Below are positions 1 through 64,000 of a DNA stretch of 64,000 bases, in pieces. The stretch is taken from NCBI RefSeq assembly GCF_003386795.1, contig NZ_QTUC01000001.1:1860001-1924000 (forward strand), in the 5' to 3' direction. Every line of letters starts with the position of its first letter. Position 1 is the stretch's first letter. The notes beneath the pieces were generated by a model. It made no database searches and was not told where the DNA came from. It saw nothing but the letters and a program-made list of their open reading frames with translations. Both the position numbers and the translations under genes were made by a program. The stretch comes from Thermasporomyces composti (GTDB lineage Bacteria > Actinomycetota > Actinomycetes > Propionibacteriales > Actinopolymorphaceae).

Positions 1-2
1 AC

Positions 3-53
3 ACCGACTTCCGCTCGGTCTCCGACGCCGAGGTCCGCGCCCTCCTCACCTGA
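3..53 (+). CDS. C-terminal end of an upstream gene (partial)
   Basis: The first 17 codons read in frame to a TGA at 51-53, giving a tail that ends SDAEVRALLT. This composition is typical of a real actinobacterial C-terminus, and a hairpin lies directly after the stop. Too little remains to assign a family. Confidence 0.5.
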   Translation, partial: TDFRSVSDAEVRALLT

Positions 54-55
54 GC

Positions 56-73
56 CGACCACTCCTGTGGTCG
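56..73 (+). terminator. Hairpin after the first stop codon
   Basis: CGACCAC (56-62) pairs perfectly with GTGGTCG (67-73) around a TCCT loop, three bases after the stop at 53. There is no strong T tract, which is common in high-GC actinobacteria. It is a plausible terminator for the gene entering from the left. Confidence 0.45.
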
Positions 74-234
74 CCTGCTTCCTCTGGTCTTCTGCCCGGT
101 CGTCCGCTGCACTCGAGGGACGGCGCCGTCTGGGTAACAGATTGATCATCTCCATGGCAGCGGCCTCAAGCGAGGCGATCATGGTGACCCGGTGCGCCCG
201 TCGAGGGCTCTGCTTCGTCCTGGAGGAGTTGCTC

Positions 235-1095
235 GTGTCGACGCTGCGGTCGGCCGAGGACAGAAGCAGCGTCCACGCCCTTCCATCTGGCTGGACGACG
301 TACGAGCCAGACCCGCTCCTCTACCGCCACGTGTGGCTCGCCCTCATCGAACGGGTCAAGGAGGCCGCCGCCGCACAAGAACTGGAAGTTGTGCCAGACG
401 AACTTGTCTGGAGTCAGGCTGGACGGTGGCCGGCCGCACTTGGACGCAGCAGGTGTTCGACAAGCTCATCGCTCGAGGGAACACCGGCAAGCTGGTGGAG
501 GCGGGCGCAGCACTAACGCTCTCCGGACAAGCACCCAAACCCTACTCGCCACCAGCTATCCGTGTCGTAGTTGACTTCGAAAAGCCACACGAAGGCGCCG
601 GCCTTCGCGTCACTGTACGAACAGACCACCTCCGAGCAGAAGAAGAGGAGGACGCGACCGCAGAAATAGTTGCTTCATGGCTTGTACCGGTAACACGCCA
701 GCTCAACGCCGCCTGGAGATTCGTCACGGCAGACACCGGCCAATCATGGAACAGCACACCGTATGACGAGTGGTTTGCCGTCTACGACGGCGCATCCAAG
801 GCCGAGAACATCCACGCGGCTACTACTGGGCCAACCTGCTGAACACCACCCCCATCGCTTCACTCGGTGGACTTCGAAAGCTCACCACATCCGCCGAGCG
901 ATCCGGACTTGCCCTCGAGCCAGCCGCAGCGAACGGCAACTAGGCTACGCGCTCCTCAAGATCCCCGAACCGATCACCACCCACACCGACGACCAGCTCC
1001 GCGCAGTCAAGAACCTCCTCGACCCAGTACTCATCAAGAAGCCGGCCCCAAGGCGCACCACCTCCCACGCACCGACACGCATCCCGCCAGACTGA
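235..1095 (+). pseudogene. Decayed gene, copy 1 of a tandem pair
   Basis: A GTG at 235 behind a GGAGG motif opens a frame beginning VSTLRSAEDRSSVHALPSGW. The homologous signal then jumps frame at least three times. Frame 1 runs to about 415. Frame 3 carries VFDKLIARGNTGKLVEAGA and SPPAIRVVVDF to about 820. Frame 2 carries YYWANLLNTTPIASLGGLRK and stops near 942. Frame 1 resumes with GYALLKIPEPITTHTDDQLR up to a stop at 1095. The copy starting at 1132 shares the N-terminal motif WTTYEPDPLLY and the late motifs ASLGGLR and VKNLLDPVLI. I do not recognise the family with certainty; size and style would suit an actinobacterial immunity-type or DUF protein. Clustered sequencing errors could imitate the same pattern. 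Confidence 0.7.
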
Positions 1096-1131
1096 CTCGA
1101 GAGATTGGCATATCGCTACAAAGGGTTGACG

Positions 1132-2059
1132 ATGTCGACGCTGCGGTCAGCGGATGGAAAAGAGTGGCCCCTCATTCTCTGTGCAGGCTGGACGACGTAC
1201 GAACCGGACCCGCTCCTCTACCTGGACGTGTGGCTCGACCTCATCGAGCGGGTGCTGCACGCGGTCGGTCGCGAACCGATGCCGCCGTCGGTGATGGTGC
1301 GGTGGTCGACCCATGACCGTGGCCCGCACATCGTGGCCGGCGTCGCGGAGCTGGCGCGCCGAGTGGCCACTGTTCTCACGAGGAATGGGGTCGAGCTCGA
1401 GGACAAGGGGATCGAGATCGTCGACCCCAGCGTGCACTCATTGACTTGACCATGACGTTCGACGAGTGGGCGCGTGAGCGGGAAGGCGTGGCCGAGGACT
1501 GGGCAGACATCTTCAGCCTGAAGATTCAGTGGCAGCTCCGCTGCAGCCAGAGTTCGCTGACATGCAGGTCGGACTCACCGACGAGCCGTATCCGCCAACC
1601 AGCGAGATCGTGGCGAGGGGCGGTAGGTGTCGCGGGCGAACCTAGTGTCCCGGATGGCGGCTTCTTGGATGTCTCGATGGTGTCGCGGACCACATCGCAG
1701 GACTCGGCGGCCTGCGCTCGTTGAGCCGGTTGGCTTCGCGTCGCGGCGTGACGGTCACGTCGTTGCGCTATCGCTCCGGCGCACGCGGCCATCGTCCGCC
1801 TCACCCAACCGCTCAGCAGCCGGTACACCGACGACGACGTCGCAAAAGTCAAGGACCTGTTCCAGCCGATCCTGCTGTATCCCACCGGCGGTCACGCCTT
1901 CGACGGCTGCGTCGGCCCACCTCTGCGCATCGTCCCCGACCCCTACACCGCCTACATCCGCAGCGACCATAGCTGCCCGACTTATAGGACGGGAAAGAAG
2001 TCCGCACCAGAAACTACCTGTGCCTGCTCGCCCAGCTCCCCGCCCCGTGGGACTTCTAG
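1132..2059 (+). pseudogene. Decayed gene, copy 2 of a tandem pair
   Basis: An ATG at 1132 starts MSTLRSADGKEWPLILCAGW and stays open for 105 codons to a stop at 1449. Without the neighbouring copy it would look like an intact small gene. Related signal continues in other frames. MTFDEWAREREGVAEDWADI starts at 1452. After a shift near 1540 the text reads PLQPEFADMQVGLTDEPYPP, then GLGGLRSLSRLASRRG near 1700. VRLTQPLSSRYTDDDVAKVK and LFQPILLYP follow near 1800-1880, and GPPLRIVPDPYTAYI near 1920-1960. A last fragment, RTRNYLCLLAQLPAPWDF, ends at 2059. These blocks parallel copy 1 in order, so this is a second, independently broken paralogue. The first 105 codons could still be translated as a truncated product. 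Confidence 0.65.
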
Positions 2060-2450
2060 GACGGCGGGCGACCACTCATCTCATCGACAGGGACGCACCT
2101 CGTCGCGGAGGTCAGACTGCGCGAAGCGGGCCGCCGCCGATGAGACACGTGGCGCGACAAGGACCTGTCCACACACCACGTGGCAGCAAGACCCCAGGTG
2201 GCTCGCCCGGAGCACCGCCGCGCTCGCACCACTACGCACCGCCCACGCACCGCCACCGGCGGGATGAACGCGCGCGACGTATCGAGGGCCGCCGGGATCT
2301 CCCAGCCCGGCGGCTCCCCGTCCATGATGGGAAAACATCCCGGCCACATCGGGTGACTGTTCGGTCGCATGCGACTTCTGGCATCCTTCCGGACAGGACA
2401 TCGAGCGGAGTGGTCCGCGCTGGGCCTCGAGGAGGGCGCCAGGGCGACTC
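2060..2450. other. No convincing gene
   Basis: The 390 bases between the pseudogene remains and the LCP gene are open in several frames, but only because the GC content is high. Translations are rich in R, P, S and T and show no motif or ribosome binding site. The stretch probably holds decayed sequence plus the promoter of the following gene; I could not define a promoter. Confidence 0.5.
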
Positions 2451-2465
2451 GTGGGCAGGAGCCAC

Positions 2466-4091
2466 ATGGGATTGGAGACGGGCCGAATCTCGCCACGCCG
2501 AGACGGCGCGCGCGTCTCGCCTGCCCGCCCCGCCTCAGGCCCGTCGTTCCTCCGCGCCGTCCTCGTCACTCTCCTCGGCACGCTCATCCCGGGGAGCGGC
2601 CTGTTCGCGGCGGGTCGACGCCGACTCGGCGCTGGTGTCATGACGGTCACCGTCCTCCTCGTCGGCCTGCTCGGCTACCTCGCCGCCAATCAACGGGAGA
2701 AGGTGCTGGCGTGGCTGGTCGACGAGGGCAGCCTGGGCTTCCTCGCGGTCGCGCTCCCGACCGTCGGCCTGGCCTGGACGGCCGTCATCGTCGGCACCTA
2801 CCGCACGGTGCTGCCGGCCGCCGCGACCGCTGTTCAACGCCTCGTCGGCTCGGTGCTCGTCGCGGTCCTCACGTTCTCCGTGTTGACGCCCCTCGCCGTC
2901 GCCGGCCGCTACGCGCAGGTGGGGAATAACACGATCGGCAAGGTCTTCGCCAGCGCCGACAGCAAGAGCGTCACCCGGCCGAAGAACGTGACCAGGGAGG
3001 ATCCCTGGGGTGGCCGCGACCGCGTCAACATCCTTCTCCTGGGCGGCGACGGGGGCAAAGGCCGGATCGGCATCCGTCCCGACAGCATCCAGCTGGCCAG
3101 CATCGACACGAGGACCGGCAACACGGTTCTGCTGGGCCTTCCCCGCAACTTGGAGAAGGTGCCGTTCCCCGAGGACTCCCCCCTCGCCGAGGTCTACCCC
3201 GACGGTGTCTTCGACGGCCCCGGTGACCGGCTGGAGTGGATGCTCAACGCCATCTACAAGGACGTGCCGGAGCAGCACCCGGGGCTGCTGGACAGCGACA
3301 ACCCAGGCGCTGACGCGACGAAGCTCGCCGTCGGCGAGGTCCTCGGCCTCGAGGTGCACTACTACGTCCTCATCAACCTCGACGGCTTCACGGAACTCAT
3401 CAACGCGCTGGGCGGCATCACCGTCAACGTCAACACCCGGGTCGCGATCGGTGGCTCCCAGGACGAGGGCCGTCCGCCACACGACTGGATCGAGCCAGGC
3501 CCGAACCAACACCTCGACGGCTACCACGCGCTGTGGTTCGCCCGAGGCCGCTACGGGTCCAGCGACTACGAGCGGATGGAACGCCAGCGCTGCGCGATCA
3601 AGGCGATCATCGACCAGGCGAACCCACAGAAGGTCCTCACCCGGTACGAGGCCATCGCCAAGAGCTCCGAGGACCTCGTCTACACCGACATCCCACGCGA
3701 GCTGCTGCCCGCCTTCGTCAACCTGTCGCTGAAGGTGAAGAACGCGAAGGTGACCAGCATCGCGTTCACCAACAAGATCATCAAGCCGTGGGATCCGGAC
3801 TACGACAAGATCCGCTCGATGGTGCGGAAGGCCATCCGCGACAGCGAGCGCGACGGGTCGAAGAAGACCACGAAGCCGAAGCCGAAGAAGACCGCCTCAC
3901 CGGACTCCACCGACGCAGGTGAGGGCTCCGGGTCGTCGGAGACGTCGGAGTCCTCGGGAGACGCAGAGTCCTCGGGAGACACAGAGTCCTCGGGAGACAC
4001 AGGGTCCTCGCAGGACGAGTCGAAGGACTCCGAGGAGGGAGCGACCTCGCTCGAGGACGCCTGCGCCTACCGACCCCAAGGAGCGGGGTGA
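2466..4091 (+). CDS. LCP (LytR-CpsA-Psr) family cell-wall ligase-type membrane protein
   Basis: LCP proteins move lipid-linked secondary wall polymers onto peptidoglycan at the outer face of the membrane. The ATG at 2466 is preferred because AGGAG lies five bases upstream; a GTG at 2451 in the same frame is weaker. The 541-residue product has about four hydrophobic helices in the first 150 residues (for example FLRAVLVTLLGTLIPGSGLF). An extracellular LCP domain follows at about 180-400, with DRVNILLLGGDGG, the arginine-bearing LLGLPRNL segment, and GGITVNVN. The last 80 residues are a K/P stretch and an acidic Ser/Gly/Asp/Glu tail encoded by an 18-bp tandem repeat. Four N-terminal helices instead of one mark a subclass common in actinobacteria. 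The polymer handled cannot be read from the sequence. Confidence 0.85.
   Translation: MGLETGRISPRRDGARVSPARPASGPSFLRAVLVTLLGTLIPGSGLFAAGRRRLGAGVMTVTVLLVGLLGYLAANQREKVLAWLVDEGSLGFLAVALPTVGLAWTAVIVGTYRTVLPAAATAVQRLVGSVLVAVLTFSVLTPLAVAGRYAQVGNNTIGKVFASADSKSVTRPKNVTREDPWGGRDRVNILLLGGDGGKGRIGIRPDSIQLASIDTRTGNTVLLGLPRNLEKVPFPEDSPLAEVYPDGVFDGPGDRLEWMLNAIYKDVPEQHPGLLDSDNPGADATKLAVGEVLGLEVHYYVLINLDGFTELINALGGITVNVNTRVAIGGSQDEGRPPHDWIEPGPNQHLDGYHALWFARGRYGSSDYERMERQRCAIKAIIDQANPQKVLTRYEAIAKSSEDLVYTDIPRELLPAFVNLSLKVKNAKVTSIAFTNKIIKPWDPDYDKIRSMVRKAIRDSERDGSKKTTKPKPKKTASPDSTDAGEGSGSSETSESSGDAESSGDTESSGDTGSSQDESKDSEEGATSLEDACAYRPQGAG
3951..4010 (+). repeat. 18-bp tandem repeat inside the LCP gene
   Basis: Three copies of an 18-bp unit starting TCCTCGGGAGAC (3951-3968, 3969-3986, 3987-4004) plus a 6-base partial copy encode an SSGD(A/T)E repeat in the protein tail. 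Copies differ at one to three bases. Being in-frame, copy-number change by slippage would only lengthen or shorten the acidic tail. Confidence 0.85.
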
Positions 4092-4151
4092 GCGGGAGCG
4101 CTCCGAGGTCCGTCACTACAGACATCCGTCACCCGTCACCAGCGAGGCTCG

Positions 4152-4622
4152 TCACAGCGGGCGATAGCCGTGGGCGGCGTTGAGCCGCTCTCGGATCTGC
4201 TCCTCGAGCTCTGGCACCGCGACATCGAGCAGCCGCGACGTGATCACGCTCTGCCTGCCGTCGGCCAGCTCGAGGACGAGCACCGTGCCCGTGAGCGTGT
4301 CGCGGCGCCGAACGTCGGACACGTCCCGCCACGCCGCTGCGCGAACGCTGTCGCGCAGCCGGTTGGTGTGGTTGAGGAAGCCCTCGTCGTCGAGGACCAG
4401 CCGTGGCCTGCGACCGAAGACGATCCAGGCGCCCCACCCCGCGAGCACGGCGAAGATGGCGACGAGAAACCACTCCAGGAACTGGACCGCCAGCACGTCG
4501 AGCACGGGCACGGCACGACGGACGACTTCGAGGACGACGGCCAGCCCCAGCCACACGCACGCCATCCCGATCATGCGGGCGCCGAGCGCGGGCCGTAGGC
4601 GGTAGCTCACCGGGTCGGCCAT
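4152..4622 (-). CDS. Small membrane protein with a PH-like domain
   Basis: A 156-residue protein starts at the ATG ending at 4622 (MADPVSYRLRPALGARMIGM). Two hydrophobic helices lie at about 15-35 and 45-70, followed by a soluble part (PRLVLDDEGFLNHTNRLRDS and ITSRLLDVAVPELEEQIRER). That pattern resembles the bacterial PH-domain membrane proteins often annotated as hypothetical in actinobacteria. It is convergent with the LCP gene. An upstream in-frame ATG at 4802 would add 60 arginine-rich residues encoded across a direct repeat and is unlikely. The molecular role is unknown. Confidence 0.7.
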   Translation of the reverse strand: MADPVSYRLRPALGARMIGMACVWLGLAVVLEVVRRAVPVLDVLAVQFLEWFLVAIFAVLAGWGAWIVFGRRPRLVLDDEGFLNHTNRLRDSVRAAAWRDVSDVRRRDTLTGTVLVLELADGRQSVITSRLLDVAVPELEEQIRERLNAAHGYRPL

Positions 4623-4713
4623 GGCACGGAGTCTGTCATGCCCCTCGGTCGCGTCCGGCTGGCGGCCTCGCGCGGTGACGTCAGCGCCTCCCCTCGTCTC
4701 GCACCAACCTTTG

Positions 4714-4759
4714 TCTCTCAGCAGCCTGTCTCTCATATCTCTCAGCAACCTGTCTCTCA
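4714..4759. repeat. Tandem 22-bp direct repeat
   Basis: Two 22-bp copies (4714-4735 and 4738-4759), each starting TCTCTCAGCA or TCTCTCAGCAA and differing at one base, sit two bases apart. They lie in the divergent intergenic region between the PH-like gene and the cox-type operon. They could be a duplicated binding site or a slippage product. Confidence 0.7.
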
Positions 4760-4978
4760 CCAACGCCGTCCGCCATCCGGCGCTGGTGCTCACGAGCCAC
4801 ACCCTCGTGAGTAAGGCGCGACCGAAAGACGCGCGCCATCGCCCGCTCTCGTGCCCACTCTGGTTTGCCCACTCTCGTTGCGATGTCTGTCACACCCACG
4901 GCGTTGGGACTCCCCGCGCTGTCGGCTGTGACCTCCGACCCTGCCGACCCGAGTCCCTGTCGGGATTGTCTGGCGAGC

Positions 4979-5626
4979 ATGGCCGTGCTCAACCTCACTG
5001 TTGACGGAGTGCGCTACGACGATTACATAGAGGAGCGAACGCTCCTCGTTCACCTCCTGCGCGATCGCCTGGGCAAGGTGAGCACCCGAGTCGGATGCGA
5101 CACCAACGAGTGCGGCGCCTGCACAGTCCTCGTCGATGGCCGAGCGGTCCGGAGCTGCTCCATGCTCGCCCTGCAAGCCGACGGTCGTACCGTCACCACC
5201 GTCGACAGCGCGTCACACGCTGTCGACGGCCCGGTGCCCCACCAGACGCCGTCACACCAGGCTGTGCTCGAGGCCCTGGCCCAGACCTTCCGCCGGCATC
5301 GGGCGACACCGTGCGGCTTCTGTACGCCCGGCATGCTGCTCTCGGCTGTCGACCTGCTGAGCGAGTGCCCCGTGCCCACCGAGGACGAGGTCCGGGACGC
5401 GCTGGCGGGGACACGATGTCGTTGCGGGGACGAGCACACGGTCGTGCGCGCTGTCCTCAGCGCCGTCACCGAGCTCCGAGGTCTCACCCCGGCGGAGCGA
5501 TCACGCGGCACGACGTCGCGGGACGCCCCGCCACCCGACCCGAACCAGGGTGAGAGCGCCACGGACTCAGCGGCGACCGCCCGGACGGACCACACCCTCG
5601 CCGGACACCGGGGAGCCGCGTCATGA
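4979..5626 (+). CDS. (2Fe-2S)-binding small subunit, xanthine/CO dehydrogenase family
   Basis: In molybdenum hydroxylases this subunit carries electrons between the Mo site and FAD. The 215-residue product has the plant-ferredoxin cluster pattern C40-x4-C45-x2-C48-x11-C60 ([11 protein letters not shown]) and the second, helical cluster C112-x2-C115 ... C147-x-C149 ([11 protein letters not shown]). Both cluster sites are complete. The ATG at 4979 is chosen because the family begins with a short strand like [10 protein letters not shown]; an ATG at 4865 would add 38 non-family residues. A C-terminal tail of about 60 residues, rich in T/R/D/P, goes beyond the usual length. The stop overlaps the next start by four bases, so it is the first gene of a translationally coupled operon. 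Confidence 0.88.
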
Positions 5627-7998
5627 CCGGGCTCTCCGCGTCGTCCGTGACCCTGCCGGTCGCCGACGCCGAGCGGCAGTACCTCGACGCCACCCGGCGC
5701 GGCGAGGACCTCGCCCCTCCCGGGACCCTGCACCTCGCGATCCTGCGCAGCCCCTACGCCCACGCGCGACTCGCTCGCGTCGACGTCGAGGGTGCCCGCG
5801 ACTGCCCTGGTGTGGTCGCCGTCCACACCGGCGCCGAGCTCGCCGAGGAGTGGACGACGGTCCCGTTCCCCGCTGAGCCGGGCCCACCGGTCCCGGCGGA
5901 GCTGCGGGTCCCGCCCCGGCTGCCCATAGCCGTCGACACCGTCCGCTTCGTAGGGGAGCCCGTCGCGGTCGTCGCGGCGACCAGCGGATACGCCGCGGTC
6001 GACGCCCTCGACGCGATCGAGATCGACTACGAGCCGTTGCCGCCGATCCGCGACGTGGAGGAGGCGCTGGCACCGGACGCACCCTCGGTCCACGACTCTG
6101 CTCCCGGGAACCGCTGCTTCCTCCACCGCCAAGCGCACGGACACTACGAGTCCGCCCGCGAGCACGCCGACGTCGTCCTCGCCCGACAGCTGCGTCACCC
6201 GTGGCCCCTTGCCACCGACGACCCTCCACCGTCGGTCGTGGTCGACGTCGACGACGCCCACGGCACCTACACCGTCTGGTCGGACACCCGCGACCCCGAC
6301 CAGGTCCGAGACGTCCTCGCGCACATCACCGGTGTGCCCGTGACCGGTCTGCGGGTCCTCACCCCGGGACCGGTCGGCACCCGAGACCCGGCCGCAGAGC
6401 CTTACGCCGAGGACGCCGTCGCGCTGCTGCTCGCGCGGAAGCTCGGTCGCCCGACCACGTGGAGCGCGACCGGAGGCGAAGCGCGTCCCCGCGACGCCCG
6501 CCACGACGACCTCGTCCAGGAGGTCGAGATCTGTGCCCGCCGGGACGGAACCATCCTGGGCCTTCGCCTGCACCAGCTCGTCGCGGTCGGTGCCTACCTT
6601 TCGCCAGTTTCACCGCGCGGCCTGGGCTTCGCCGAGCTCGGCCCCTACCTCGTCGACGCCCACGAGCTGCGCTGCACCGGGGTCTTCACGACGACACCGC
6701 CCACGACACGCCTCGGCCCGGACACCGCGGCGGCCACGTTCGCGATCGAGCGGATCATCGACGAGCTCGCCGCCGAGCTCGGGTTGGATCCGGTCGTCCT
6801 TCGGCGGCGCAACTGGGCCGAGCCGCGGTTCGACGCGGTGACCACCCGGGCGCTGGAGCTGGTGGACTACGACGAGCTGCGCCGGCGCCGACGTGACCAA
6901 GAATCCTCCGCGGTACGGCTCGGGATCGGTCTCACGACCACGACGCGTCGGCGCCCTACCGACGCTCGCCGCCAGTCGAGTGAGCGACCCGAGGGGCCGT
7001 CGGCGTCGGTTCGGGTCCTGCCGACCGGGCGAGTCGAGGTCGTCACCGCGGCGGCGGCGTTCGGTCACGGCCACCTGGCCACCTTCGCCCGGGTCGTGGC
7101 GGACACCCTCGAGGTCCCGCTCCAGGACGTCCGGGTGGTCCCGGCGGACACGCCGCACTCACCCGCCCCCGGCTCCGCGTCCGACGCTCGCATGCTCGTC
7201 TTGGGTGGCATGGCTGTCCTCCGCGCCAGCGAGCGTGTCATCGAGGGCGCGCGGAGCGCCGCGGCACGGACGCTGGGCTGCCGGCTGGAGGAGCTGCGGT
7301 ACGGACGCGGAGCCTTCCACACGCGGCGGGCACCCCACCGGTCGGTCAGCCTGCGCGCGCTGGCCACCACCCCGCTGACCGGCCACGGCGTCGCGCCGGA
7401 CGTCGCCACCGACAAGGAGCCTGTCGACGCCGACCACACCACCGGCGACGTGCACGCCGCGCACGTCGCCGCGGTGGAGGTCGACACCGAGACCGGCGTC
7501 GTCGACGTGCTGACCTACGCCGTCGTCGACGACACCGACACGCCCCTGGGACTGACCGCCGTCCGGGACGGGGTGATCCTCGGCATCGGGCGAGCCCTCG
7601 TCGGGACGTCCGGCCAGGACGCCGAGAGCCCAGCTGACCTGCGCTGCTGCGGGCCTCCCGGCATCGTCGAGGGACCCGCGGCCACGGCCCGGCCAGCGGT
7701 TCCCGAGCCCCTCGCCGAACGCCTCGGCGGTGAGGCACCGCCGGAGGTTGGATCAGGCCGGCCAAACCCCGTCCTCCTCGAGGAAGCCGACCAGCGGCGA
7801 GCGGCGGCGTTGACGGCCGTGCCCGCCGTCGTCAACGCAGTCGCCGACGCGCTCCGTCCGCTCGGCGTGCGAGACCTCGTGCCGCCCTGCACGCCGGACC
7901 GGGTGTGGCGGGCCATCCAGGCCGCCCGGGCCGACCAGTCACCCAGCCCGGTGCCCGGCCGGGGCGAGACCGAGGGCGAGGTGGGTGACCGACCGTGA
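5623..7998 (+). CDS. Degenerate molybdopterin-binding large subunit, xanthine/CO dehydrogenase family
   Basis: The 791-residue protein aligns by eye along the length of CoxL/XdhA-type subunits: [18 protein letters not shown] near residue 35, [13 protein letters not shown] near 107, [20 protein letters not shown] near 260 and [17 protein letters not shown] near the end. The cofactor-binding motifs are gone. Where GGGFGGK is expected there is TPGPVGTR (247-254). The conserved RGAGRPE-type loop reads [10 protein letters not shown] (361-370). The serine-rich GSRS-type loop reads [10 protein letters not shown] (515-524). The C-terminal GxGE segment with the catalytic glutamate is replaced by [17 protein letters not shown] (708-724). 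It sits between intact 2Fe-2S and FAD partners with 4-bp overlaps on both sides. It may be a structural or repurposed subunit without classical hydroxylase activity. The fold assignment is firm; the activity is not. Confidence 0.8.
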
Positions 7999-8849
7999 TC
8001 CCGAGCCCGTTCGACTACCTGCGACCGAGGACCGTCGAGGAGACAGTGCAGTACCTCGACGAGGCCGGCGAGGACGCCGCGCTCCTGGCGGGCGGGCAGA
8101 GCCTGGTACCCGCGCTGCGATGCCGAGACGCCGTCCCCGCCGTCGTGGTCGACCTGAGCGAGGTCGAGGAGCTGCGTGGCATCCGGGTCGAGGACGACCA
8201 GATCGTGGTGGGTGCGATGACCACCCTGCGGCGGCTCGCCACCGACCCGATCATCGCCGAGCACGCGCCCCTGCTGGCGACCGCCGCCCGCCTCGCCGGT
8301 GACCGGCGGACCCGCACGATGGCGACGCTCGGGGGATCCTTGGCGCTGGCGGATCCGGCCGCGGACCTGCCGACCGCGGCGGTCGCGCTCGACGCCACGC
8401 TGCTGCTCGCGGGGCCGGAGGGACGGCGTACCACATCGGCGCGGTCGTTCTTCGTCGAGCCGTACACGACCGCGCTCGGTCTCGCCGACGTCCTCGTCGA
8501 GATGCGGTTCCCCACCCGCTTCGGGTGGGGCGCGCACTACACGAAGGTGTGTCGGACGACCCCGGGCTGGGCTGTGGTCGGGGTCGCCGCGTTGCTCCGT
8601 CAGGAGGACGGCGTGGTCACCGACGCCCGGGTCGTGTTCACCAACATGGGGCCGGTTCCGGTGCGCTCACGCCCGGCCGAGGAAGCCCTTCTGGGCGCGC
8701 GCCTCACCGACGCCATTGTCGGCGCGGCCGCGGACGCGGGCGCCGACGAGAGCGAGCCCGTCGACGACGCCGCTGCCACCGCCCCCTACCGGCGACAGCT
8801 GGCTCGAACCCTCACCCGCCGCGCGGTACGCGCGGCGGCCGGACGGTGA
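7995..8849 (+). CDS. FAD-binding middle subunit, CO/xanthine dehydrogenase family (CoxM-like)
   Basis: This subunit passes electrons from the 2Fe-2S protein to FAD. The GTG at 7995 overlaps the large-subunit stop by four bases. The 284-residue sequence begins [20 protein letters not shown], as family members do. It keeps both FAD pyrophosphate loops: LLAGGQSLVPALRCR near residue 31 and ATLGGSLALADPAADLP near 111. Length matches CoxM (about 285). In contrast to the large subunit, nothing obvious is missing, so the cofactor-binding half of the complex looks functional. Confidence 0.88.
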   Translation: MIPSPFDYLRPRTVEETVQYLDEAGEDAALLAGGQSLVPALRCRDAVPAVVVDLSEVEELRGIRVEDDQIVVGAMTTLRRLATDPIIAEHAPLLATAARLAGDRRTRTMATLGGSLALADPAADLPTAAVALDATLLLAGPEGRRTTSARSFFVEPYTTALGLADVLVEMRFPTRFGWGAHYTKVCRTTPGWAVVGVAALLRQEDGVVTDARVVFTNMGPVPVRSRPAEEALLGARLTDAIVGAAADAGADESEPVDDAAATAPYRRQLARTLTRRAVRAAAGR

Positions 8850-8863
8850 AGGACGAACACACG

Positions 8864-9568
8864 ATGGAGCTGGAGCACGAGTTCACTGTCCCGCTCGACG
8901 TGGCGCGAACCTGGTCCTTGCTGCGGGACCCCCGCCAGGTCTCGTACCACCTGCCAGGCGCGTGCCTGTCCAAGTCGCGGGACGACACCGTGACGGGCAC
9001 GCTCGACATCGCGATCGGCCCCCACCGCACGACCTACGTGGGCGAGGTTCGTCTTCTTGACCGGAACGAGGCGGTGCATCGGCTGGTGGTGCGTGCGCAG
9101 GGGCGTGACACCCGAGGACTCAGCACGGCGGCCGCCACGATGACCGTCACCCTCACCCCGGACGTCGCCGGTGTCGGGGCCGGCCCGCGCACGGTCGTGC
9201 ACGTCCACTCCGACTTCACCATCACCGGCCCGCCGGCCCTGCTCAGCCCGGCTGTCTTGCAAGACACCGGGACGTGGCTGGTCACCCAGTTCGCCAGCAG
9301 CGTCGCCGGCCAGGTGAGGGGACCGTCCCTCGAGGAACCGGCTCCAGCCCTCGTCACGGAGCGCTCGTGGGCACGCCCGGCGCCCCTGCGGGCCGCCCTC
9401 CTGCGGTACGGGCCATGGCTCGCCGTGGCCGTCGCCGGCGCGCTGCTGCTCCGCCGCCCGGCCCGCGCGACCACCTGGCCGAGTGCGGTCCCGCGTGGGC
9501 TCGTCGGCGCGCTCCCTCGCCGACGCGTCCCGTGGTCGCGGCTCTTCAGCCGCATCCGGACGCTCTAG
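8864..9568 (+). CDS. CoxG-like SRPBCC protein with C-terminal membrane anchor
   Basis: CoxG proteins have the START/SRPBCC lipid-binding fold and, in CO oxidisers, help tether the dehydrogenase to the membrane. The 234-residue product starts MELEHEFTVPLDVARTWSLL, then DPRQVSYHLPGA and a beta-rich body. A hydrophobic helix (PWLAVAVAGALLLRRP) lies near residue 190, followed by an arginine-rich tail. The ATG at 8864 has AAGGA nine bases upstream. A GTG at 8846 overlapping the CoxM stop is a possible alternative. It is the last gene of the cox-type operon and its presence supports a membrane-associated complex. Confidence 0.8.
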   Translation: MELEHEFTVPLDVARTWSLLRDPRQVSYHLPGACLSKSRDDTVTGTLDIAIGPHRTTYVGEVRLLDRNEAVHRLVVRAQGRDTRGLSTAAATMTVTLTPDVAGVGAGPRTVVHVHSDFTITGPPALLSPAVLQDTGTWLVTQFASSVAGQVRGPSLEEPAPALVTERSWARPAPLRAALLRYGPWLAVAVAGALLLRRPARATTWPSAVPRGLVGALPRRRVPWSRLFSRIRTL

Positions 9569-9595
9569 GCGTCGGCGCCGGCCGACACGCCACCG

Positions 9596-9796
9596 CTACC
9601 GCGACATCTCCTGCCGATCCGACGAGTCAGTCGTCTCCTCGCGCGGTGAGGTTTCCGCGCGGTCGTCGATCCAGTACGTCCCACCGAAGCCACCCGCCCC
9701 ATGGGACAGGCAGAACACCGGCGGGTCGCCCAGGTCATAGCTCGGTCGCGGAGCTGCTCGTCGCACGGCGCGACCACCAGGCTGCGAGTCATTCAT
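9596..9796 (-). CDS. Small hypothetical protein, second of a coupled pair
   Basis: A 66-residue reading frame (MNDSQPGGRAVRRAAPRPSY, then DLGDPPVFCLSHGAGGFGGT and YWIDD, then a charged tail) starts exactly on the stop of the preceding small frame (ATGA overlap). The central segment has an aromatic and glycine pattern that random GC-rich frames rarely show. No family is recognised. The alternative is that both small frames are chance openings. Confidence 0.4.
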   Translation of the reverse strand: MNDSQPGGRAVRRAAPRPSYDLGDPPVFCLSHGAGGFGGTYWIDDRAETSPREETTDSSDRQEMSR

Positions 9797-9966
9797 CGCC
9801 CTGACGCCGCCTTTCGCGCGCGAAGACCACGGCGGGCCGTGCCGTGGAAGGCCGCGGCGGCGCTCATGGCCCCCGTCACTACCTGAGTCGCGGTGGTCCC
9901 CATCTGGTTCAGCATGTCGTCGTCGACGATTCCCCGCTTCGCACAGAAATCACACGTCGAGCTCAC
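9793..9966 (-). CDS. Small hypothetical protein with N-terminal CxxC, first of a coupled pair
   Basis: A GTG at 9966 opens a 57-residue frame: SSTCDFCAKRGIVDDDMLNQ, then an alanine-rich helix (VVTGAMSAAAAFHG) and a basic end. C5-x2-C8 with only a few residues on each side could be half of a zinc site or a redox pair. An upstream in-frame stop fixes the maximal length. GGAGG lies about 18 bases upstream, farther than usual. It overlaps the next small frame by four bases. Confidence 0.4.
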   Translation of the reverse strand: MSSTCDFCAKRGIVDDDMLNQMGTTATQVVTGAMSAAAAFHGTARRGLRARKAASGR

Positions 9967-10154
9967 TCGTCGTCAGCGGGTAGCCTCCGACGACCTCGGT
10001 CCGGCCGGTGTGGCACTCCGGCTTCCACCCTTCATGCGAACTCGTCGCCTCGTCAAGCGGATCACGCTTTCCCGGGCGAGCCCGTCGTCGACTGACCTCC
10101 TTTCGCGGGGGGCCGGTCGTTCGCGTGAGCCGGTCGTCGACGGTGAACGCGACC
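9967..10154. other. Intergenic stretch without a clear gene
   Basis: No convincing coding frame or motif is seen here. It must hold the control region of the small minus-strand pair and the 3' end of the cation exporter transcript. Confidence 0.4.
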
Positions 10155-11066
10155 CTAGTCGTGCGTCGCGTGCTCGTGGTCCCGGTGCTGGGCCGACTCG
10201 ATCTGGAAGGTCGAATGTGTGACGTCGAAGTGCTCCGCGAGGCACGCGTGGAGAGCGTCGAGGACCCGGCCGGTGTGGCCGCCGTTCATGGTCTTCTCAT
10301 CCACCACCACGTGCGCGGACAGGACCGGGAGACCGGACGTGATGGTCCAGGCGTGCAGGTCGTGGACGTCCAACACACCGGGTACCCGCCGAATGTGGTC
10401 GCGGACGTGGTCCAAGTCGACCCCCTTCGGGACCGCTTCCAACAGCACGTCGACCGCCTCGCGGAGCAGCACCCATGCGCGAGGCAGGATCAGCGCGCCC
10501 ACCGCGGCGGAGGCCACCGCGTCCGCCCACACCCACCCGGTGAGCGCGATCACCACCGCCGCGACGACGACGGCGACCGAGCCGACCAGGTCGCCGAGCA
10601 CCTCGAGGTAGGCCCCGCGGATATTGAGCGACAAGGCCTGGGCCCGCCGAAGCAGCATGAGGGACGAGGTGTTGGCGACCAAGCCGACCACCGCGACCAC
10701 GAGCATGAGGCCCGAGGCCACCTCCGGCGGGGAGAAGAAGCGGCGGACCGCCTCGATGAGGACGTACAGGGCGAGCCCCAGCAGCAGGACCGCGTTGGCC
10801 ATGGCGGCCAAGATCTCGACCCGTTGCCAGCCAAAGGTGCGTCGACGCGTCGGCGCCCGTTGGGCGAGGGTCGCGGCGATCAAGGCCATGACGATCCCCG
10901 CCGCGTCGGCGGCCATGTGGCCGGCGTCGGCTAGCAGCGCCAGCGAACCGGACAGCAGCGCACCCACCGCCTCGACGGCGAAGACGGTGAGGGTGAACGC
11001 CAGCACCAGCGCGAGCCGCCCGCGGTGACCGCCGGTGAGCGTCGTGTGATCGTGTCCAGCACCCAT
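10155..11066 (-). CDS. Cation diffusion facilitator (CDF) family metal exporter
   Basis: CDF proteins export Zn, Co, Cd or similar divalent metals from the cytoplasm in exchange for protons. The 303-residue protein has six predicted membrane helices, the helix-2 site H50-x3-D54 (LLADAGHMAADAAG) and the helix-5 site E155-x3-D159 (GAYLEVLGD). The more usual histidine at 155 is replaced by glutamate. The C-terminal cytoplasmic domain (VPGVLDVHDLHAWTITSG) is of the metal-sensing type, and histidine-rich ends (GHDH, HRDHEHATHD) may bind metal. The metal cannot be assigned from sequence. Confidence 0.88.
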   Translation of the reverse strand: MGAGHDHTTLTGGHRGRLALVLAFTLTVFAVEAVGALLSGSLALLADAGHMAADAAGIVMALIAATLAQRAPTRRRTFGWQRVEILAAMANAVLLLGLALYVLIEAVRRFFSPPEVASGLMLVVAVVGLVANTSSLMLLRRAQALSLNIRGAYLEVLGDLVGSVAVVVAAVVIALTGWVWADAVASAAVGALILPRAWVLLREAVDVLLEAVPKGVDLDHVRDHIRRVPGVLDVHDLHAWTITSGLPVLSAHVVVDEKTMNGGHTGRVLDALHACLAEHFDVTHSTFQIESAQHRDHEHATHD

Positions 11067-11209
11067 GACTGACCCCGCCTCGTAGGGTAGCCGTCAGTCA
11101 TCAGATCTCTGGGCGCTGACGACGTCCGGTCGCGACCAGCTCGGGCATGCGCCCGACCAGGCCTCGGCTGGAGACAAATCCGGACGACGTGGCGATGAGT
11201 GGAAGGCGA

Positions 11210-12283
11210 TCAGTCGGTCGAACCGGACGAGTCGCCCACCAGCGCCGACCACCGCGCCATGGTGTCGACCAGCGCGGGGAACGTCTCGACCTCCTCGCGA
11301 ACGTGGGCGTCCAGCCGAGCCTGGTCCATGTCGGCCAGCTCAGCCGGCACCGGATGGCGCAGCCCAAGCGTGACGTCGAGGCACGCACCGAGCCACTCCA
11401 ACCGCCGCCCCACCCACCGCGCGAGCGCGGCAGGGCCTGGTCGCAGCGTCGCGCCTCCGGCGGTCGCGTAGGCACGGCTGGCCCGGTGCACTCGGTCGGC
11501 ATCCGGCTCGGTCCACCCGACCGTCGCGAACTCCACGATCGCGTGCGCCGCCTCGAGCGGCGCACTGTCGGGTCCCACGGCATCCCAACCGAGCAGCAGC
11601 GGGCCGCCGTCCGTCATCACCACCCTGGACGGCTCGACCGCACGGTGGGTCACGACGTGGGGCTTCCCGGCGCTGAACGCCTCGGCGACCTGCGTCGAGG
11701 CCCGCAGGATCCCCGCGAGGTGGTCTCTCAGCGGGGACGCCCACGAGCGTCCCTGGGCCTCACCTTCCGCCAGCCAGGCGTGCCAGTGGGCGGGCGGGTA
11801 CAGGCCATACCCCTGTGGCTGCGGCGTCGTGTCGAGCGGTCGTAGCCGGTGCAGGAGGGCGAGCGTGGTGCCCAGCCACTCCGCCACGTCGTCCTCGCGG
11901 TCGAGTGGCCGATGGTCGACCCACTCATACACCCGGAAGACGCCGAACCCGTGCACCCGCGCGGCGAAGCCGAAGGCGGGCTCTTGGGGCTCGACCGGGG
12001 TGAGCATCGCCACGCCCGCCTCCTGGGCACGCCGCTCGAGGTCCATCGCCTCCTCGACCTGGGCCCGCCACGCCGGGTCGGGACCCGCCCACAGCCGCAC
12101 GACGAGGAAGCGTCCGGTCATGGTGGAGAACGTCCACGCCTCCTGGCCGACCCACCGATGGTGCGTGAGCGGCTCCACCGGGCGTCCCACGTCGAACGCC
12201 TCGGCGACCATGGCGGCCGGCGGCGACGGTCGAGGTGGCAGCGAGTCACTCACAGCGGACGGGTAGGTCGAGGTCGGCGGCAT
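11210..12283 (-). CDS. Aminoglycoside phosphotransferase-fold protein, probable pseudokinase
   Basis: The 357-residue product has the APH/choline-kinase layout: an N-lobe with LVVRLWAG near residue 68 and EEAMDLERRAQEAGVAMLTP near 87, hinge FRVYEWVDHRPL near 116, and a C-lobe. The catalytic loop expected as HxDxxxxN reads H213-R-A-V-E-P-S-R220 (VTHRAVEPSR), so both the catalytic aspartate and the metal-binding asparagine are missing. The later metal aspartate is kept (LLGWD234). Transferase activity is therefore doubtful. The ATG ending at 12283 has GGTGAT upstream; ATGs at 12370 and 12211 are alternatives. Gene order with the downstream exporter may be coincidental. Confidence 0.75.
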   Translation of the reverse strand: MPPTSTYPSAVSDSLPPRPSPPAAMVAEAFDVGRPVEPLTHHRWVGQEAWTFSTMTGRFLVVRLWAGPDPAWRAQVEEAMDLERRAQEAGVAMLTPVEPQEPAFGFAARVHGFGVFRVYEWVDHRPLDREDDVAEWLGTTLALLHRLRPLDTTPQPQGYGLYPPAHWHAWLAEGEAQGRSWASPLRDHLAGILRASTQVAEAFSAGKPHVVTHRAVEPSRVVMTDGGPLLLGWDAVGPDSAPLEAAHAIVEFATVGWTEPDADRVHRASRAYATAGGATLRPGPAALARWVGRRLEWLGACLDVTLGLRHPVPAELADMDQARLDAHVREEVETFPALVDTMARWSALVGDSSGSTD

Positions 12284-12397
12284 CGGGATCACCGTACCGA
12301 GATGTCCGGACCGTGGGGACCACCTGGTCCCCTGCGCCAGGTGCTCCAGAGAAGCCGCCCGATGGGTCACGCGGGCCCACGGGGCTCCTCGAAGGGC

Positions 12398-13423
12398 TCA
12401 GCCGGCCGCCTGACAGTCGAGGAGGACCTTCACCACCCCGTCCGCCGACTCCAGCGCGTCGAACGCCTCGGCCACCGCGGAGAGCGGGACGATCCTGGAG
12501 ACCAGCTCCCTCGCGGGTACCACACCGCGGTGGACGAGCTCGATCGCCCGCTCGACGTCGGCCCGGGCGTAGACCCGGGCGCCCAGCACGGTGAGCTCGC
12601 GGAGGAAGACCTGGTTGAGGTCGACCGGCACCGGGTCGGGGTGGATCGCCACGACGACGAGACGACCCCGCACCCCGAGGACGTCGGTGGCGATCCGCAT
12701 CCCCGCCGGGGAACCCGACACCTCGAACGCCACCGCCGCGCCCGCGCCTGCCGTCCGCTCCGCCACGTACGCCGGGACATCGGTGGACGTCGGATCCACG
12801 GCGGCGAGACCGAGGCGTTCGGCGACACCACGTCGGTAGGGGTCTGGTTCCACGACCACGATCTCGGCGCCCTCCGCGGCAGCGACCACAGCGATCAGCA
12901 GCCCGATGGGGCCAGCACCCACCACGACAACGTGCTCTCCAGCGCGCACCTCGGCGCGGCGGACGTCATGCACCGCCACGGCGGTCGGCTCCACGAGGGC
13001 CGCGTCGGCGAGGGGCACCTCCTCGGGCAGGCGGAGGACGACGTCGGCGGGAACCGTCCAGCGGGCCTGCATCGCACCGGGGAGGTCGACACCGAGCACC
13101 CGCAGCCGCTGGCAGACGTGGTTGTGGCCGGCACGGCAGGCAGCGCAGTCACCGCACCACCGCAGTGGCATCACCGTGACCGGGTCGCCGACCCGCCAGC
13201 CGGACACCCCAGCGCCGAGGGCGGCGATCCGCCCTACCGCCTCGTGACCGAGCACGGCTGGCGGCAGCGCCCGGTCGTCCATCGCGCCGTGACGGATGTG
13301 CAGGTCGGTGCCGCAGATGCCGGCGTAGGCCACCGCGATCTGCACCTCACCCGGCCCGGGCGGGACGGGATCGCGGTCCTCCACGCGCAACGCCCGGTTC
13401 CCGATGTAGACAGCCGCACGCAT
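12398..13423 (-). CDS. Zinc-dependent medium-chain alcohol/polyol dehydrogenase
   Basis: A 341-residue NAD(P)-dependent dehydrogenase of the sorbitol/threonine dehydrogenase type. Catalytic zinc ligands are seen in GICGTDLHIRHG (C38) and LGHEAVGRI. The structural zinc loop CGDCAACRAGHNHVC is complete. The Rossmann motif VVVGAGPIGLL is followed by VVEPDP; an acidic residue there suggests NAD preference. The start ending at 13423 (MRAAVYIGNRALRVEDRDPV) has GGGAG upstream and matches family N-termini. The open frame continues to 14551 without motifs and is a chance extension. The substrate is not determinable. Confidence 0.87.
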   Translation of the reverse strand: MRAAVYIGNRALRVEDRDPVPPGPGEVQIAVAYAGICGTDLHIRHGAMDDRALPPAVLGHEAVGRIAALGAGVSGWRVGDPVTVMPLRWCGDCAACRAGHNHVCQRLRVLGVDLPGAMQARWTVPADVVLRLPEEVPLADAALVEPTAVAVHDVRRAEVRAGEHVVVVGAGPIGLLIAVVAAAEGAEIVVVEPDPYRRGVAERLGLAAVDPTSTDVPAYVAERTAGAGAAVAFEVSGSPAGMRIATDVLGVRGRLVVVAIHPDPVPVDLNQVFLRELTVLGARVYARADVERAIELVHRGVVPARELVSRIVPLSAVAEAFDALESADGVVKVLLDCQAAG

Positions 13424-13654
13424 CCTCGCTCCCTGCTCAGCCGGCACAGCGCTTCCGTCGATGGCGTCCTTCGACGCGTCTCGCGATGGACGCCAGGTCC
13501 TTTGCTGGCGGTCGGACACCCTCCCGACTCTCCCTGATCGACGACCGGGACGCGACGCCGAGCGTCGGTGGGCTCGCCTCGTTGACCGCGAACGGTCGGG
13601 CGGGAGCTCGGGAAAGCTCGGAGGGGACAGGTCGGAGGGCAGAGGGAGGACGCG

Positions 13655-14296
13655 ATGAACACCGGCCCCACCTGGAAGCTCTACGCCGACACCCCCGGCC
13701 GACGACTCGCCCAGCTCCTCGGTGACCTGCTCGCCCTGGGGCTCGCGGTGCTCGCCATCCGCGCGGGCCAGGTCGTGCACAGGCGGGTGCGCGAGCTCGT
13801 GGCGCCGGGGCGGGAACTGGAGGAGGCCGGGACGCGCGTCCACGACAGCCTCGCCACCACCGGAGCGGAGCTCTCGGGGATCCCCGGCGTGGGCGACGCG
13901 CTGCGGCAACCCCTGGACGCCGTCGCCGCGACCGGCGGATCGATCGCGAGCATCGGTCGCGCCCAGCAGAACCTGATGAACGAGCTGGCCACCCCGCTGG
14001 CTCTCCTCGTGGCACTCGCGGGACTCCTCCTCGTCGCGTGCTGGGTGGTCGCCCGCGCGCGATGGGTGCGCGCCGTCCGCGAGGCTTGTCGGATGGCGAC
14101 GAGCCAGGCCGGCGTGCGTCTGCTGGCCCTGCGGGCGCTCACCAGCCGCTCGGTCGACTCCCTGACCGCCGTCCACCCAGACCCGGCGACGGCGTGGCGT
14201 GAGGGAGACGCGGACGCCACCGCCGAGCTGGCCGAAGTGCAGCTGCGGGCGCTCGGACTGCGGGCTCCCTCCTGGCGTGGCCGTGATGCCACGTAG
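13655..14296 (+). CDS. Membrane protein, two predicted helices
   Basis: A 213-residue protein follows AGGGAGG by six bases. Hydrophobic helices lie at about 22-38 (LLGDLLALGLAVLAIRAG) and 110-132 (LATPLALLVALAGLLLVACW). The loop between them, about 70 residues, has an LATTGAELSGIPGVGDALRQ stretch and would face outside if both ends are cytoplasmic. Proteins of this shape are common in actinobacteria without a known role. It is divergent from the dehydrogenase and precedes the LuxR-type regulator by 180 bases. Confidence 0.75.
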   Translation: MNTGPTWKLYADTPGRRLAQLLGDLLALGLAVLAIRAGQVVHRRVRELVAPGRELEEAGTRVHDSLATTGAELSGIPGVGDALRQPLDAVAATGGSIASIGRAQQNLMNELATPLALLVALAGLLLVACWVVARARWVRAVREACRMATSQAGVRLLALRALTSRSVDSLTAVHPDPATAWREGDADATAELAEVQLRALGLRAPSWRGRDAT

Positions 14297-14329
14297 TTGC
14301 CCGATGCCGTGATTGCCGGCTCCCTGTGT

Positions 14330-14342
14330 CAAGTTACACTTG
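14330..14342. promoter_or_regulatory. Short palindrome upstream of the LuxR-type regulator
   Basis: CAAGT and ACTTG flank TAC to form a 13-bp palindrome in the 180-bp gap before the regulator start at 14477. It could be an autoregulatory site; no matching second site was found in the window. Confidence 0.25.
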
Positions 14343-14476
14343 CCTACAGAAGCGATACTCCTTGTGGAGTTGGGATCTCCGACGTGGTGAGTCGGCTCTC
14401 GGCAACATACGCTTGCACTCGTCTGATCTACTGGTTCACGCGTCCTGGGGAACGAACAATCGAGGGTGGTTCCGCT

Positions 14477-16810
14477 ATGGCGGTGAGCACCGGTCGATCG
14501 CGGGTAGGGAACCTCCCCGCGGAGACGGGTCACTTCATCGGCCGACGACACGAGCTGGCCGAGGTCAAGCGCCTGCTCTCACGCTCCCGCTTGGTCACCC
14601 TCACCGGCGTCGGTGGCGTAGGCAAGACGCGGCTCGCTCTGCACGTGGCCACCAGTCTGCAACGCGCGTTCCCCGACGGGGTCTTCTTCGTCGACGTGGG
14701 TGAGTCCGCCACGCCGTGCTCGGTGGCCGAGACCGTCGCGGAGGCCGTGCTCGGCCCTGGGCCAAGCCGCCCCGACCCTTTCGCGGCGATCGTGGACTTC
14801 CTCGCCGACCGGCACGCATTGCTGATTCTGGACAACTGCGAGCACGTGCTGGCGGAGGCGGCCGACCTGGTCGATGCCCTCCTCAAGGCCACCCCGCACG
14901 TGCGCGTCCTCGCCACCAGCAGGCAGCGGCTCAACCTCGCCGCGGAGCAGACGATGACGGTTCCTCCGCTCTCCCTGCCTGCTCCCGACGAGACCCCCAC
15001 ACCGGAGACCATCCAGCAGTACGACGCCGTCACCTTGTTCGTCGAGCGAGCCCAAGCCGCCCGGCACGACTTCACCCTCACGCCGGAGAACACCCCAGCC
15101 GTGGTCGAGATCTCCCGGCGCCTGGAAGGGGTTCCCCTGGCCATCGAGCTCGCCGCGGTGTGGGTGCGAACCCTGGAACCACAGCAGCTCCTCGAGCGGC
15201 TGGACAACCAGCTCACCTTGCTGAGCGGCGGTCCGCGCAACGTCCCACCACGTCACCGAAGCCTGCGGGCCATGGTGGAGTGGAGCTACGAGCACTGCAC
15301 GCCGAGAGAGCGCCTCCTGTGGGCTCGCGCGTCAGTGTTCGCCGGCAGCTTCGACGTGGAGGCGGCCGAGGCGGTCTGCGGCGGCGACGACCTTCCAACC
15401 GAGGAGGTCGTGGTCGTGCTCGCCGACCTGATCGACAAGTCGATCATCTTGCGAGAGGAGCAGGACGGGCGGGCGCGGTACCGCATGCTCGAGACGCTCC
15501 GCCAGTACGGCCGGCACCAACTGGTCGAGACGGGAGAGGAAGCCACGATCCGGCGCAGGCACCGCCAGCACTACCAACGGCTGGCCGAGCTTGCCGCGAG
15601 GGAAGCGTTCGGACCCCACCAGCTCGCGTGGATTCGACGGCTCAAGCTCGACCGCGCGAACCTCCGCGCGGCCCTCGAGCACTGCCTGACCGAACCCGGC
15701 GACGACCAGAACGCCGGCCTCCGGCTCGCCGCCGACCTCCTCTACCTCTGGCTCACCGACGCCGCCATGGACGAAGGCCGGCGCTGGCTTGACCGCGTGC
15801 TCGCGGAGGCCACCGAGCCGAGCGTCGAGCGGCTCCGCGCCTTGTGGGCGAGGAGCTGGCTCGCCGTGCTCGACTCCGACGTCGCGACCGCTCAGGCCAC
15901 GCTCGAGCAGGCCCGAGCCTTCGCCTCCGACGACGACCCCACGAGTCGGAGTCACCTCGCCCTGCTGTCCGCCCATGCCGCGATCGTCCGAGACGACCCG
16001 GACGCGGCGCTCGCCTCCCTGGAGGAGGCGCTGGCCGCCCAGCGAGACGTCGGCGACCGCCATGGCGTCGCGCTGACGCTGCTGTGGATGGTGCTCGTGC
16101 ACTCCCTCCGCGGTGACAGCCAGGCCGCCACCCGCCGCGCTCAGGAGTGCTTGGAGGTCTGCGACGCGGCCGGTGACGTCTGGCACAAGGCCTACGCGCT
16201 GGTCATGCTGGGCATCGAGGCGTGGCGCAGTGGGAACACCCCGCGCGCCACCTCAGCGGTACGGGAGAGTCTGCGGCTGCACCACTCCCTCGACAACCGG
16301 TTCGGCGTCGTTCTCGCCCTCGAGGTCTCCGCCTGGATCGCCGCCACAGACGGCCGCTACGACCGGGCGGCCCGGTTGCTCGGCGCCCTCGGGGCGCGTC
16401 GGAAGTCGCTCCGGGCGTCCATGCCCAGCTATGGGTACTTGGCCAGGTATCACAACGAATGTGTGGAGCGGACGCGTCAGGCGCTCGGCGAGGAAGCCTA
16501 CGAGGAGGCCCTCCGGCACGGCGCTGAGCTCAGCCTGGAGCAGGCGGTCGCCTACGGGCTCAAGCAGAGGAGCACGCGCGTGGCCGCCAAGCGGGCGGGC
16601 GAGCCCGTCCTCACCCGCCGAGAGCGGGAGGTCGCCGAGCTCATCGCCCAGGGACGCAGCAACAAGGAGATCGCGAACCAGCTGGTGATCTCCCAGCGTA
16701 CGGCGGAGAGCCACGTCGAGAACATTCTCGTCAAGCTGGGATTTACGTCGCGAGCGCAGATCGCCGCCTGGTCCGCTCAGCAGGAGCAGCAGCTCGCCGA
16801 ACGGGACTAG
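14477..16810 (+). CDS. ATPase-coupled LuxR-family transcriptional regulator
   Basis: The 777-residue protein joins an NB-ARC/AAA-type ATPase, a helical TPR-like middle and a LuxR DNA-binding domain. Walker A is TGVGGVGKT (43-51). ALLILDNCEHVL near residue 113 is the Walker B region, and VLATSRQRLNLAAE near 144 is the sensor segment typical of COG3903 predicted ATPases. Residues 700-765 form the helix-turn-helix: LTRREREVAELIAQGRSNKE, then IANQLVISQRTAESHVENIL. Such STAND regulators respond to a ligand through the TPR region. The ATG at 14477, behind GAGGGTGG, is preferred over a TTG at 14297. No target genes can be named, though the adjacent glucosidase is possible. Confidence 0.87.
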   Translation: MAVSTGRSRVGNLPAETGHFIGRRHELAEVKRLLSRSRLVTLTGVGGVGKTRLALHVATSLQRAFPDGVFFVDVGESATPCSVAETVAEAVLGPGPSRPDPFAAIVDFLADRHALLILDNCEHVLAEAADLVDALLKATPHVRVLATSRQRLNLAAEQTMTVPPLSLPAPDETPTPETIQQYDAVTLFVERAQAARHDFTLTPENTPAVVEISRRLEGVPLAIELAAVWVRTLEPQQLLERLDNQLTLLSGGPRNVPPRHRSLRAMVEWSYEHCTPRERLLWARASVFAGSFDVEAAEAVCGGDDLPTEEVVVVLADLIDKSIILREEQDGRARYRMLETLRQYGRHQLVETGEEATIRRRHRQHYQRLAELAAREAFGPHQLAWIRRLKLDRANLRAALEHCLTEPGDDQNAGLRLAADLLYLWLTDAAMDEGRRWLDRVLAEATEPSVERLRALWARSWLAVLDSDVATAQATLEQARAFASDDDPTSRSHLALLSAHAAIVRDDPDAALASLEEALAAQRDVGDRHGVALTLLWMVLVHSLRGDSQAATRRAQECLEVCDAAGDVWHKAYALVMLGIEAWRSGNTPRATSAVRESLRLHHSLDNRFGVVLALEVSAWIAATDGRYDRAARLLGALGARRKSLRASMPSYGYLARYHNECVERTRQALGEEAYEEALRHGAELSLEQAVAYGLKQRSTRVAAKRAGEPVLTRREREVAELIAQGRSNKEIANQLVISQRTAESHVENILVKLGFTSRAQIAAWSAQQEQQLAERD

Positions 16811-17058
16811 CGCGGGCACGGCACCGACCGCAGAAGCCAGCCGCCCGGACAAGCTGCCCCAGCCGTACGCAACCACACGTACGGGGTCTCGCCAGTGGTC
16901 CAGGGGGCCCTAGGTCCTGGCCGACGGCCGCGGTCCTGGGCGTGACGAGTCCGGCAATGCTCGCGAACCCGCGTCGGGATGGGGGGCCGGGACCTTGGGC
17001 CCGGCACCACGTAGGGCCTCGGCCACAAAACTCGGTACCGAACCTGGTAGGAGTCCCG
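16811..17058. other. Intergenic region before the GH13 gene
   Basis: No gene is seen. A weak hairpin is formed by GCCGGG and CCCGGC near 16984-17003, which may end the regulator transcript. A palindromic-looking GGTACCGAACCTGG lies at about 17034-17047 just before a good ribosome binding site. Confidence 0.35.
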
Positions 17059-17190
17059 ATGGCTCAGTACCTGGGCCTGGAGGACGGTGGGGCGATCGGG
17101 CCAAAGAAGCATGACCTAAGTCCCACACCATGCCTCCGAAGATCACTCCCACGACGATCGGAACCAGCCGGGTCACGACGGACCAGCTGA
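17059..17190 (+). CDS. Possible short upstream ORF overlapping the GH13 start
   Basis: TAGGAG five bases before the ATG at 17059 is the best ribosome binding site in the area, yet the frame is only 43 codons (MAQYLGLEDGGAIGPKKHDL ...). It ends at 17190 inside the glucosidase gene in another frame. It could be a leader peptide that couples translation, or chance. The GH13 start itself has no clear ribosome binding site, which makes coupling worth considering. Confidence 0.3.
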   Translation: MAQYLGLEDGGAIGPKKHDLSPTPCLRRSLPRRSEPAGSRRTS

Positions 17191-18983
17191 GGCCACAAGC
17201 CCACGTCGACCCGACCGCGTCGCCGACCCTGGACGCGACGACCGGTGTCATCGCCGACCGTGCGCCCGCGACGCCCCGAGCGGTCCCCCAGGCGGCCCCT
17301 AGCACCGCCGTCACCGCTCCGGACCTCGTCGCGCCCGGTTGGTGGCGGGACGCGGTGATCTACCAGGTCTACGTGCGCAGCTTCCACGACGCCAACGGCG
17401 ACGGCATCGGGGACCTCGAAGGCGTGCGGGCCAAGCTGCCCTACCTCGCCTGGCTCGGCGTCGACGGGCTGTGGCTGAACCCGTTCTACCCCTCCCCCAA
17501 GCACGACCACGGCTACGACGTCGCCGACTACCTCGACGTCGACCCCGAGCACGGGACCCTGGAGTGCTTCGACCGGCTCGTCAGCGACGCGCACCGGCTC
17601 GGCATGCGGGTGATCATCGACATCGTGCCGAACCACTGCTCGATCGAGCACCCCTGGTTCAAGGCGGCGGTCGCGGCCGGCCCGGGCAGCCCTGAGCGGG
17701 AGCGGTTCCACTTCGCCGACGGCCGGGGCCCCAACGGCGAGCTACCGCCGAACAACTGGCGGTCGATCTTCGGCGGGCCCGCCTGGCAGCGGATCACCGA
17801 GCCCGACGGCTCGCCCGGCCAGTGGTACCTGCACACCTTCGCCCCCGAGCAGGCCGACTTCAACTGGCGGCACCCTGACGTCGCGGCCCACTTCGAGCAC
17901 GTCCTGCGCTTCTGGTTCGCGCGCGGCGTGGACGGCGTCCGGATCGACGTCGCGCACGGTCTGCACAAGCGCGCCGGGCTTCCGGACCACCAGGACGCCA
18001 TGGCGGACGAGCTGACCGGCAACCCGATCAACCCGTACGCCTGGAACCAGCCCGAGGTCCACGACGTGTGGCGGTCGTGGCGCCGGATCGCGGAGGAGTT
18101 CACCGCCGCGACCGGACGGGAGCGCGTGCTCATCGGTGAGGTCGGCGTGCTCGACCCCGACCAGCTGGCGCTCTACCAGCGGCCCGACGAGCTGCACCAG
18201 ACGTTCTTGTTCCCGTTCCTCCAGGCGGCGTGGGGTCACGCGGACCTTCGCGGCGTCATCGACAAGGCGCTCGACACCATCGCCCGGTCCGGCTCGGCCG
18301 TCACCTGGGTGCTGAACAACCACGACCAGCCCCGCGTGGTCACCCGGTACGCCGGCGGTATGCCCGGCGGCCACCCCGGTGACGTCGAGCTCGGCACCGC
18401 CCGGGCCCGGGCCGCCGCGCTGCTGATGCTGGCCCTCCCTGGGGCGGCGTACCTCTACCAGGGCGAGGAGCTCGGCCTGCCCGAGGTCGTGGACATTCCG
18501 GCCAGCCTGCGGACCGACCCCATGTTCCACCGCACCAAGGGCGCGCGCGCCGGCCGGGACGGCTGCCGGGTTCCGCTGCCGTGGGCGGGGACGGCCCCGA
18601 CACTCGGCTTCTCGGTGGCGGAGTCGGCCACTCCGTGGCTGGCCCAGCCGACGTGGTTCGCCGAGCTCGCGGTCGACCGGCAGCTGCTGGACCGCACCTC
18701 GATGCTCCACCTGTACCGCCAGGCGATCACCCTGCGGCGGACGGTGCCGGAGCTGTCGATGGACGCGTCCGGTCTGCGCTGGCTGCCCACCGAGGACGGC
18801 GTGCTCGCCTTCCTCCGGGGTGACCGGATCGCCTGCGTCGTCAACTGCTCCGACCGGCCCGTCGCGGTGCCTGTGCAGGGGGAGCTGCTGCTCGCCAGCC
18901 ACCCCGACGTCGACGAGAAGCTGCCGCCGAACAGCGCCGGATGGTGGCTGCTTCCGGAAAGGACGAACCGTGCTGACGCGTGA
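17130..18983 (+). CDS. GH13 alpha-glucosidase (oligosaccharide hydrolase)
   Basis: The enzyme hydrolyses alpha-glucosidic bonds of short malto- or isomalto-oligosaccharides, probably in the cytoplasm, since no signal peptide is seen. The 617-residue protein has the family start WWRDAVIYQVYVRSFHDANG near residue 71 and region I (VIIDIVPNH). The nucleophile is D273 in GVRIDVAH, the acid/base E337 in LIGEVGV and the transition-state stabiliser D399 in NNHDQPR. The first 70 residues (T/P/A-rich) are extra compared with most homologues. No internal in-frame start is evident, so the assigned start is uncertain. The 3' end overlaps the next gene by 14 bases. Confidence 0.88.
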   Translation: MPPKITPTTIGTSRVTTDQLRPQAHVDPTASPTLDATTGVIADRAPATPRAVPQAAPSTAVTAPDLVAPGWWRDAVIYQVYVRSFHDANGDGIGDLEGVRAKLPYLAWLGVDGLWLNPFYPSPKHDHGYDVADYLDVDPEHGTLECFDRLVSDAHRLGMRVIIDIVPNHCSIEHPWFKAAVAAGPGSPERERFHFADGRGPNGELPPNNWRSIFGGPAWQRITEPDGSPGQWYLHTFAPEQADFNWRHPDVAAHFEHVLRFWFARGVDGVRIDVAHGLHKRAGLPDHQDAMADELTGNPINPYAWNQPEVHDVWRSWRRIAEEFTAATGRERVLIGEVGVLDPDQLALYQRPDELHQTFLFPFLQAAWGHADLRGVIDKALDTIARSGSAVTWVLNNHDQPRVVTRYAGGMPGGHPGDVELGTARARAAALLMLALPGAAYLYQGEELGLPEVVDIPASLRTDPMFHRTKGARAGRDGCRVPLPWAGTAPTLGFSVAESATPWLAQPTWFAELAVDRQLLDRTSMLHLYRQAITLRRTVPELSMDASGLRWLPTEDGVLAFLRGDRIACVVNCSDRPVAVPVQGELLLASHPDVDEKLPPNSAGWWLLPERTNRADA

Positions 18984-19470
18984 CGGGGTGGAGACGCTCG
19001 ACCCGGGCGAGTGCCTGCGCCTGCTCAGGCAGACGTCCATCGGTCGCGTCGCCTTGACGGATCAGGCTCTCCCGACCGTCGAGCCGGCACGCTTCGCGCT
19101 GGTGGACGACTGCATCGTCATTCGGGCGGGTATCGGCTCCGCCCTCGCCGTCGCGGCCCAGGGCACGGTCGTGGGCTTCTGCGCCGACGAGGTGGCGGCC
19201 GACCCCGACCACGGCGGGTGGACCGTGTCCGCCGTCGGTGTGGTCGAGGTGGTGACCGACGACGAGGAGATCTCCCGCCTGTCGAAGCTGCCCTTGCGCT
19301 GCTGGCTCCCGGGTGAGGACTGCGTGTTCGTCCGGATCCGTCCCGAGGTGCTCAAGGGCGTGCGGGTCGCCCCTCGGAACAGACGACCGAGCGCTCCTCG
19401 TGAGGAGCCTCGGGAGCAGACAGGGGAAGCGGCCGACACGTTCCCGTGCGACGAGGCGGCCACCGCCTGA
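18970..19470 (+). CDS. Pyridoxamine 5'-phosphate oxidase-like flavin-binding protein
   Basis: A GTG at 18970 has GGAAAGGA seven bases upstream, inside the end of the GH13 gene. The 166-residue protein has the split-barrel start LDPGECLRLLRQTSIGRVAL, then PTVEPARFALVDDCIVIRAG and VVGFCADEV. Actinobacterial members of this group bind FMN or F420-like flavins. The last 40 residues are charged and probably disordered. Co-translation with the glucosidase is likely from the overlap, but a shared pathway is not obvious. Confidence 0.75.
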   Translation: MLTRDGVETLDPGECLRLLRQTSIGRVALTDQALPTVEPARFALVDDCIVIRAGIGSALAVAAQGTVVGFCADEVAADPDHGGWTVSAVGVVEVVTDDEEISRLSKLPLRCWLPGEDCVFVRIRPEVLKGVRVAPRNRRPSAPREEPREQTGEAADTFPCDEAATA

Positions 19471-19500
19471 ACGGCGAGGTCACGACGTCTCCGTGCGGCC

Positions 19501-19528
19501 GTGCCCTGGCCGTATCCGGCCAGGGCAC
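19501..19528 (+). terminator. Strong hairpin terminator
   Basis: GTGCCCTGGCC (19501-19511) pairs perfectly with GGCCAGGGCAC (19518-19528) around a 6-base loop, 31 bases after the PNPOx-like stop. It lacks a T tract. The 11-bp GC-rich stem is the usual actinobacterial terminator style. Confidence 0.7.
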
Positions 19529-19678
19529 CTGCCGTTCAGACATCGGACCCGGTCCGATTCCGGCCCCGGAACCTCCCGAAAAAGTCTCTCCTGCACCGTT
19601 GGTTCCGCCAGGATGATCAAAGCTCCGCGCCCGCCCGGCCCGGAGCGCTTCGGACCGTCCTTGGGAGGGACCACACAG

Positions 19679-20650
19679 ATGAAGCTGCGGAGAGCACTGG
19701 CCGCCACCACGCTGCTCGCGTCGGGGGGTGCCATCGCCCTGGCGGCGCCAGCCAACGCCGATCTGGTCACCCGCTGTGTCGGGGAAGGCGGAGCCGTGAC
19801 CGTTCCCGGTGACCTCGTCGTCCCCGCTGGCAAGACCTGCTGGCTGGACGGGACCACCGTGGAGGGCAATGTTCGCGTGCAGGCGGGTGCCGACCTGATC
19901 GTGACCGGCGGGACCCTCAAGGGCTCGGTGGTGGTGAACGAGAACGCCTACTTCGACGCCACCGACACCACGATCACGGGTCCGATCCGCGCGAAGAACG
20001 CGTTCGGCACCTACCTCGACAGCAGCGAGGTCGGTGGCGCGGTGAACGCGAGCGCCGACGAGGGCAGCCCGTACGAGGGATTCATCTACGTCGTCGGCTC
20101 GGAGGTCGCTGGAAAGGTCCAGGCGAGCGTCCCGGGCGAGGTGCTGTTCGACGGCGCCACCATCGGCGGTGCGGTGGTCACCGACGGCACCCGCTACACC
20201 GACATCTACGACTCGACGCTGAACAAGGCGCTCACCGTCACCAACAACCCCGACGGTGCGGTGTTCTGCGAGAGCGAGATCTACGGGTCCGCGAGCTACA
20301 GCGGGAACTCCTACATCCTGCAGATCGGCGCGAACGGCCCCGTCACGACCTGCGAGGGCGCCAGCTACTGGGACAAGAACCTCGACATCTCCAACAACAC
20401 CGCCACGATCGTGGTGAGCAACAACATCATCCGCGGCAACCTCTCGGGTGAGGGCAACGACCCAGCTCCCACGGGTGAGAACAACCGCGTCCGTGGCACC
20501 GTCTCCGGACAGTTCGTCGACCTGCCCGCTCCGGCCGCGCTGCGCGCGTCGGCCCCGCAGGACCGTGCCGCCGAGCTCGCGGCGAAGGCGGCGGAGCGTC
20601 GTGCGGACGCGCAGGCCGAGGCCGAGGCGGCGGGCGACGCGAAGCTCTGA
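19679..20650 (+). CDS. Secreted repetitive beta-structure protein
   Basis: The 323-residue product starts MKLRRALAATTLLASGGAIA with a Sec signal peptide cleaved near APANA (residue 27). GGAGGG lies nine bases before the ATG. The body repeats short strands that end in G or N: GDLVVPAGKTCWLDGTTVEG, GNVRVQAGADLIVTGGTLKG, then SVVVNENAYFDATDTTITG and GPIRAKNAFG. This suggests a right-handed beta-helix or bactofilin-like polymerising fold. Two cysteine pairs could form disulfides. The last 50 residues form an alanine/glutamate-rich charged helix. No catalytic motif is seen; a surface or matrix role is an inference. Confidence 0.75.
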   Translation: MKLRRALAATTLLASGGAIALAAPANADLVTRCVGEGGAVTVPGDLVVPAGKTCWLDGTTVEGNVRVQAGADLIVTGGTLKGSVVVNENAYFDATDTTITGPIRAKNAFGTYLDSSEVGGAVNASADEGSPYEGFIYVVGSEVAGKVQASVPGEVLFDGATIGGAVVTDGTRYTDIYDSTLNKALTVTNNPDGAVFCESEIYGSASYSGNSYILQIGANGPVTTCEGASYWDKNLDISNNTATIVVSNNIIRGNLSGEGNDPAPTGENNRVRGTVSGQFVDLPAPAALRASAPQDRAAELAAKAAERRADAQAEAEAAGDAKL

Positions 20651-20690
20651 TCCGTCGACAGGTGGCCCCAGCCACCAGGCGGTCTCCGTG

Positions 20691-20744
20691 GGCGGAGGAG
20701 CTGGAACCGCGAGCGCGGGCCCGGCTCCTCCGCCCCTTTCGTTT
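20691..20744 (+). terminator. Hairpin terminator with short T-rich tail
   Basis: GGCGGAGGAGC (20691-20701) pairs with GCTCCTCCGCC (20724-20734), followed by CCTTTCGTTT. It lies 40 bases after the stop of the secreted repeat protein and is a good rho-independent candidate. Confidence 0.7.
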
Positions 20745-21046
20745 GCCTGCTCCTCGCCCCACGTCTCGCGCTGACACGCTGTCCCAGCGCACCAGCGAGT
20801 CGTCCTGGACGCCGACGGGCACACTCCAGGCTTTGTCATCCCTCCCGAGTCGGAACAAGCAGCGCTCGATCCGGCCACGATCACCAACTCGTGGCCCCAC
20901 CGGCCGCCGCGCTCTGACGTCCCACAAGAACGTTTCCCAGACGAACGGGCCGGTTCACGGACGTGAAGTGCCGTTGACGGGCTCGCCGTCCCTCATGACG
21001 CTCACGGCACACCACGGGAGCCCTTGAGCGAAAGGCGATCCGGGAC
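20745..21046. other. Intergenic region upstream of the secreted protein pair
   Basis: About 300 bases without a supported gene. TTGACGGGC near 20973 could be a -35 element for the gene at 21047, but no good -10 follows at the right distance. Confidence 0.35.
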
Positions 21047-22042
21047 ATGCGTCGACGGCTGTTCGTGTCCGCCGCAGCGGCCCTCCCTCTCGCCATCCCT
21101 CTCGCCGGCCTTCTGACCAGCACTGCCGTCACCCCAGCTCACGCGACCGGCGGGCGGCACCTGTTCGACGACCGCCGGTTCGAGCACGGCTTCCACCTCA
21201 TGCCGGTCGTGCCGAGCGATGTGCCGCGCACCGTGCTCGACTTCGGTCGTCCTGGCGGCACGCCACGCTGGCGGCTGGCCGAGTGGTGGACCAGACACAG
21301 CATCGCGGACAGTCCGGTGCGCCAGTATCAGGCCGGCTCGGTGCCAGGGCTGACGTTCGCCGGAGTCGGCTACGAGAGCCCGGCCAAGCGGGTGATCCGT
21401 GGCGAGAACGGTGACCTGTGGCTGGAGGCGATGGCGAGCGCGGAGTACGAGCGTCCCCACCAAGCGGGCGAACCTTGGCCTCACCTGCTCATCGAACAGG
21501 TGTGGGGTGTCGAGGGGGTCCGCCTGGTCGACCTGGCCCAGCTCCGGTTCGGTCTCAGCGTCCGCGTTCCCCGCGTGGTCAACCGGATGACCCCGGACAC
21601 CTACGATCCGAGCCTGCACGCCGCCCAGGTGACCGCCTACTTCACCGTCCAGAACCGTGACGTCGACTCGCCCGACTACGGGAGCCTGGTGTGGTTCGGC
21701 GTGCCGGTGTTCGACAACCGTTACGAGATTCCGCCCGCCTACTACGCCGAGGACTCCGGCCACACGGGGCAGACGAACCAGTTCATCGCCACGATGCCCG
21801 GGTCGGCCTTCTGGCGTCGCGGCGTCGGCGACGGTCGATGGCACACCTGCTCGGCGGACCTGGTGCCGTTCATGCATCACGCCTTCGCCGTCGCCCAGGA
21901 GCGCGGCTACCTCCCCCACACGCGACTGGACCAGCTGAGGATCACGACGTTCAACCTCGGCTGGGAGCTCCCGGGCACGTTCGACGTCGCCCTCCACCTT
22001 CGACCACCCCGCGCGATCGCGGTCTTCGATCCCGGCACCTGA
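21047..22042 (+). CDS. Secreted protein of unknown function, possibly glycan-binding
   Basis: The 331-residue product has a Sec signal peptide (MRRRLFVSAAAALPLAIPLA ... VTPAHA, cleavage near residue 33). The mature part is rich in aromatic residues and beta-type segments: HLFDDRRFEHGFHLMPVVPS, TPRWRLAEWWTRHS, GSLVWFGVPVFDNRYEIPPA and TTFNLGWELPGTFDVALHLR. The pattern suggests a jelly-roll carbohydrate-active or carbohydrate-binding fold, but I cannot match it to a named family. It lies 66 bases before a larger secreted gene on the same strand, so the two are probably co-expressed. Confidence 0.7.
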   Translation: MRRRLFVSAAAALPLAIPLAGLLTSTAVTPAHATGGRHLFDDRRFEHGFHLMPVVPSDVPRTVLDFGRPGGTPRWRLAEWWTRHSIADSPVRQYQAGSVPGLTFAGVGYESPAKRVIRGENGDLWLEAMASAEYERPHQAGEPWPHLLIEQVWGVEGVRLVDLAQLRFGLSVRVPRVVNRMTPDTYDPSLHAAQVTAYFTVQNRDVDSPDYGSLVWFGVPVFDNRYEIPPAYYAEDSGHTGQTNQFIATMPGSAFWRRGVGDGRWHTCSADLVPFMHHAFAVAQERGYLPHTRLDQLRITTFNLGWELPGTFDVALHLRPPRAIAVFDPGT

Positions 22043-22108
22043 GCCGTCCTGGGTGCCTGGCCAGACCACCTGTCCGTCCGGAAAGCTCGCTCAGGAAGGT
22101 CACCAGCC

Positions 22109-25100
22109 ATGACCGAGCACCGACAGTCCTCCTCGCGGTTCCAGCCGACCCGACGCCGCGTGCTGCACTGGTCCGGTGTGGGCGCGGTGGCCGTGCTCGT
22201 CAACGGCTTCTTCACCAGTCCCGCGCTCGCCTCGTCGGCGACCACGGCGACGACGGCGCGGGCGAGGCACGGGCTTTCGGCCGACAGCGGGTGGGAGTTC
22301 GACCCCGCGCTTGGCCTCTTCGTCCAACCAGCGGTGTCCACGGGCACCGCGATCTCGTGGGACTTCGACACCGATGGCGACACCGAGGGCTGGCAGGCCG
22401 CCAATGGCGTGGCGCCCCTCGAGGTCGCCGACGGCGTCCTGCGGGTGACCGTGACCGGATTCGACCCCTACTTCTTCGCGCCGCCAGTCGAGCTGGCCGG
22501 GCAGCGGGACCGGCTCCTGCGGATCCGGGCGAGGGGCACTGGGGCGGACCGCCTTGGCCTGTACTTCGCCACCGTGGAGTCGCCCACGCTGGCGGAGGAC
22601 AAGAACATCCGGATCGACCTGCCGATGGACGGGGAGTTCCACGAGCTGACCCTCGACCTGGGCGCCCTCAACCAGCACTGGCGCGACGGAACCGTCACCA
22701 CCATCCGACTCGACGTCGAACCCGCCGCGAGCGAGGGGGCGGTGCTGGAGATCGACTGGCTGCGGGTCGAGCAGCTCGGGCCGCGGCTCGCCGCCAGCAT
22801 CCCGGGTGTCTCGCGGGGCTCGGTTCGGCCGGGTGAGAGCCTCGACCTGTCGACAACGGTGAGCAACGTGGGTGGCGACGCCGCTGCGGCGTTCCCCGTC
22901 CACCTCACGCTTCCGGACGGCGTGGAGCTGACCGAGGGCGACCTCGAGACGTCGCTGCCCTCCCTGGCGCCCGGTGACGAGGCGGCGTTGCGCTGGACCG
23001 CGCGGGTCACGACGGCGACGCCAGGCACCGCGACGATCGAGCTGCGGGCACCCGACGCGCCCTTCCAGTTCGGCGCGCTCATCCCCGCCGTTCCCGACGC
23101 GGACCTCGCCGACCACTGGTCGGCCCACGGTGTCAAGGTCTTCCGGGACGAGGCCGGCCACGTCCACCTGCAGAACCCGACGGTCAGGCTCGTGCTGCTC
23201 GAGGGCCCGTCTGGCTACTCGCAAGGACGCATTGACATCCGTGCGCACAAGCGCTGGCGTTCGCTCGCCACGAGCCAGCCTCTGACCTGGGTCCTGGCGC
23301 GAGGAACAACGGGTCCGGAGCTGCTGCCCGTCGTTCCCGACCACGCGACGCTGCGCCGGGGCGATCCGGCGTCGGTCCTCCTCACCGGTCGGGTGCGTGA
23401 CAGCGCCGGCACGACCTGGAGCGTGCGACTGACCTACCAGCTCGGGGGCGACGACGCGTTCGTGCGCACCTCGTACGAGGTGACCCCGGACCGTGACAGC
23501 GACCTGCTCGCCTTCCGCGCGGCGTCCCTGACCGCAGGGGAGCGCAGCTTCGGCGGGGAGCAGGACATGGCGCTCTTCCCGGGTTTGGAGTGGCTGGTCG
23601 CCGGTGAGCGGTCGTCGAGCACGCTCGACGCCGACCCGCCGCACAACCTGCGTCCGACACCACACCCGCTCAAGGTGACCGTCCCCCTGATGGCGGTCGT
23701 CAAGGACGGCGCTCTGGTCTCGTTGCAGTGGGACACCAACCAGACCTGGGACGGGGTCCGTCGCCACCCCACGCCCCGGTTCGCCTCCCCCAACTGGATC
23801 GACGGGCAGGACAACCACGCCTTGACGCTGTTCGTGCCCGACGTGCCCGACTTCGTGGACGAGAACGCAGGCTGGGCCACCGCGACGCCCTACCGCGCGG
23901 CGGCTGGACGCACCCTCCGCGTCGAGGCGGAGATCGTGGCGGAGGCGACCGGTGACGTGCTCCGGGCGGTCGAGCACTGGTACGCCGTCCACGGCCTCCC
24001 CGCGCCGGCCGAGAAGCCGTTCTCGTGGGAGGAGGAGCTCGCGCTCGTCCGTCACGCCTACGTCACGTCGTACTGGGTGCCGGAGGTCAAGGGCTGGCCG
24101 CACGTCTACGGGTGGGAGCCGAAGCCGTTCGTTCCGCTCGCCGCCGTCCTCCAGATCGCCGGGCTGCTCGCCGCCGACCCGGACGAGCGCGCCGCTGCCT
24201 TCGGGCGGGTGCGGGAGTTCGTCGACAACGTGCTCGAGGTGAACGGCCCAGACGCGCTCGGCGACCTCGACGGCGCGCACATCACGATGTTCCACGCGCC
24301 GTTCTACCTCGGTCACCTCGAGGCCGCCCTGCCACGCTGGCGCGAGCAGATGGCGGAGCTCCGGGCGACCCAATGGGAGGACGGGAGCTGGCGTTTCGAC
24401 CCCGGCGACGACCCGGCGCGGCAGCGTCTCGGGGAGCCCGGCGCGGAGGGATCCGGCCTCACCGCCACCCCGGCCCAGCGGCTGCTGCGCTACGCCCGGC
24501 TCACCGGTGACCCGGACGCGTTGGACGCCGGCATGCGCGCCGTCGCCTACCTGGAGAAGTTCGCGGTGCCTCGCGCGGCGCAGACCTGGGAGGTTCCGGT
24601 GCACACGCCGGACGTGCTCGCCTCCGCGTACGGGGTGGGCGCCTTCACCGAGGCCTACCGGCTCACCGGGCGTACGACCTACCTCCGCCGCGCGGAGTAC
24701 TGGGCTCGCACCGGCCTGCCCTTCCTCTACGCGTGGTCTGACCCGGAGCGGCCGATGCTTCCCTACGGGTCGATCCCCGTCTTCGGGGCGACGGCGTTCG
24801 TGCTCCCGTGGTTCGGTCGCGTGGTCCAGTGGAACGGCCTCGTCTACGCCTATTTCCTCCTCGAGCTCGTCGACGCCGGTGGCCGCCAGGTTCGTTTCCC
24901 GTGGCGGCAGGTCGCCGAGGGCATCGTGGTCAGCGCCATGCACCAGCAGCGAACGGCGGAACCGGCTAAGGGCGGCTATCCCGACGTGTGGGAGCTCCGC
25001 GAGAACGTCCCGATCAAGAACGTCGACATCAACCCCGAGGGCCTCGCCAAGCCGGCGATCATGCTCCTGGGCCATCCGGTCGACGTGCAGACCGTCCTGC

Positions 25101-25393
25101 TCCGCCACGGCCGGGACGTCGCCCGGCTCAGTACCGCCGCGGCGGTGTCCGAGGCTGCCTGGACAGGCAAGCGTCTGATGGCGACGCTGCGCTTCCACGA
25201 CGGCGCGACGACCCAGCTCATGCTCGTCGGCGTTCCGACCCCTCGTGGCGTGAGCGTCGACGGCCGTTCCCTGCCGCTCGTGGACTCGCTGGACGCCGAG
25301 GGCGTGGCGGAGGGATGGAAGCGGCTGGACGACGGGACAGTCCTGGCCAAGCTTCGTCACCGGAGCCGGTCGAGCCTCGAGATCCTCTCCTGA
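22109..25393 (+). CDS. Large secreted multidomain protein, probable glycan-processing enzyme
   Basis: The 1094-residue protein starts with a Tat-like signal (TRRRVLHWSGVGAVAVLVNG, then ASSATT). A carbohydrate-binding-like beta domain lies at about 75-235 (ISWDFDTDGDTEGWQAANGV ... IDWLRVEQLG). A CARDB/NEW3-type domain lies at about 240-325 (GSVRPGESLDLSTTVSNVGG). A long beta region spans about 340-620 (VRLVLLEGPSGYSQGRIDIR, SLQWDTNQTWDG). A helical part at about 640-960 has repeats such as FVPLAAVLQIAGLLAADPDE, LLRYARLTGDPDALDAGMRA and YLEKFAVPRAAQTWEVPVHT, which look like an alpha/alpha toroid. A beta domain closes the protein. Toroid plus beta-sandwich is the plan of many polysaccharide lyases and glycoside hydrolases. 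No family can be named and the catalytic residues are unknown. Confidence 0.72.
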   Translation: MTEHRQSSSRFQPTRRRVLHWSGVGAVAVLVNGFFTSPALASSATTATTARARHGLSADSGWEFDPALGLFVQPAVSTGTAISWDFDTDGDTEGWQAANGVAPLEVADGVLRVTVTGFDPYFFAPPVELAGQRDRLLRIRARGTGADRLGLYFATVESPTLAEDKNIRIDLPMDGEFHELTLDLGALNQHWRDGTVTTIRLDVEPAASEGAVLEIDWLRVEQLGPRLAASIPGVSRGSVRPGESLDLSTTVSNVGGDAAAAFPVHLTLPDGVELTEGDLETSLPSLAPGDEAALRWTARVTTATPGTATIELRAPDAPFQFGALIPAVPDADLADHWSAHGVKVFRDEAGHVHLQNPTVRLVLLEGPSGYSQGRIDIRAHKRWRSLATSQPLTWVLARGTTGPELLPVVPDHATLRRGDPASVLLTGRVRDSAGTTWSVRLTYQLGGDDAFVRTSYEVTPDRDSDLLAFRAASLTAGERSFGGEQDMALFPGLEWLVAGERSSSTLDADPPHNLRPTPHPLKVTVPLMAVVKDGALVSLQWDTNQTWDGVRRHPTPRFASPNWIDGQDNHALTLFVPDVPDFVDENAGWATATPYRAAAGRTLRVEAEIVAEATGDVLRAVEHWYAVHGLPAPAEKPFSWEEELALVRHAYVTSYWVPEVKGWPHVYGWEPKPFVPLAAVLQIAGLLAADPDERAAAFGRVREFVDNVLEVNGPDALGDLDGAHITMFHAPFYLGHLEAALPRWREQMAELRATQWEDGSWRFDPGDDPARQRLGEPGAEGSGLTATPAQRLLRYARLTGDPDALDAGMRAVAYLEKFAVPRAAQTWEVPVHTPDVLASAYGVGAFTEAYRLTGRTTYLRRAEYWARTGLPFLYAWSDPERPMLPYGSIPVFGATAFVLPWFGRVVQWNGLVYAYFLLELVDAGGRQVRFPWRQVAEGIVVSAMHQQRTAEPAKGGYPDVWELRENVPIKNVDINPEGLAKPAIMLLGHPVDVQTVLLRHGRDVARLSTAAAVSEAAWTGKRLMATLRFHDGATTQLMLVGVPTPRGVSVDGRSLPLVDSLDAEGVAEGWKRLDDGTVLAKLRHRSRSSLEILS

Positions 25394-25439
25394 GCCGCGC
25401 CACCGGCCAGCCCTCGTCGGGCCGTCGTCCGCACGTGTC

Positions 25440-25470
25440 ACAGATCGCCGCCGGACGGCGTCCCCTCTGT
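25440..25470. terminator. Hairpin downstream of the secreted pair
   Basis: Outer arms ACAGA and TCTGT enclose inner arms CGCCG and CGGCG, giving an interrupted stem 47 bases after the stop of the large secreted gene. It could terminate that transcript or sit in the leader of the next gene. Confidence 0.35.
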
Positions 25471-25572
25471 GGGTCCCCTTTGGGCCCCTGAGGGAGTGCC
25501 GATCTTTCGCCCGTCCCGCGTAGCGTGAAGGCGTCGCGTGGGCCGGTCCGGGATGGGAGGCGGCCGGAACCG

Positions 25573-26694
25573 ATGAAGGCGGTGGTTGTCGGCGGCGGCA
25601 TCGGCGGGCTGGCCGCGGCGGTGGCTTTGGAGCGGCGCGGCTGGGAGGTCGAGATCCTCGAGCAGGCGGCCGAGCTCACCGCCGTGGGGGCGGGCCTCTC
25701 GCTCTGGCCGAACGCCGTGCGGGCCTTGGACCGTCTCGGGCTTGGCGAGGTCGTCCGTCAGCGGGCGCTGCTCGGCGTGCGAGGTGGCATCCAGGACACC
25801 TCGGGCCGGTGGCTGGCCCGAACGGACACCGACGAGCTCGAACGCCGGTTCGGCACGGCCGCCGTGGTGCACCGCGCCGACCTCGTCGAGGCTTTGCGCG
25901 CGGCGCTCTCCGCGGCGTCGCTGCGGACCGGCGTCACAGTTCACGCGGCACATCCGGACGGCACCGTCCTCCACTCCGCAGGCTCCTCCTCGGGGGACCT
26001 CGTCGTGGGCGCGGACGGCGTGCGTAGCGTGGTGCGGCAGTCCGTCTGGCCGCACGCCCCGGCTCCCCGCTACGTCGGCTACAGTGCCTGGCGCATGCTC
26101 ACCCGGCCGATGGCGGTCGACGAAGCCGTCGAGACGTGGGGTCGCGGCGAGCGTTTCGGGTACGCGCCGCTGTCGGACGGTCGCGTCTACTGCTTCGCGG
26201 TCGCGAACGCTCGGGAGGGTGCCGCGCATGGCGGTCTGGCGGAGCTGCGTCGCCGCTTCGGCGGCTGGCACGAGCCGATCCCCGCGCTGCTCGACGCGGT
26301 CGACGACAGCGACCTCCTCTACCACGACATCTACGACCTGCCGCCGCTGTCCTCCTACGTATCCGGGAGGGTGGTCCTCCTCGGCGACGCGGCGCACGCG
26401 ATGACGCCGGACCTCGGCCAGGGCGCGTGCCAGGCGCTGGAGGACGCCGTGGTGCTCGGCGACTGTCTCGACCTGGAACGCCCGGCTGCGGGGGACGTCG
26501 AGCACGCCATGGTGGCCTACGACGAGGCGCGGCGTCCCCGCGCGCAGACGATCGCCCGTCGGTCCCGTCAGGTCGGGGCCGTGGCGCAATGGTCGGCACG
26601 CCCTGCGGTGCTTCTGCGCAACACCGCCCTGCGCCTCTTGCCCCGTTCGGTGTTCGCTCGGTCGCAGGCGCCTGTCCTGTCCTGGCCTGGCTGA
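25573..26694 (+). CDS. FAD-dependent monooxygenase (aromatic hydroxylase type)
   Basis: A 373-residue single-component flavoprotein hydroxylase. The dinucleotide-binding motif VVVGGGIGGLAAAVALERRG is at the N-terminus, with E31 (EILEQ) for the ribose. The DG motif is GDLVVGADGVRSVVR and the second FAD motif is GRVVLLGDAAHAMTPDLGQG. The ATG at 25573 has GGGAGG about 12 bases upstream. Members hydroxylate aromatic acids or tailor secondary metabolites using NAD(P)H. The substrate is not assignable, and the neighbours suggest neither an aromatic pathway nor a biosynthetic cluster. Confidence 0.87.
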   Translation: MKAVVVGGGIGGLAAAVALERRGWEVEILEQAAELTAVGAGLSLWPNAVRALDRLGLGEVVRQRALLGVRGGIQDTSGRWLARTDTDELERRFGTAAVVHRADLVEALRAALSAASLRTGVTVHAAHPDGTVLHSAGSSSGDLVVGADGVRSVVRQSVWPHAPAPRYVGYSAWRMLTRPMAVDEAVETWGRGERFGYAPLSDGRVYCFAVANAREGAAHGGLAELRRRFGGWHEPIPALLDAVDDSDLLYHDIYDLPPLSSYVSGRVVLLGDAAHAMTPDLGQGACQALEDAVVLGDCLDLERPAAGDVEHAMVAYDEARRPRAQTIARRSRQVGAVAQWSARPAVLLRNTALRLLPRSVFARSQAPVLSWPG

Positions 26695-26771
26695 CACCAC
26701 CCTGAGGAAAAACCAGTACCGCTCGCGCGAGTCTCGTGCCAGCCTCGTAGACCTGCTCGCACGGGAGGCTG

Positions 26772-27155
26772 ATGATGACAGACGTGATCCAGGTACGAGC
26801 CGGTGTCCCGGTCCTGGTCTGTGACCCCGACGGTCCACGGATCTCGAGCGCGAACGACGCGCTCGAGCTCATCGGTGCCACCTTCCGCGGCGCCGAGGTG
26901 GTGGCGGTTCCGACGGTTCGCCTGGACGAGCGGTTCTTCTCGCTGAGCACCGGTGTCGCGGGGGAGGTGGTGCAGAAGTTCACCACCTACAAGGTGCTGC
27001 TCGCGATCGTCGGAGACGTCTCCTCCTACCTCGCGGCGAGCTCCGCGCTGCGCGCGTTCGTCCACGAGTCCGACAGGGCCGGCCACGTGTGGTTCGTGCC
27101 GGATTTCGACGCGCTCGACGCGCGACTGGCGGCGCGGTCAGCGTCGCGTCCGTGA
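26772..27155 (+). CDS. DUF4180 domain protein
   Basis: The 127-residue protein begins at one of two adjacent ATGs (26772 or 26775) after GGGAGG. Segments such as ISSANDALELIGATFRGAEV, VVAVPTVRLDERFFSLSTGV and GEVVQKFTTYKVLLAIVGDV match the small STAS-like DUF4180 family by recall. No catalytic residues are known. Members often occur next to regulators; here it stands alone and is followed by a strong hairpin. Confidence 0.78.
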   Translation: MMTDVIQVRAGVPVLVCDPDGPRISSANDALELIGATFRGAEVVAVPTVRLDERFFSLSTGVAGEVVQKFTTYKVLLAIVGDVSSYLAASSALRAFVHESDRAGHVWFVPDFDALDARLAARSASRP

Positions 27156-27178
27156 TCGACCCCACTCCTCCGTGACGG

Positions 27179-27205
27179 CCGCCGGGCGCCCACCGCGCCC
27201 GGCGG
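27179..27205 (+). terminator. Strong hairpin after the DUF4180 gene
   Basis: CCGCCGGGCGC (27179-27189) pairs perfectly with GCGCCCGGCGG (27195-27205) around CCACC, 24 bases after the stop. An 11-bp all-GC stem here is a very likely terminator. Confidence 0.72.
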
Positions 27206-27214
27206 TCTCGTCCC

Positions 27215-27298
27215 AAGGCCTACGGCGTGGGCGGTGCCCACATCGCCGACGGGCTGGAGGAGATCGCTCGCTGGTTCCACCCGGAGGCGTTCCGATGA
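27215..27298 (+). pseudogene. Possible C-terminal gene remnant
   Basis: After the hairpin a frame reads KAYGVGGAHIADGLEEIARW, then FHPEAFR and a stop. It looks like the natural end of an enzyme, but it has no start codon, ribosome binding site or upstream body. It may be what is left of a deleted gene. Confidence 0.35.
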
Positions 27299-27477
27299 GG
27301 TGTGCACCTGACTAGCGCGAGTGAACTGTGCGCTCGACGCCGCCAGGTGGGTGGCCGGTTCGGGCACGGCCCGCAGCCCTTCGTGATGTCCGGAGCACCA
27401 GACCGACACGCGAACGAAGGCCGCGTGCCCCGTATCGACAGGTGCTCGAGGAATTCGTTCACGAGGATGTCGAACCG

Positions 27478-27506
27478 TTGACACGCCCACGTGACGGCGT
27501 CACAAT
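27478..27506 (+). promoter_or_regulatory. Candidate sigma-70 type promoter for the sugar ABC operon
   Basis: A perfect -35 TTGACA (27478-27483) is separated by 17 bases from CACAAT (27501-27506), a 4 of 6 match to the -10 consensus. It lies about 70 bases before the binding-protein start. Sequences this close to consensus are uncommon in this GC-rich window. Confidence 0.55.
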
Positions 27507-27528
27507 TCCGGGCACTTTGCTTGAAACG

Positions 27529-27558
27529 ATCCATTCCCGCTCGTCGAGCGGTATGGAT
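27529..27558. promoter_or_regulatory. 30-bp interrupted palindrome between promoter and start
   Basis: ATCCAT (27529-27534) mirrors ATGGAT (27553-27558), and inner arms CGCTC and CGAGC flank a GT centre. The site lies downstream of the candidate -10 and six bases before the ribosome binding site. A repressor bound here would block the sugar operon, or the transcript could fold over the ribosome binding site. TTGAAACGAT, resembling half of a LacI-family operator, overlaps its left edge at about 27521. Confidence 0.5.
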
Positions 27559-27578
27559 TCAGCGAAAGGACGTTTCGC

Positions 27579-29081
27579 ATGCTGGCACGAGGCTCGAGGC
27601 GGACGGCACGCGGCCCCGCTGCCGCGCGACTCCTCGCTGGAACCATCGCGCTCACCCTGGCCGTCGCGGCATGCGGGGGCGGCGACCAGTCGGGCGGCGG
27701 ATCGGGTGACGGGTCCGGCATCACCATCACCCTCGAGGGTCCGAACCAGTGGAACGACAGCGGCTCGTCGTTCGGCAAGCCGTGGGAGGACCTGGTCGCC
27801 GCCTTCGAGAAGGAGACCGGCATCAAGGTCAAGACCGTCGTCCTGCCGCTCAACAGCTTCTCCCAGACGATCTCGACCCACCTGTCCGCGGGGACGGCGC
27901 CGGAGCTGGTGTTCAACCAGGCCCCGCATCAGCCGTACATGGTGCACGCGCTCGACGAGTACCTGAAGAAGCCGAACCCCTTCATCAAGGAAGGGCCGGG
28001 CAGCGAGCGGTGGATCGACGTCTTCCACGAGCGGTACTTCGGTTTCGGCAACCCGGCCAGCATGAACGCCGAGGGGAAGATCGAGTTCATCCCGTTCAAC
28101 CTGGTCGGCATCGGCCTGTTCTACAACAAAGACGCCTTCAGCAAAGCCGGTGTGACCGCACCCTTCGAGACGTTCGAGGACCTCATCGACGGCTGCACCA
28201 AGCTCTCCGCCGCCGGCTACACGCCTTTGGCGATGGACCGGTCCGACCTCGGACCGGGCTGGACGATGGCCACCATCGCCGGGATGCTCCTCGACAAGCA
28301 CGTCGACCGGCTCAACGTCTACACCACCGACGGCGAACCGGGGAAAGCCACCTCGTCCACCGGCGCGCCGATCGTGTCGGGCAAGGCGCTGACCCGGGCC
28401 GTCCTGACCGGCGAGCTCACGACGAAGACACCGGAGGTGGTCGAGGCCCACAAGCTGCTCAAGCGCCTGTGGGACGCCTGCGTCGACAAGAACTGGTCGG
28501 GCAACACCGAAGGGCTCAACGGCGCGGTGGTGGGTCTGCGTGACTTCGCCGCCGGCAAGGCCGCGATGGCGTGGGGCGTCAACTTCGGCGTGAGCGCGTT
28601 GCAAGACGTGCCGTTCGAGTTCGCCAGCATGCCGTTCCCCCAGATCACCACCGAGTCGACACCCCTGGCCAATGGGGCTCCGGCGAGGTTCGGCGCGAGC
28701 GTCGGCGGCACGAGCTACATGATTCCGTCAACGGTCAAAGGCGAGAAGCTCGAGGCCGCCATCAAGTTCCTCCAGTTCGTCAGCACGCCCGAGCACATCC
28801 AGCCGTGGCTGGAGGCGACGGGCGGGATCTCCGCCGTCAAGGGCGCCGAGGGCGCGGAGGAGACCAGCGCGTTCGCCGAGGGAACGTGGGGTGACTCCAT
28901 CCCACTCGGGATGCCGGGTGGTCCGCCAGGTGTTCCCGGCCTCGCCCTCTACGAGGGATGGCTGCTGGGCACCAAGTCCCTCGCCGAGCAGCAGGAGTAT
29001 CTCCAAGACCTGTGGATCAAGGGAGCGCGGCAAGCGGTCAAGGACAACGGGTGGGACGACGAGCCCTGGGCGAAGAGCTGA
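27579..29081 (+). CDS. Sugar ABC transporter substrate-binding lipoprotein
   Basis: The 500-residue family-1 binding protein captures a sugar outside the membrane and delivers it to the permeases encoded next. The signal peptide ends in the lipobox LAVAAC with C32 as lipidation site, followed by a Gly/Ser linker. The mature part has typical segments: WEDLVAAFEKETGIKVKTVV, STHLSAGTAPELVFNQAPHQ, FNLVGIGLFYNKDAFSKAGV and a C-terminal AIKFLQFVSTPEHIQPWLEA. GAAAGGA lies eight bases before the ATG. No MsiK/MalK-type ATPase lies in the operon, so a shared ATPase encoded elsewhere is expected, as in many actinobacteria. The sugar is unknown. Confidence 0.9.
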   Translation: MLARGSRRTARGPAAARLLAGTIALTLAVAACGGGDQSGGGSGDGSGITITLEGPNQWNDSGSSFGKPWEDLVAAFEKETGIKVKTVVLPLNSFSQTISTHLSAGTAPELVFNQAPHQPYMVHALDEYLKKPNPFIKEGPGSERWIDVFHERYFGFGNPASMNAEGKIEFIPFNLVGIGLFYNKDAFSKAGVTAPFETFEDLIDGCTKLSAAGYTPLAMDRSDLGPGWTMATIAGMLLDKHVDRLNVYTTDGEPGKATSSTGAPIVSGKALTRAVLTGELTTKTPEVVEAHKLLKRLWDACVDKNWSGNTEGLNGAVVGLRDFAAGKAAMAWGVNFGVSALQDVPFEFASMPFPQITTESTPLANGAPARFGASVGGTSYMIPSTVKGEKLEAAIKFLQFVSTPEHIQPWLEATGGISAVKGAEGAEETSAFAEGTWGDSIPLGMPGGPPGVPGLALYEGWLLGTKSLAEQQEYLQDLWIKGARQAVKDNGWDDEPWAKS

Positions 29082-29166
29082 GCCCGCGTGACGTCGGCTC
29101 CGCCAGCACGCCTGGCCTGGAGCTCACCCGGGTCGGCGCGCGGTACGGGCGGTCGCAGGAGGTCGG

Positions 29167-30066
29167 ATGAGGACGTGGCGCAAACGCTTCCCCTGGTACG
29201 CCTACGTCGCGCTGTTGCCCCTCTTCGCCACCCTCGCGGTGTTCGCCTACTACCCGGCGGCGAGTGGCATCTGGTTCTCCTTCTACGAGTGGAGGCCTGG
29301 CTTCGAGTCGGTGTTCATCGGGCTCGACAACTACCGGACGATGCTCACCGACGACCTGTGGTGGAAGTCGTTCCGAAACCTCGGCATCATCTTCGTCTTC
29401 GGGGTCACCATCGCGTGGGCCCTGCCACTGCTCGCCGCCGAGCTCGTCATCAGCCTCGACAGCAAGCGGGCGCAGTTCATCTTCCGTACCCTGCTCATCG
29501 CGCCCATGGCGTTCCCCGGTGTCGTCACCGCGCTGCTCTGGGGCGCGATGTATGAGCCGAACAACGGCGTGATCAACCGGGTCTTGCGTAGCGTCGGGCT
29601 CGAGACACTCGCGCAGAACTGGCTCGGCGACCCACGGTACGCGCTGCTGTCGCTGCTGTTCATCGGGTTCCCGTTCGTCGCGGGCCTGCCGTTCCTGGTC
29701 TTCCTCAGCGCGCTGCAGAACGTGCCATCGGAGATCTTCGAGGCGGCGGCGCTCGACGGCTGCGGACGGCTGCGGCGGCTGTGGGTGATCGACCTTCCCC
29801 TCATGGCCAGCCAGATCAAGCTGCTGGTGTTCCTCGCGACGATCAGCGTCCTGCAGTACGGCTTCGCCGCCTACCTGCTCACCGGGGGAGGTCCCGACAA
29901 CGCGACCCAGGTGCCGGTGCTCCGCATGCTCGGCGTCGCCTTCCAAGGCAGTGACTGGGGCTACGCCGCGGCGCTGTCGACCACGCTGTTCGTCATGACC
30001 ATCGCGCTCAGCATCGTCATCGTCTACGTACGCAGGGAAGACCGAACCGATGTCCGTCCGCTCTGA
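29167..30066 (+). CDS. Sugar ABC transporter permease, MalF/UgpA type
   Basis: The 299-residue inner-membrane protein has six predicted helices, beginning WYAYVALLPLFATLAVFAYY. The cytoplasmic EAA loop EIFEAAALDGCGRLRRLWVI contacts the ATPase. AGGAGG lies just upstream of the ATG. It overlaps the next permease by 17 bases. Confidence 0.9.
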   Translation: MRTWRKRFPWYAYVALLPLFATLAVFAYYPAASGIWFSFYEWRPGFESVFIGLDNYRTMLTDDLWWKSFRNLGIIFVFGVTIAWALPLLAAELVISLDSKRAQFIFRTLLIAPMAFPGVVTALLWGAMYEPNNGVINRVLRSVGLETLAQNWLGDPRYALLSLLFIGFPFVAGLPFLVFLSALQNVPSEIFEAAALDGCGRLRRLWVIDLPLMASQIKLLVFLATISVLQYGFAAYLLTGGGPDNATQVPVLRMLGVAFQGSDWGYAAALSTTLFVMTIALSIVIVYVRREDRTDVRPL

Positions 30067-30985
30067 GTCGTCGCCACGATCGCTGTCGGGCGCCCGGCAC
30101 CGCGCCACCCGACCGGCCACGTTCGCGAGCCGGTCGTCGGGTGCCGAGCGACGCCGACGTCGGCACCGCCGCACCCAGCTGGTGATCCAGCTCGTGCTCG
30201 GGCTCCTCGTGTTCGTCGGGCTGTTCCCGTTCCTGTTCATGCTCATCACGTCGTTCAAGACGAACCAGCAGTACTACGAGTCGTGGTGGCTGCCCACGCT
30301 GCCGCTGCACGTCGAGAACTACGCGCGAGCCTGGAACCAGATCCAGCCCTACTTCGTGACGTCGATCACCGTCGCCGCGATCTCCATCCTCGGCTCGCTA
30401 GCCCTGTGCACGATCGCGGCGTTCGTCTTCGCCCGCTACGCCTTCGTCGGCCGGAAGGTGCTCTTCGGGCTGGTGGCGGCACTGCTCATGGTGCCGGGCA
30501 TCGCCAGCCTCATCCCGATGTTCGTCCTCATGCGCGATCTCGGCCTGCTCAACACCCGGATCGTGCTGGCCATCCCGCACATCGTCGGCGGAGCCGTCCT
30601 CGGAACCTTGCTGCTGAAGACGTTCGTCGAGCAGATCCCCCAGGAGCTGTTCGACGCCGCTCGCGTCGACGGGGCGGGCGGTCCGCGCATGTTCGTCTCG
30701 ATCATGCTCCCGCTGTCGCTTCCGGTGGTCGGCACCATCGCTCTCGTGACGGTCATCGGCGTCTGGAACGACTTCTTCTGGCCGCTGCTCACCGTCACCG
30801 AGAACCACCTGCGCACCGTCTCCGCCGGGCTGCAGTTCTTCCAGACCCAGAACGCGACCGAGTACGGACCCCTGTTCGCCGGCTACGCCATCGCCAGCAT
30901 CCCGCTGCTGCTGCTGTTCGTCTTCCTGTCCAAGTACTTCCTCGCCGGCCTGCAAGGCGGCCTTCCCGGCGCCGGCACCAGGTAG
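30050..30985 (+). CDS. Sugar ABC transporter permease, MalG/UgpE type
   Basis: The 311-residue partner permease has an arginine-rich 40-residue N-terminus, then six helices starting LVIQLVLGLLVFVGLFPFLF. Its EAA-like loop is QELFDAARVDGAGGPRMFVS. It is the last gene of the importer operon; the next gene begins 52 bases later and belongs to a different transporter type. Confidence 0.9.
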   Translation: MSVRSESSPRSLSGARHRATRPATFASRSSGAERRRRRHRRTQLVIQLVLGLLVFVGLFPFLFMLITSFKTNQQYYESWWLPTLPLHVENYARAWNQIQPYFVTSITVAAISILGSLALCTIAAFVFARYAFVGRKVLFGLVAALLMVPGIASLIPMFVLMRDLGLLNTRIVLAIPHIVGGAVLGTLLLKTFVEQIPQELFDAARVDGAGGPRMFVSIMLPLSLPVVGTIALVTVIGVWNDFFWPLLTVTENHLRTVSAGLQFFQTQNATEYGPLFAGYAIASIPLLLLFVFLSKYFLAGLQGGLPGAGTR

Positions 30986-31037
30986 TCAAGTCCCAAATCA
31001 GCTTGCGGGGTCCGGACGGGACCTGCCAGCATGCCGC

Positions 31038-32078
31038 GTGTCACCGCTCCAGGACGCACGTGAGCCTTCAGCACACCGTTCCCTCGTGCACGTGGCGGGA
31101 CTCGTCAAGGAGTTCCGCCGAGTCAAGCGGATCACCGGCCGGTTCGGCGGGCTTCGCACGTTCTTCAGCCGCGAGTACGACGTGATCCGGGCGGTCGACG
31201 ACGTGTCGTTCGACATCGACAGCGGCGAGCTCGTCGGCTATCTCGGGCCCAACGGCGCCGGCAAGTCCACGACGATCAAGATGCTCACCGGCATCCTCCC
31301 CCCCCCCACGGCCGGGACCGTCACGGTCGCGGGTCGCGACCCGGCACGCGAGCGCAAGGCGAACGCGCTCAACATCGGGGTCGTGTTCGGCCAGCGCAGC
31401 CAGCTCTGGTGGGACCTGCCGCTGCGTGAGTCGTTCCGGGCGCTACGCGACCTCTACGGCGTCCCCAGCGCGGAAGGTGAGCGACGTCAGCGGGAGCTCG
31501 TGGAGCTGCTCGACATGGCGGAGTTCCTCGACACCCCGGTGCGGCAGCTGTCGCTGGGCCAGCGGATGCGCGGGGACCTCGCGGCGGCGATGCTCCACCA
31601 ACCACGTCTGCTCTACCTCGACGAGCCTACGGTCGGGCTGGACGTCGTCGCGAAGCAGCGGATCCGCGAGTTCATCGCCCACATCAACGCCGAGCTGGGC
31701 ACCACGGTCATCCTCACCACCCACGACCTGGAGGACGTCGAGCAGCTGTGCCGGCGGATCATCCTCATCGACCACGGCCGGGTGCTCTACGACGGCGGGC
31801 TCGCCGAGCTCATGGCCCGCTACGCGCCGTATCGGGACCTCGTGGTCACCTTGGCCGAGCCGTCCGACGTCGTGGTGGCGAGCGCCGACCAGGTCAAGCG
31901 GGACGGGCCGGTCGTCACCCTGCGGTTCCGTTCCGACCAGGTGAAGGCGCCGGAGATCATCTCCGCTGTGACGGCGGCCTACCCGGTGGTCGACCTCTCC
32001 GTCGTCGAGCCCCGACTCGAGGCCGTCATCAGCCAGATCTACACCCAGCGCGGCTTGCCGGAGATGGTCGCGTCATGA
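31038..32078 (+). CDS. ABC-2 type exporter ATP-binding protein
   Basis: The 346-residue ATPase has Walker A GPNGAGKST, a Q-loop near VVFGQRSQLWWDLPLRESFR, an ABC signature in the variant form LSLGQRMRGDLAAAMLHQP, Walker B LLYLDEPTVGLD and the switch histidine in ILTTHDLEDVEQL. The wide insertion before Walker A (KRITGRFGGLRTFFSREYDV) is typical of exporters with two ABC-2-like permeases. The GTG at 31038 is the best available start. It overlaps the first permease by four bases. The substrate is unknown; drug or lipid efflux is possible. Confidence 0.87.
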   Translation: MSPLQDAREPSAHRSLVHVAGLVKEFRRVKRITGRFGGLRTFFSREYDVIRAVDDVSFDIDSGELVGYLGPNGAGKSTTIKMLTGILPPPTAGTVTVAGRDPARERKANALNIGVVFGQRSQLWWDLPLRESFRALRDLYGVPSAEGERRQRELVELLDMAEFLDTPVRQLSLGQRMRGDLAAAMLHQPRLLYLDEPTVGLDVVAKQRIREFIAHINAELGTTVILTTHDLEDVEQLCRRIILIDHGRVLYDGGLAELMARYAPYRDLVVTLAEPSDVVVASADQVKRDGPVVTLRFRSDQVKAPEIISAVTAAYPVVDLSVVEPRLEAVISQIYTQRGLPEMVAS

Positions 32079-32872
32079 TCACGCTGCGTCGAGTCCTCAG
32101 CCAGGTGCGCATCGGCGTCCTCACGCCGTGGGCGTACCGGACGTCGACCCTGCTGTCCCTGCTCGTGCTGGCGCTGCAGATCGTGCTTTACAGCGTGGTC
32201 TGGCGCGCCATCTACGCCGGCCGGCAGGACCCCGTCGCGGGGACCGACGTCCACACGGCTGTCGGATACGCGGTGCTGGGGCTCACCATCGCCGCGGCGC
32301 TGCACACGGCGCCGTTCTGGTCGATCCAAGCGCGTGTTCGAGACGGGCTCATCGGGATCGACCTGACCCGTCCGATCGGCCTGCTCACCCAGAACCTCGC
32401 GGTGCAGACCGGCCACGTCCTCGCCGCGCTGCCGGCCGTCGCGGTCGGCCTCGGCACCGGCCTGCTCGTGGGCGGGCTCACGGCGCCGACGAGCGCCGGG
32501 GCGGCCCTCGGGTTCGCGGTCAGTCTGCTGCTCGCCTTCGGCGTGTCCCAGCTCATCACCCTGCTGATGTCGTTGACGTCGTTTTGGACGCTGGAGGTGG
32601 GCGGGATCGGCATGGCGTTCTACGTCGTCCGGACGTTCATGTCGGGGGCCATCGTCCCGCTGTGGTTCATGCCGGGCTGGCTGCAGGCGATCGCCAAGGC
32701 CCTGCCCTTCCAGGCCGCGACCTACACCCCGCTCGCCGTCTACTTCGGACGTCCGCCCGGCGGCTTGGCGACGGCGCTCGGCGTCCAGGCGCTGTGGATC
32801 CTCGTTCTCGCCGGGCTCTGCGCGTGGGTGTGGTCGCGTGCCCGGTACCGGGTGGTGGTGCAGGGTGGCTGA
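32075..32872 (+). CDS. ABC-2 family exporter permease 1
   Basis: The 265-residue protein starts at an ATG that overlaps the ATPase stop (ATGA). About six helices are predicted, for example STLLSLLVLALQIVLYSVVW and AALPAVAVGLGTGLLVGGL. A cytoplasmic segment IGIDLTRPIGLL, with an arginine-proline motif, recurs in the partner permease as YLLRPVNPLLQ. Confidence 0.8.
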   Translation: MITLRRVLSQVRIGVLTPWAYRTSTLLSLLVLALQIVLYSVVWRAIYAGRQDPVAGTDVHTAVGYAVLGLTIAAALHTAPFWSIQARVRDGLIGIDLTRPIGLLTQNLAVQTGHVLAALPAVAVGLGTGLLVGGLTAPTSAGAALGFAVSLLLAFGVSQLITLLMSLTSFWTLEVGGIGMAFYVVRTFMSGAIVPLWFMPGWLQAIAKALPFQAATYTPLAVYFGRPPGGLATALGVQALWILVLAGLCAWVWSRARYRVVVQGG

Positions 32873-33689
32873 GATGGTCGCCAGGCCGCCGTCGACGCTG
32901 CGGCAGTTCGCCATCCTGGTGGGTCTCGGTCTGAGATCCGCGGTCCAGTACCGCGCCGACTTCGCGATGACCGCCATCGGGGCGATCTGCTACGAGGCGG
33001 TGTCGCTCGCGTTCGTCGGTGTGATCGTGCACGCGTTCGGCAGCATCGGCGGCTGGAGCTTCGTCGAGGTCGCCTTCGTGTACGGGATTCGCGCGATGGG
33101 GCACGCGCTGCACGGCTTGCTCTCCGGGCAGCTGTGGTCGACCGACGGGGTGGTGCGACAGGGCGAGTTCGACCGGTACCTCCTGCGCCCGGTCAACCCC
33201 TTGCTCCAGCTGCTGACGAGACGGTTCGTGGTGACGGCGGTGGGAGACCTCGTGTTCGGCGCCGTCCTCCTTGCGGTGACCGCGGCCGCGGCGCCCGTCG
33301 ACTGGTCTGTCGGCTCGGTCGCCTATCTCCTCGCCGCGGTGGTAGGCAGCGCGTTCCTGGAGTCCGCCGTCATGCTGCTGATCGCGTCCCTGACGTTTCG
33401 GCTGTTGGTGAGCTCGCCCATGCTGCAGATGGCCGACACGGTGTTCGTGACGTTCGGCCCGTACCCGCTGAGCGTGCTGCCGCGAACCGTCGCCCACCTC
33501 TTGACGTTCGCGCTGCCGCTGGCCTACGCGGGCTTCTTCCCAGCCGCGGTGCTCCTCGGGCGGACGGAGGACCTGTTCGTGCCGCTCTGGCTCGCGGTCG
33601 CCTCACCAGTGATCGGCCTCCTGCTCTACTGGGCGGCGGTCAGGTTCTTCCACTCCCAGATGCGGCACTACTCCAGCCCGGGCCACTAG
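32865..33689 (+). CDS. ABC-2 family exporter permease 2
   Basis: The 274-residue partner permease starts at a GTG at 32865, overlapping the previous stop; an ATG at 32874 is equally possible. Six helices are predicted, with GEFDRYLLRPVNPLLQLLTR as the cytoplasmic loop shared by the pair. Two similar but non-identical permeases with one ATPase form a heterodimeric exporter. The gene is convergent with the helicase-nuclease gene, 79 bases away. Confidence 0.8.
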   Translation: MAEMVARPPSTLRQFAILVGLGLRSAVQYRADFAMTAIGAICYEAVSLAFVGVIVHAFGSIGGWSFVEVAFVYGIRAMGHALHGLLSGQLWSTDGVVRQGEFDRYLLRPVNPLLQLLTRRFVVTAVGDLVFGAVLLAVTAAAAPVDWSVGSVAYLLAAVVGSAFLESAVMLLIASLTFRLLVSSPMLQMADTVFVTFGPYPLSVLPRTVAHLLTFALPLAYAGFFPAAVLLGRTEDLFVPLWLAVASPVIGLLLYWAAVRFFHSQMRHYSSPGH

Positions 33690-33768
33690 ATCGCCCACCC
33701 CAGGACACGAGTGGCGGGTGGGTAGGTTATCGCGGGCACTCCACACCCTGGCGCTCTTCATGTATCTT

Positions 33769-36700
33769 TCAGCGCTGCTGGTTTCGGCTGGACGACGAGA
33801 AGTAGGTCCACCACTCACAGACTGAACCGTCCGGGCGACGCCTGCCACACTTCCAGGCCCACCTGCGCTCACGCAGAAGCGCGTGACGGACGCGCTTCTC
33901 ACACCTAGGGTATGTCGGCGGATTGGCCAGGTCAGTCGCGTTTTCCTGGCTCAGCACCATCGACGCCAGGGTCGTGCTCTCGAACAACGCCATGATGTCG
34001 TGCGTACCTCGTCGCCCCTGGTGAGACAGCACATTCATGCTGCCGATGAACGTGCGCCGGTCGTCGACGACGAGCAGCTTTTGATGCTCCTTGTCCATGA
34101 AGATCACATGCCGGATCGCTCCGCAGAGGCTCGCCACGAACCGGCGCATCTTCTCGCCAACCTTGCTCGGTGGCCGTACGACAACGCGAACGGCGACCCC
34201 GCGCTCCTGCGCGTCGACGAGAGAGGTGAGGAGTCGGTCGAGGTTCGACCCCACCCACGGACTCCACAGCCAGACGCTGCACTGCGCGCGGTCCACCTCG
34301 CGTCGCAAGGCCTCCGACACGGAGTCCTCGTCGTGCAGCTCGACGATCTTGGCGTAGGAGCGCAGCGACTCCCACACGTCGACAGCTACCGGGTCGCCTG
34401 ACGCTGGCGCCCCCTCCGAGGCCACCAGCTCCGCGGCCCGGACGATGTGCACGTCGCCCCGTTCGACGCTCCGAGCGAGCGCTCGGAGCGGACCGTGCCG
34501 TGCCCGGCGCACGACGGCAAGGTTGGCGATGATGTAGAGCCGGTTCCGAGCACGAGTCAACCCAACTGTGAAGAGTCGAAGCCCGTCCAGCGCATAGCGA
34601 TTCGATCGGTTGAGCGCCCCCTTGGCGACCCAGCCACTGCCGTTCTCCACGAGATCGAGAACGACGGTGGTGAACTCCCGACCCTGGAACGCGTGCGACG
34701 TCCCTACCTCGACCCGTTGGCCCCCACCTGACTCAGCGAGAAGGCTCTCGATCAGGTTCTTCTGCACCTTGTACGGCGTGATGACCCCAACCGAGTCGTC
34801 GGCGGCGATGTGACGTTCGGCGACCGCTCGGGCCACCATCGCGCCGATCGGCCACCACCAGCCAGTAGGTTCCCCCTTCCTCGGTCTGGTCAGCTCAGCG
34901 CCCAAGCCATCCACGTCAATGAGGACAATGGCGGGATCGGCCGGCCTCGTTGCCGGCTCCGATTGCGCACACTCGAGCAGACCGCCGTAGGCGACCTCAT
35001 TGACCAGCCGGGTGACCGCGGTGCCGAATCGCCGTTGGCGACGGAGCACCACACACCCTGGGGTCGCTTGCGCGGATCTCGGGTCGGTGATGCCGACGAG
35101 TGCGAAGCAATCCGTCTGGTACCACCGTGGATCGAACCCATTGATCGTGGCCTTTGCCTTGCCTCGAAGGTCGTCGAAGGGGTTGATGGGGCCGTTCTGG
35201 AGGAAGTCACCAAGCAAGGTGACACCACGCCGCGCGAGGCTCATGGCGTAGATCGCCTCGGGTGGGCTGGCAGCGGCCGCCTCGTCGATGAGGACATGGT
35301 CGTAGGGCTGTTCGTGGATGGTCGGCTTGAGCCGCAGCATCGTCAAGGTCGTCGCGACGATCCGTGCCCCGGCGATCACCCGGCCTTCGGCCTCCCTGGC
35401 GTGCTTCTGCTGCTCTCGCGCGAGCTCCTCGTGCCGACGCTCCAGCTGGTCGATCTCGGCAAGAACCTCGTTCGCGGTCGCGCGGAGCGCCGGTAGTTGT
35501 GCCCGCTGCTCGTCATAGCCCTCCCGCTGAGCGCGCTCGAGCAGATCGTGATCGGCCGATGTGGCCTGCGGCTGGCTTTCGAGCCGCGCGAGCCGCTCCT
35601 TCATCGCGGTCAGCTCGCGGGTCGCCGCCTCGATACGAGCGGACTGGGCTTGGAACAGCTCCTCCTGCCGCCGCAGCGTGGTGTGCCGCTCCTCCACTGC
35701 CGCTTCGGTCCACGGGTGGACGCTACGGAGGAGTCCATCGATGCGCGGTCGTAGCCGCTCGTCGGCACGCTGGGAGAGCTTTTCGGCCTCCCGGTACCGG
35801 TCTTCGGCTTCGCGCAAGGCGTTGCGAAGTCGGTGCAGCTCTTGACGCTGGTACCGCACCTTCGACCGGTTCCGCCATCGAGCGAGGAGACCGTCGGAGT
35901 CGTAGGAGCGCTGCTCCCGCTCGAGCCGGTCGATGTCGTCTCGAAGACGCACGACCGTGGCGTGCGCTCGGTCGCGTGTCCCGGCATAGTGGTCGAGCTC
36001 TTCCGACAGCTCCGTCACCTTGGCGAACACGGACCGCGCTGGCGCCGTCTCCTCGTAGCGGGCTCTGGCCTCCCGGACGGCCTGTTCGATGTCCGCGAGC
36101 CGGGCCCGGTCCTGGTCGATGCGCCGCTGCGTGCGGCCGATCGCCGCTCTGAGCTCGTCAATGTCGCGTCCTTTGGCGACGCGCTCGCGTGCCCCCGTCA
36201 GCTCGCCTTCGTCGAAGGCGCCAACGACCCGCTCCGCCTCCCGTAGCCGAGCGATACGGGGATCTGCGCGGAGCTCCTTGATCCGCCGCTGAAGCTCCGT
36301 TCGCTGGCGTTCGAAGCGCTCCTGACGCTCGCGGACCAAAGCTGCCAGGGACACGCGAGCGTCGTGAGCGACTGTGGAGATATGGGGGGTGCCAACCCGG
36401 ACCACGATGCCTGGGGCGGGGTTGACGATGTCGACCACGCGCTCCACCGCGTTGTCCACGGCGACATTGGTCCCGGAGACCAGGAGCACACGCCGTCCCT
36501 GAGCGACCAGGGTGGCCAAAGCGCGTGCGATGACCTGTGTTTTCCCCGTGCCGGGTGGCCCCCAGACCGCGTGCAAGCCATCGGAGACACACGCCGCCCA
36601 GGCCTTCTGCTGTGCCTCGTCCAGCTCGTCCGGCGCATCCTTGCGTGTCGGGACGTCATCGAGCTCTCCGTTGTGGAAGCGCTCCAGCAGCCGCGTCGTC

Positions 36701-37137
36701 TCCATGGCCCGAAGACGGTCGAGGAGAGACTTGGTGAGTCGGGCCGAGTCGACTGGCTTCAGCCAGAGGTAGAGCCCGTCCTCCGGTGCGCTCTCGAGGA
36801 CGTGGAGGAAGAGCTGGTTGCCATCCCGTTCGCTCTCGATGACGTGGTACGACTCGGTGTTTGTCCCCTCCGCTGGGGCGAGGACCGCCTCGTCGAGCCG
36901 TCCGTCGTCGTACGAAGCGCTCACCGTCACGACGTACCAGCCAGGTCCCTTCGCTGGGGCACGCGTAACGGGCTTGTCCTTTCGCAGGTCTGTGACGTCG
37001 CTCGCCCGTCGGTCGCCGCCCTGCGCCTGATACAGCGTCTCCACCTCGGCGATGAGATCCTCGATCCAGCCTGGTCGCGTCACCACGTCCCCCACAGCCA
37101 CGACGACGCCGCGTGCGATCAGCGACGACCGATCCAT
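33769..37137 (-). CDS. SF1 helicase-PLD nuclease fusion, type II Mokosh (MkoC)-like
   Basis: The 1122-residue protein joins a COG1112 (DNA2/NAM7-like) helicase to a phospholipase D nuclease domain. Residues 1-175 are an N-terminal region of beta character. Walker A is GPPGTGKT (193-200). A coiled coil of about 300 residues (265-580) interrupts the motor. Motif II is DEAA (619-622), motif III GDFLQ (643-647), motif V GTSHAFQGREF (812-822) and motif VI VGLTRARNRLY (858-868). The PLD half (about 920-1065) has H1018-x-K1020-x4-D1025, then GSMN. The end carries Cys1079, Cys1097 and Cys1107, perhaps a zinc site. As I recall, type II Mokosh anti-phage proteins have this helicase-plus-PLD layout. A single HKD motif implies dimerisation for catalysis. 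The defence role is inferred. Confidence 0.82.
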   Translation of the reverse strand: MDRSSLIARGVVVAVGDVVTRPGWIEDLIAEVETLYQAQGGDRRASDVTDLRKDKPVTRAPAKGPGWYVVTVSASYDDGRLDEAVLAPAEGTNTESYHVIESERDGNQLFLHVLESAPEDGLYLWLKPVDSARLTKSLLDRLRAMETTRLLERFHNGELDDVPTRKDAPDELDEAQQKAWAACVSDGLHAVWGPPGTGKTQVIARALATLVAQGRRVLLVSGTNVAVDNAVERVVDIVNPAPGIVVRVGTPHISTVAHDARVSLAALVRERQERFERQRTELQRRIKELRADPRIARLREAERVVGAFDEGELTGARERVAKGRDIDELRAAIGRTQRRIDQDRARLADIEQAVREARARYEETAPARSVFAKVTELSEELDHYAGTRDRAHATVVRLRDDIDRLEREQRSYDSDGLLARWRNRSKVRYQRQELHRLRNALREAEDRYREAEKLSQRADERLRPRIDGLLRSVHPWTEAAVEERHTTLRRQEELFQAQSARIEAATRELTAMKERLARLESQPQATSADHDLLERAQREGYDEQRAQLPALRATANEVLAEIDQLERRHEELAREQQKHAREAEGRVIAGARIVATTLTMLRLKPTIHEQPYDHVLIDEAAAASPPEAIYAMSLARRGVTLLGDFLQNGPINPFDDLRGKAKATINGFDPRWYQTDCFALVGITDPRSAQATPGCVVLRRQRRFGTAVTRLVNEVAYGGLLECAQSEPATRPADPAIVLIDVDGLGAELTRPRKGEPTGWWWPIGAMVARAVAERHIAADDSVGVITPYKVQKNLIESLLAESGGGQRVEVGTSHAFQGREFTTVVLDLVENGSGWVAKGALNRSNRYALDGLRLFTVGLTRARNRLYIIANLAVVRRARHGPLRALARSVERGDVHIVRAAELVASEGAPASGDPVAVDVWESLRSYAKIVELHDEDSVSEALRREVDRAQCSVWLWSPWVGSNLDRLLTSLVDAQERGVAVRVVVRPPSKVGEKMRRFVASLCGAIRHVIFMDKEHQKLLVVDDRRTFIGSMNVLSHQGRRGTHDIMALFESTTLASMVLSQENATDLANPPTYPRCEKRVRHALLRERRWAWKCGRRRPDGSVCEWWTYFSSSSRNQQR

Positions 37138-37302
37138 TCACTGACCGTAGTCGTTCGTGATCATTGTGACACCGGACTGGCTCTCCTCCACGCCGCTGAC
37201 CAGATCCGGTAGGGACGCGTCCGGGATGGCTCACGGCGGGTGGGCTCGCTCGAACCCGCTCGTACGCTGCGAGGGCACCCCCACGACCGAGGAGGTGCCA
37301 CG

Positions 37303-39282
37303 GTGGGATCTCGGGACTCGTCTCCGGCGCTGAGCCGGCGCGCCATGCTCCGAAGCGCCGGCGCTCTCCTCATCGCCACGTCGGCGACCGGCTGTGAGTT
37401 GTTGTCGACCGAGCCGTCCCGTTCGTCGACGCCGAGCTCGAGGGCCGGCGGCGACGAACGGGAGGCTCCCATGCTGGCCGAACGAGTCCGGGCGGGCGAG
37501 CTGCCGCCCGTCGAGGAGCGTCTGCCCGAGGAGCCCCTCGTGGTCGAGCCGGTGGAGCGACCCGGCGTCTACGGCGGTGAGTGGGCCAGCGCGATGACCG
37601 GACCCTCTGACGCCGCGTGGCTCCAGCGCATCACCGGCTACGAGACCCTCACCCGCTGGGACCTCGCGTTCGAGTCGGTCATCCCGAACGTCGCGCGGGA
37701 GATCACCGTCGAGGACGACGGCCGGGCGTACGTCATCCACCTGCGGCGAGGGATGCGCTGGTCCGACGGCGCTCCGTTCACCGCGGACGACGTCGTCTTC
37801 GCCTACGACTCGGTCCTCGGCGACCCCGACCTCTTCCCGGGCGGACGGCCCGACTTGTACAAGGTGCGCGGCGAGGCTGGGACGATCGAGAAGGTCGACG
37901 ACCACACAGTCCGCTTCGAGTTCGTCGCGCCGAACGGCCTCTTCCTCGAGAACCTCGCCACCCTCTACGCCGCGGACCTCACCAAGTATCCGCGCCACTA
38001 CTTCGAACGCTTCCACGCCAAGCACAACCCCGACGCGCCCAAGCTCGCCGAAGAGGAGGGGCACGAGCACTGGGCGACCCTCTTCCAGGCCAAGTCCGAC
38101 GTCTGGAGCAACCCCGAGCACCCTGTGCTGTACCCGTGGGTGCCGGTCAGGGTGTTCGGCGAAGGCTCGAGGCTCATCTACGAGCGCAACCCGTACTACT
38201 GGAAGGTGGACCCGGAGGGCCGCCAGCTCCCCTACATCGACCGCTTGGTGATCGCCGTCATCGACAACCCGGAGACGATGACGTTGCGGGCGACGTCCGG
38301 CGAGATCGACATGCAGGACCGGACGATCAACACGCCGGCGAACAAACCCGTGCTGGCCCGCGCACGTGAGTCCGGCGACTTCCGGTTCTTCGACGAGGTT
38401 CCGACGAACTGTGTCACGTTCGCCATCGCCCTCAACCTCAACCACCGGGACCCGGTGAAGCGGCAGATCTTCCGCAACCGCGACTTCCGGGTCGGGCTGT
38501 CCCACGCCATCAACCGGCAGGAGATCATCGACGTCGTGTACCTACGGCAGGGCGAGCCCTACCAGGTGGCGCCACGTCCGGACTCGCCGTTCTACGACGA
38601 GGAGATGGCCAAGCAGTACACCGAGTACGACACCGACCTGGCGAACGAGTACCTCGACCGGGCCGGCCTCACCGAGCGCGACAGCGCGGGTTTCCGCCTC
38701 GGTCCGGACGGCCGGCGCATCACGATCGCGGTCGAGCACATCGGGGGCCCGAGCTCGCAGACCGACCCGCTCGAGCTCGTGCGGGCGTACTGGCGCGAGG
38801 TCGGCATCGAGATGCTCAACCGGCCCGAGGACCGGGCGCTGTTCGAGGAGCGCCGACGCGCGAACGCCCACGACGCGACGGCGTGGGGTGCGGAGGGCGG
38901 CGGCAAGCTGGAGCCGCTCCTGCGGACCGACTGGTTCTTCCCGTCACGGTTCGAGTCCATCAACTACGCGCCCTTGTGGATGCAGTGGTACGAGACGAAC
39001 GGACAGGCCGGCGAGCGACCACCGGAGCTGGTACGCCGCCAGATGGAGCTCTACCGGCGGGTGCGGGAGACGGTCGACCCCAAGCAGCGCGACGAGCTGA
39101 TGAGGCAGGTCCTGCGCCTGGCGAAGGAGTTCTTCTATCACATCGGGATCAGTCTCGCCCCGCCCAGCTACGGCATCGTCAAGAACGACTTTCACAACGT
39201 CCCCGAGGAGATGCCGGCGTCGTTCATCTGGCCGAGCCCAGGTCCGTCGAACCCGGAGCAGTACTTCATCGAGCGTCGTTAG
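37303..39282 (+). CDS. Family-5 ABC substrate-binding Tat lipoprotein 1
   Basis: The GTG at 37303 has GAGGAGGT seven bases upstream. The 659-residue protein has a twin-arginine signal (SRRAML) and a lipobox ending at C31 (TSATGC). The mature part follows the Dpp/Opp plan: RRGMRWSDGAPFTADDVVFA, the family-5 signature region, then YERNPYYWKVDPEGRQLPYI and RDFRVGLSHAINRQEIIDVV. It shares PPVEERLPEEPLVVEP with the orphan protein at 40693-42681. No permease or ATPase gene is adjacent. The next gene, 12 bases on, is oligogalacturonate lyase. Uptake of pectin fragments is therefore the best guess rather than peptides. Confidence 0.87.
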   Translation: MGSRDSSPALSRRAMLRSAGALLIATSATGCELLSTEPSRSSTPSSRAGGDEREAPMLAERVRAGELPPVEERLPEEPLVVEPVERPGVYGGEWASAMTGPSDAAWLQRITGYETLTRWDLAFESVIPNVAREITVEDDGRAYVIHLRRGMRWSDGAPFTADDVVFAYDSVLGDPDLFPGGRPDLYKVRGEAGTIEKVDDHTVRFEFVAPNGLFLENLATLYAADLTKYPRHYFERFHAKHNPDAPKLAEEEGHEHWATLFQAKSDVWSNPEHPVLYPWVPVRVFGEGSRLIYERNPYYWKVDPEGRQLPYIDRLVIAVIDNPETMTLRATSGEIDMQDRTINTPANKPVLARARESGDFRFFDEVPTNCVTFAIALNLNHRDPVKRQIFRNRDFRVGLSHAINRQEIIDVVYLRQGEPYQVAPRPDSPFYDEEMAKQYTEYDTDLANEYLDRAGLTERDSAGFRLGPDGRRITIAVEHIGGPSSQTDPLELVRAYWREVGIEMLNRPEDRALFEERRRANAHDATAWGAEGGGKLEPLLRTDWFFPSRFESINYAPLWMQWYETNGQAGERPPELVRRQMELYRRVRETVDPKQRDELMRQVLRLAKEFFYHIGISLAPPSYGIVKNDFHNVPEEMPASFIWPSPGPSNPEQYFIERR

Positions 39283-39294
39283 GAGACCGTCGAC

Positions 39295-40467
39295 ATGGCC
39301 AAAGGTGACCTGTTCGGGCCCGAGTGGCACGAGGTGGAAGATCTCACCACGGGGGTGAAGACCCTCCAGCTCACCGACCACAAGGCCCACAGCCACCACC
39401 TGTACTTCACCAACTCCGGCTGGTACGACGACAACCAGCAGCTGCTCTTCGGCTCCGACCGGGGCGGGTCGAGCAACCTCTACAGCCTCGACCTCCGAAC
39501 CGGCGAGTACCGGCAGCTCACCGACCTCGAGGAACCGCCAGGCTCCGGCTCAGGCGCGTTCCAGTCGACGAGCGTCAACCCCGTGCGCCCCGAGGCGTAC
39601 TTCTGGTGGCGGAACACGCTCGTCGCGATCGACCTCGAGACGCTGGAGGAACGCACCCTCTACACCGTCCCGGACGGGTTCCATGGCGGCGGCCAGACCA
39701 ACGTCACCGCCGACGGCGCCTACGTCTGCGTCAACATCGGCCAGGACCTCTCCGACCGCATCCCGATGGACCTCGGCGCCGGCTACGTCGGCATGCGGGA
39801 GTACTGGGCGGCCAAGCCTCGGTGCCAGATCGTTCGCGTCCCCACGGACGGCGGCGAGCCGAGCGTGGTGTGGGAGGAGGACAGCTGGATCGGCCACGTC
39901 AACACCTCGCCGACCCGGCCGAACCTGCTCACCTTCTGCCACGAGGGCCCCTGGCACCTGGTCGACCACCGCATCTGGATGCTCGACCTCGACACGGGCG
40001 AGGTGTGGAAGCTGCGTCCGACGGCGCCGAACGAGCGGGTGGGGCATGAGTACTGGTTCGCCGACGGCGAGCACGTGGGCTACCACGGCTGGACCGAGGG
40101 AGGCAGCCCGTTCCACGGTGCGGTGCGCTACGACAACACGACCGTCGGCGAGTACCCGCTCTCCCACACCTCGACGCACTTCCACAGCAACGACCTGAAC
40201 CTCATCGTCGGCGACGGCAACCGCGACCGGCCGTTCCTGCTGCTGTGGCGCCTCACCGAGCACGGTTACGAGGGTCCACGCGTGCTCCTCCGGCACCGAG
40301 GGTCGTTCCACATCCAGGCCGTCCACGTGCATCCGCGCGTGAGCCCAGACGGCCGCCAGATCCTCTACACGAGCGACCCTCGCGGCTACGGCAACCCGTA
40401 TCTCGTCGAGATCCCCGACGTCGAGACGCTCCCGCTCCTCGAGGAGGTGGAGCAGCCGAGAAGCTGA
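39295..40467 (+). CDS. ogl: Oligogalacturonate lyase (PL22)
   Basis: PL22 enzymes cleave short unsaturated galacturonides in the cytoplasm to 5-keto-4-deoxyuronate, completing pectate breakdown. The 390-residue protein is a seven-bladed-propeller type and has no signal peptide. Family-like segments are QLTDHKAHSHHLYFTNSGWY, QQLLFGSDRGGSSNLYSLDL, IGHVNTSPTRPNLLTFCHEG, PWHLVDHRIWMLDLD and the histidine-rich THFHSNDLNLIVGDG. The several histidines suit the metal (Mn) site. Length is close to the known enzyme (about 388). TAGGAG sits upstream, using the stop of the binding-protein gene, so the two genes form one operon. Confidence 0.85.
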   Translation: MAKGDLFGPEWHEVEDLTTGVKTLQLTDHKAHSHHLYFTNSGWYDDNQQLLFGSDRGGSSNLYSLDLRTGEYRQLTDLEEPPGSGSGAFQSTSVNPVRPEAYFWWRNTLVAIDLETLEERTLYTVPDGFHGGGQTNVTADGAYVCVNIGQDLSDRIPMDLGAGYVGMREYWAAKPRCQIVRVPTDGGEPSVVWEEDSWIGHVNTSPTRPNLLTFCHEGPWHLVDHRIWMLDLDTGEVWKLRPTAPNERVGHEYWFADGEHVGYHGWTEGGSPFHGAVRYDNTTVGEYPLSHTSTHFHSNDLNLIVGDGNRDRPFLLLWRLTEHGYEGPRVLLRHRGSFHIQAVHVHPRVSPDGRQILYTSDPRGYGNPYLVEIPDVETLPLLEEVEQPRS

Positions 40468-40692
40468 CGCCATCCTCCCGCGCTGGCAGGGGCCGTCGGA
40501 CGCCGTATGCCCCGGCGCGCTCTCCCTGACCTGGCTCGACACCGTGTCCCAGCGTGGTGGGGAGGCCGAACGTGAGCGGGCCTTTTTGTGGCGTGGCCGA
40601 AGCAGGTGGCGCAGCACAACACCCGCTCACCCGCTGGTCCCGCCTGGTGCGGCGTGCGGACGGTCAGCGCGCTCGGCGTCGTGGTAGCGCGC
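40468..40692. other. Convergent intergenic region
   Basis: The lyase and the second binding protein end towards each other here. GTGAGCGGG (40572-40580) and CCCGCTCAC (40622-40630) could pair across a 41-base loop, and a TTTTT run follows the left arm at 40583-40587. It may act as a two-way terminator. Confidence 0.4.
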
Positions 40693-42681
40693 CTACTCCC
40701 TGATGTAGAGCAGCTCAGGGCCGATCGGGGCCGGGTCCGGGTAGAGCGAGCCCTCAGGGATCGGCTCGGGGATGTTGCGGACCTTGTTCTGCGCGATGGT
40801 GTAGCGGCTCGCGATGAGGACGGTACCGATGCAGTAGAACTCCTCGGCGGAGATCCGCAGGATCTCGGCGAACAGCTCGCGTTGCTTGTCCAAGTCGGGT
40901 GTCGTCTTGATCTGGTCGTAGATCTCCATCTGTCGGCGCGGCGCCGGCGGTGGCTCCTCGCCGCTCTTCCCTCCGCTGGCGTACCAATCCGCCCAGAGGC
41001 GTGCGTAGTAGCACCGTCCGCCGATCGGGAAGAACCATCCCGGGTCCAGGATGGCGTCGCGCAGGCCGTTCTCCGCGCTGTACATCACGGCGTCGTGCTC
41101 GTTAGCGAACAGCCGCTCCCAGAACAGCGGACCACCCTGAGGCTGCACCCGCATCTGCACGCCGACCTTCTCGAAGTACTGCGCGACCAGGTTGGCGGTC
41201 GACGGGTAGGTCGGGTCGAAACCGGAGCCCGGCAGCTCGAGCGTGAACAAGATCCGCTTACCGTCGGGCCGGAGGCGGAACCCGTCGGAGTCGCGCTGCC
41301 GGTAGCCGGCCCGGTCCAGGTACTCGTTGGCCAGGTCGGGGTCGTACTCGGTGTACTGCTTGGCCAACCTCTCGTCGTAGTACTCCGACTCCGGCCGTGG
41401 CGCGGACTGATACGGCTCACCTTGCCGCTGGTGCACCGCGGCGATGAGCTCCTCGCGGTTGATCGCGTACGACAGCCCGATGCGGAAGTCCTTGTTCTGG
41501 AAGACCTCCCGCATCGCGCGGTCCTTGTGCGTCAGGTTCAGGCAGATGACACCGGCGTTGATGTCGGAGGTGTTCTGCTCGATGATGCGGTAGTCGCCCT
41601 TCTCCTGATTGCGGGCGTAGACGGGCTTGTTCTGCGGGGTCAGCACGTCGGTGGACGGCAGCGTGAACTCGCCGTTGCTCGTCCGCAGCGTCGCCGTCTC
41701 CGCGTTGGTGATCACCTCGATCTCGACCTCGTCGAGGTACGGGAGCTGGTTGCCCTCCGGGTCCACCTTCCAGTAGTACGGGTTTCGCTTGCAGACGAGC
41801 CGGTCAGTGGTCAGCGGTGTCGCGACCGTCCACGGCAGCAGCACGGGAAGCTCCGGGTTCTGCCAGAGCGCGAGCCCCGCAGGTCCGTCGCCACCCTTGC
41901 CGAAGTAGAGCTGGTTCCAGTCCTCCAGCTTCTCCTTCTTGACGAGGGAATCGATCTCTGGGTTGTACTTCTTGTGGAATCGCTCCAGGTAGTGCTTAGG
42001 CGTCGCGCCGAGCAAGTTGCCGTGCGGGCTCGCCAGGTGCTCAAGGAAGAACGCGTGCGGCTTGGCGAAGACGAACCGGCACGTGAGCTCGTCCACTAGC
42101 TCGAACTCCGCCGGCTTGCCGCCTGGCGCCAACCACTCGGGGAAGACCGGAAACAGGTCCTCGTTGCTGATGACATCCTCGTAGGCGAAGGCGATGTCGG
42201 CGGCGGTGAACGGCTCGCCATCGGACCACTTCATGCCACGGCGGCAGTGGAAGACGTACTCGCGACCGTCGTCGCTGCGTTCCCACTCCACGATGTTGGG
42301 CATGATCCCGGTGAAGTCGGGAGTCCAGCGGACTAAGGGCTCATAGCCGATGTTCTCGTAGACCGACGCGCCGTCGATGCCTTGGATGAAGGTACGCCAA
42401 CGACCGCCGTAGGCGCCGATCTCCTGCGCCGGTTCGAGCACGAGTGGGTTCTCAGGCAAGCGTTCCTTGAGCGGCGGAAGCTTTCCCGCCTTGACCTGCT
42501 CGGCGAGCTCAGGCGCCTCCTTGGTCCTCGTTGCGCTGTTGCGGCTCGGCTCGCGCCGTGTTGCGGGCTTGGTGCTCAGCGCCTCGCAGCCCACCAGGGA
42601 GACGGTGGCGAGGAGTGCTCCCCCAGCCTGGACGAGGTCTCGTCGGCTGAGTCGTCCGTGCTGTCGGCGCGGATTGACCAT
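40693..42681 (-). CDS. Family-5 ABC substrate-binding Tat lipoprotein 2
   Basis: The 662-residue protein has GGAGG eight bases before the ATG ending at 42681. The signal carries SRRDLV and a lipobox ending at C32 (LVGC). Core segments RRGMKWSDGEPFTAADIAFA, KRNPYYWKVDPEGNQLPYLD and KDFRIGLSYAINREELIAAV parallel the protein at 37303-39282 almost segment for segment, so the two are paralogues on opposite strands around the lyase. No transport partners are adjacent. A LacI-type operator lies about 100 bases upstream of its start. Confidence 0.87.
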   Translation of the reverse strand: MVNPRRQHGRLSRRDLVQAGGALLATVSLVGCEALSTKPATRREPSRNSATRTKEAPELAEQVKAGKLPPLKERLPENPLVLEPAQEIGAYGGRWRTFIQGIDGASVYENIGYEPLVRWTPDFTGIMPNIVEWERSDDGREYVFHCRRGMKWSDGEPFTAADIAFAYEDVISNEDLFPVFPEWLAPGGKPAEFELVDELTCRFVFAKPHAFFLEHLASPHGNLLGATPKHYLERFHKKYNPEIDSLVKKEKLEDWNQLYFGKGGDGPAGLALWQNPELPVLLPWTVATPLTTDRLVCKRNPYYWKVDPEGNQLPYLDEVEIEVITNAETATLRTSNGEFTLPSTDVLTPQNKPVYARNQEKGDYRIIEQNTSDINAGVICLNLTHKDRAMREVFQNKDFRIGLSYAINREELIAAVHQRQGEPYQSAPRPESEYYDERLAKQYTEYDPDLANEYLDRAGYRQRDSDGFRLRPDGKRILFTLELPGSGFDPTYPSTANLVAQYFEKVGVQMRVQPQGGPLFWERLFANEHDAVMYSAENGLRDAILDPGWFFPIGGRCYYARLWADWYASGGKSGEEPPPAPRRQMEIYDQIKTTPDLDKQRELFAEILRISAEEFYCIGTVLIASRYTIAQNKVRNIPEPIPEGSLYPDPAPIGPELLYIRE

Positions 42682-43099
42682 GACTGTCGCCTCCAGAACG
42701 CGTGCGTCGCCGAGGAGGCCGCGGAACGGGGAGGGCCTCAGTGCGACCGGGCATGGGCACCGGCGTCGGAGTCACCGTGTATTTCAACGTTGCAAGGGTG
42801 GACTCTTTGTCGCACGCCTCGACGCAGGCGTCAATCGAGACGTGCGCCCGATATCGGAAACCCTCGACCGGTTCGGGCCAGAGGTCCCGGTCCCGACAGG
42901 CGTGCGGATTGGTCGCGACCTTTCCGCGATGCGGGCTGAATGGCCTTGACGTGCTCGGTGGCTCAGAGTTTGACTGGCAGTGCGTCGCGGGGTTTTGGCG
43001 ACCTCACAGGGGTGCCAGCGACGACACGAGGCCAGCGTTGGCGCTGACTCGCCTCACCCAGCGGCCGTTCCGCGAACCTCACAGCGGGCGGAGGAAATC
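42682..43099. other. Divergent control region
   Basis: About 420 bases separate the second binding protein (minus strand) and a small membrane protein (plus strand). No gene is supported. The region holds the operator-like site at 42782-42795 and must carry promoters in both directions. Confidence 0.5.
42782..42795. promoter_or_regulatory. LacI-family operator-like palindrome
   Basis: TTTCAACGTTGCAA is a near-perfect palindrome around the central CG and differs at one position from TTGCAACGTTGCAA, a typical LacI-family operator form. It lies 101 bases upstream of the binding-protein start. On the minus strand TTGCAA could also serve as a -35. Control by a sugar-responsive LacI repressor would fit the pectin context; no such repressor gene is in the window. 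Confidence 0.5.
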
Positions 43100-43585
43100 A
43101 TGATTGTCCTCGGAGTTCTCCTGCTGCTGGCTGCTCTCGTTGTCGGCCTGGTCGGTGTTCTCACCAACCTCAGCGGCATGGGCTTCTCGATCTTCGGCGT
43201 CCCGGTCGGTGGCGCGAGCGGCTGGTTGTTCCTCTTCGGCATCGTCGTGGGTGCGGTCGGCATGCTCGGGCTCGCCATGATTCGCGGTGCCAATGTGCGC
43301 AGCCGACGGTCGCGGAGGGAGCTGAAGCAGACCAGGCGGGAGGCCGAGAAACTGCGCGCGGAGCACGAGCGCCGGCACGCACAGGCCGCTCGTGGCGAGG
43401 AAGCGGCGCGTGGTCGCGAGGCACCCGCCACCGGCGAGACGCACGCGGGTGAGACCCGGACCGGCGAGACCCGTGCCGCTGAGACGCCGACAGGTGAGGC
43501 TCGCGGCCAGGACATCCCCCAGCAACGCGGGGCTGAGCACAAGCCGAGCTTCCGGGAGCGGCTCGGGTTCCGCCCGCGCAAGTAG
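43100..43585 (+). CDS. Small two-helix membrane protein with a repetitive charged tail
   Basis: The 161-residue protein has GGAGG five bases before the ATG at 43100. Two helices at about 2-22 (IVLGVLLLLAALVVGLVGVL) and 36-62 (GGASGWLFLFGIVVGAVGML) are followed by an RRSRRELKQTRREAEKLRAE coiled region. A Gly-Glu-Thr repeat (GETHAGETRTGETRAAETPT) and a basic end complete it. It resembles LapA/YtxH-like small envelope proteins. The role is unknown. Confidence 0.65.
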   Translation: MIVLGVLLLLAALVVGLVGVLTNLSGMGFSIFGVPVGGASGWLFLFGIVVGAVGMLGLAMIRGANVRSRRSRRELKQTRREAEKLRAEHERRHAQAARGEEAARGREAPATGETHAGETRTGETRAAETPTGEARGQDIPQQRGAEHKPSFRERLGFRPRK

Positions 43586-43627
43586 GCACTGCGGGAGACG
43601 GGCCGTCCGGCGATCCCAGCTCACCGC

Positions 43628-44107
43628 TCAGGCAGAGTGCTGACGCCCGCGGAGAGCGAGCACGAGCCCGACCAGCACGAGCAGCGCTCCGAACACGAGA
43701 AACGCCACGTCGAACGCCGTCTGGTGCGGCCCGGACCGGACGTGGTGAACGCCTAAGACCTGGTGGTCGACTGTCCCCTCCAGCAGGTTGAACACACCCC
43801 AGCCGGCGAGCATCCACCCCGACAACCGGCGAGCCGCGGAGGGTCCACCGAGATGTCGCGCTGAGCGGACGAGGAAGACCAGGCCCAGCGTGACGAGCAG
43901 CAGGCAAGCCAGGTGGAACAGCCCGTCCGCCACCATGTTGATCCGCATGTGCGCACCGGTGGTGTCCGGATACCAGCCGGAGAGCATGTGATGCCACTCC
44001 AGTAGCTGGTGGAGGACGATCCCGTCGACGAAACCGCCGAGCCCGAGTCCGAGCACCAGTCCGGGCAACACGAGCCCTCGGCCCGTGCTGTCCGGTTGGG
44101 TCGTCAT
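43628..44107 (-). CDS. DUF2243 integral membrane protein
   Basis: The 159-residue protein has four predicted helices and the histidine-rich pattern known for DUF2243: GGFVDGIVLHQLLEWHHMLS, NMVADGLFHLACLL and LLEGTVDHQVLGVHHVRSG. The conserved histidines could bind metal or haem. GAGGAG lies six bases upstream of the ATG ending at 44107. It is convergent with the small membrane protein gene. Confidence 0.8.
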   Translation of the reverse strand: MTTQPDSTGRGLVLPGLVLGLGLGGFVDGIVLHQLLEWHHMLSGWYPDTTGAHMRINMVADGLFHLACLLLVTLGLVFLVRSARHLGGPSAARRLSGWMLAGWGVFNLLEGTVDHQVLGVHHVRSGPHQTAFDVAFLVFGALLVLVGLVLALRGRQHSA

Positions 44108-44233
44108 CGACGCTCCTCGTCGGTCGGTCCAGGCTCGGTCACAGCCCCGTACCTCGTCAGCAGCGACGATCGCAAGAGCGGCCGCGATGTGCATGACCAC
44201 ATAGGTGCGACGTCGCTCGGTACATACCTACCC

Positions 44234-44257
44234 GGGGTCCCATGCATGCATGACCCC
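44234..44257. repeat. Inverted repeat with alternating ATGC core
   Basis: GGGGTC and GACCCC flank CC and ATGCATGCAT, which is itself a palindrome, giving a dyad about 130 bases upstream of the DUF2243 start and 75 bases before the CRISPR array end. It could be an operator or a cruciform-prone element. Confidence 0.4.
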
Positions 44258-44330
44258 GAACCCCACGGCGGATGCCGGCACCCGCTAGTGACGACTGTCC
44301 GGCGCGATCATTGGTGATGACCCGATGCGC

Positions 44331-47166
44331 GGATTCACCCCCCACGTGCGTGGGGAGGACGTCGGAGCGCGCTATCGACCAGATGCGTACCTCGGCTCAC
44401 CCCCACGTGCGTGGGGAGGACCCCATGGCGGTCAGTGCCGCCGCGATCTGGGCGGGCTCACCCCCACGTGCGTGGGGAGGACCCGATCGCGAACGGGGTG
44501 TCGACCTCGGGCAGGGGCTCACCCCCACGTGCGTGGGGAGGACGATCCGGGCTCCCATTCGAGCCCGCGGTCCAACGGCTCACCCCCACGTGCGTGGGGA
44601 GGACACGCCGATGCTCCCGAAGGGCGGCGAGGGCTACGGCTCACCCCCACGTGCGTGGGGAGGACCGCCCCCAACGCGCCACCGCGTCGTCGTCGGACGG
44701 CTCACCCCCACGTGCGTGGGGAGGACAGCTCGTCGAGTTTCTTCTCCAGCTCGGCGACCGGCTCACCCCCACGTGCGTGGGGAGGACCTACGGACACGTG
44801 AGGTATCCAAAAGCTCTGGAGGCTCACCCCCACGTGCGTGGGGAGGACATCGTCGCGCCGTAGCCGAGCAGTGTGAGCGGCGGCTCACCCCCACGTGCGT
44901 GGGGAGGACGCTGGTGGTCATGTCCGGGTGCGCCGCTTTCAGGGCTCACCCCCACGTGCGTGGGGAGGACGACAACGTCGTACGCCAGATCGAGTTCCAC
45001 GCCGGCTCACCCCCACGTGCGTGGGGAGGACCGCGTATCGCCGTACGGCAGGCGGTTAAGAGGCGGCTCACCCCCACGTGCGTGGGGAGGACTCCCGCCG
45101 ACGGTCCTCGATCCACATCCGGAACGGCTCACCCCCACGTGCGTGGGGAGGACAAGCGGCGCACACCCTTGTCGTTCAGCAGCTGCGGCTCACCCCCACG
45201 TGCGTGGGGAGGACAGCAGCGGCCGGTCACCGTCACCCTTCAGGTACGGCTCACCCCCACGTGCGTGGGGAGGACCCCTCGTCCCGGCCCCACTCGTCAC
45301 CACAGCGCGGCTCACCCCCACGTGCGTGGGGAGGACCTCTGCTACTGGTGTCAGACCTACGTGTGCGACGGCTCACCCCCACGTGCGTGGGGAGGACGCC
45401 GTGGCTCTCCCCGTTGACACCAGAGCCCACGGCTCACCCCCACGTGCGTGGGGAGGACAGCACCCACGCGGCCCACCAGCCGATGGAGTACGGCTCACCC
45501 CCACGTGCGTGGGGAGGACTATGAATCAGCCCTGCAATTGCACTGCACTTGCGGCTCACCCCCACGTGCGTGGGGAGGACCCGATGTCCCCGTCGGCGAT
45601 CATCTCGTCGGCCGGCTCACCCCCACGTGCGTGGGGAGGACTGGTGCGGCGGGCGTGGTAGCCGCCCTTTTGACGGCTCACCCCCACGTGCGTGGGGAGG
45701 ACGAGCTTGAGCCACTCGTGGCCGCCAGCCCTGACGGCTCACCCCCACGTGCGTGGGGAGGACATGACCTGCGCAAAGGCGAAAGGCCTGATGGCCGGCT
45801 CACCCCCACGTGCGTGGGGAGGACCACGAGCGGCACACCGGCGGATCCCGCGAGGACGGCTCACCCCCACGTGCGTGGGGAGGACTCTCGTTGCGTTCGA
45901 GGGTGAAAAACAGCACGGGGCTCACCCCCACGTGCGTGGGGAGGACCGCGACCCGCTCGGCAGACGTGCACCAACCGTCGGCTCACCCCCACGTGCGTGG
46001 GGAGGACGGAGGCGGGCGATCGACGCGAGCATGGTGGTCCGGCTCACCCCCACGTGCGTGGGGAGGACACGACCTGTTCGAGCCTGGCGAGCGGTTCCTG
46101 GGGCTCACCCCCACGTGCGTGGGGAGGACGGCTCGCTCAACCCGTTCGACATCCTGACCTACGGCTCACCCCCACGTGCGTGGGGAGGACGACTGTTGGG
46201 GCGCCGCCGACCCGGACCGCTGGGGCTCACCCCCACGTGCGTGGGGAGGACGCGGTGGCGATCCCCGCCGCGACGGCCGGCTACGGCTCACCCCCACGTG
46301 CGTGGGGAGGACGGCTGAGGAGGAGCGCCGCCGCCTGGAGGAGGAGGCTCACCCCCACGTGCGTGGGGAGGACCTCGCCTCAGCGGGCGGCACCGTCACC
46401 GGCGTCGGCTCACCCCCACGTGCGTGGGGAGGACAGCGTCTACAGGCGCTGCCAGGTGGGTGACTACGGCTCACCCCCACGTGCGTGGGGAGGACCTCGC
46501 CTCAGCGGGCGGCACCGTCACCGGCGTCGGCTCACCCCCACGTGCGTGGGGAGGACTACCGGGGTCGGTTGGGGCTGTGGGACCTGGAGGGCTCACCCCC
46601 ACGTGCGTGGGGAGGACCCCAACAGATCACCTGGCGTGCCGAAGACTGGCGGCTCACCCCCACGTGCGTGGGGAGGACGGAGACCACCCACCCGGAGGCC
46701 CCTCGGGAGGCGGCTCACCCCCACGTGCGTGGGGAGGACGGAGGAGCTCCCGGAGCTGCTCGGTGGACAGCCGGCTCACCCCCACGTGCGTGGGGAGGAC
46801 TCGGACGAACGTAAATGCGACGTGACGATCACGGGCTCACCCCCACGTGCGTGGGGAGGACCCCTCCCTGAAGGACGGCCGCCGTGATGTCGACGGCTCA
46901 CCCCCACGTGCGTGGGGAGGACATCCGCACGTTCCGGTCGAGGTTCTCCGCGTAGGGCTCACCCCCACGTGCGTGGGGAGGACAATCGCCTTCCATCCAT
47001 TCGGCCCATCCGCGACGGCTCACCCCCACGTGCGTGGGGAGGACGTCGGTTTCCCGGTCGTCGGTTTCCCGGTCGTCGGCTCACCCCCACGTGCGTGGGG
47101 AGGACCGCCGCGCTGCGTCTGTCTGTGTTGATGTTGCGGGCTCACCCCCACGTGCGTGGGGAGGAC
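44331..47166 (-). CRISPR. Type I-E CRISPR array 1: 47 repeats, 46 spacers
   Basis: Repeats of 28 bases recur every 61 bases from 44394 to 47139, 46 identical-looking copies, plus one degenerate copy at 44331-44360. On the plus strand the unit starts GGCTCACCCCCACG and ends TGGGGAGGAC. Read on the minus strand it starts GTCCTCCCC and ends GTGAGCC, which matches the transcribed orientation of E. coli type I-E repeats, and CCCCACG/CGTGGGG form the Cas6e stem. Spacers are 33 bases by this count. The decayed copy at the left marks the old end, so the leader is at the right, next to cas3. One spacer occurs twice (46374-46406 and 46496-46528). Confidence 0.97.
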
Positions 47167-47320
47167 ACTTCCTGACCTGGGACTTTACCCGCCTCCCTCC
47201 CCGAGTGGAAGGAGACGGGCGGCACAGCCTCGCTGGTCTCTGCCCACGCCTTCCCTCGTCCGGGCCATGGATGGCTTCCGAAGGGCTGAATTGTCGGTGC
47301 CCTCTTGTAGATAGAAGGAC
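47167..47320 (-). promoter_or_regulatory. Leader of array 1 and cas3 upstream region
   Basis: These 154 bases separate the newest repeat from cas3 and must hold the array promoter (minus strand) and the cas promoter (plus strand). On the minus strand the bases just before the repeat are CAGGTCAGGAAGT. The leader of array 2 ends CAGGTCAGAAGGA, so CAGGTCAG is a shared leader-anchoring motif, plausibly read during spacer integration. Confidence 0.65.
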
Positions 47321-50155
47321 ATGACCTTGCGGGATGTCTCGCCCAGGCCGCCGCGACCTGCGCATGCGGGCGCGGCGCCGGCCGGCGTGGATGGGTTGTT
47401 GTGGGGGAAGTCGCGTAATCTGCCACGTGATCTGTCCTTGCGGCACTACCCGCTGATCTGCCACTTGGTGGATGTCGCGGCGGTTGCCCTAGCCCTCTGG
47501 GAGTTGGTGCTGACGTCTGGACAACGACGTCGGATCACCAGGGGACTCGGCTTGACCGATGAGGATCTCGCTGGCCGACTCATAGCACTGTGGGCGGCGC
47601 TGCATGACATCGGCAAAGCGACCCCGTCATTCCAGGCCCTCGATTCCGCGCTGTTCACCGCTTTGGTTACTGGCGGCCGCTATCCGGCTGGTGAGCCGAT
47701 CGACCGGCTGAGCCACGATCGGGCAACCCACCTGGTCTTGGGGCTACTGCTCCATGAGCGTGGCTATCGGCTCGACGAAGCGAGTTGGGTCGACTCACCG
47801 GCACATCGGATCGCCCAGCTCCTAGGTGGCCATCATGGACGTTTTCACGAGCCGCTTAGTCCTCAGTTCCGGAAGTTCGGCCTCGCCATGGCGCCGGAGT
47901 TGGGTGACGGGCCATGGCACGAACAGCGTATGGCGCTGTTCGAGCTGTTGCACCACTTGCTCGGATGCCCAACGCCTCCGCCCCAAATAGACGTCGAAGC
48001 AGCCGTGCTCATCACTGGCGTCACCGTGGTGGCCGACTGGTTGGCGAGCCAGGAGTCGTTCCTCGCCCTACGCATGGCCAAGTTGACCCTGCCCGACGAT
48101 GGTCACCTTGACGCTCAGACGGTTGCGAGCCACTTCTTCCGCTCGCGAGAACTCGCTCCGGAGCTTGTCCGTAGTGCAGGCCTAGCACGTGTGGCAATGC
48201 GCCAAGGCACCTTCCAGGAGACGTTCGACTGCTCTCCACGTCCGCTTCAGGCGTCGATCGAGGAAGTCCTGCCGAGGTTGGTACGTGGGCCGGGTGTGCT
48301 GCTAGTGACGGCACCGACCGGTGAGGGAAAGACCGAGGCGGCGCTGTTCGCGGCAAGACTGCTCGGCGACGCGGCCGGAACACCTGGTCTGTTTGTAGCT
48401 CTTCCGACCATGGCGACCGCGGACCAGATGCACCGCCGCGTGGCCGCGTACGCGAGCAAATGCCTCACGGAATCGGCACCGCTCACGCTCTTGCACAGCA
48501 CCGCCTGGCTATCCGACACTACCGCCGACACGTCCCAGGAAGGGCGCATCGTGAGTGAGGATGAATCCAGAGGGGACAACTCAAAAACGACGCCGACGCA
48601 GTGGTTGCGAGGGCGGCGCCGTGGAGTACTGGCACCTTTGGCCGTCGGAACGATCGACCAGGTACTCACATCTGTGCTGCGCTCGCGACACAACGCGCTA
48701 AGGATGCTAGGCCTGGCTGGCAAAGTCCTCATCGTGGACGAAGCCCACGCCTACGACGCCTATATGCAAGCGCTGTTGCGACGGACACTTACCTGGCTCG
48801 GCTCCATGGGAGTGCCAGCGGTACTGCTGTCAGCCACACTGCCGGCGCGCGTCGGAAAAGGCCTGATTCGCGCCTACCTTGAGGGCGCAGCACCCAACCG
48901 GAGCGTGCAGCTGGGTGACCTGACCTACCCGGGATGGATGTATGCCGACGCGACTACCGGCGAAGTCACCGGGCAGCAGGTAAGGACTACACAAGTTCGC
49001 GATCTTGCAGTAGAAATACATGCGTACCAACCCGGAGACCGCATACAGCTAATGGAGCGGATGCTCACACCACTGGTGGAGGAGGGCGGCTCCGCACTCG
49101 TTGTATGCAATACGGTCGCCGACGCCCAAGAGACCTACACCGTGCTGTGCCGCCGACTTGCCGACAAGCCCGTGACGATGCTTCTACTTCATGCTCGACT
49201 TCCGCAGTGGGATCGCGCCGAACGCATCGCACAGGTCGAACGTTGGTTCGGCAAGAGCACAGCCGAGCGACCCAGAGCAACGATCTTGGTCGCCACCCAA
49301 GTCGTCGAACAGTCCCTGGACCTTGACTTTGACTTCCTCGTGAGCGATCTCGCACCGCTTGCCTTGCTTCTTCAACGCGCGGGCCGCTGCCACCGGCATC
49401 CCAACCGTATACGCCCAGCATGGGCGGCCACACCACGACTGGCGGTACTGACGCCCGTAGATCAAGCGGGTGTCCTTGCCGTTCCTCGCTCCTGGGGTAA
49501 TGTGTATGACACGTCACTCCTGGAGCGGACCAACCGGCTTCTCTCATCCCGTGCCGATACCTCGATTCGCGTTCCGGATGACGTGCAAGGCTTAGTCGAT
49601 CAGGTGTACGGCGACTTTACGGTCGCCGATGAATGGCTGTCGGATTTGGACACCGCACGCCTTGCTGATGAGCTCGCCCAGGAGCAACTCGCTCAATTCG
49701 TTGCGATTCCGCGGCCGTACGACGTCGGCGATCTCCACGAACTCAGCTACGGCGACATCGACGATCGATTGATCGCAACACGGCTGGGTGCCGATTCGCT
49801 CCGGATCCTTCCGCTGTTCGTTAATGAAGACGGCAGTCGGTGGCTCGACGCCTCCCGCACCAAGGCTATGCCAGAGCATGGCAGCGACCCAAAGGGCCGT
49901 TTCACCCGAGACGAAGTGCGACAAATCCTCAGCTACACGGTCCCTGCACCTGCCGACAGGTGGGCTCGCATCTTGGCCGAAGCCAATCCACTTCCCGAGA
50001 GTTGGCAGGACGACCCGTGGCTCAGCGACGTCGTACTTCTGCCTCAGTCATGGACGCAGGGTCGATACACAGCCGCACATATCAACGGCGTCGCTGTACG
50101 GCTCGACCCGGAACTCGGGCTCGTCGTCACGCATCGAAGGGGCGAACATCGATGA
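47321..50155 (+). CDS. cas3: CRISPR-associated helicase-nuclease Cas3 (type I-E)
   Basis: Cas3 is recruited to Cascade-bound DNA, nicks the displaced strand with its HD domain and degrades it while translocating. The 944-residue protein has the HD site (HLVDVA near 50, H95-D96 in ALHDIGK, GGHHGRF near 168, VADWLAS near 234). The helicase has Walker A APTGEGKT (331-338), the DEAH box 473-476 and VI-type QRAGRCHRH. AAGGA precedes the ATG. It overlaps cas8e by four bases and heads the cas operon. Confidence 0.95.
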   Translation: MTLRDVSPRPPRPAHAGAAPAGVDGLLWGKSRNLPRDLSLRHYPLICHLVDVAAVALALWELVLTSGQRRRITRGLGLTDEDLAGRLIALWAALHDIGKATPSFQALDSALFTALVTGGRYPAGEPIDRLSHDRATHLVLGLLLHERGYRLDEASWVDSPAHRIAQLLGGHHGRFHEPLSPQFRKFGLAMAPELGDGPWHEQRMALFELLHHLLGCPTPPPQIDVEAAVLITGVTVVADWLASQESFLALRMAKLTLPDDGHLDAQTVASHFFRSRELAPELVRSAGLARVAMRQGTFQETFDCSPRPLQASIEEVLPRLVRGPGVLLVTAPTGEGKTEAALFAARLLGDAAGTPGLFVALPTMATADQMHRRVAAYASKCLTESAPLTLLHSTAWLSDTTADTSQEGRIVSEDESRGDNSKTTPTQWLRGRRRGVLAPLAVGTIDQVLTSVLRSRHNALRMLGLAGKVLIVDEAHAYDAYMQALLRRTLTWLGSMGVPAVLLSATLPARVGKGLIRAYLEGAAPNRSVQLGDLTYPGWMYADATTGEVTGQQVRTTQVRDLAVEIHAYQPGDRIQLMERMLTPLVEEGGSALVVCNTVADAQETYTVLCRRLADKPVTMLLLHARLPQWDRAERIAQVERWFGKSTAERPRATILVATQVVEQSLDLDFDFLVSDLAPLALLLQRAGRCHRHPNRIRPAWAATPRLAVLTPVDQAGVLAVPRSWGNVYDTSLLERTNRLLSSRADTSIRVPDDVQGLVDQVYGDFTVADEWLSDLDTARLADELAQEQLAQFVAIPRPYDVGDLHELSYGDIDDRLIATRLGADSLRILPLFVNEDGSRWLDASRTKAMPEHGSDPKGRFTRDEVRQILSYTVPAPADRWARILAEANPLPESWQDDPWLSDVVLLPQSWTQGRYTAAHINGVAVRLDPELGLVVTHRRGEHR

Positions 50156-51696
50156 CCCAGCCGTCGTTCGACCTTACGACCGAACCCTGGTTGCCAATCA
50201 TTCGCCACGGATCGCTCCAGCAAGTAGGTCTACGGGAGCTGTTCAGCACAGCCCACGACATCGCAGACCTAGCGATCCCGGTTCCGCCAGCGGCGTCCGG
50301 CATCTGGCGCATCCTGTATGCCATCACGGCACGCATCACTGGGCTCGACGACACCAACCTTGACTTCAACACGTGGAGCAGGAGGCGCAATGACCTCATT
50401 ACCTCCTCCAGCGGCTTCGATCCTCAAGTGGTCGACGCGTACTTCGATCGCTGGGCATCGCGATTCGACCTGTTCCATCCCGAGCGTCCGTGGCTCCAGG
50501 ATCCCCGGTTGAAGACCCAGTGCAAAAATGATGCCGGGGTGAACAAGCTGGTGTTCTCCCGCAGCAACGGGAATAACCAAGTGTGGTTCGACCACCACCA
50601 CGATCACAAGCTGGACCCCTTGCCGCCTAGTGAAGCAGCCTGGCATCTGGTCGCGCAGCTGTACTACGGTGCGCCTGGTGGCTGCTCTACCCGAGAGGTC
50701 GACGGCTTGCGCAAGGACGATACTCAGGCAGGTCCACTGCGTGGCACCTTATCTTTCCACCCGGTCGGCGAGACCTTGTTCCAATCACTGCTCGCCGGTC
50801 TCGTTCACCCTGGAAATCTTCGAACCCATCGTGGAGGTCAGGAAGACCTCGCACCATGGGAGATGGATACACTGCCGGATCCCCTCGGGAGTCCCCCGAT
50901 CCCTGGCGGGTTCGTCTCCGCCCTGACGAACCGGGCCCGCCACGCCATCCTCCTCACCCCCGACCAGAGTGGCAGTCACGTCCTCGGTGCTCGCCTCACT
51001 TGGGCATTTCGCGCTGACGCGAGCAAGGTCGAGGACCCGTACCTTATTCACCATGTCGCTGGCCCAGGTGATCTGCATGCGCGCCCGGCAAGCAATCACC
51101 GAGCGTTGTGGCGAGATCTGGACGCGCTTGTCGCTGATGGAACCGATACCCGACGAGCCCGAAGACCTCGAGTGCTGCTACAGAGCAGCAGTCTTCCTCT
51201 CGCTGTACTCGATGCGCTGCGGGTACGTGCGTTTGGATTCGATCAGGGCCGGGGGGCGAAAGATTATGGGTGGTTCGTCGCGATCACTCCACCCATACTG
51301 AAGTGGGCTCAGGAACGTGATCCAGAAATGGCACGAGGGATCGCGCGCACACGGCTCGCCGCTGAAGAGTCACAGCGGCAACTTAGCCGCACACTCCGCG
51401 AGGCCTGGAAAGACTTCACTCGCCAATCAGATAAGTCGGAAGGACCGTGGGTTTCAGTAGCCACCTCCAGGTACTGGCCTCGCGCGGAACGCGTTTTTTG
51501 GCAGATTCTCAACGAACGCCGTTTCGACGAAGCTGGCATGACTTTTTCTCGTATCGCATCCGAGGTGTATGACGAGATAACCGATACTGCTTGTCGAAGT
51601 CCTCGAGGTGCCCACGCGGTATATACGCGGAGGCACCTGCTGTTTCCGTCACCCTCGAAGAGCCGCGCGAGAGCCACGACAGGAGGCTCCAAATGA
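50152..51696 (+). CDS. cas8e: Cascade large subunit Cas8e (Cse1/CasA)
   Basis: Cas8e recognises the PAM and recruits Cas3. The 514-residue protein starts at the ATG overlapping the cas3 stop and has the family opening FDLTTEPWLPIIRHGSLQQV GL, the segment RFDLFHPERPWLQDPRLK and KDYGWFVAITPPILKWAQER. Length is typical (about 500). It overlaps cse2 by four bases. Confidence 0.92.
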   Translation: MTQPSFDLTTEPWLPIIRHGSLQQVGLRELFSTAHDIADLAIPVPPAASGIWRILYAITARITGLDDTNLDFNTWSRRRNDLITSSSGFDPQVVDAYFDRWASRFDLFHPERPWLQDPRLKTQCKNDAGVNKLVFSRSNGNNQVWFDHHHDHKLDPLPPSEAAWHLVAQLYYGAPGGCSTREVDGLRKDDTQAGPLRGTLSFHPVGETLFQSLLAGLVHPGNLRTHRGGQEDLAPWEMDTLPDPLGSPPIPGGFVSALTNRARHAILLTPDQSGSHVLGARLTWAFRADASKVEDPYLIHHVAGPGDLHARPASNHRALWRDLDALVADGTDTRRARRPRVLLQSSSLPLAVLDALRVRAFGFDQGRGAKDYGWFVAITPPILKWAQERDPEMARGIARTRLAAEESQRQLSRTLREAWKDFTRQSDKSEGPWVSVATSRYWPRAERVFWQILNERRFDEAGMTFSRIASEVYDEITDTACRSPRGAHAVYTRRHLLFPSPSKSRARATTGGSK

Positions 51697-52283
51697 CAGC
51701 CCTCCAACCTGTACACGAAAATAGTCGTGACGACAATCAATTCCTGACATATATTCGCCACGCGATCCGTGACCCAGGTGCCCGTGCCGCCCTACGCAGG
51801 GGAGTGGGACGCACCCCTGAAGAGGCGCCACAGATGCACATCGTTGTCGCTCCCTGGCTTCCTGATCGTCCTCGGCCAGCGCTCGAGCGCGCGTACTACA
51901 CGGTAGCCGCGTTACTGGCCAACCAGCCAAGAGGGCAAACCGATACACCCACCGATGACGAGATGTTCGACGCCCCCGCCAACCTTGGAGCTTCGTTCGC
52001 CGAAGCGGTTCGTACTGGGGTCATGCGCGAGGAGACGAGTACGGCTCGCCTCCACCTCCTCTGCAGGCAGAGTGTCGATGGCGTGCACAGGCAGCTGCCG
52101 CGTGCTATAGCTCAGCTTCAGGCAGCTGGGATCCGCATCTCCTGGGAGCAGCTGCTGAAGGATTTAATCGGCTGGGACCGCTATCGTGACAAAATCGCGA
52201 AGCGGTGGCTACAAAGCTACTATCGAAACTTCCGAGCTACACGCAACTTCGACGAAGTCTCGACCGCGCATTCTTTCGAGTAG
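51693..52283 (+). CDS. cse2: Cascade small subunit Cse2 (CasB)
   Basis: Cse2 dimers line the Cascade belly and stabilise the R-loop. The ATG at 51693, behind AGGAGG and overlapping the cas8e stop, gives a 196-residue helical protein with ALRRGVGRTPEEAPQMHIVV and LHLLCRQSVDGVHRQLPRAI, as in Cse2 of actinobacteria. The C-terminal WDRYRDKIAKRWLQSYYRNF is basic and suited to nucleic-acid contact. Confidence 0.9.
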   Translation: MTALQPVHENSRDDNQFLTYIRHAIRDPGARAALRRGVGRTPEEAPQMHIVVAPWLPDRPRPALERAYYTVAALLANQPRGQTDTPTDDEMFDAPANLGASFAEAVRTGVMREETSTARLHLLCRQSVDGVHRQLPRAIAQLQAAGIRISWEQLLKDLIGWDRYRDKIAKRWLQSYYRNFRATRNFDEVSTAHSFE

Positions 52284-52295
52284 GAAGGATTTCCA

Positions 52296-53462
52296 ATGAC
52301 TACTTCTTCTCGGTTCGTAGACATTCATCTTCTGCAGACCATTCCATACGCTAATTTGAACCGCGACGACCTTGGATCACCGAAATCTCTCACATACGGG
52401 GGCGTCAACCGCACCCGTGTGTCAAGCCAGTGCTGGAAGCGCGCGACACGGCAAGCATTGGAAGACCAGCTGCCTGACAAGGCGATTCGCACACGCAAGG
52501 TGGTCGTCGAGGTCGCCGAGAGGCTGTGCAAGGAAGGCTGGCCGAGGGAGCTCGCAGACTACGCCGCCCGCCAGCTCTTGGTCGCAGCCGGCGCCAAGCG
52601 TTCCAAGAGCAAGAAGAGCAACGGAGAGGACGAGGGTCTCTCCTTGGAGAACAGCGGCTACACGTCGGTGCTGTTGTTCCTTCCCGAGTCTTCGCTCGAC
52701 GGACTGGCCGCACTTGCCCGCCGTGAGCGAGGCGCCCTCGAGCGTGCATACGCCTCAGGTAAGGAGCAGAAGCCGCCGTTCACTCAGGAAGAGGTGCGCA
52801 ACCTGCTGATCGGACGTACCGGCACAATCGCATTGTTTGGTCGCATGCTAGCCGAGCTGCCGGATGGAAAGGTCGACGGCGCAGTGCAGGTCGCGCACGC
52901 TTTCACTACTCACGCGACAGACACCGAGGTCGATTTTTTCACTGCTGTCGACGACAAGCTCTCGAGCGACGAGACCGGTAGCGGCCACATGAACTCAGCA
53001 GAGTTCAGCGCGGGCGTGTTCTATCGCTACGCGACAGTCAACGTTCGGGACCTGATCGATAACCTCGATGATGACGCGGCTGTCGCACGGGGCCTGACCG
53101 AGCGGTTCCTTTCCGCGTTCGCTACCGCGATGCCATCCGGAAAGCGAACCGCAACAGCTCCTCACACGCTACCCGATCTCGCCTACATCGCGGTGCGAAG
53201 CGACCGACCCGTCTCACTTGCTGCTGCATTCGAACGGCCTGTCCGCGCTGGCTGGGAGGCTGGAGGCTTGGCCGAGCCGTCTCGTCAGCAGCTCGCCGAT
53301 TACGCGTCTGTCCTGCACGAGATGTGGGGCACCGACGGTATCGCCTACCACGGGCACGTCAGCATCGACTCGAAGCCGTTCGACAGCCTCGGCAACAAGC
53401 TAAGCTCGTTCCGCGAGCTGGTCATCGCGGCTGTCGACACGGCGTTCAGGGACCGGGGGTGA
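52296..53462 (+). CDS. cas7e: Cascade backbone Cas7e (Cse4/CasC)
   Basis: Six copies of Cas7e coat the crRNA spacer. The 388-residue protein begins VDIHLLQTIPYANLNRDDLG, typical of the family, with VNRTRVSSQCWKRATRQALE and, later, VQVAHAFTTHATDTEVDFFT and GSGHMNSAEFSAGVFYRYAT. AAGGA lies upstream. The end overlaps cas5e by four bases. Confidence 0.94.
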   Translation: MTTSSRFVDIHLLQTIPYANLNRDDLGSPKSLTYGGVNRTRVSSQCWKRATRQALEDQLPDKAIRTRKVVVEVAERLCKEGWPRELADYAARQLLVAAGAKRSKSKKSNGEDEGLSLENSGYTSVLLFLPESSLDGLAALARRERGALERAYASGKEQKPPFTQEEVRNLLIGRTGTIALFGRMLAELPDGKVDGAVQVAHAFTTHATDTEVDFFTAVDDKLSSDETGSGHMNSAEFSAGVFYRYATVNVRDLIDNLDDDAAVARGLTERFLSAFATAMPSGKRTATAPHTLPDLAYIAVRSDRPVSLAAAFERPVRAGWEAGGLAEPSRQQLADYASVLHEMWGTDGIAYHGHVSIDSKPFDSLGNKLSSFRELVIAAVDTAFRDRG

Positions 53463-54226
53463 CTGTGTCCGGCCTGATTTTGCGTTTAGCCGCGCCGCTG
53501 CAATCGTGGGGCGAACACAGCACATTTGGGGAACGTGACACCCAACCTTACCCCACGCGATCTGGAATTCTCGGCCTCCTTGCAGCGGCACAAGGCCGTC
53601 CCCGTACGACCGGGCTCGCAGACTTTTTTCACCTACGGCTTACGGTCCGCGTGGACCGGCCTGGAGTCCTGCTTACCGACTTCCACACGGTCGGTGGCGG
53701 ACTTCCCCGCGACCAGACAGTTCCCACCGCCCGAGGCGATAGGCGCGAAGAGGGCAAGGGGACCGTCGTGTCACATCGGCACTATCTCGCCGATGCGGCG
53801 TTCACCGTCGCTGTTGAAGGACCGGATGAGCTCATTCACGAACTCAGCGCTGCCTTACGCCACCCGACGTGGGCACCCTATCTTGGGCGGCGCTCTTGCC
53901 CGCCGGCTGAGCCGATCCTCCTTGCAAGTGGCCTCACCGACCCAGTTCGCGCGCTCAAACGACAGGTGCCCCTTAGCAGAGAGCGGCCACACACCGGTGA
54001 CACGGTTGCGGTGGACTTCATCTATGAAACCGACATTCGCGACCCTCACGCCCGGGCTCACCTCATGGACGTGCCCGTGAGTTTCGATCCGCTGCGACGC
54101 GCATACCGGCCGCGGGCCATCAAGGTCCGTACCGAGCATCTTCCAGCAGATCTGTGTGGTGGTCATGGAGTTGACCAGCTGGCAGCGCTGGCCGAATACG
54201 CCGGATCCGCACGACAGGGGGGATAG
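53459..54226 (+). CDS. cas5e: Cascade subunit Cas5e (CasD)
   Basis: Cas5e caps the 5' handle of the crRNA. The GTG at 53459 overlaps the cas7e stop; a second GTG six bases later is equally possible. The 255-residue protein starts with LILRLAAPLQSWGEHSTFGE and RDTQPYPTRSGILGLLAAAQ, the conserved Cas5 glycine-rich start, then LTDFHTVGGG and SHRHYLADAAF. Confidence 0.93.
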   Translation: MTVSGLILRLAAPLQSWGEHSTFGERDTQPYPTRSGILGLLAAAQGRPRTTGLADFFHLRLTVRVDRPGVLLTDFHTVGGGLPRDQTVPTARGDRREEGKGTVVSHRHYLADAAFTVAVEGPDELIHELSAALRHPTWAPYLGRRSCPPAEPILLASGLTDPVRALKRQVPLSRERPHTGDTVAVDFIYETDIRDPHARAHLMDVPVSFDPLRRAYRPRAIKVRTEHLPADLCGGHGVDQLAALAEYAGSARQGG

Positions 54227-54234
54227 GAGGAGTC

Positions 54235-54885
54235 GTGAACGTTTGGCTATCTCGACTGCGACCCAACCTGAAGCACGGCGCTGCTCGCCACGACCTGCGC
54301 AATGTTTACGACCTGCACCGCCGGGTCATGACCCTTGTTCCCGACAACCTCGGAGAACAGGCCCGTCGTGTGACTGGACTGCTCTTTCGCGTCGAACACA
54401 CCGCTCGAGGCCCACAGGTTCTCGTACAAACGCAGGTTGCCCCAGACTTCGGACGACTTCCGGAGGGATACGCTGACGCTGAGGGTCCTCGGCGGCTCGA
54501 CCCATTTCTCAGGGAGCTGCATGCCGGCGCACTGGTCCGCTATCGGATTGCCGGCAATCCTTCGAAGCGTCGTGGAAACTCATCGATCGATCTCGGCAAG
54601 CCGGGGCAGATCGTCCCCCTTCGTGGAGCAGACGCCGAACAGTGGTGGATCAGGAAAGCTGAGAAGCACGGCCTGCACATCCTGAGTTTGATCGCCCGAC
54701 CTGTTCCCGACGCACGAGGAAACAAGAACGGCGCTCAGATCAAGCACGCAATCACGCAGTTTGATGGCGTTGCTCGCATCACCGATCCGGATCTGGTACG
54801 AGCCGCGGTCCTGTCAGGAATCGGACGTGGCAAGTCATATGGCTGTGGACTTCTCAGCCTCGCTCCTCTCAAGGTGGACCGGTGA
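54235..54885 (+). CDS. cas6e: crRNA endonuclease Cas6e (CasE)
   Basis: Cas6e cuts the repeat hairpin of the precursor transcript and stays on the 3' end. The GTG at 54235 has AGGAGG just upstream. The 216-residue protein has the N-terminal ferredoxin-fold start VWLSRLRPNLKHGAARHDLR with RVYDLHRR-like NVYDLHRRVM (catalytic His region) and the C-terminal glycine-rich loop GIGRGKSYGCGLLSLAP. It overlaps cas1 by four bases. Confidence 0.94.
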   Translation: MNVWLSRLRPNLKHGAARHDLRNVYDLHRRVMTLVPDNLGEQARRVTGLLFRVEHTARGPQVLVQTQVAPDFGRLPEGYADAEGPRRLDPFLRELHAGALVRYRIAGNPSKRRGNSSIDLGKPGQIVPLRGADAEQWWIRKAEKHGLHILSLIARPVPDARGNKNGAQIKHAITQFDGVARITDPDLVRAAVLSGIGRGKSYGCGLLSLAPLKVDR

Positions 54886-55859
54886 ACCAGTTGTCGGCTC
54901 GGCGACGCCTGGCCGCACCGACGCTCGTCATGCTGCCTCGCGTCGCCGACAGCCTAAGCTTTCTCTACCTCGACGTGGTGCGCGTCGTCCAGGACGACAC
55001 CGGAGTCTGTGCGCTCATCGACAGCTCGCGTGGAACGGACCGCATCTACCTCCCTATCGCGGCGCTGTCATGCATTCTGCTCGGACCAGGGACATCCATC
55101 ACGCAGCCTGCGATGGCTACCATCGCCCGCCACGGCACCAGCATGGTCTGTGTCGGCTCCGGTGGGGTGCGGTGCTACGCCGGCATTCTGCCCGACTCAC
55201 TCACGACTGCGTGGCTAGAACGTCAGACCCGGGCGTGGGCTGACGACGCCACACGCCTAGCGGTCGCGATCCGCATGTACGAACGTCGCTTTGGCGTGCC
55301 AGCCCCAGTGGGCGCCACGCTGGCTCAGCTACGCGGCCTGGAAGGCCAACGTGTCAAGGCCCTGTACAGACAGCTCGCTCGCCGGTATCGCATTGGTAGA
55401 TTCAAACGCAGCTATGACCTCGCCGCCTGGGATCAGCAGGATCCTGTCAACCTGGCTCTGTCCGCTGCCAACGCATGCCTGTACGGAGTGGTACATGCCG
55501 CGGTCCTCGGCCTCGGCTGTTCACCGGCACTCGGTTTCATTCACTCTGGAACGCAGCATGCGTTTGTCTACGATATCGCCGACCTGTATAAGGCCGAGGT
55601 CACGATACCGCTCGCCTTTTCCCTCCATGCGTCCACCGATCCTGAACGAGAGGCGAGACTTCGCCTTCGTGATCAGTTCCGACTCCTGCGGCTGCTTCCA
55701 CGCATTGTCATCGACATTCAGAACCTGCTTGACCCAGACAACGCCGCGCAACGGACCATCCCGAAAGAGACGCTGGTCGAGCTTTGGGATCCCGTTGTCG
55801 GCGCGGTACCGGCAGGCGTGAACTACGGCAATGAGATTGACGAGGAGGCGCCATGGTGA
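54882..55859 (+). CDS. cas1: Spacer integrase Cas1 (type I-E)
   Basis: With Cas2 it inserts new spacers at the leader end. The 325-residue protein has metal ligands E154 (LRGLEGQRVK), H221 (LGFIHSG) and D234 (YDIADLYK). Their spacing (67 and 13 residues) equals that of E. coli Cas1 (E141, H208, D221). The GTG start overlaps the cas6e stop. Confidence 0.95.
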   Translation: MNQLSARRRLAAPTLVMLPRVADSLSFLYLDVVRVVQDDTGVCALIDSSRGTDRIYLPIAALSCILLGPGTSITQPAMATIARHGTSMVCVGSGGVRCYAGILPDSLTTAWLERQTRAWADDATRLAVAIRMYERRFGVPAPVGATLAQLRGLEGQRVKALYRQLARRYRIGRFKRSYDLAAWDQQDPVNLALSAANACLYGVVHAAVLGLGCSPALGFIHSGTQHAFVYDIADLYKAEVTIPLAFSLHASTDPEREARLRLRDQFRLLRLLPRIVIDIQNLLDPDNAAQRTIPKETLVELWDPVVGAVPAGVNYGNEIDEEAPW

Positions 55860-55881
55860 CCATCTTCCGTGAGGTCCGCGT

Positions 55882-56205
55882 ATGCCATCGATGATGGTCC
55901 TGGCGGTGACCGCAGTTCCCGAGCATGTTCGCGGCGCACTTAGCCGCTGGTTGATTGAGCCAGCACCGGGCCTCTACGTTGGATGTGTCTCCGCCCGGGT
56001 ACGGGACGAGCTATGGACGGCGGTCAGCGCCGTCATTGGCGATGGCTCCGCTGTTTGCATACATCCTGCCGATACCGAACAGGGCTATGAAGTACGTTCC
56101 TCTGGCTCCCAGCGCCGCGAGCCGATCGACTTCGACGGCCTCACGCTCATCCGCTTCCAGGCACTGGACCAGCCCTCGGATACACCCGACGCCGACTTCC
56201 TGTGA
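55882..56205 (+). CDS. cas2: Cas2 (type I-E)
   Basis: Cas2 bridges the two Cas1 dimers of the integration complex. The 107-residue protein has the I-E Cas2 pattern MVLAVTAVPEHVRGALSRWL, APGLYVGCVSARVRDELW and a C-terminal DGLTLIRFQALD tail. The ATG at 55882 has GAGGT upstream; ATGs at 55891 and 55894 are in frame and would also fit the family. It is the last cas gene. Confidence 0.92.
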   Translation: MPSMMVLAVTAVPEHVRGALSRWLIEPAPGLYVGCVSARVRDELWTAVSAVIGDGSAVCIHPADTEQGYEVRSSGSQRREPIDFDGLTLIRFQALDQPSDTPDADFL

Positions 56206-56302
56206 TGGAGCGTGAGATGACCGCACGGAGGTCTCGGCGATGAGCGCTCACGTCGTGGCCCGGAGCCGCCCCCAGTCGTTGTAACCTCGCAGGTCAGAAG
56301 GA
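56206..56302 (+). promoter_or_regulatory. Leader of array 2
   Basis: The 97 bases between cas2 and the first repeat end in CAGGTCAGAAGGA. This shares CAGGTCAG with the leader of array 1 at the same distance from the repeat, which supports its function as a leader and the plus-strand direction of this array. Confidence 0.6.
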
Positions 56303-56634
56303 GTCCTCCCCACGCACGTGGGGGTGAGCCGCCGACTTCCCTCGGCTGGCCGCACCGCAGGCAGTCCTCCCCACGCACGTGGGGGTGAGCCGAAGTACGG
56401 GCGGCGGTAGCCGCACGCCGATCCGTCCTCCCCACGCACGTGGGGGTGAGCCCTTGCGCGCCTCGGAGCCGTCCCTGGCGTAGGTGTCCTCCCCACGCAC
56501 GTGGGGGTGAACCGCACCATCGTTTGAGCACCCGGTGGAGGGTCGGGTGTTCCCCACGTACGTGAGGGTGAGCCGTTCACCACTCCGGTCGCTGTACTCG
56601 CCCGAGCGCCGTCCCCACGCCGTGGGTGTGAGTC
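56303..56634 (+). CRISPR. Type I-E CRISPR array 2: 6 repeats, 5 spacers
   Basis: Repeats start at 56303, 56364, 56425, 56486, 56547 and 56608, a constant 61-base period. The first three are perfect copies of the array-1 repeat in the opposite orientation. The fourth has one change (GAACC for GAGCC). The fifth has several (GTGTTCCCC, GTACGTGAGGG). The sixth is shortened and strongly altered. Decay increasing to the right confirms the leader at the left. The same Cas6e should process both arrays. Confidence 0.95.
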
Positions 56635-56702
56635 AGACACGCCGAATGGAGTTCCCGCATCTACTCCCTGGTAGCCGCTTCCCCGACCCAGTTCAACGGG
56701 CA

Positions 56703-57947
56703 CTAGCTGGTGACCGCGCAGCGGCCACGGTCGGCCCGCTTGGGTCCCTCGGCGCTGGGCCGGATGTCGAAGTCGAAGATCGCGGTCGGCAGGTAGAGGG
56801 TGCAACAGGCGTTGGGGATGTCGACGATGCCGCTGATCCGACCCTCGATGGGCGCCGAGCCCAGGAGCAGGTACGCCTGTTCCCGGCTGTAGCCCCACTT
56901 GGTGAGGTACTCGATCGCGTTCAGGCAGGCTCGCCGGTACGCCACCGTCGCGTCCATGTAGTGGTTGGTGTCGTCGTCGTCGACGGAGATGCCGACGAAG
57001 CTGAGGAACTCCGAGTACCTCGGCTCGACGTTGCCAGGCATGAACACGGGGTTCGTGGTGATGCCGTACTTCTCCATCCCACCCTTGATGAGGTCGACGT
57101 GCATGTCGATGTAGCCGCCCATCTCGATGGCGCCGCAGAAGGTGATCTCTCCGTCGCCCTGGCTGAAGTGCAGGTCACCACCGGACAGCTTGGCGTCCTT
57201 GACGAAGACCGGGTAGAAGACCCGGGAGCCGCGAGAGAAGTTCTTGATGTCCTGGTTCCCTCCGTGCTCGCGTGGCGGCACGGTTCGAGCGCCCTCCTGA
57301 GCGATCCGCTCGGCGTCCGACCCTGTCGCCTGACCAGCGAGTGCGTTCTGCGCGAGCGGTGGAAGGGCGAGCGGCGGAACCCGGTTGGGGTCCGTGTCAA
57401 TGAGCGCTTGCTCCCGACGGTTCCACCGTTGGAGGAGCTCAGCCGACGGAGCGGTGCCGAAGAGTCCTGGGTGCGCGATGCCGGTGTAGCGCACCCCGGG
57501 GATGTGCCGAGACGTCGCGATCTGGCCGTGGAAGTCCCAGATCGCCTTGTACGCGTCGGGGAAGTAGTCGGTGAGGAAGCCGCCGCCGTTGTTCCTGGCG
57601 AAGATGCCCGTGTAGCCCCAGCCCTGGCCAGCGACGTCTCCGGTCTCCTGCGGGACCGGACCGATGTCGAGGATGTCGACGACCAGCAGGTCTCCCAACT
57701 CCGCGCCTTCGACCCCGATCGGCCCGCTGAGCATGTGCGGGATGCTCAGGTCGACGTCGCGAACGTCGTTCGCCGAGTCGTTGTTGCCGATCTGGCCGTC
57801 GGTCCATTCCCGGCACTCGATGCGGAACTCGTCCCCGGGCTTGACCATGGCCGCCACCGGGATGTCGGGGTGCCACCGGTTGTGCCCGGGAACGGCTTGG
57901 TCGCGCATGGACCGGGACTGGTCGACACTGAAGACGACGTTCGGCAT
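56703..57947 (-). CDS. fmdA: Formamidase/acetamidase
   Basis: The enzyme hydrolyses formamide or acetamide to ammonia and the acid. The 414-residue protein matches the FmdA/AmdA family over its length: HNRWHPDIPVAAMVKPGDEF, DLSIPHMLSGPIGVEGAELG, PGVRYTGIAHPGLFGTAPSA, GGDLHFSQGDGEITFCGAIE and AYLLLGSAPIEGRISGIVDI. AAGGAG is seven bases before the ATG ending at 57947. It is the second gene of a minus-strand unit after the amide channel. Confidence 0.92.
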   Translation of the reverse strand: MPNVVFSVDQSRSMRDQAVPGHNRWHPDIPVAAMVKPGDEFRIECREWTDGQIGNNDSANDVRDVDLSIPHMLSGPIGVEGAELGDLLVVDILDIGPVPQETGDVAGQGWGYTGIFARNNGGGFLTDYFPDAYKAIWDFHGQIATSRHIPGVRYTGIAHPGLFGTAPSAELLQRWNRREQALIDTDPNRVPPLALPPLAQNALAGQATGSDAERIAQEGARTVPPREHGGNQDIKNFSRGSRVFYPVFVKDAKLSGGDLHFSQGDGEITFCGAIEMGGYIDMHVDLIKGGMEKYGITTNPVFMPGNVEPRYSEFLSFVGISVDDDDTNHYMDATVAYRRACLNAIEYLTKWGYSREQAYLLLGSAPIEGRISGIVDIPNACCTLYLPTAIFDFDIRPSAEGPKRADRGRCAVTS

Positions 57948-58024
57948 GGCACTACTCCTTCGTCCCTTCGGCTCACTGAGTCCTTCCCCAGAGCGGGAGC
58001 GCGCCACGCCCGGGCGTCCACGGC

Positions 58025-58672
58025 CTAACGACTGCCTGTCGCCTTGCCAGTCGTCGTTGCATCGCTCGCCCCCTCGACGGGCCGCCGCGACGAGCGGGTC
58101 AGCGGCCACAGGGCGACGAAGACGATCACGGCGAACACCGCCCACGCGATCGCGAACTCAGCCGTGGGCCGCCAGTAGTCGGTCAGGATGAGGAACGACG
58201 GAATCACGGCTGTCACCCACCCTTGGATCGCGGTCACCCACCCGGTGTAGACCGTGAGCGAGGTGCGCTTGAGACCGAAGAGCAGGAAGAACAGGAACCA
58301 CAGGAACGACCAGTACAGCCAGATGACTCCGAAGGGGTACTCCCGCAGGATCGCGAAGTTGGCGTAGGAGTAGCCGAGCGCCGCGATCGAGACGAACAAC
58401 GAGAACCAGCCGACACCCGTGCTGTCGAGGTCGGCGAGCAGGCCGATGCCCACGTAGAGGTACGTGAAGCCGAACAGGTAGAGCCCGGAGGCGCTGAGGA
58501 TCTGGGCCGGGTCACCACCGGAGGCGATGATGAGGTACGTCGGTGTCACGACCTGCAGACCGCCGACGAAGAGGTTGAGGATGGCCGCCGCTTTCGGTTC
58601 GACCTTGCCGAGCAGCAACAGGCCGTTGAGGAAGAGCACCGCACCGACGTACAGCAGCGCCACGTTTCCCAT
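58025..58672 (-). CDS. AmiS/UreI family amide (urea) channel
   Basis: The 215-residue protein, with GGAG six bases before the ATG ending at 58672, has seven predicted membrane helices: MGNVALLYVGAVLFLNGLLL, LNLFVGGLQVVTPTYLIIAS, FGFTYLYVGIGLLADLDSTG and more. LNLFVGGLQVV and FGFTYLYVG are hallmarks of AmiS/UreI proteins. It probably lets formamide, acetamide or urea enter for the adjacent amidase. Confidence 0.9.
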   Translation of the reverse strand: MGNVALLYVGAVLFLNGLLLLGKVEPKAAAILNLFVGGLQVVTPTYLIIASGGDPAQILSASGLYLFGFTYLYVGIGLLADLDSTGVGWFSLFVSIAALGYSYANFAILREYPFGVIWLYWSFLWFLFFLLFGLKRTSLTVYTGWVTAIQGWVTAVIPSFLILTDYWRPTAEFAIAWAVFAVIVFVALWPLTRSSRRPVEGASDATTTGKATGSR

Positions 58673-58735
58673 CGGCACTCCTTTCGCGGGGCTCCCGTCC
58701 AGACGGGCGCCGACCTTCGGTGATCGAGGCGGCCC

Positions 58736-59020
58736 TTACGGTCGTGGCAGCCGTCGAAGCGCCGGGTTCGGAGGTGGAGCGGGTCGGCTCGTCCGCCGTG
58801 GTGGAACCTCGGTCACCACGTCGGGTGCCTCTCGGCTCTTCTCCTCGAGGTCGCGGAGCGACCGGATCGTGGGAGAGAGTCGCCTCATCCGGGGCGCGGA
58901 GTAGACGCGCCGCGCCGCGTCACCACAGTCCGGGCACGCCGTCACACCAGGCGCGCTCCCCATCGGCATGCGCAGGTCGAATGTGCCGCACGATCGGCAG
59001 GAGAACTCGTACGTCGCCAT
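58736..59020 (-). CDS. fmdB: FmdB family zinc-ribbon regulatory protein
   Basis: The 94-residue protein starts ATYEFSCRSCGTFDLRMPMG and has two CxxC pairs (CRSC and CPDC), the FmdB-type zinc ribbon, and a basic, proline-rich tail. FmdB proteins accompany amidase genes and are thought to regulate them. The gene is upstream of, and on the same strand as, the channel and amidase. Confidence 0.85.
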   Translation of the reverse strand: MATYEFSCRSCGTFDLRMPMGSAPGVTACPDCGDAARRVYSAPRMRRLSPTIRSLRDLEEKSREAPDVVTEVPPRRTSRPAPPPNPALRRLPRP

Positions 59021-59168
59021 GGACACACCCCTGACACCTCATCCGTCTGTGCCAGACGTACCCAGGCGTGCGGCCCAGCCAACGCTTCAGGCACGCGCTG
59101 CCAACGCTCCAGGCACGCGGCCGCGAAACATCGACCACGGGTGGGTCGGTGTACGGCGTCGCTCGCCG

Positions 59169-59351
59169 TCACTGGCTGGCGCGCCGGGTCACGACGCGAC
59201 GCAGCTCGTCCTCATCCGGTGGCTCGCCGAACCGCTCGTCCCCCGGCAGGCCGTCCACGAGCACGTAGTAGACGACTCCTTCATCCTCGATCGTCTCGAC
59301 GAGCGCGACCTCGTGCTCGTCGACGCGGTACGTCGTCACCACTCGGTCCAT
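59169..59351 (-). CDS. Small conserved-looking protein, 60 residues
   Basis: AGGAG lies just before the ATG ending at 59351. The acidic product MDRVVTTYRVDEHEVALVET, then IEDEGVVYYVLVDGLPGDER, looks like a compact alternating beta-hairpin protein. It precedes fmdB by 148 bases on the same strand. No family is recognised. Confidence 0.55.
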   Translation of the reverse strand: MDRVVTTYRVDEHEVALVETIEDEGVVYYVLVDGLPGDERFGEPPDEDELRRVVTRRASQ

Positions 59352-59498
59352 GGCTCCTGCTTCCCACGCGCCCGCCGACGGAGCGTGACCCTGTCCGTGA
59401 CCGACAAACACAGTCAATGACACACTGACACCTGTGTCTTTCCCAGATGACGCTGATCGTGTCCCGCACGACAGAGCCACTACATCAGCGCGGGTTGA

Positions 59499-60197
59499 TC
59501 AGCGTGTCGCCCCGTCGTCCGTCGCGATGACGATGCCCAACGCCTGGGCGAGGGCGTAGGACAGGGACACGAGATCGGTCGGGTCGATGACGGCGCCGCG
59601 TAGACTGGTCACACCCTGGATGCCGTCCAGGACGCACCGCGTCAGCACCGCGCCGGCCATCCGCGCCTGTGAGAAGCGTGCCCTGGTCAGGTCGCAGTCG
59701 ACGAACTCCACGCCACCGGTGAGATCGGCGTCCATGAAGTCGGCCTGGGTCAGGTTGCACCCCTCGAAGCGGACCCGCTCGAACCTCGTCCCGTGAAACG
59801 CAGACAGGTCCAGCTTGCAGCCGTTGATCACCACGTCACGGAGCACGCCGCTCCGCCAGCGCACGCCGGTCGCGCGGGAGCCGCTCACCTCGACCCGCAC
59901 CAGTCCTGAGGATTCCGCCGAGAGATTGGCGAGGTCACAGCTGTCGAACCGGCAGTCGACCCACCTCGTGCGGTCACACCTGGTGCCGTTGAAGGTGGTT
60001 CCCACGAACCGACAGCGGTCGAACTCGACGAGGACCGCGTCCCGGCCGGACAGATCGAAGTTCGCGAACTCCAGTCGAGCGAACTCGGCTTCCTCCTCGA
60101 GTTCGTGGTCGGGCAGGACGGCGGGAGCCAACGCGGCCTTGCCGATCCTCGGGGCGGTGGGCGGTCGACGTGCGCTGCGTGCCGAGCTGGGGGACAT
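59499..60197 (-). CDS. Pentapeptide-repeat protein
   Basis: The 232-residue protein is a run of A(D/N)LxX-like five-residue repeats from about residue 40 to 200: EFANFDLSGRDAVLVEFDRC, RFDSCDLANLSAESS, GCNLTQADFMDADLTG and RARFSQARMAGAVLTRCVLD. It would fold as a right-handed quadrilateral beta-helix. The ATG ending at 60197 is chosen over one at 60356, since the extra residues have no repeat. Some members mimic DNA and protect gyrase; whether this one does is unknown. Confidence 0.85.
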   Translation of the reverse strand: MSPSSARSARRPPTAPRIGKAALAPAVLPDHELEEEAEFARLEFANFDLSGRDAVLVEFDRCRFVGTTFNGTRCDRTRWVDCRFDSCDLANLSAESSGLVRVEVSGSRATGVRWRSGVLRDVVINGCKLDLSAFHGTRFERVRFEGCNLTQADFMDADLTGGVEFVDCDLTRARFSQARMAGAVLTRCVLDGIQGVTSLRGAVIDPTDLVSLSYALAQALGIVIATDDGATR

Positions 60198-60275
60198 GCC
60201 CGCGCACCTTAGCCAGCCGCGCCGACGATCGCCCGCACCGGAAGCGGACCCGATCGTCACCCACCTGGCACCGCA

Positions 60276-60294
60276 CGTTATGGCGGCGATAACG
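60276..60294. promoter_or_regulatory. Palindrome in the divergent phn control region
   Basis: CGTTAT (60276-60281) and ATAACG (60289-60294) flank GGCGGCG, giving a 19-bp dyad between the pentapeptide-repeat gene and the phosphonate operon, 82 bases before the latter. Its placement suits a GntR- or TetR-type operator. Confidence 0.4.
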
Positions 60295-60375
60295 AGATCG
60301 TGGGTTCCGGCCCGGAGGATTTCGCTGTTGCATGGGCCACACACGCAGGATCCCAAGGAGCTGGAAGAGGAGCCG

Positions 60376-61617
60376 ATGGAGCCCCGCCTGCCCGCGATCG
60401 AGCTGAACGGACGTCACTACGGTCCGACAGCCGAACCGGTCGTCGTCGTGTGTGTGGACGGCAGCGAACCCGCCTACCACGAGGAGGCGATCGCGGCGGG
60501 GCGGATGCCCTTCGTCGCCAAGCTGATCGAGGAGGGCACCGCACTGGTCGCGGAGTCGGCCATGCCGTCCTTCACGAACCCGAACAATGTGTCGATCGTG
60601 ACGGGGGTCCCCCCAGCCGTCCACGGGATCTGCGGCAACTACTTCTTCGACCGCGACAGCGGCGAGGAAGTCATGATGAACGACCCGCGCTGGCTGCGGG
60701 CACCGACGATCCTCGCCGCGTACGCCGAGCACGGATGCAAGGTCGCGGTCATCACCGCCAAGGACAAGCTGCGCCGGCTGCTCGGCGCGGGACTCACGAA
60801 CGGCATCTGCTTCTCCGCGGAGCGCGCTGACCAAGCGACTCGAGAGACCTGCGGGATCGACGACGTGCTGAGCCTGGTCGGCATGCCGGCGCCGCCCGTC
60901 TACAGCGCCGAGCTGAGCGAGCTCGTCCTCGCGGCGGGTGTGGAGGTGCTGCGGCGGGAGCAGCCCGACGTCATGTACCTGTCGCTCACCGACTACATCC
61001 AGCACAAGCACGCGCCGGGGTCACCCGTCGCGAACGACTTCTACGCGATGCTGGACCGCTATGCCGAACGCCTCGACGCGCTCGGCGCGCGGCTCGTCAT
61101 CACCGCGGACCACGGCATGAACGCGAAGTCCGACGACACCGGCGCACCCCAGGTCGTCTACCTCCAGCAGCATCTGGACGAGTGGATGGGCGCGGGAGCG
61201 GCTCGCGTCGTCCTCCCGATCACCGACCCCTACACGGTCCACCACGGCGCGCTGGGCTCCTTCGCGACCGTCTATCTGCCACCGAACGCGGACGCGTCCA
61301 CGGTGGCCGAGCGTCTCGCCCAGCTCTCCGGCATCGAGCTGGTCCTGCCCAACGCCGAGGCCTGCGAGAGGTTCGAGCTTCCGCCCGACCGCACGGGCGA
61401 TCTCGTCGTCGTCAGCGAGACGAACGTCGCGCTCGGAACGTCACCGGACCGCCACGACTTCTCCGGCCTCGACGCTCCGCTGCGCTCGCACGGGGGCCTG
61501 TCGGAACAACGCGTTCCGTTCCTCGTCAACCGCCGGGTCGAGGGCCTGCCCCCCGACCACCGGCTGCGCAACTACGACGCGTACTGGGTGGCGACCAACT
61601 TCGTGGTCGCCGGCTAG
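60376..61617 (+). CDS. phnA: Phosphonoacetate hydrolase
   Basis: The enzyme splits phosphonoacetate to acetate and phosphate. The 413-residue protein belongs to the alkaline phosphatase superfamily. Visible metal and catalytic positions are D28 (VCVDGSEPAY), T67-N68 (SFTNPNNVSIVTG), LSLTDYIQHKHAPG with Asp and His, ITADHGMNAKS with Asp-His, and the late His in LRSHGGLSEQ. AGAGGAG lies five bases before the ATG. The length matches PhnA (about 410). With the following transporter and dehydrogenase it forms a phosphonate utilisation operon. Confidence 0.88.
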   Translation: MEPRLPAIELNGRHYGPTAEPVVVVCVDGSEPAYHEEAIAAGRMPFVAKLIEEGTALVAESAMPSFTNPNNVSIVTGVPPAVHGICGNYFFDRDSGEEVMMNDPRWLRAPTILAAYAEHGCKVAVITAKDKLRRLLGAGLTNGICFSAERADQATRETCGIDDVLSLVGMPAPPVYSAELSELVLAAGVEVLRREQPDVMYLSLTDYIQHKHAPGSPVANDFYAMLDRYAERLDALGARLVITADHGMNAKSDDTGAPQVVYLQQHLDEWMGAGAARVVLPITDPYTVHHGALGSFATVYLPPNADASTVAERLAQLSGIELVLPNAEACERFELPPDRTGDLVVVSETNVALGTSPDRHDFSGLDAPLRSHGGLSEQRVPFLVNRRVEGLPPDHRLRNYDAYWVATNFVVAG

Positions 61618-61716
61618 GCGCGTCTGCGCCGCGGGAGGCTCGAAGCCGCGGGTGCCCCTACGCCGCGATGCCTGTCCGCGGCACCCGCTCAGGGTTCCTG
61701 GCCACGGGAGGCACTC

Positions 61717-63021
61717 GTGTCCACTCCCAGAAGCACCACATCCCAGGGCGTCGTCGACGTCACCCAGGACGGCCGACTGCGTCGGATGCAGTGGGTCGTC
61801 TTGGTCGCGACGATGTTCTGTTACCTGTTCTTCTACACCGGGCGGCAGACGTTCGGTTTCGCCATCCCCGGTATCGAGGCCGAGCTTGGACTGAGCAAGG
61901 CGACCCTCGGTTGGGTCAGCACCGCCCTGCTGTGGAGCTACGCGATCGGGCAGGCGATCAACGGCAACCTCGCGGACACCTTTGGTGGCCGCAGGATCAT
62001 GGCACTCGGCGCCGTGGCCTCGACGGTCATGAACTGGATCGTGAGTCTCGGCGCCAACCTGGTGAGCATCGCAGCTCCATGGGCGGTCAACGGCTACGTC
62101 CAGGCGATGGGATGGGCAGCGGGCAGTCGGGTGCTGTCCAACTGGTGGCCTCCGTCCGAGCGCGGCAAGACGTATGGGTTCTACGTCTTCGCCGCTGGTA
62201 CCGGATCGATCGTCGCGTACGCCACGGCCGTCGTCGTGCTCGACGTCTGGGAGCTGGACTGGCGTTGGCTGTTCCGGCTCCCGGTCTTGTTGATGCTGGT
62301 GGGCGCCGTCACGTTCTTCGTGCTCGCCCGGGAGCACCCGCGCCACCGCGGACTGCCGTCCCCGGTCGAGGAGCGCGGGACCGGCTCGAGCGCGAGCCAC
62401 CGCGCGGCCGAGGAGAGCGCCTGGCAGCGCTACCGCACGGTTCTGCGTGAGCCGAGGATCTGGTTGGCCGGCGTGGCGATCGGCTTCCAGAACGCCGCCC
62501 GGTACGGCCTCCTGGTCTGGGTGCCGGTGCACTTCCTCGGGTCAGCGTGGCAGGAGGGAAGCGGTCGTGGCGGGATCAGCCCGCTGTGGATCACGGTCGC
62601 TCTCCCCGTCGGAATGGCGGTCGGCGCCCTGGTCAACGGGCAGATCTCGGACCGCCTGTTCGGATCGCGGCGCAGTCAACCGATCGTCTTGTTCATGCTC
62701 CTGGGCGCGGCGTCCGCCGTCGCCATGCGTCTGGTGCCCGTCGACCAGACGACCCTCGCGATGGGTGTGCTGTTCTTGGCGGGGTTCTTCGTCTACGGTC
62801 CGCAGGCATCGTTCTGGGCGTTGTGTCCTGACCTCGTCGGCGCGGCTCGGGCCGGCACGGCGACCGGCGTGGTCAATTTCTTCGCCTATCTCTTCGCGGG
62901 ATTCGGCGAGCCGCTGATCGGTCGGTTGATCGACGTCTCGGGTCAGACCTCGATCGTCTTCGTGGTTGTCGCCGTCTGCTGCGCCGCCAGCGCGGCCGTC
63001 GCAGCCACGATCCGCCGCTAG
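61717..63021 (+). CDS. MFS transporter, GlpT/UhpT (organophosphate:phosphate antiporter) type
   Basis: The 434-residue protein starts at a GTG and has 12 predicted helices. Family marks are WVVLVATMFCYLFFYTGRQT, FGFAIPGIEAELGLSKATLG, GWVSTALLWSYAIGQAINGN and the loop NWWPPSERGKTYG. GlpT-like carriers exchange organophosphates for phosphate. Placed directly after phnA, uptake of phosphonoacetate or a related phosphonate is likely. Confidence 0.87.
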   Translation: MSTPRSTTSQGVVDVTQDGRLRRMQWVVLVATMFCYLFFYTGRQTFGFAIPGIEAELGLSKATLGWVSTALLWSYAIGQAINGNLADTFGGRRIMALGAVASTVMNWIVSLGANLVSIAAPWAVNGYVQAMGWAAGSRVLSNWWPPSERGKTYGFYVFAAGTGSIVAYATAVVVLDVWELDWRWLFRLPVLLMLVGAVTFFVLAREHPRHRGLPSPVEERGTGSSASHRAAEESAWQRYRTVLREPRIWLAGVAIGFQNAARYGLLVWVPVHFLGSAWQEGSGRGGISPLWITVALPVGMAVGALVNGQISDRLFGSRRSQPIVLFMLLGAASAVAMRLVPVDQTTLAMGVLFLAGFFVYGPQASFWALCPDLVGAARAGTATGVVNFFAYLFAGFGEPLIGRLIDVSGQTSIVFVVVAVCCAASAAVAATIRR

Positions 63022-63032
63022 GAGGGAAGAGG

Positions 63033-64000
63033 ATGGCCAGCCAGCACGCGCTCGCGGCCGTGTGGAACGGCCCAGCGGAGGGCTTCCAGCTCACGGAGAT
63101 TCCCCTGCCCACGCTCGCGGACGGCGAGGTGCTGGTCGAGGTGGAGGCGGCGACGCTGTGCGGGAGCGACCTGCACACGATCGCCGGCGAACGGTCGACA
63201 CCGCTCCCCACCGTGCTCGGCCACGAGATGGTGGGCACCGTCGTCGCCGTCGAGGGGCAGGTCGAGACCCATGACGGACGGCGGGTGACACCCGGCATGC
63301 GGGTCACCTGGTCGGTCGGCGCCTCCTGCGGCGACTGCCCGCGCTGCCGACGCGGCCTGCCCCAGAAGTGCCGCACGCTGCGAAAGTACGGCCACGAGGC
63401 GATGACCGACACGTGGCGGCTCAACGGCGGGTTGGCGACCCACTGTCATCTGGTGCCGGGGACCGGGATCGTCGCGGTGCCCGACGAGTTGGCCACCGAG
63501 GTGGTTGCGCCGGCCAACTGCGCGACCGCCACGGTGGTCAGTGCGTTCCGCCAGCTTCACGCCAGCGAGGCGGGGCTCGTCGTGGTCCAAGGCTGCGGCA
63601 TGCTCGGCCTGACCGCGGTCAGCTACGCCAAGGCCCAAGGCGTGGAGACGGTCATCGCCTCCGACGTCGCGCCGGAGCGGCTCGAGCTCGCCCGGCGGTG
63701 TGGCGCCTCGGTCGTCGCCACGCCGGACGACCTGCCGGACCAGGTGGCGGCCCACAGCGACGGTGAGGGCGCCGAGGTCGTCCTCGACGTCACCGGCAGC
63801 AGCACGGCCGTCGCGGCCGCGCTCGACCTGCTCGCCCTAGGCGGCCGGCTCGGCCTCGTCGGCTCGGTCTTCCCCGCCCCAGCCATCCAGCTCGACCCGG
63901 AGATGGTCGTCCGGCGCATGCTGACGCTGCGCGGCGTCCACAACTACACCCCTGACGATCTCGCGGTCGCCGTCGACTTCCTCACCCGAGCCGACCACGA
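63033..64000 (+). CDS. Phosphonate-catabolism-associated zinc alcohol dehydrogenase (3' end outside window)
   Basis: The ATG at 63033 has GGAGGGAAGAGG upstream. The visible 322 residues read MASQHALAAVWNGPAEGFQL, catalytic zinc region LCGSDLH and LGHEMVGTV, structural zinc loop CGDCPRCRRGLPQKC, GLATHCHLVPGTGIVAVPDE, ANCATATVVSAFRQL and VVVQGCGMLGLTAV (Rossmann). This matches, by recall, the dehydrogenase family proposed to accompany phosphonate degradation genes (TIGR03366). It may oxidise a phosphono-alcohol to feed phosphonoacetate production. The window ends before the stop codon. Confidence 0.85.
   Translation, partial: MASQHALAAVWNGPAEGFQLTEIPLPTLADGEVLVEVEAATLCGSDLHTIAGERSTPLPTVLGHEMVGTVVAVEGQVETHDGRRVTPGMRVTWSVGASCGDCPRCRRGLPQKCRTLRKYGHEAMTDTWRLNGGLATHCHLVPGTGIVAVPDELATEVVAPANCATATVVSAFRQLHASEAGLVVVQGCGMLGLTAVSYAKAQGVETVIASDVAPERLELARRCGASVVATPDDLPDQVAAHSDGEGAEVVLDVTGSSTAVAAALDLLALGGRLGLVGSVFPAPAIQLDPEMVVRRMLTLRGVHNYTPDDLAVAVDFLTRADH

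Follow-up and report, generated by a model that had tools for sequence, protein, structure and literature searches.

An actinobacterial cox-type operon whose large subunit lacks molybdenum-site motifs and was possibly kept as a scaffold

What can a cox-type operon still do when its large subunit no longer carries the motifs of the molybdenum site? The question is raised by a locus in the window, the whole stretch of 64,000 nucleotides analysed here (positions 1860001-1924000), which lies in an actinobacterial genome of a single 4.37 Mb contig. The locus shows the form II cox-type layout, in which an S-L-M operon encodes the motifs for two [2Fe-2S] clusters and for FAD. Its genes follow the order S-L-M-CoxG-like, every one on the + strand:

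4979..5626, + strand: small subunit (S, CoxS-like) with two [2Fe-2S] domains (Pfam Fer2, Fer2_2)
5623..7998, + strand: large subunit (L, CoxL-like) without molybdenum-cofactor motifs (open reading frame, Pfam, alignments)
7995..8849, + strand: medium subunit (M, CoxM-like) with an FAD domain (Pfam FAD_binding_5, CO_deh_flav_C)
8864..9568, + strand: CoxG-like protein (SRPBCC) with a hydrophobic C-terminal stretch (Pfam COXG slightly under cut-off)

The S/L junction is an ATGA overlap and the L/M junction a GTGA overlap, in line with the ATGA-type overlaps that a preliminary description had reported within S-L-M. That description had extended the coupling to CoxG, and this part is insecure because the CoxG-like gene probably starts at ATG 8864. 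An alternative start exists at GTG 8846; the later start is favoured by the orthologue in a relative genome (G001), the closest to the window's CoxG-like protein (45% identical), which opens with MDFEHEFTVP. Upstream of the operon lie an LCP-family gene (Pfam) and a PH-domain-like gene (read from the sequence), and downstream a cation diffusion facilitator (CDF) and a phosphotransferase-like gene on the other strand (read from the sequence). None of these neighbours was recognised as a gene for molybdenum-cofactor maturation.

We examined the integrity and family membership of L. As previously described, L is full length, with 791 aa in one uninterrupted frame, no internal stop and no frameshift. 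It matched MoCoBD_1, MoCoBD_2 and Ald_Xan_dh_C (hammerhead) far over the Pfam cut-offs, and no NCBIfam equivalog reached its cut-off for L. Homology to the xanthine oxidase family was found, and the predicted fold (see below) likewise agrees with that family for the hammerhead domain and both MoCoBD domains. A sequencing or assembly artefact, with paired frameshifts hiding the motifs, is scarcely credible: one continuous frame aligned over L residues 24-772, neither the missing motif segments nor a significant family match occurred in any other frame, and nothing was found in favour of this explanation.

The active-site segments of L were then compared with those of relatives. The corresponding positions are as follows:

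6286..6300, + strand: active-site Gln segment, TQ(V/I)PH in relatives, TRDPD in L (alignment to relatives)
6373..6393, + strand: segment I, GGGFGxK in relatives, VGTRDPA in L (alignment to relatives)
6709..6732, + strand: segment II, AYRGAGRPE in relatives, RL-GPDTAA in L (alignment to relatives)
7060..7083, + strand: segment III, HGQGHETx in relatives, FGHGHLAT in L (alignment including profile alignment)
7174..7194, + strand: segment IV, DTYGSRS in relatives, SASDARM in L (alignment to relatives)
7711..7827, + strand: segment V, GVKGVGEAGTIASTP in relatives, a longer Pro/Glu-rich stretch in L (MAFFT and profile alignment)

The results showed that, of the five molybdopterin-binding segments, four are missing from L, as is the active-site Gln segment, and the replacements at the Gln segment and segments I-IV agreed between the alignment to relatives and the profile alignment. 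At the position of the GVGE Glu, the profile alignment placed ADQR, and MAFFT placed GGE (about residues 702-704) followed by about 20 unaligned residues; judging from the alignments, the catalytic Glu is probably missing from L, with the aligners disagreeing on its place. The form II motif AYRGAGR is not present in L, nor is (A/S)YRCS(F/L)R, the motif that defines form I CoxL (PMC13240472), at whose place L reads RL-GPDTAA. The preliminary description had claimed that every molybdenum-site motif was lost. This holds for the GGGFGxK, RGAGR-type and GSRS-type motifs, and for the GVGE Glu the loss is probable, not certain; the motif boundaries given earlier were slightly off with the substance unaffected, and the losses reach beyond that list to the Gln and GQGH segments.

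In the xanthine oxidase family, many contacts to the cofactor are made by the backbone and by loops, so motif loss in the sequence does not prove lost binding. An ordinary molybdenum hydroxylase with its ligands elsewhere in the L sequence would also accommodate the ambiguous position of the Glu between aligners. We nevertheless regard this explanation as very improbable, as each of the Gln, GGGFG, RGAGR, GQGH and GSRS motifs has been replaced, for the most part where the alignment is secure, and these losses are accompanied by changes on the cofactor-facing side of S (see below).

To set these replacements against the family background, we collected 144 related loci, to which the order and the class contributed 29 each, the order of the best match 6 more and a wider genome-contig scan its best 80; a few of the loci may be one organism present in two collections. 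Across these loci the core molybdenum-site motifs were kept almost without exception. Among the best 80 of the wider scan, the Gln segment, the AYRGAGR-type loop, GSRS and GVGE were present in 80/80, GGGFG in 79/80 and the GQGH pattern in 76/80. Motif loss in L is not due to chance. Searches of 1257 genomes, plus the best 80 of the wider scan, gave no other large subunit with altered motifs, and the first genome-contig scan with a single protein query returned no closer orthologue of L. Searches of the order, class, other orders and phylum, as well as an alignment-based scan, yielded motif-keeping relatives only, or nothing stronger; in plasmid records, L matches were at or below 37% identity among the matches listed. 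The identity of L to form II relatives is about 38-44%. One canonical large-subunit match, from Nonomuraea guangzhouensis (L133:4001-6280), contains a single stop codon in the aligned range, which may represent a recent pseudogene or an assembly error.

The selectivity of the loss was assessed at invariant sites, defined as positions that hardly vary among 28 canonical relatives. The active-site segments of L kept 8/33 of these sites, compared with 142/253 elsewhere (Fisher p = 7e-4), so that about 44% were lost outside the active site. The hammerhead domain was best preserved, with 22 of its 26 non-motif invariant sites kept. The loss in L is concentrated in the active site.

The partner subunits gave a different picture. 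S kept 47/66 invariant sites, among them every one of the eight cysteines of the clusters (C40, C45, C48, C60, C112, C115, C147, C149), and M kept 53/68 together with both FAD motifs, AGGQS and TxGG...ADPAAD; in these motifs, the 2Fe-2S and FAD subunits are intact, as had been proposed. Because these motifs are kept while the L segments are lost, the sequence of the electron carriers is conserved and that of the molybdenum end is not. Beside the second cluster, S carries the changes Q111P (before CGFC) and N145T, T150G, G151D and Y152E (N(L)CRCTGY loop), on the side that we take to face the cofactor in the xanthine oxidase family. S also has a low-complexity C-terminal extension of about 45-50 residues past the usual end (5471-5626, residues 165-215).

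We further analysed evolutionary rate and constraint. The end branch of L was 4.1 against a median of 0.18, about 20-fold longer, and over common taxa the query-relative distances stood to the relative-relative distances in ratios of 6.8 (L), 3.3 (S) and 2.5 (M). With all three subunits accelerated and invariant sites lost outside the active site as well, weakened constraint also fits. The complex may have lost its use and be on its way to loss, its frames open because decay is recent or slow, an explanation that we consider rather unlikely but serious. Recent decay, however, could not have produced so large a divergence, the active-site loss is selective, and all cluster cysteines and FAD motifs remain. 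In a neutral simulation, a canonical relative was recoded to local codon usage and run to about 38% identity, with 60 runs per setting. The simulated genes accumulated a mean of 10-14 stops, stop-free runs were 0/60 at each setting, and GC3 was 0.74-0.79. Neutral drift to about 40% identity would thus give about 10 or more stops and a lower GC3, and neither is seen in L, which has no stops and a GC content by codon position of 0.80/0.55/0.88, much like neighbouring genes. L accordingly displays neither the stops or frameshifts of a pseudogene nor the loss of codon-position bias at its divergence. The reading frames have thus stayed open under coding constraint. These results make long neutral decay of L very unlikely and, together with the divergence, bear out the earlier view that the gene is not in recent decay; weakened constraint is still compatible with the simulation outcome.

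The history of the locus was traced in a family sample of 8 genomes, in which the genus is represented by the window's own genome alone. Five relative genomes (G002-G006) show synteny for the LCP and CDF genes that flank the operon, and between them no cox genes were found in these genomes, but other genes. Since this gene content differs, the interval is variable in the family. By reading of the sequence, it holds TetR-like, SnoaL-like and sugar ABC-transporter-like genes in G002-G006. In G001, the CoxG-like gene (L197:373-1179, from G001:C11) stands beside a PH-domain-like gene and an LCP gene but has no S-L-M genes with it; the contig end nearby resembles an insertion-sequence transposase fragment. 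Either G001 has lost S-L-M, or the lineage of the window gained it by insertion next to CoxG. Such a history would suit a locus of low essentiality, and it is what chiefly speaks for a complex on its way out.

We next considered the predicted structure of L. An AlphaFold2 model built with 29 sequences in the alignment reached moderate confidence (mean pLDDT 69, pTM 0.63). By Foldseek and VIA-align, about 610-690 of its residues could be superposed (Z about 27-31, rmsd 6.3-7.2) on the large subunits of CO dehydrogenase and of quinoline, glyceraldehyde and aldehyde oxidoreductases, and L is thus predicted to retain the xanthine-oxidase-family fold. Stretches with pLDDT below 50 included residues 249-258, 364-366, 478-483, 509-523 and 684-719, which correspond to segments I-V, and also some other loops. 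A control model of a canonical Nonomuraea relative from the same sequence set gave pLDDT 87 and pTM 0.88 with one stretch below 50; its alignment was equally deep but held closer relatives, so part of the pLDDT gap is due to divergence. L might still be catalytic, with another cofactor or a site rebuilt in the old cavity. Its full-length retention and strongly constrained hammerhead domain would suit such a role, and the GGE may retain the catalytic Glu; against it, a conserved new motif is not recognisable from one sequence and the cavity loops are predicted at low confidence. We consider renewed catalysis distinctly unlikely.

The explanation that we favour, at a little less than an even chance, is that L stopped binding the molybdenum cofactor and was kept as the structural scaffold of a form II cox-branch S-L-M complex with a CoxG-like partner. 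In such a complex, S, L and M would still assemble, and the two [2Fe-2S] clusters and FAD could form a short electron relay. Electrons might enter from a partner or a small molecule with access to the proximal cluster from its opened side, and the other end of the relay may connect to the quinone pool through CoxG. The complex would then no longer perform molybdenum-dependent hydroxylation or CO oxidation. Genome-wide loss of cofactor synthesis was considered as a cause and rejected as unlikely, because the genome retains moaA and a canonical xanthine-dehydrogenase-type large subunit with its motifs. The idea that L duplicates an intact form II gene elsewhere in the genome was likewise rejected, only distant family members being found there. 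The idea of a repurposed complex rather than decay, for example as a ferredoxin/flavin electron-transfer unit, came from the preliminary description. The retained operon, protein and carrier motifs, the selective loss and the simulation speak for it, and electron transfer is a putative new role; no orthologue group sharing the altered motifs turned up in the searches described above. Repurposing is the better reading than loss, yet it is unproven because the evidence rests on one genome.

If the scaffold explanation is true, large subunits of the xanthine oxidase family too can be exapted as scaffolds, and the operon offers a natural test of what an Fe-S/FAD/CoxG module can do without a molybdenum centre. 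The locus also carries a warning, since domain searches label L as molybdopterin-binding although the site appears to be gone. A literature search of partial coverage, and so weak as evidence, yielded no case of a cofactor-free subunit or pseudoenzyme in the xanthine oxidase family.

Among known systems, the form II cox/CoxL-like actinobacterial hydroxylases share gene order, domains, fold and the CoxG-like companion with the window operon; what form II enzymes themselves catalyse is still under debate (PMC13240472). Unlike them, L lacks the Gln, GGGFGxK, AYRGAGRPE, GQGH and YGSRS motifs, probably lacks the GVGE Glu, and sits on a very long branch. Form I Mo-Cu CO dehydrogenase (CoxMSL; PDB 1n5w, 1ffu, 8uem) has the overall L fold and the arrangement of two [2Fe-2S] clusters, FAD and CoxG in common with the locus, whereas L lacks the YRCSFR loop and the cofactor loops, and form I is not its nearest branch. 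By its title, 1ffu is a CO dehydrogenase without the Mo-pyranopterin moiety, which indicates that cofactor-free complexes can exist in the xanthine oxidase family. Published work describes CoxG proteins as membrane anchors (PMC11962113) and as partners of Mo-CO dehydrogenase that bind menaquinone (PMC13240472); like these anchors and quinone carriers, the window protein combines an SRPBCC domain and a hydrophobic C-terminal stretch within a redox operon, but its partner complex has no recognisable electron-input site. NuoG, a molybdenum-enzyme homologue in complex I that lost the cofactor and kept the fold, has been called a unique example in the Mo/W-bisPGD family (PMC5123574). By analogy, it is possible, though we hold it with some doubt, that L as a cofactor-free scaffold for an Fe-S/FAD electron-transfer unit is an independent repeat of NuoG in the xanthine oxidase family. 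NuoG belongs to another superfamily, is ancient and widespread, and has a proven role in complex I, whereas that of L is a proposal; in both cases, a molybdenum-enzyme subunit would have been kept without its cofactor in an electron-transfer complex (PMC5123574).
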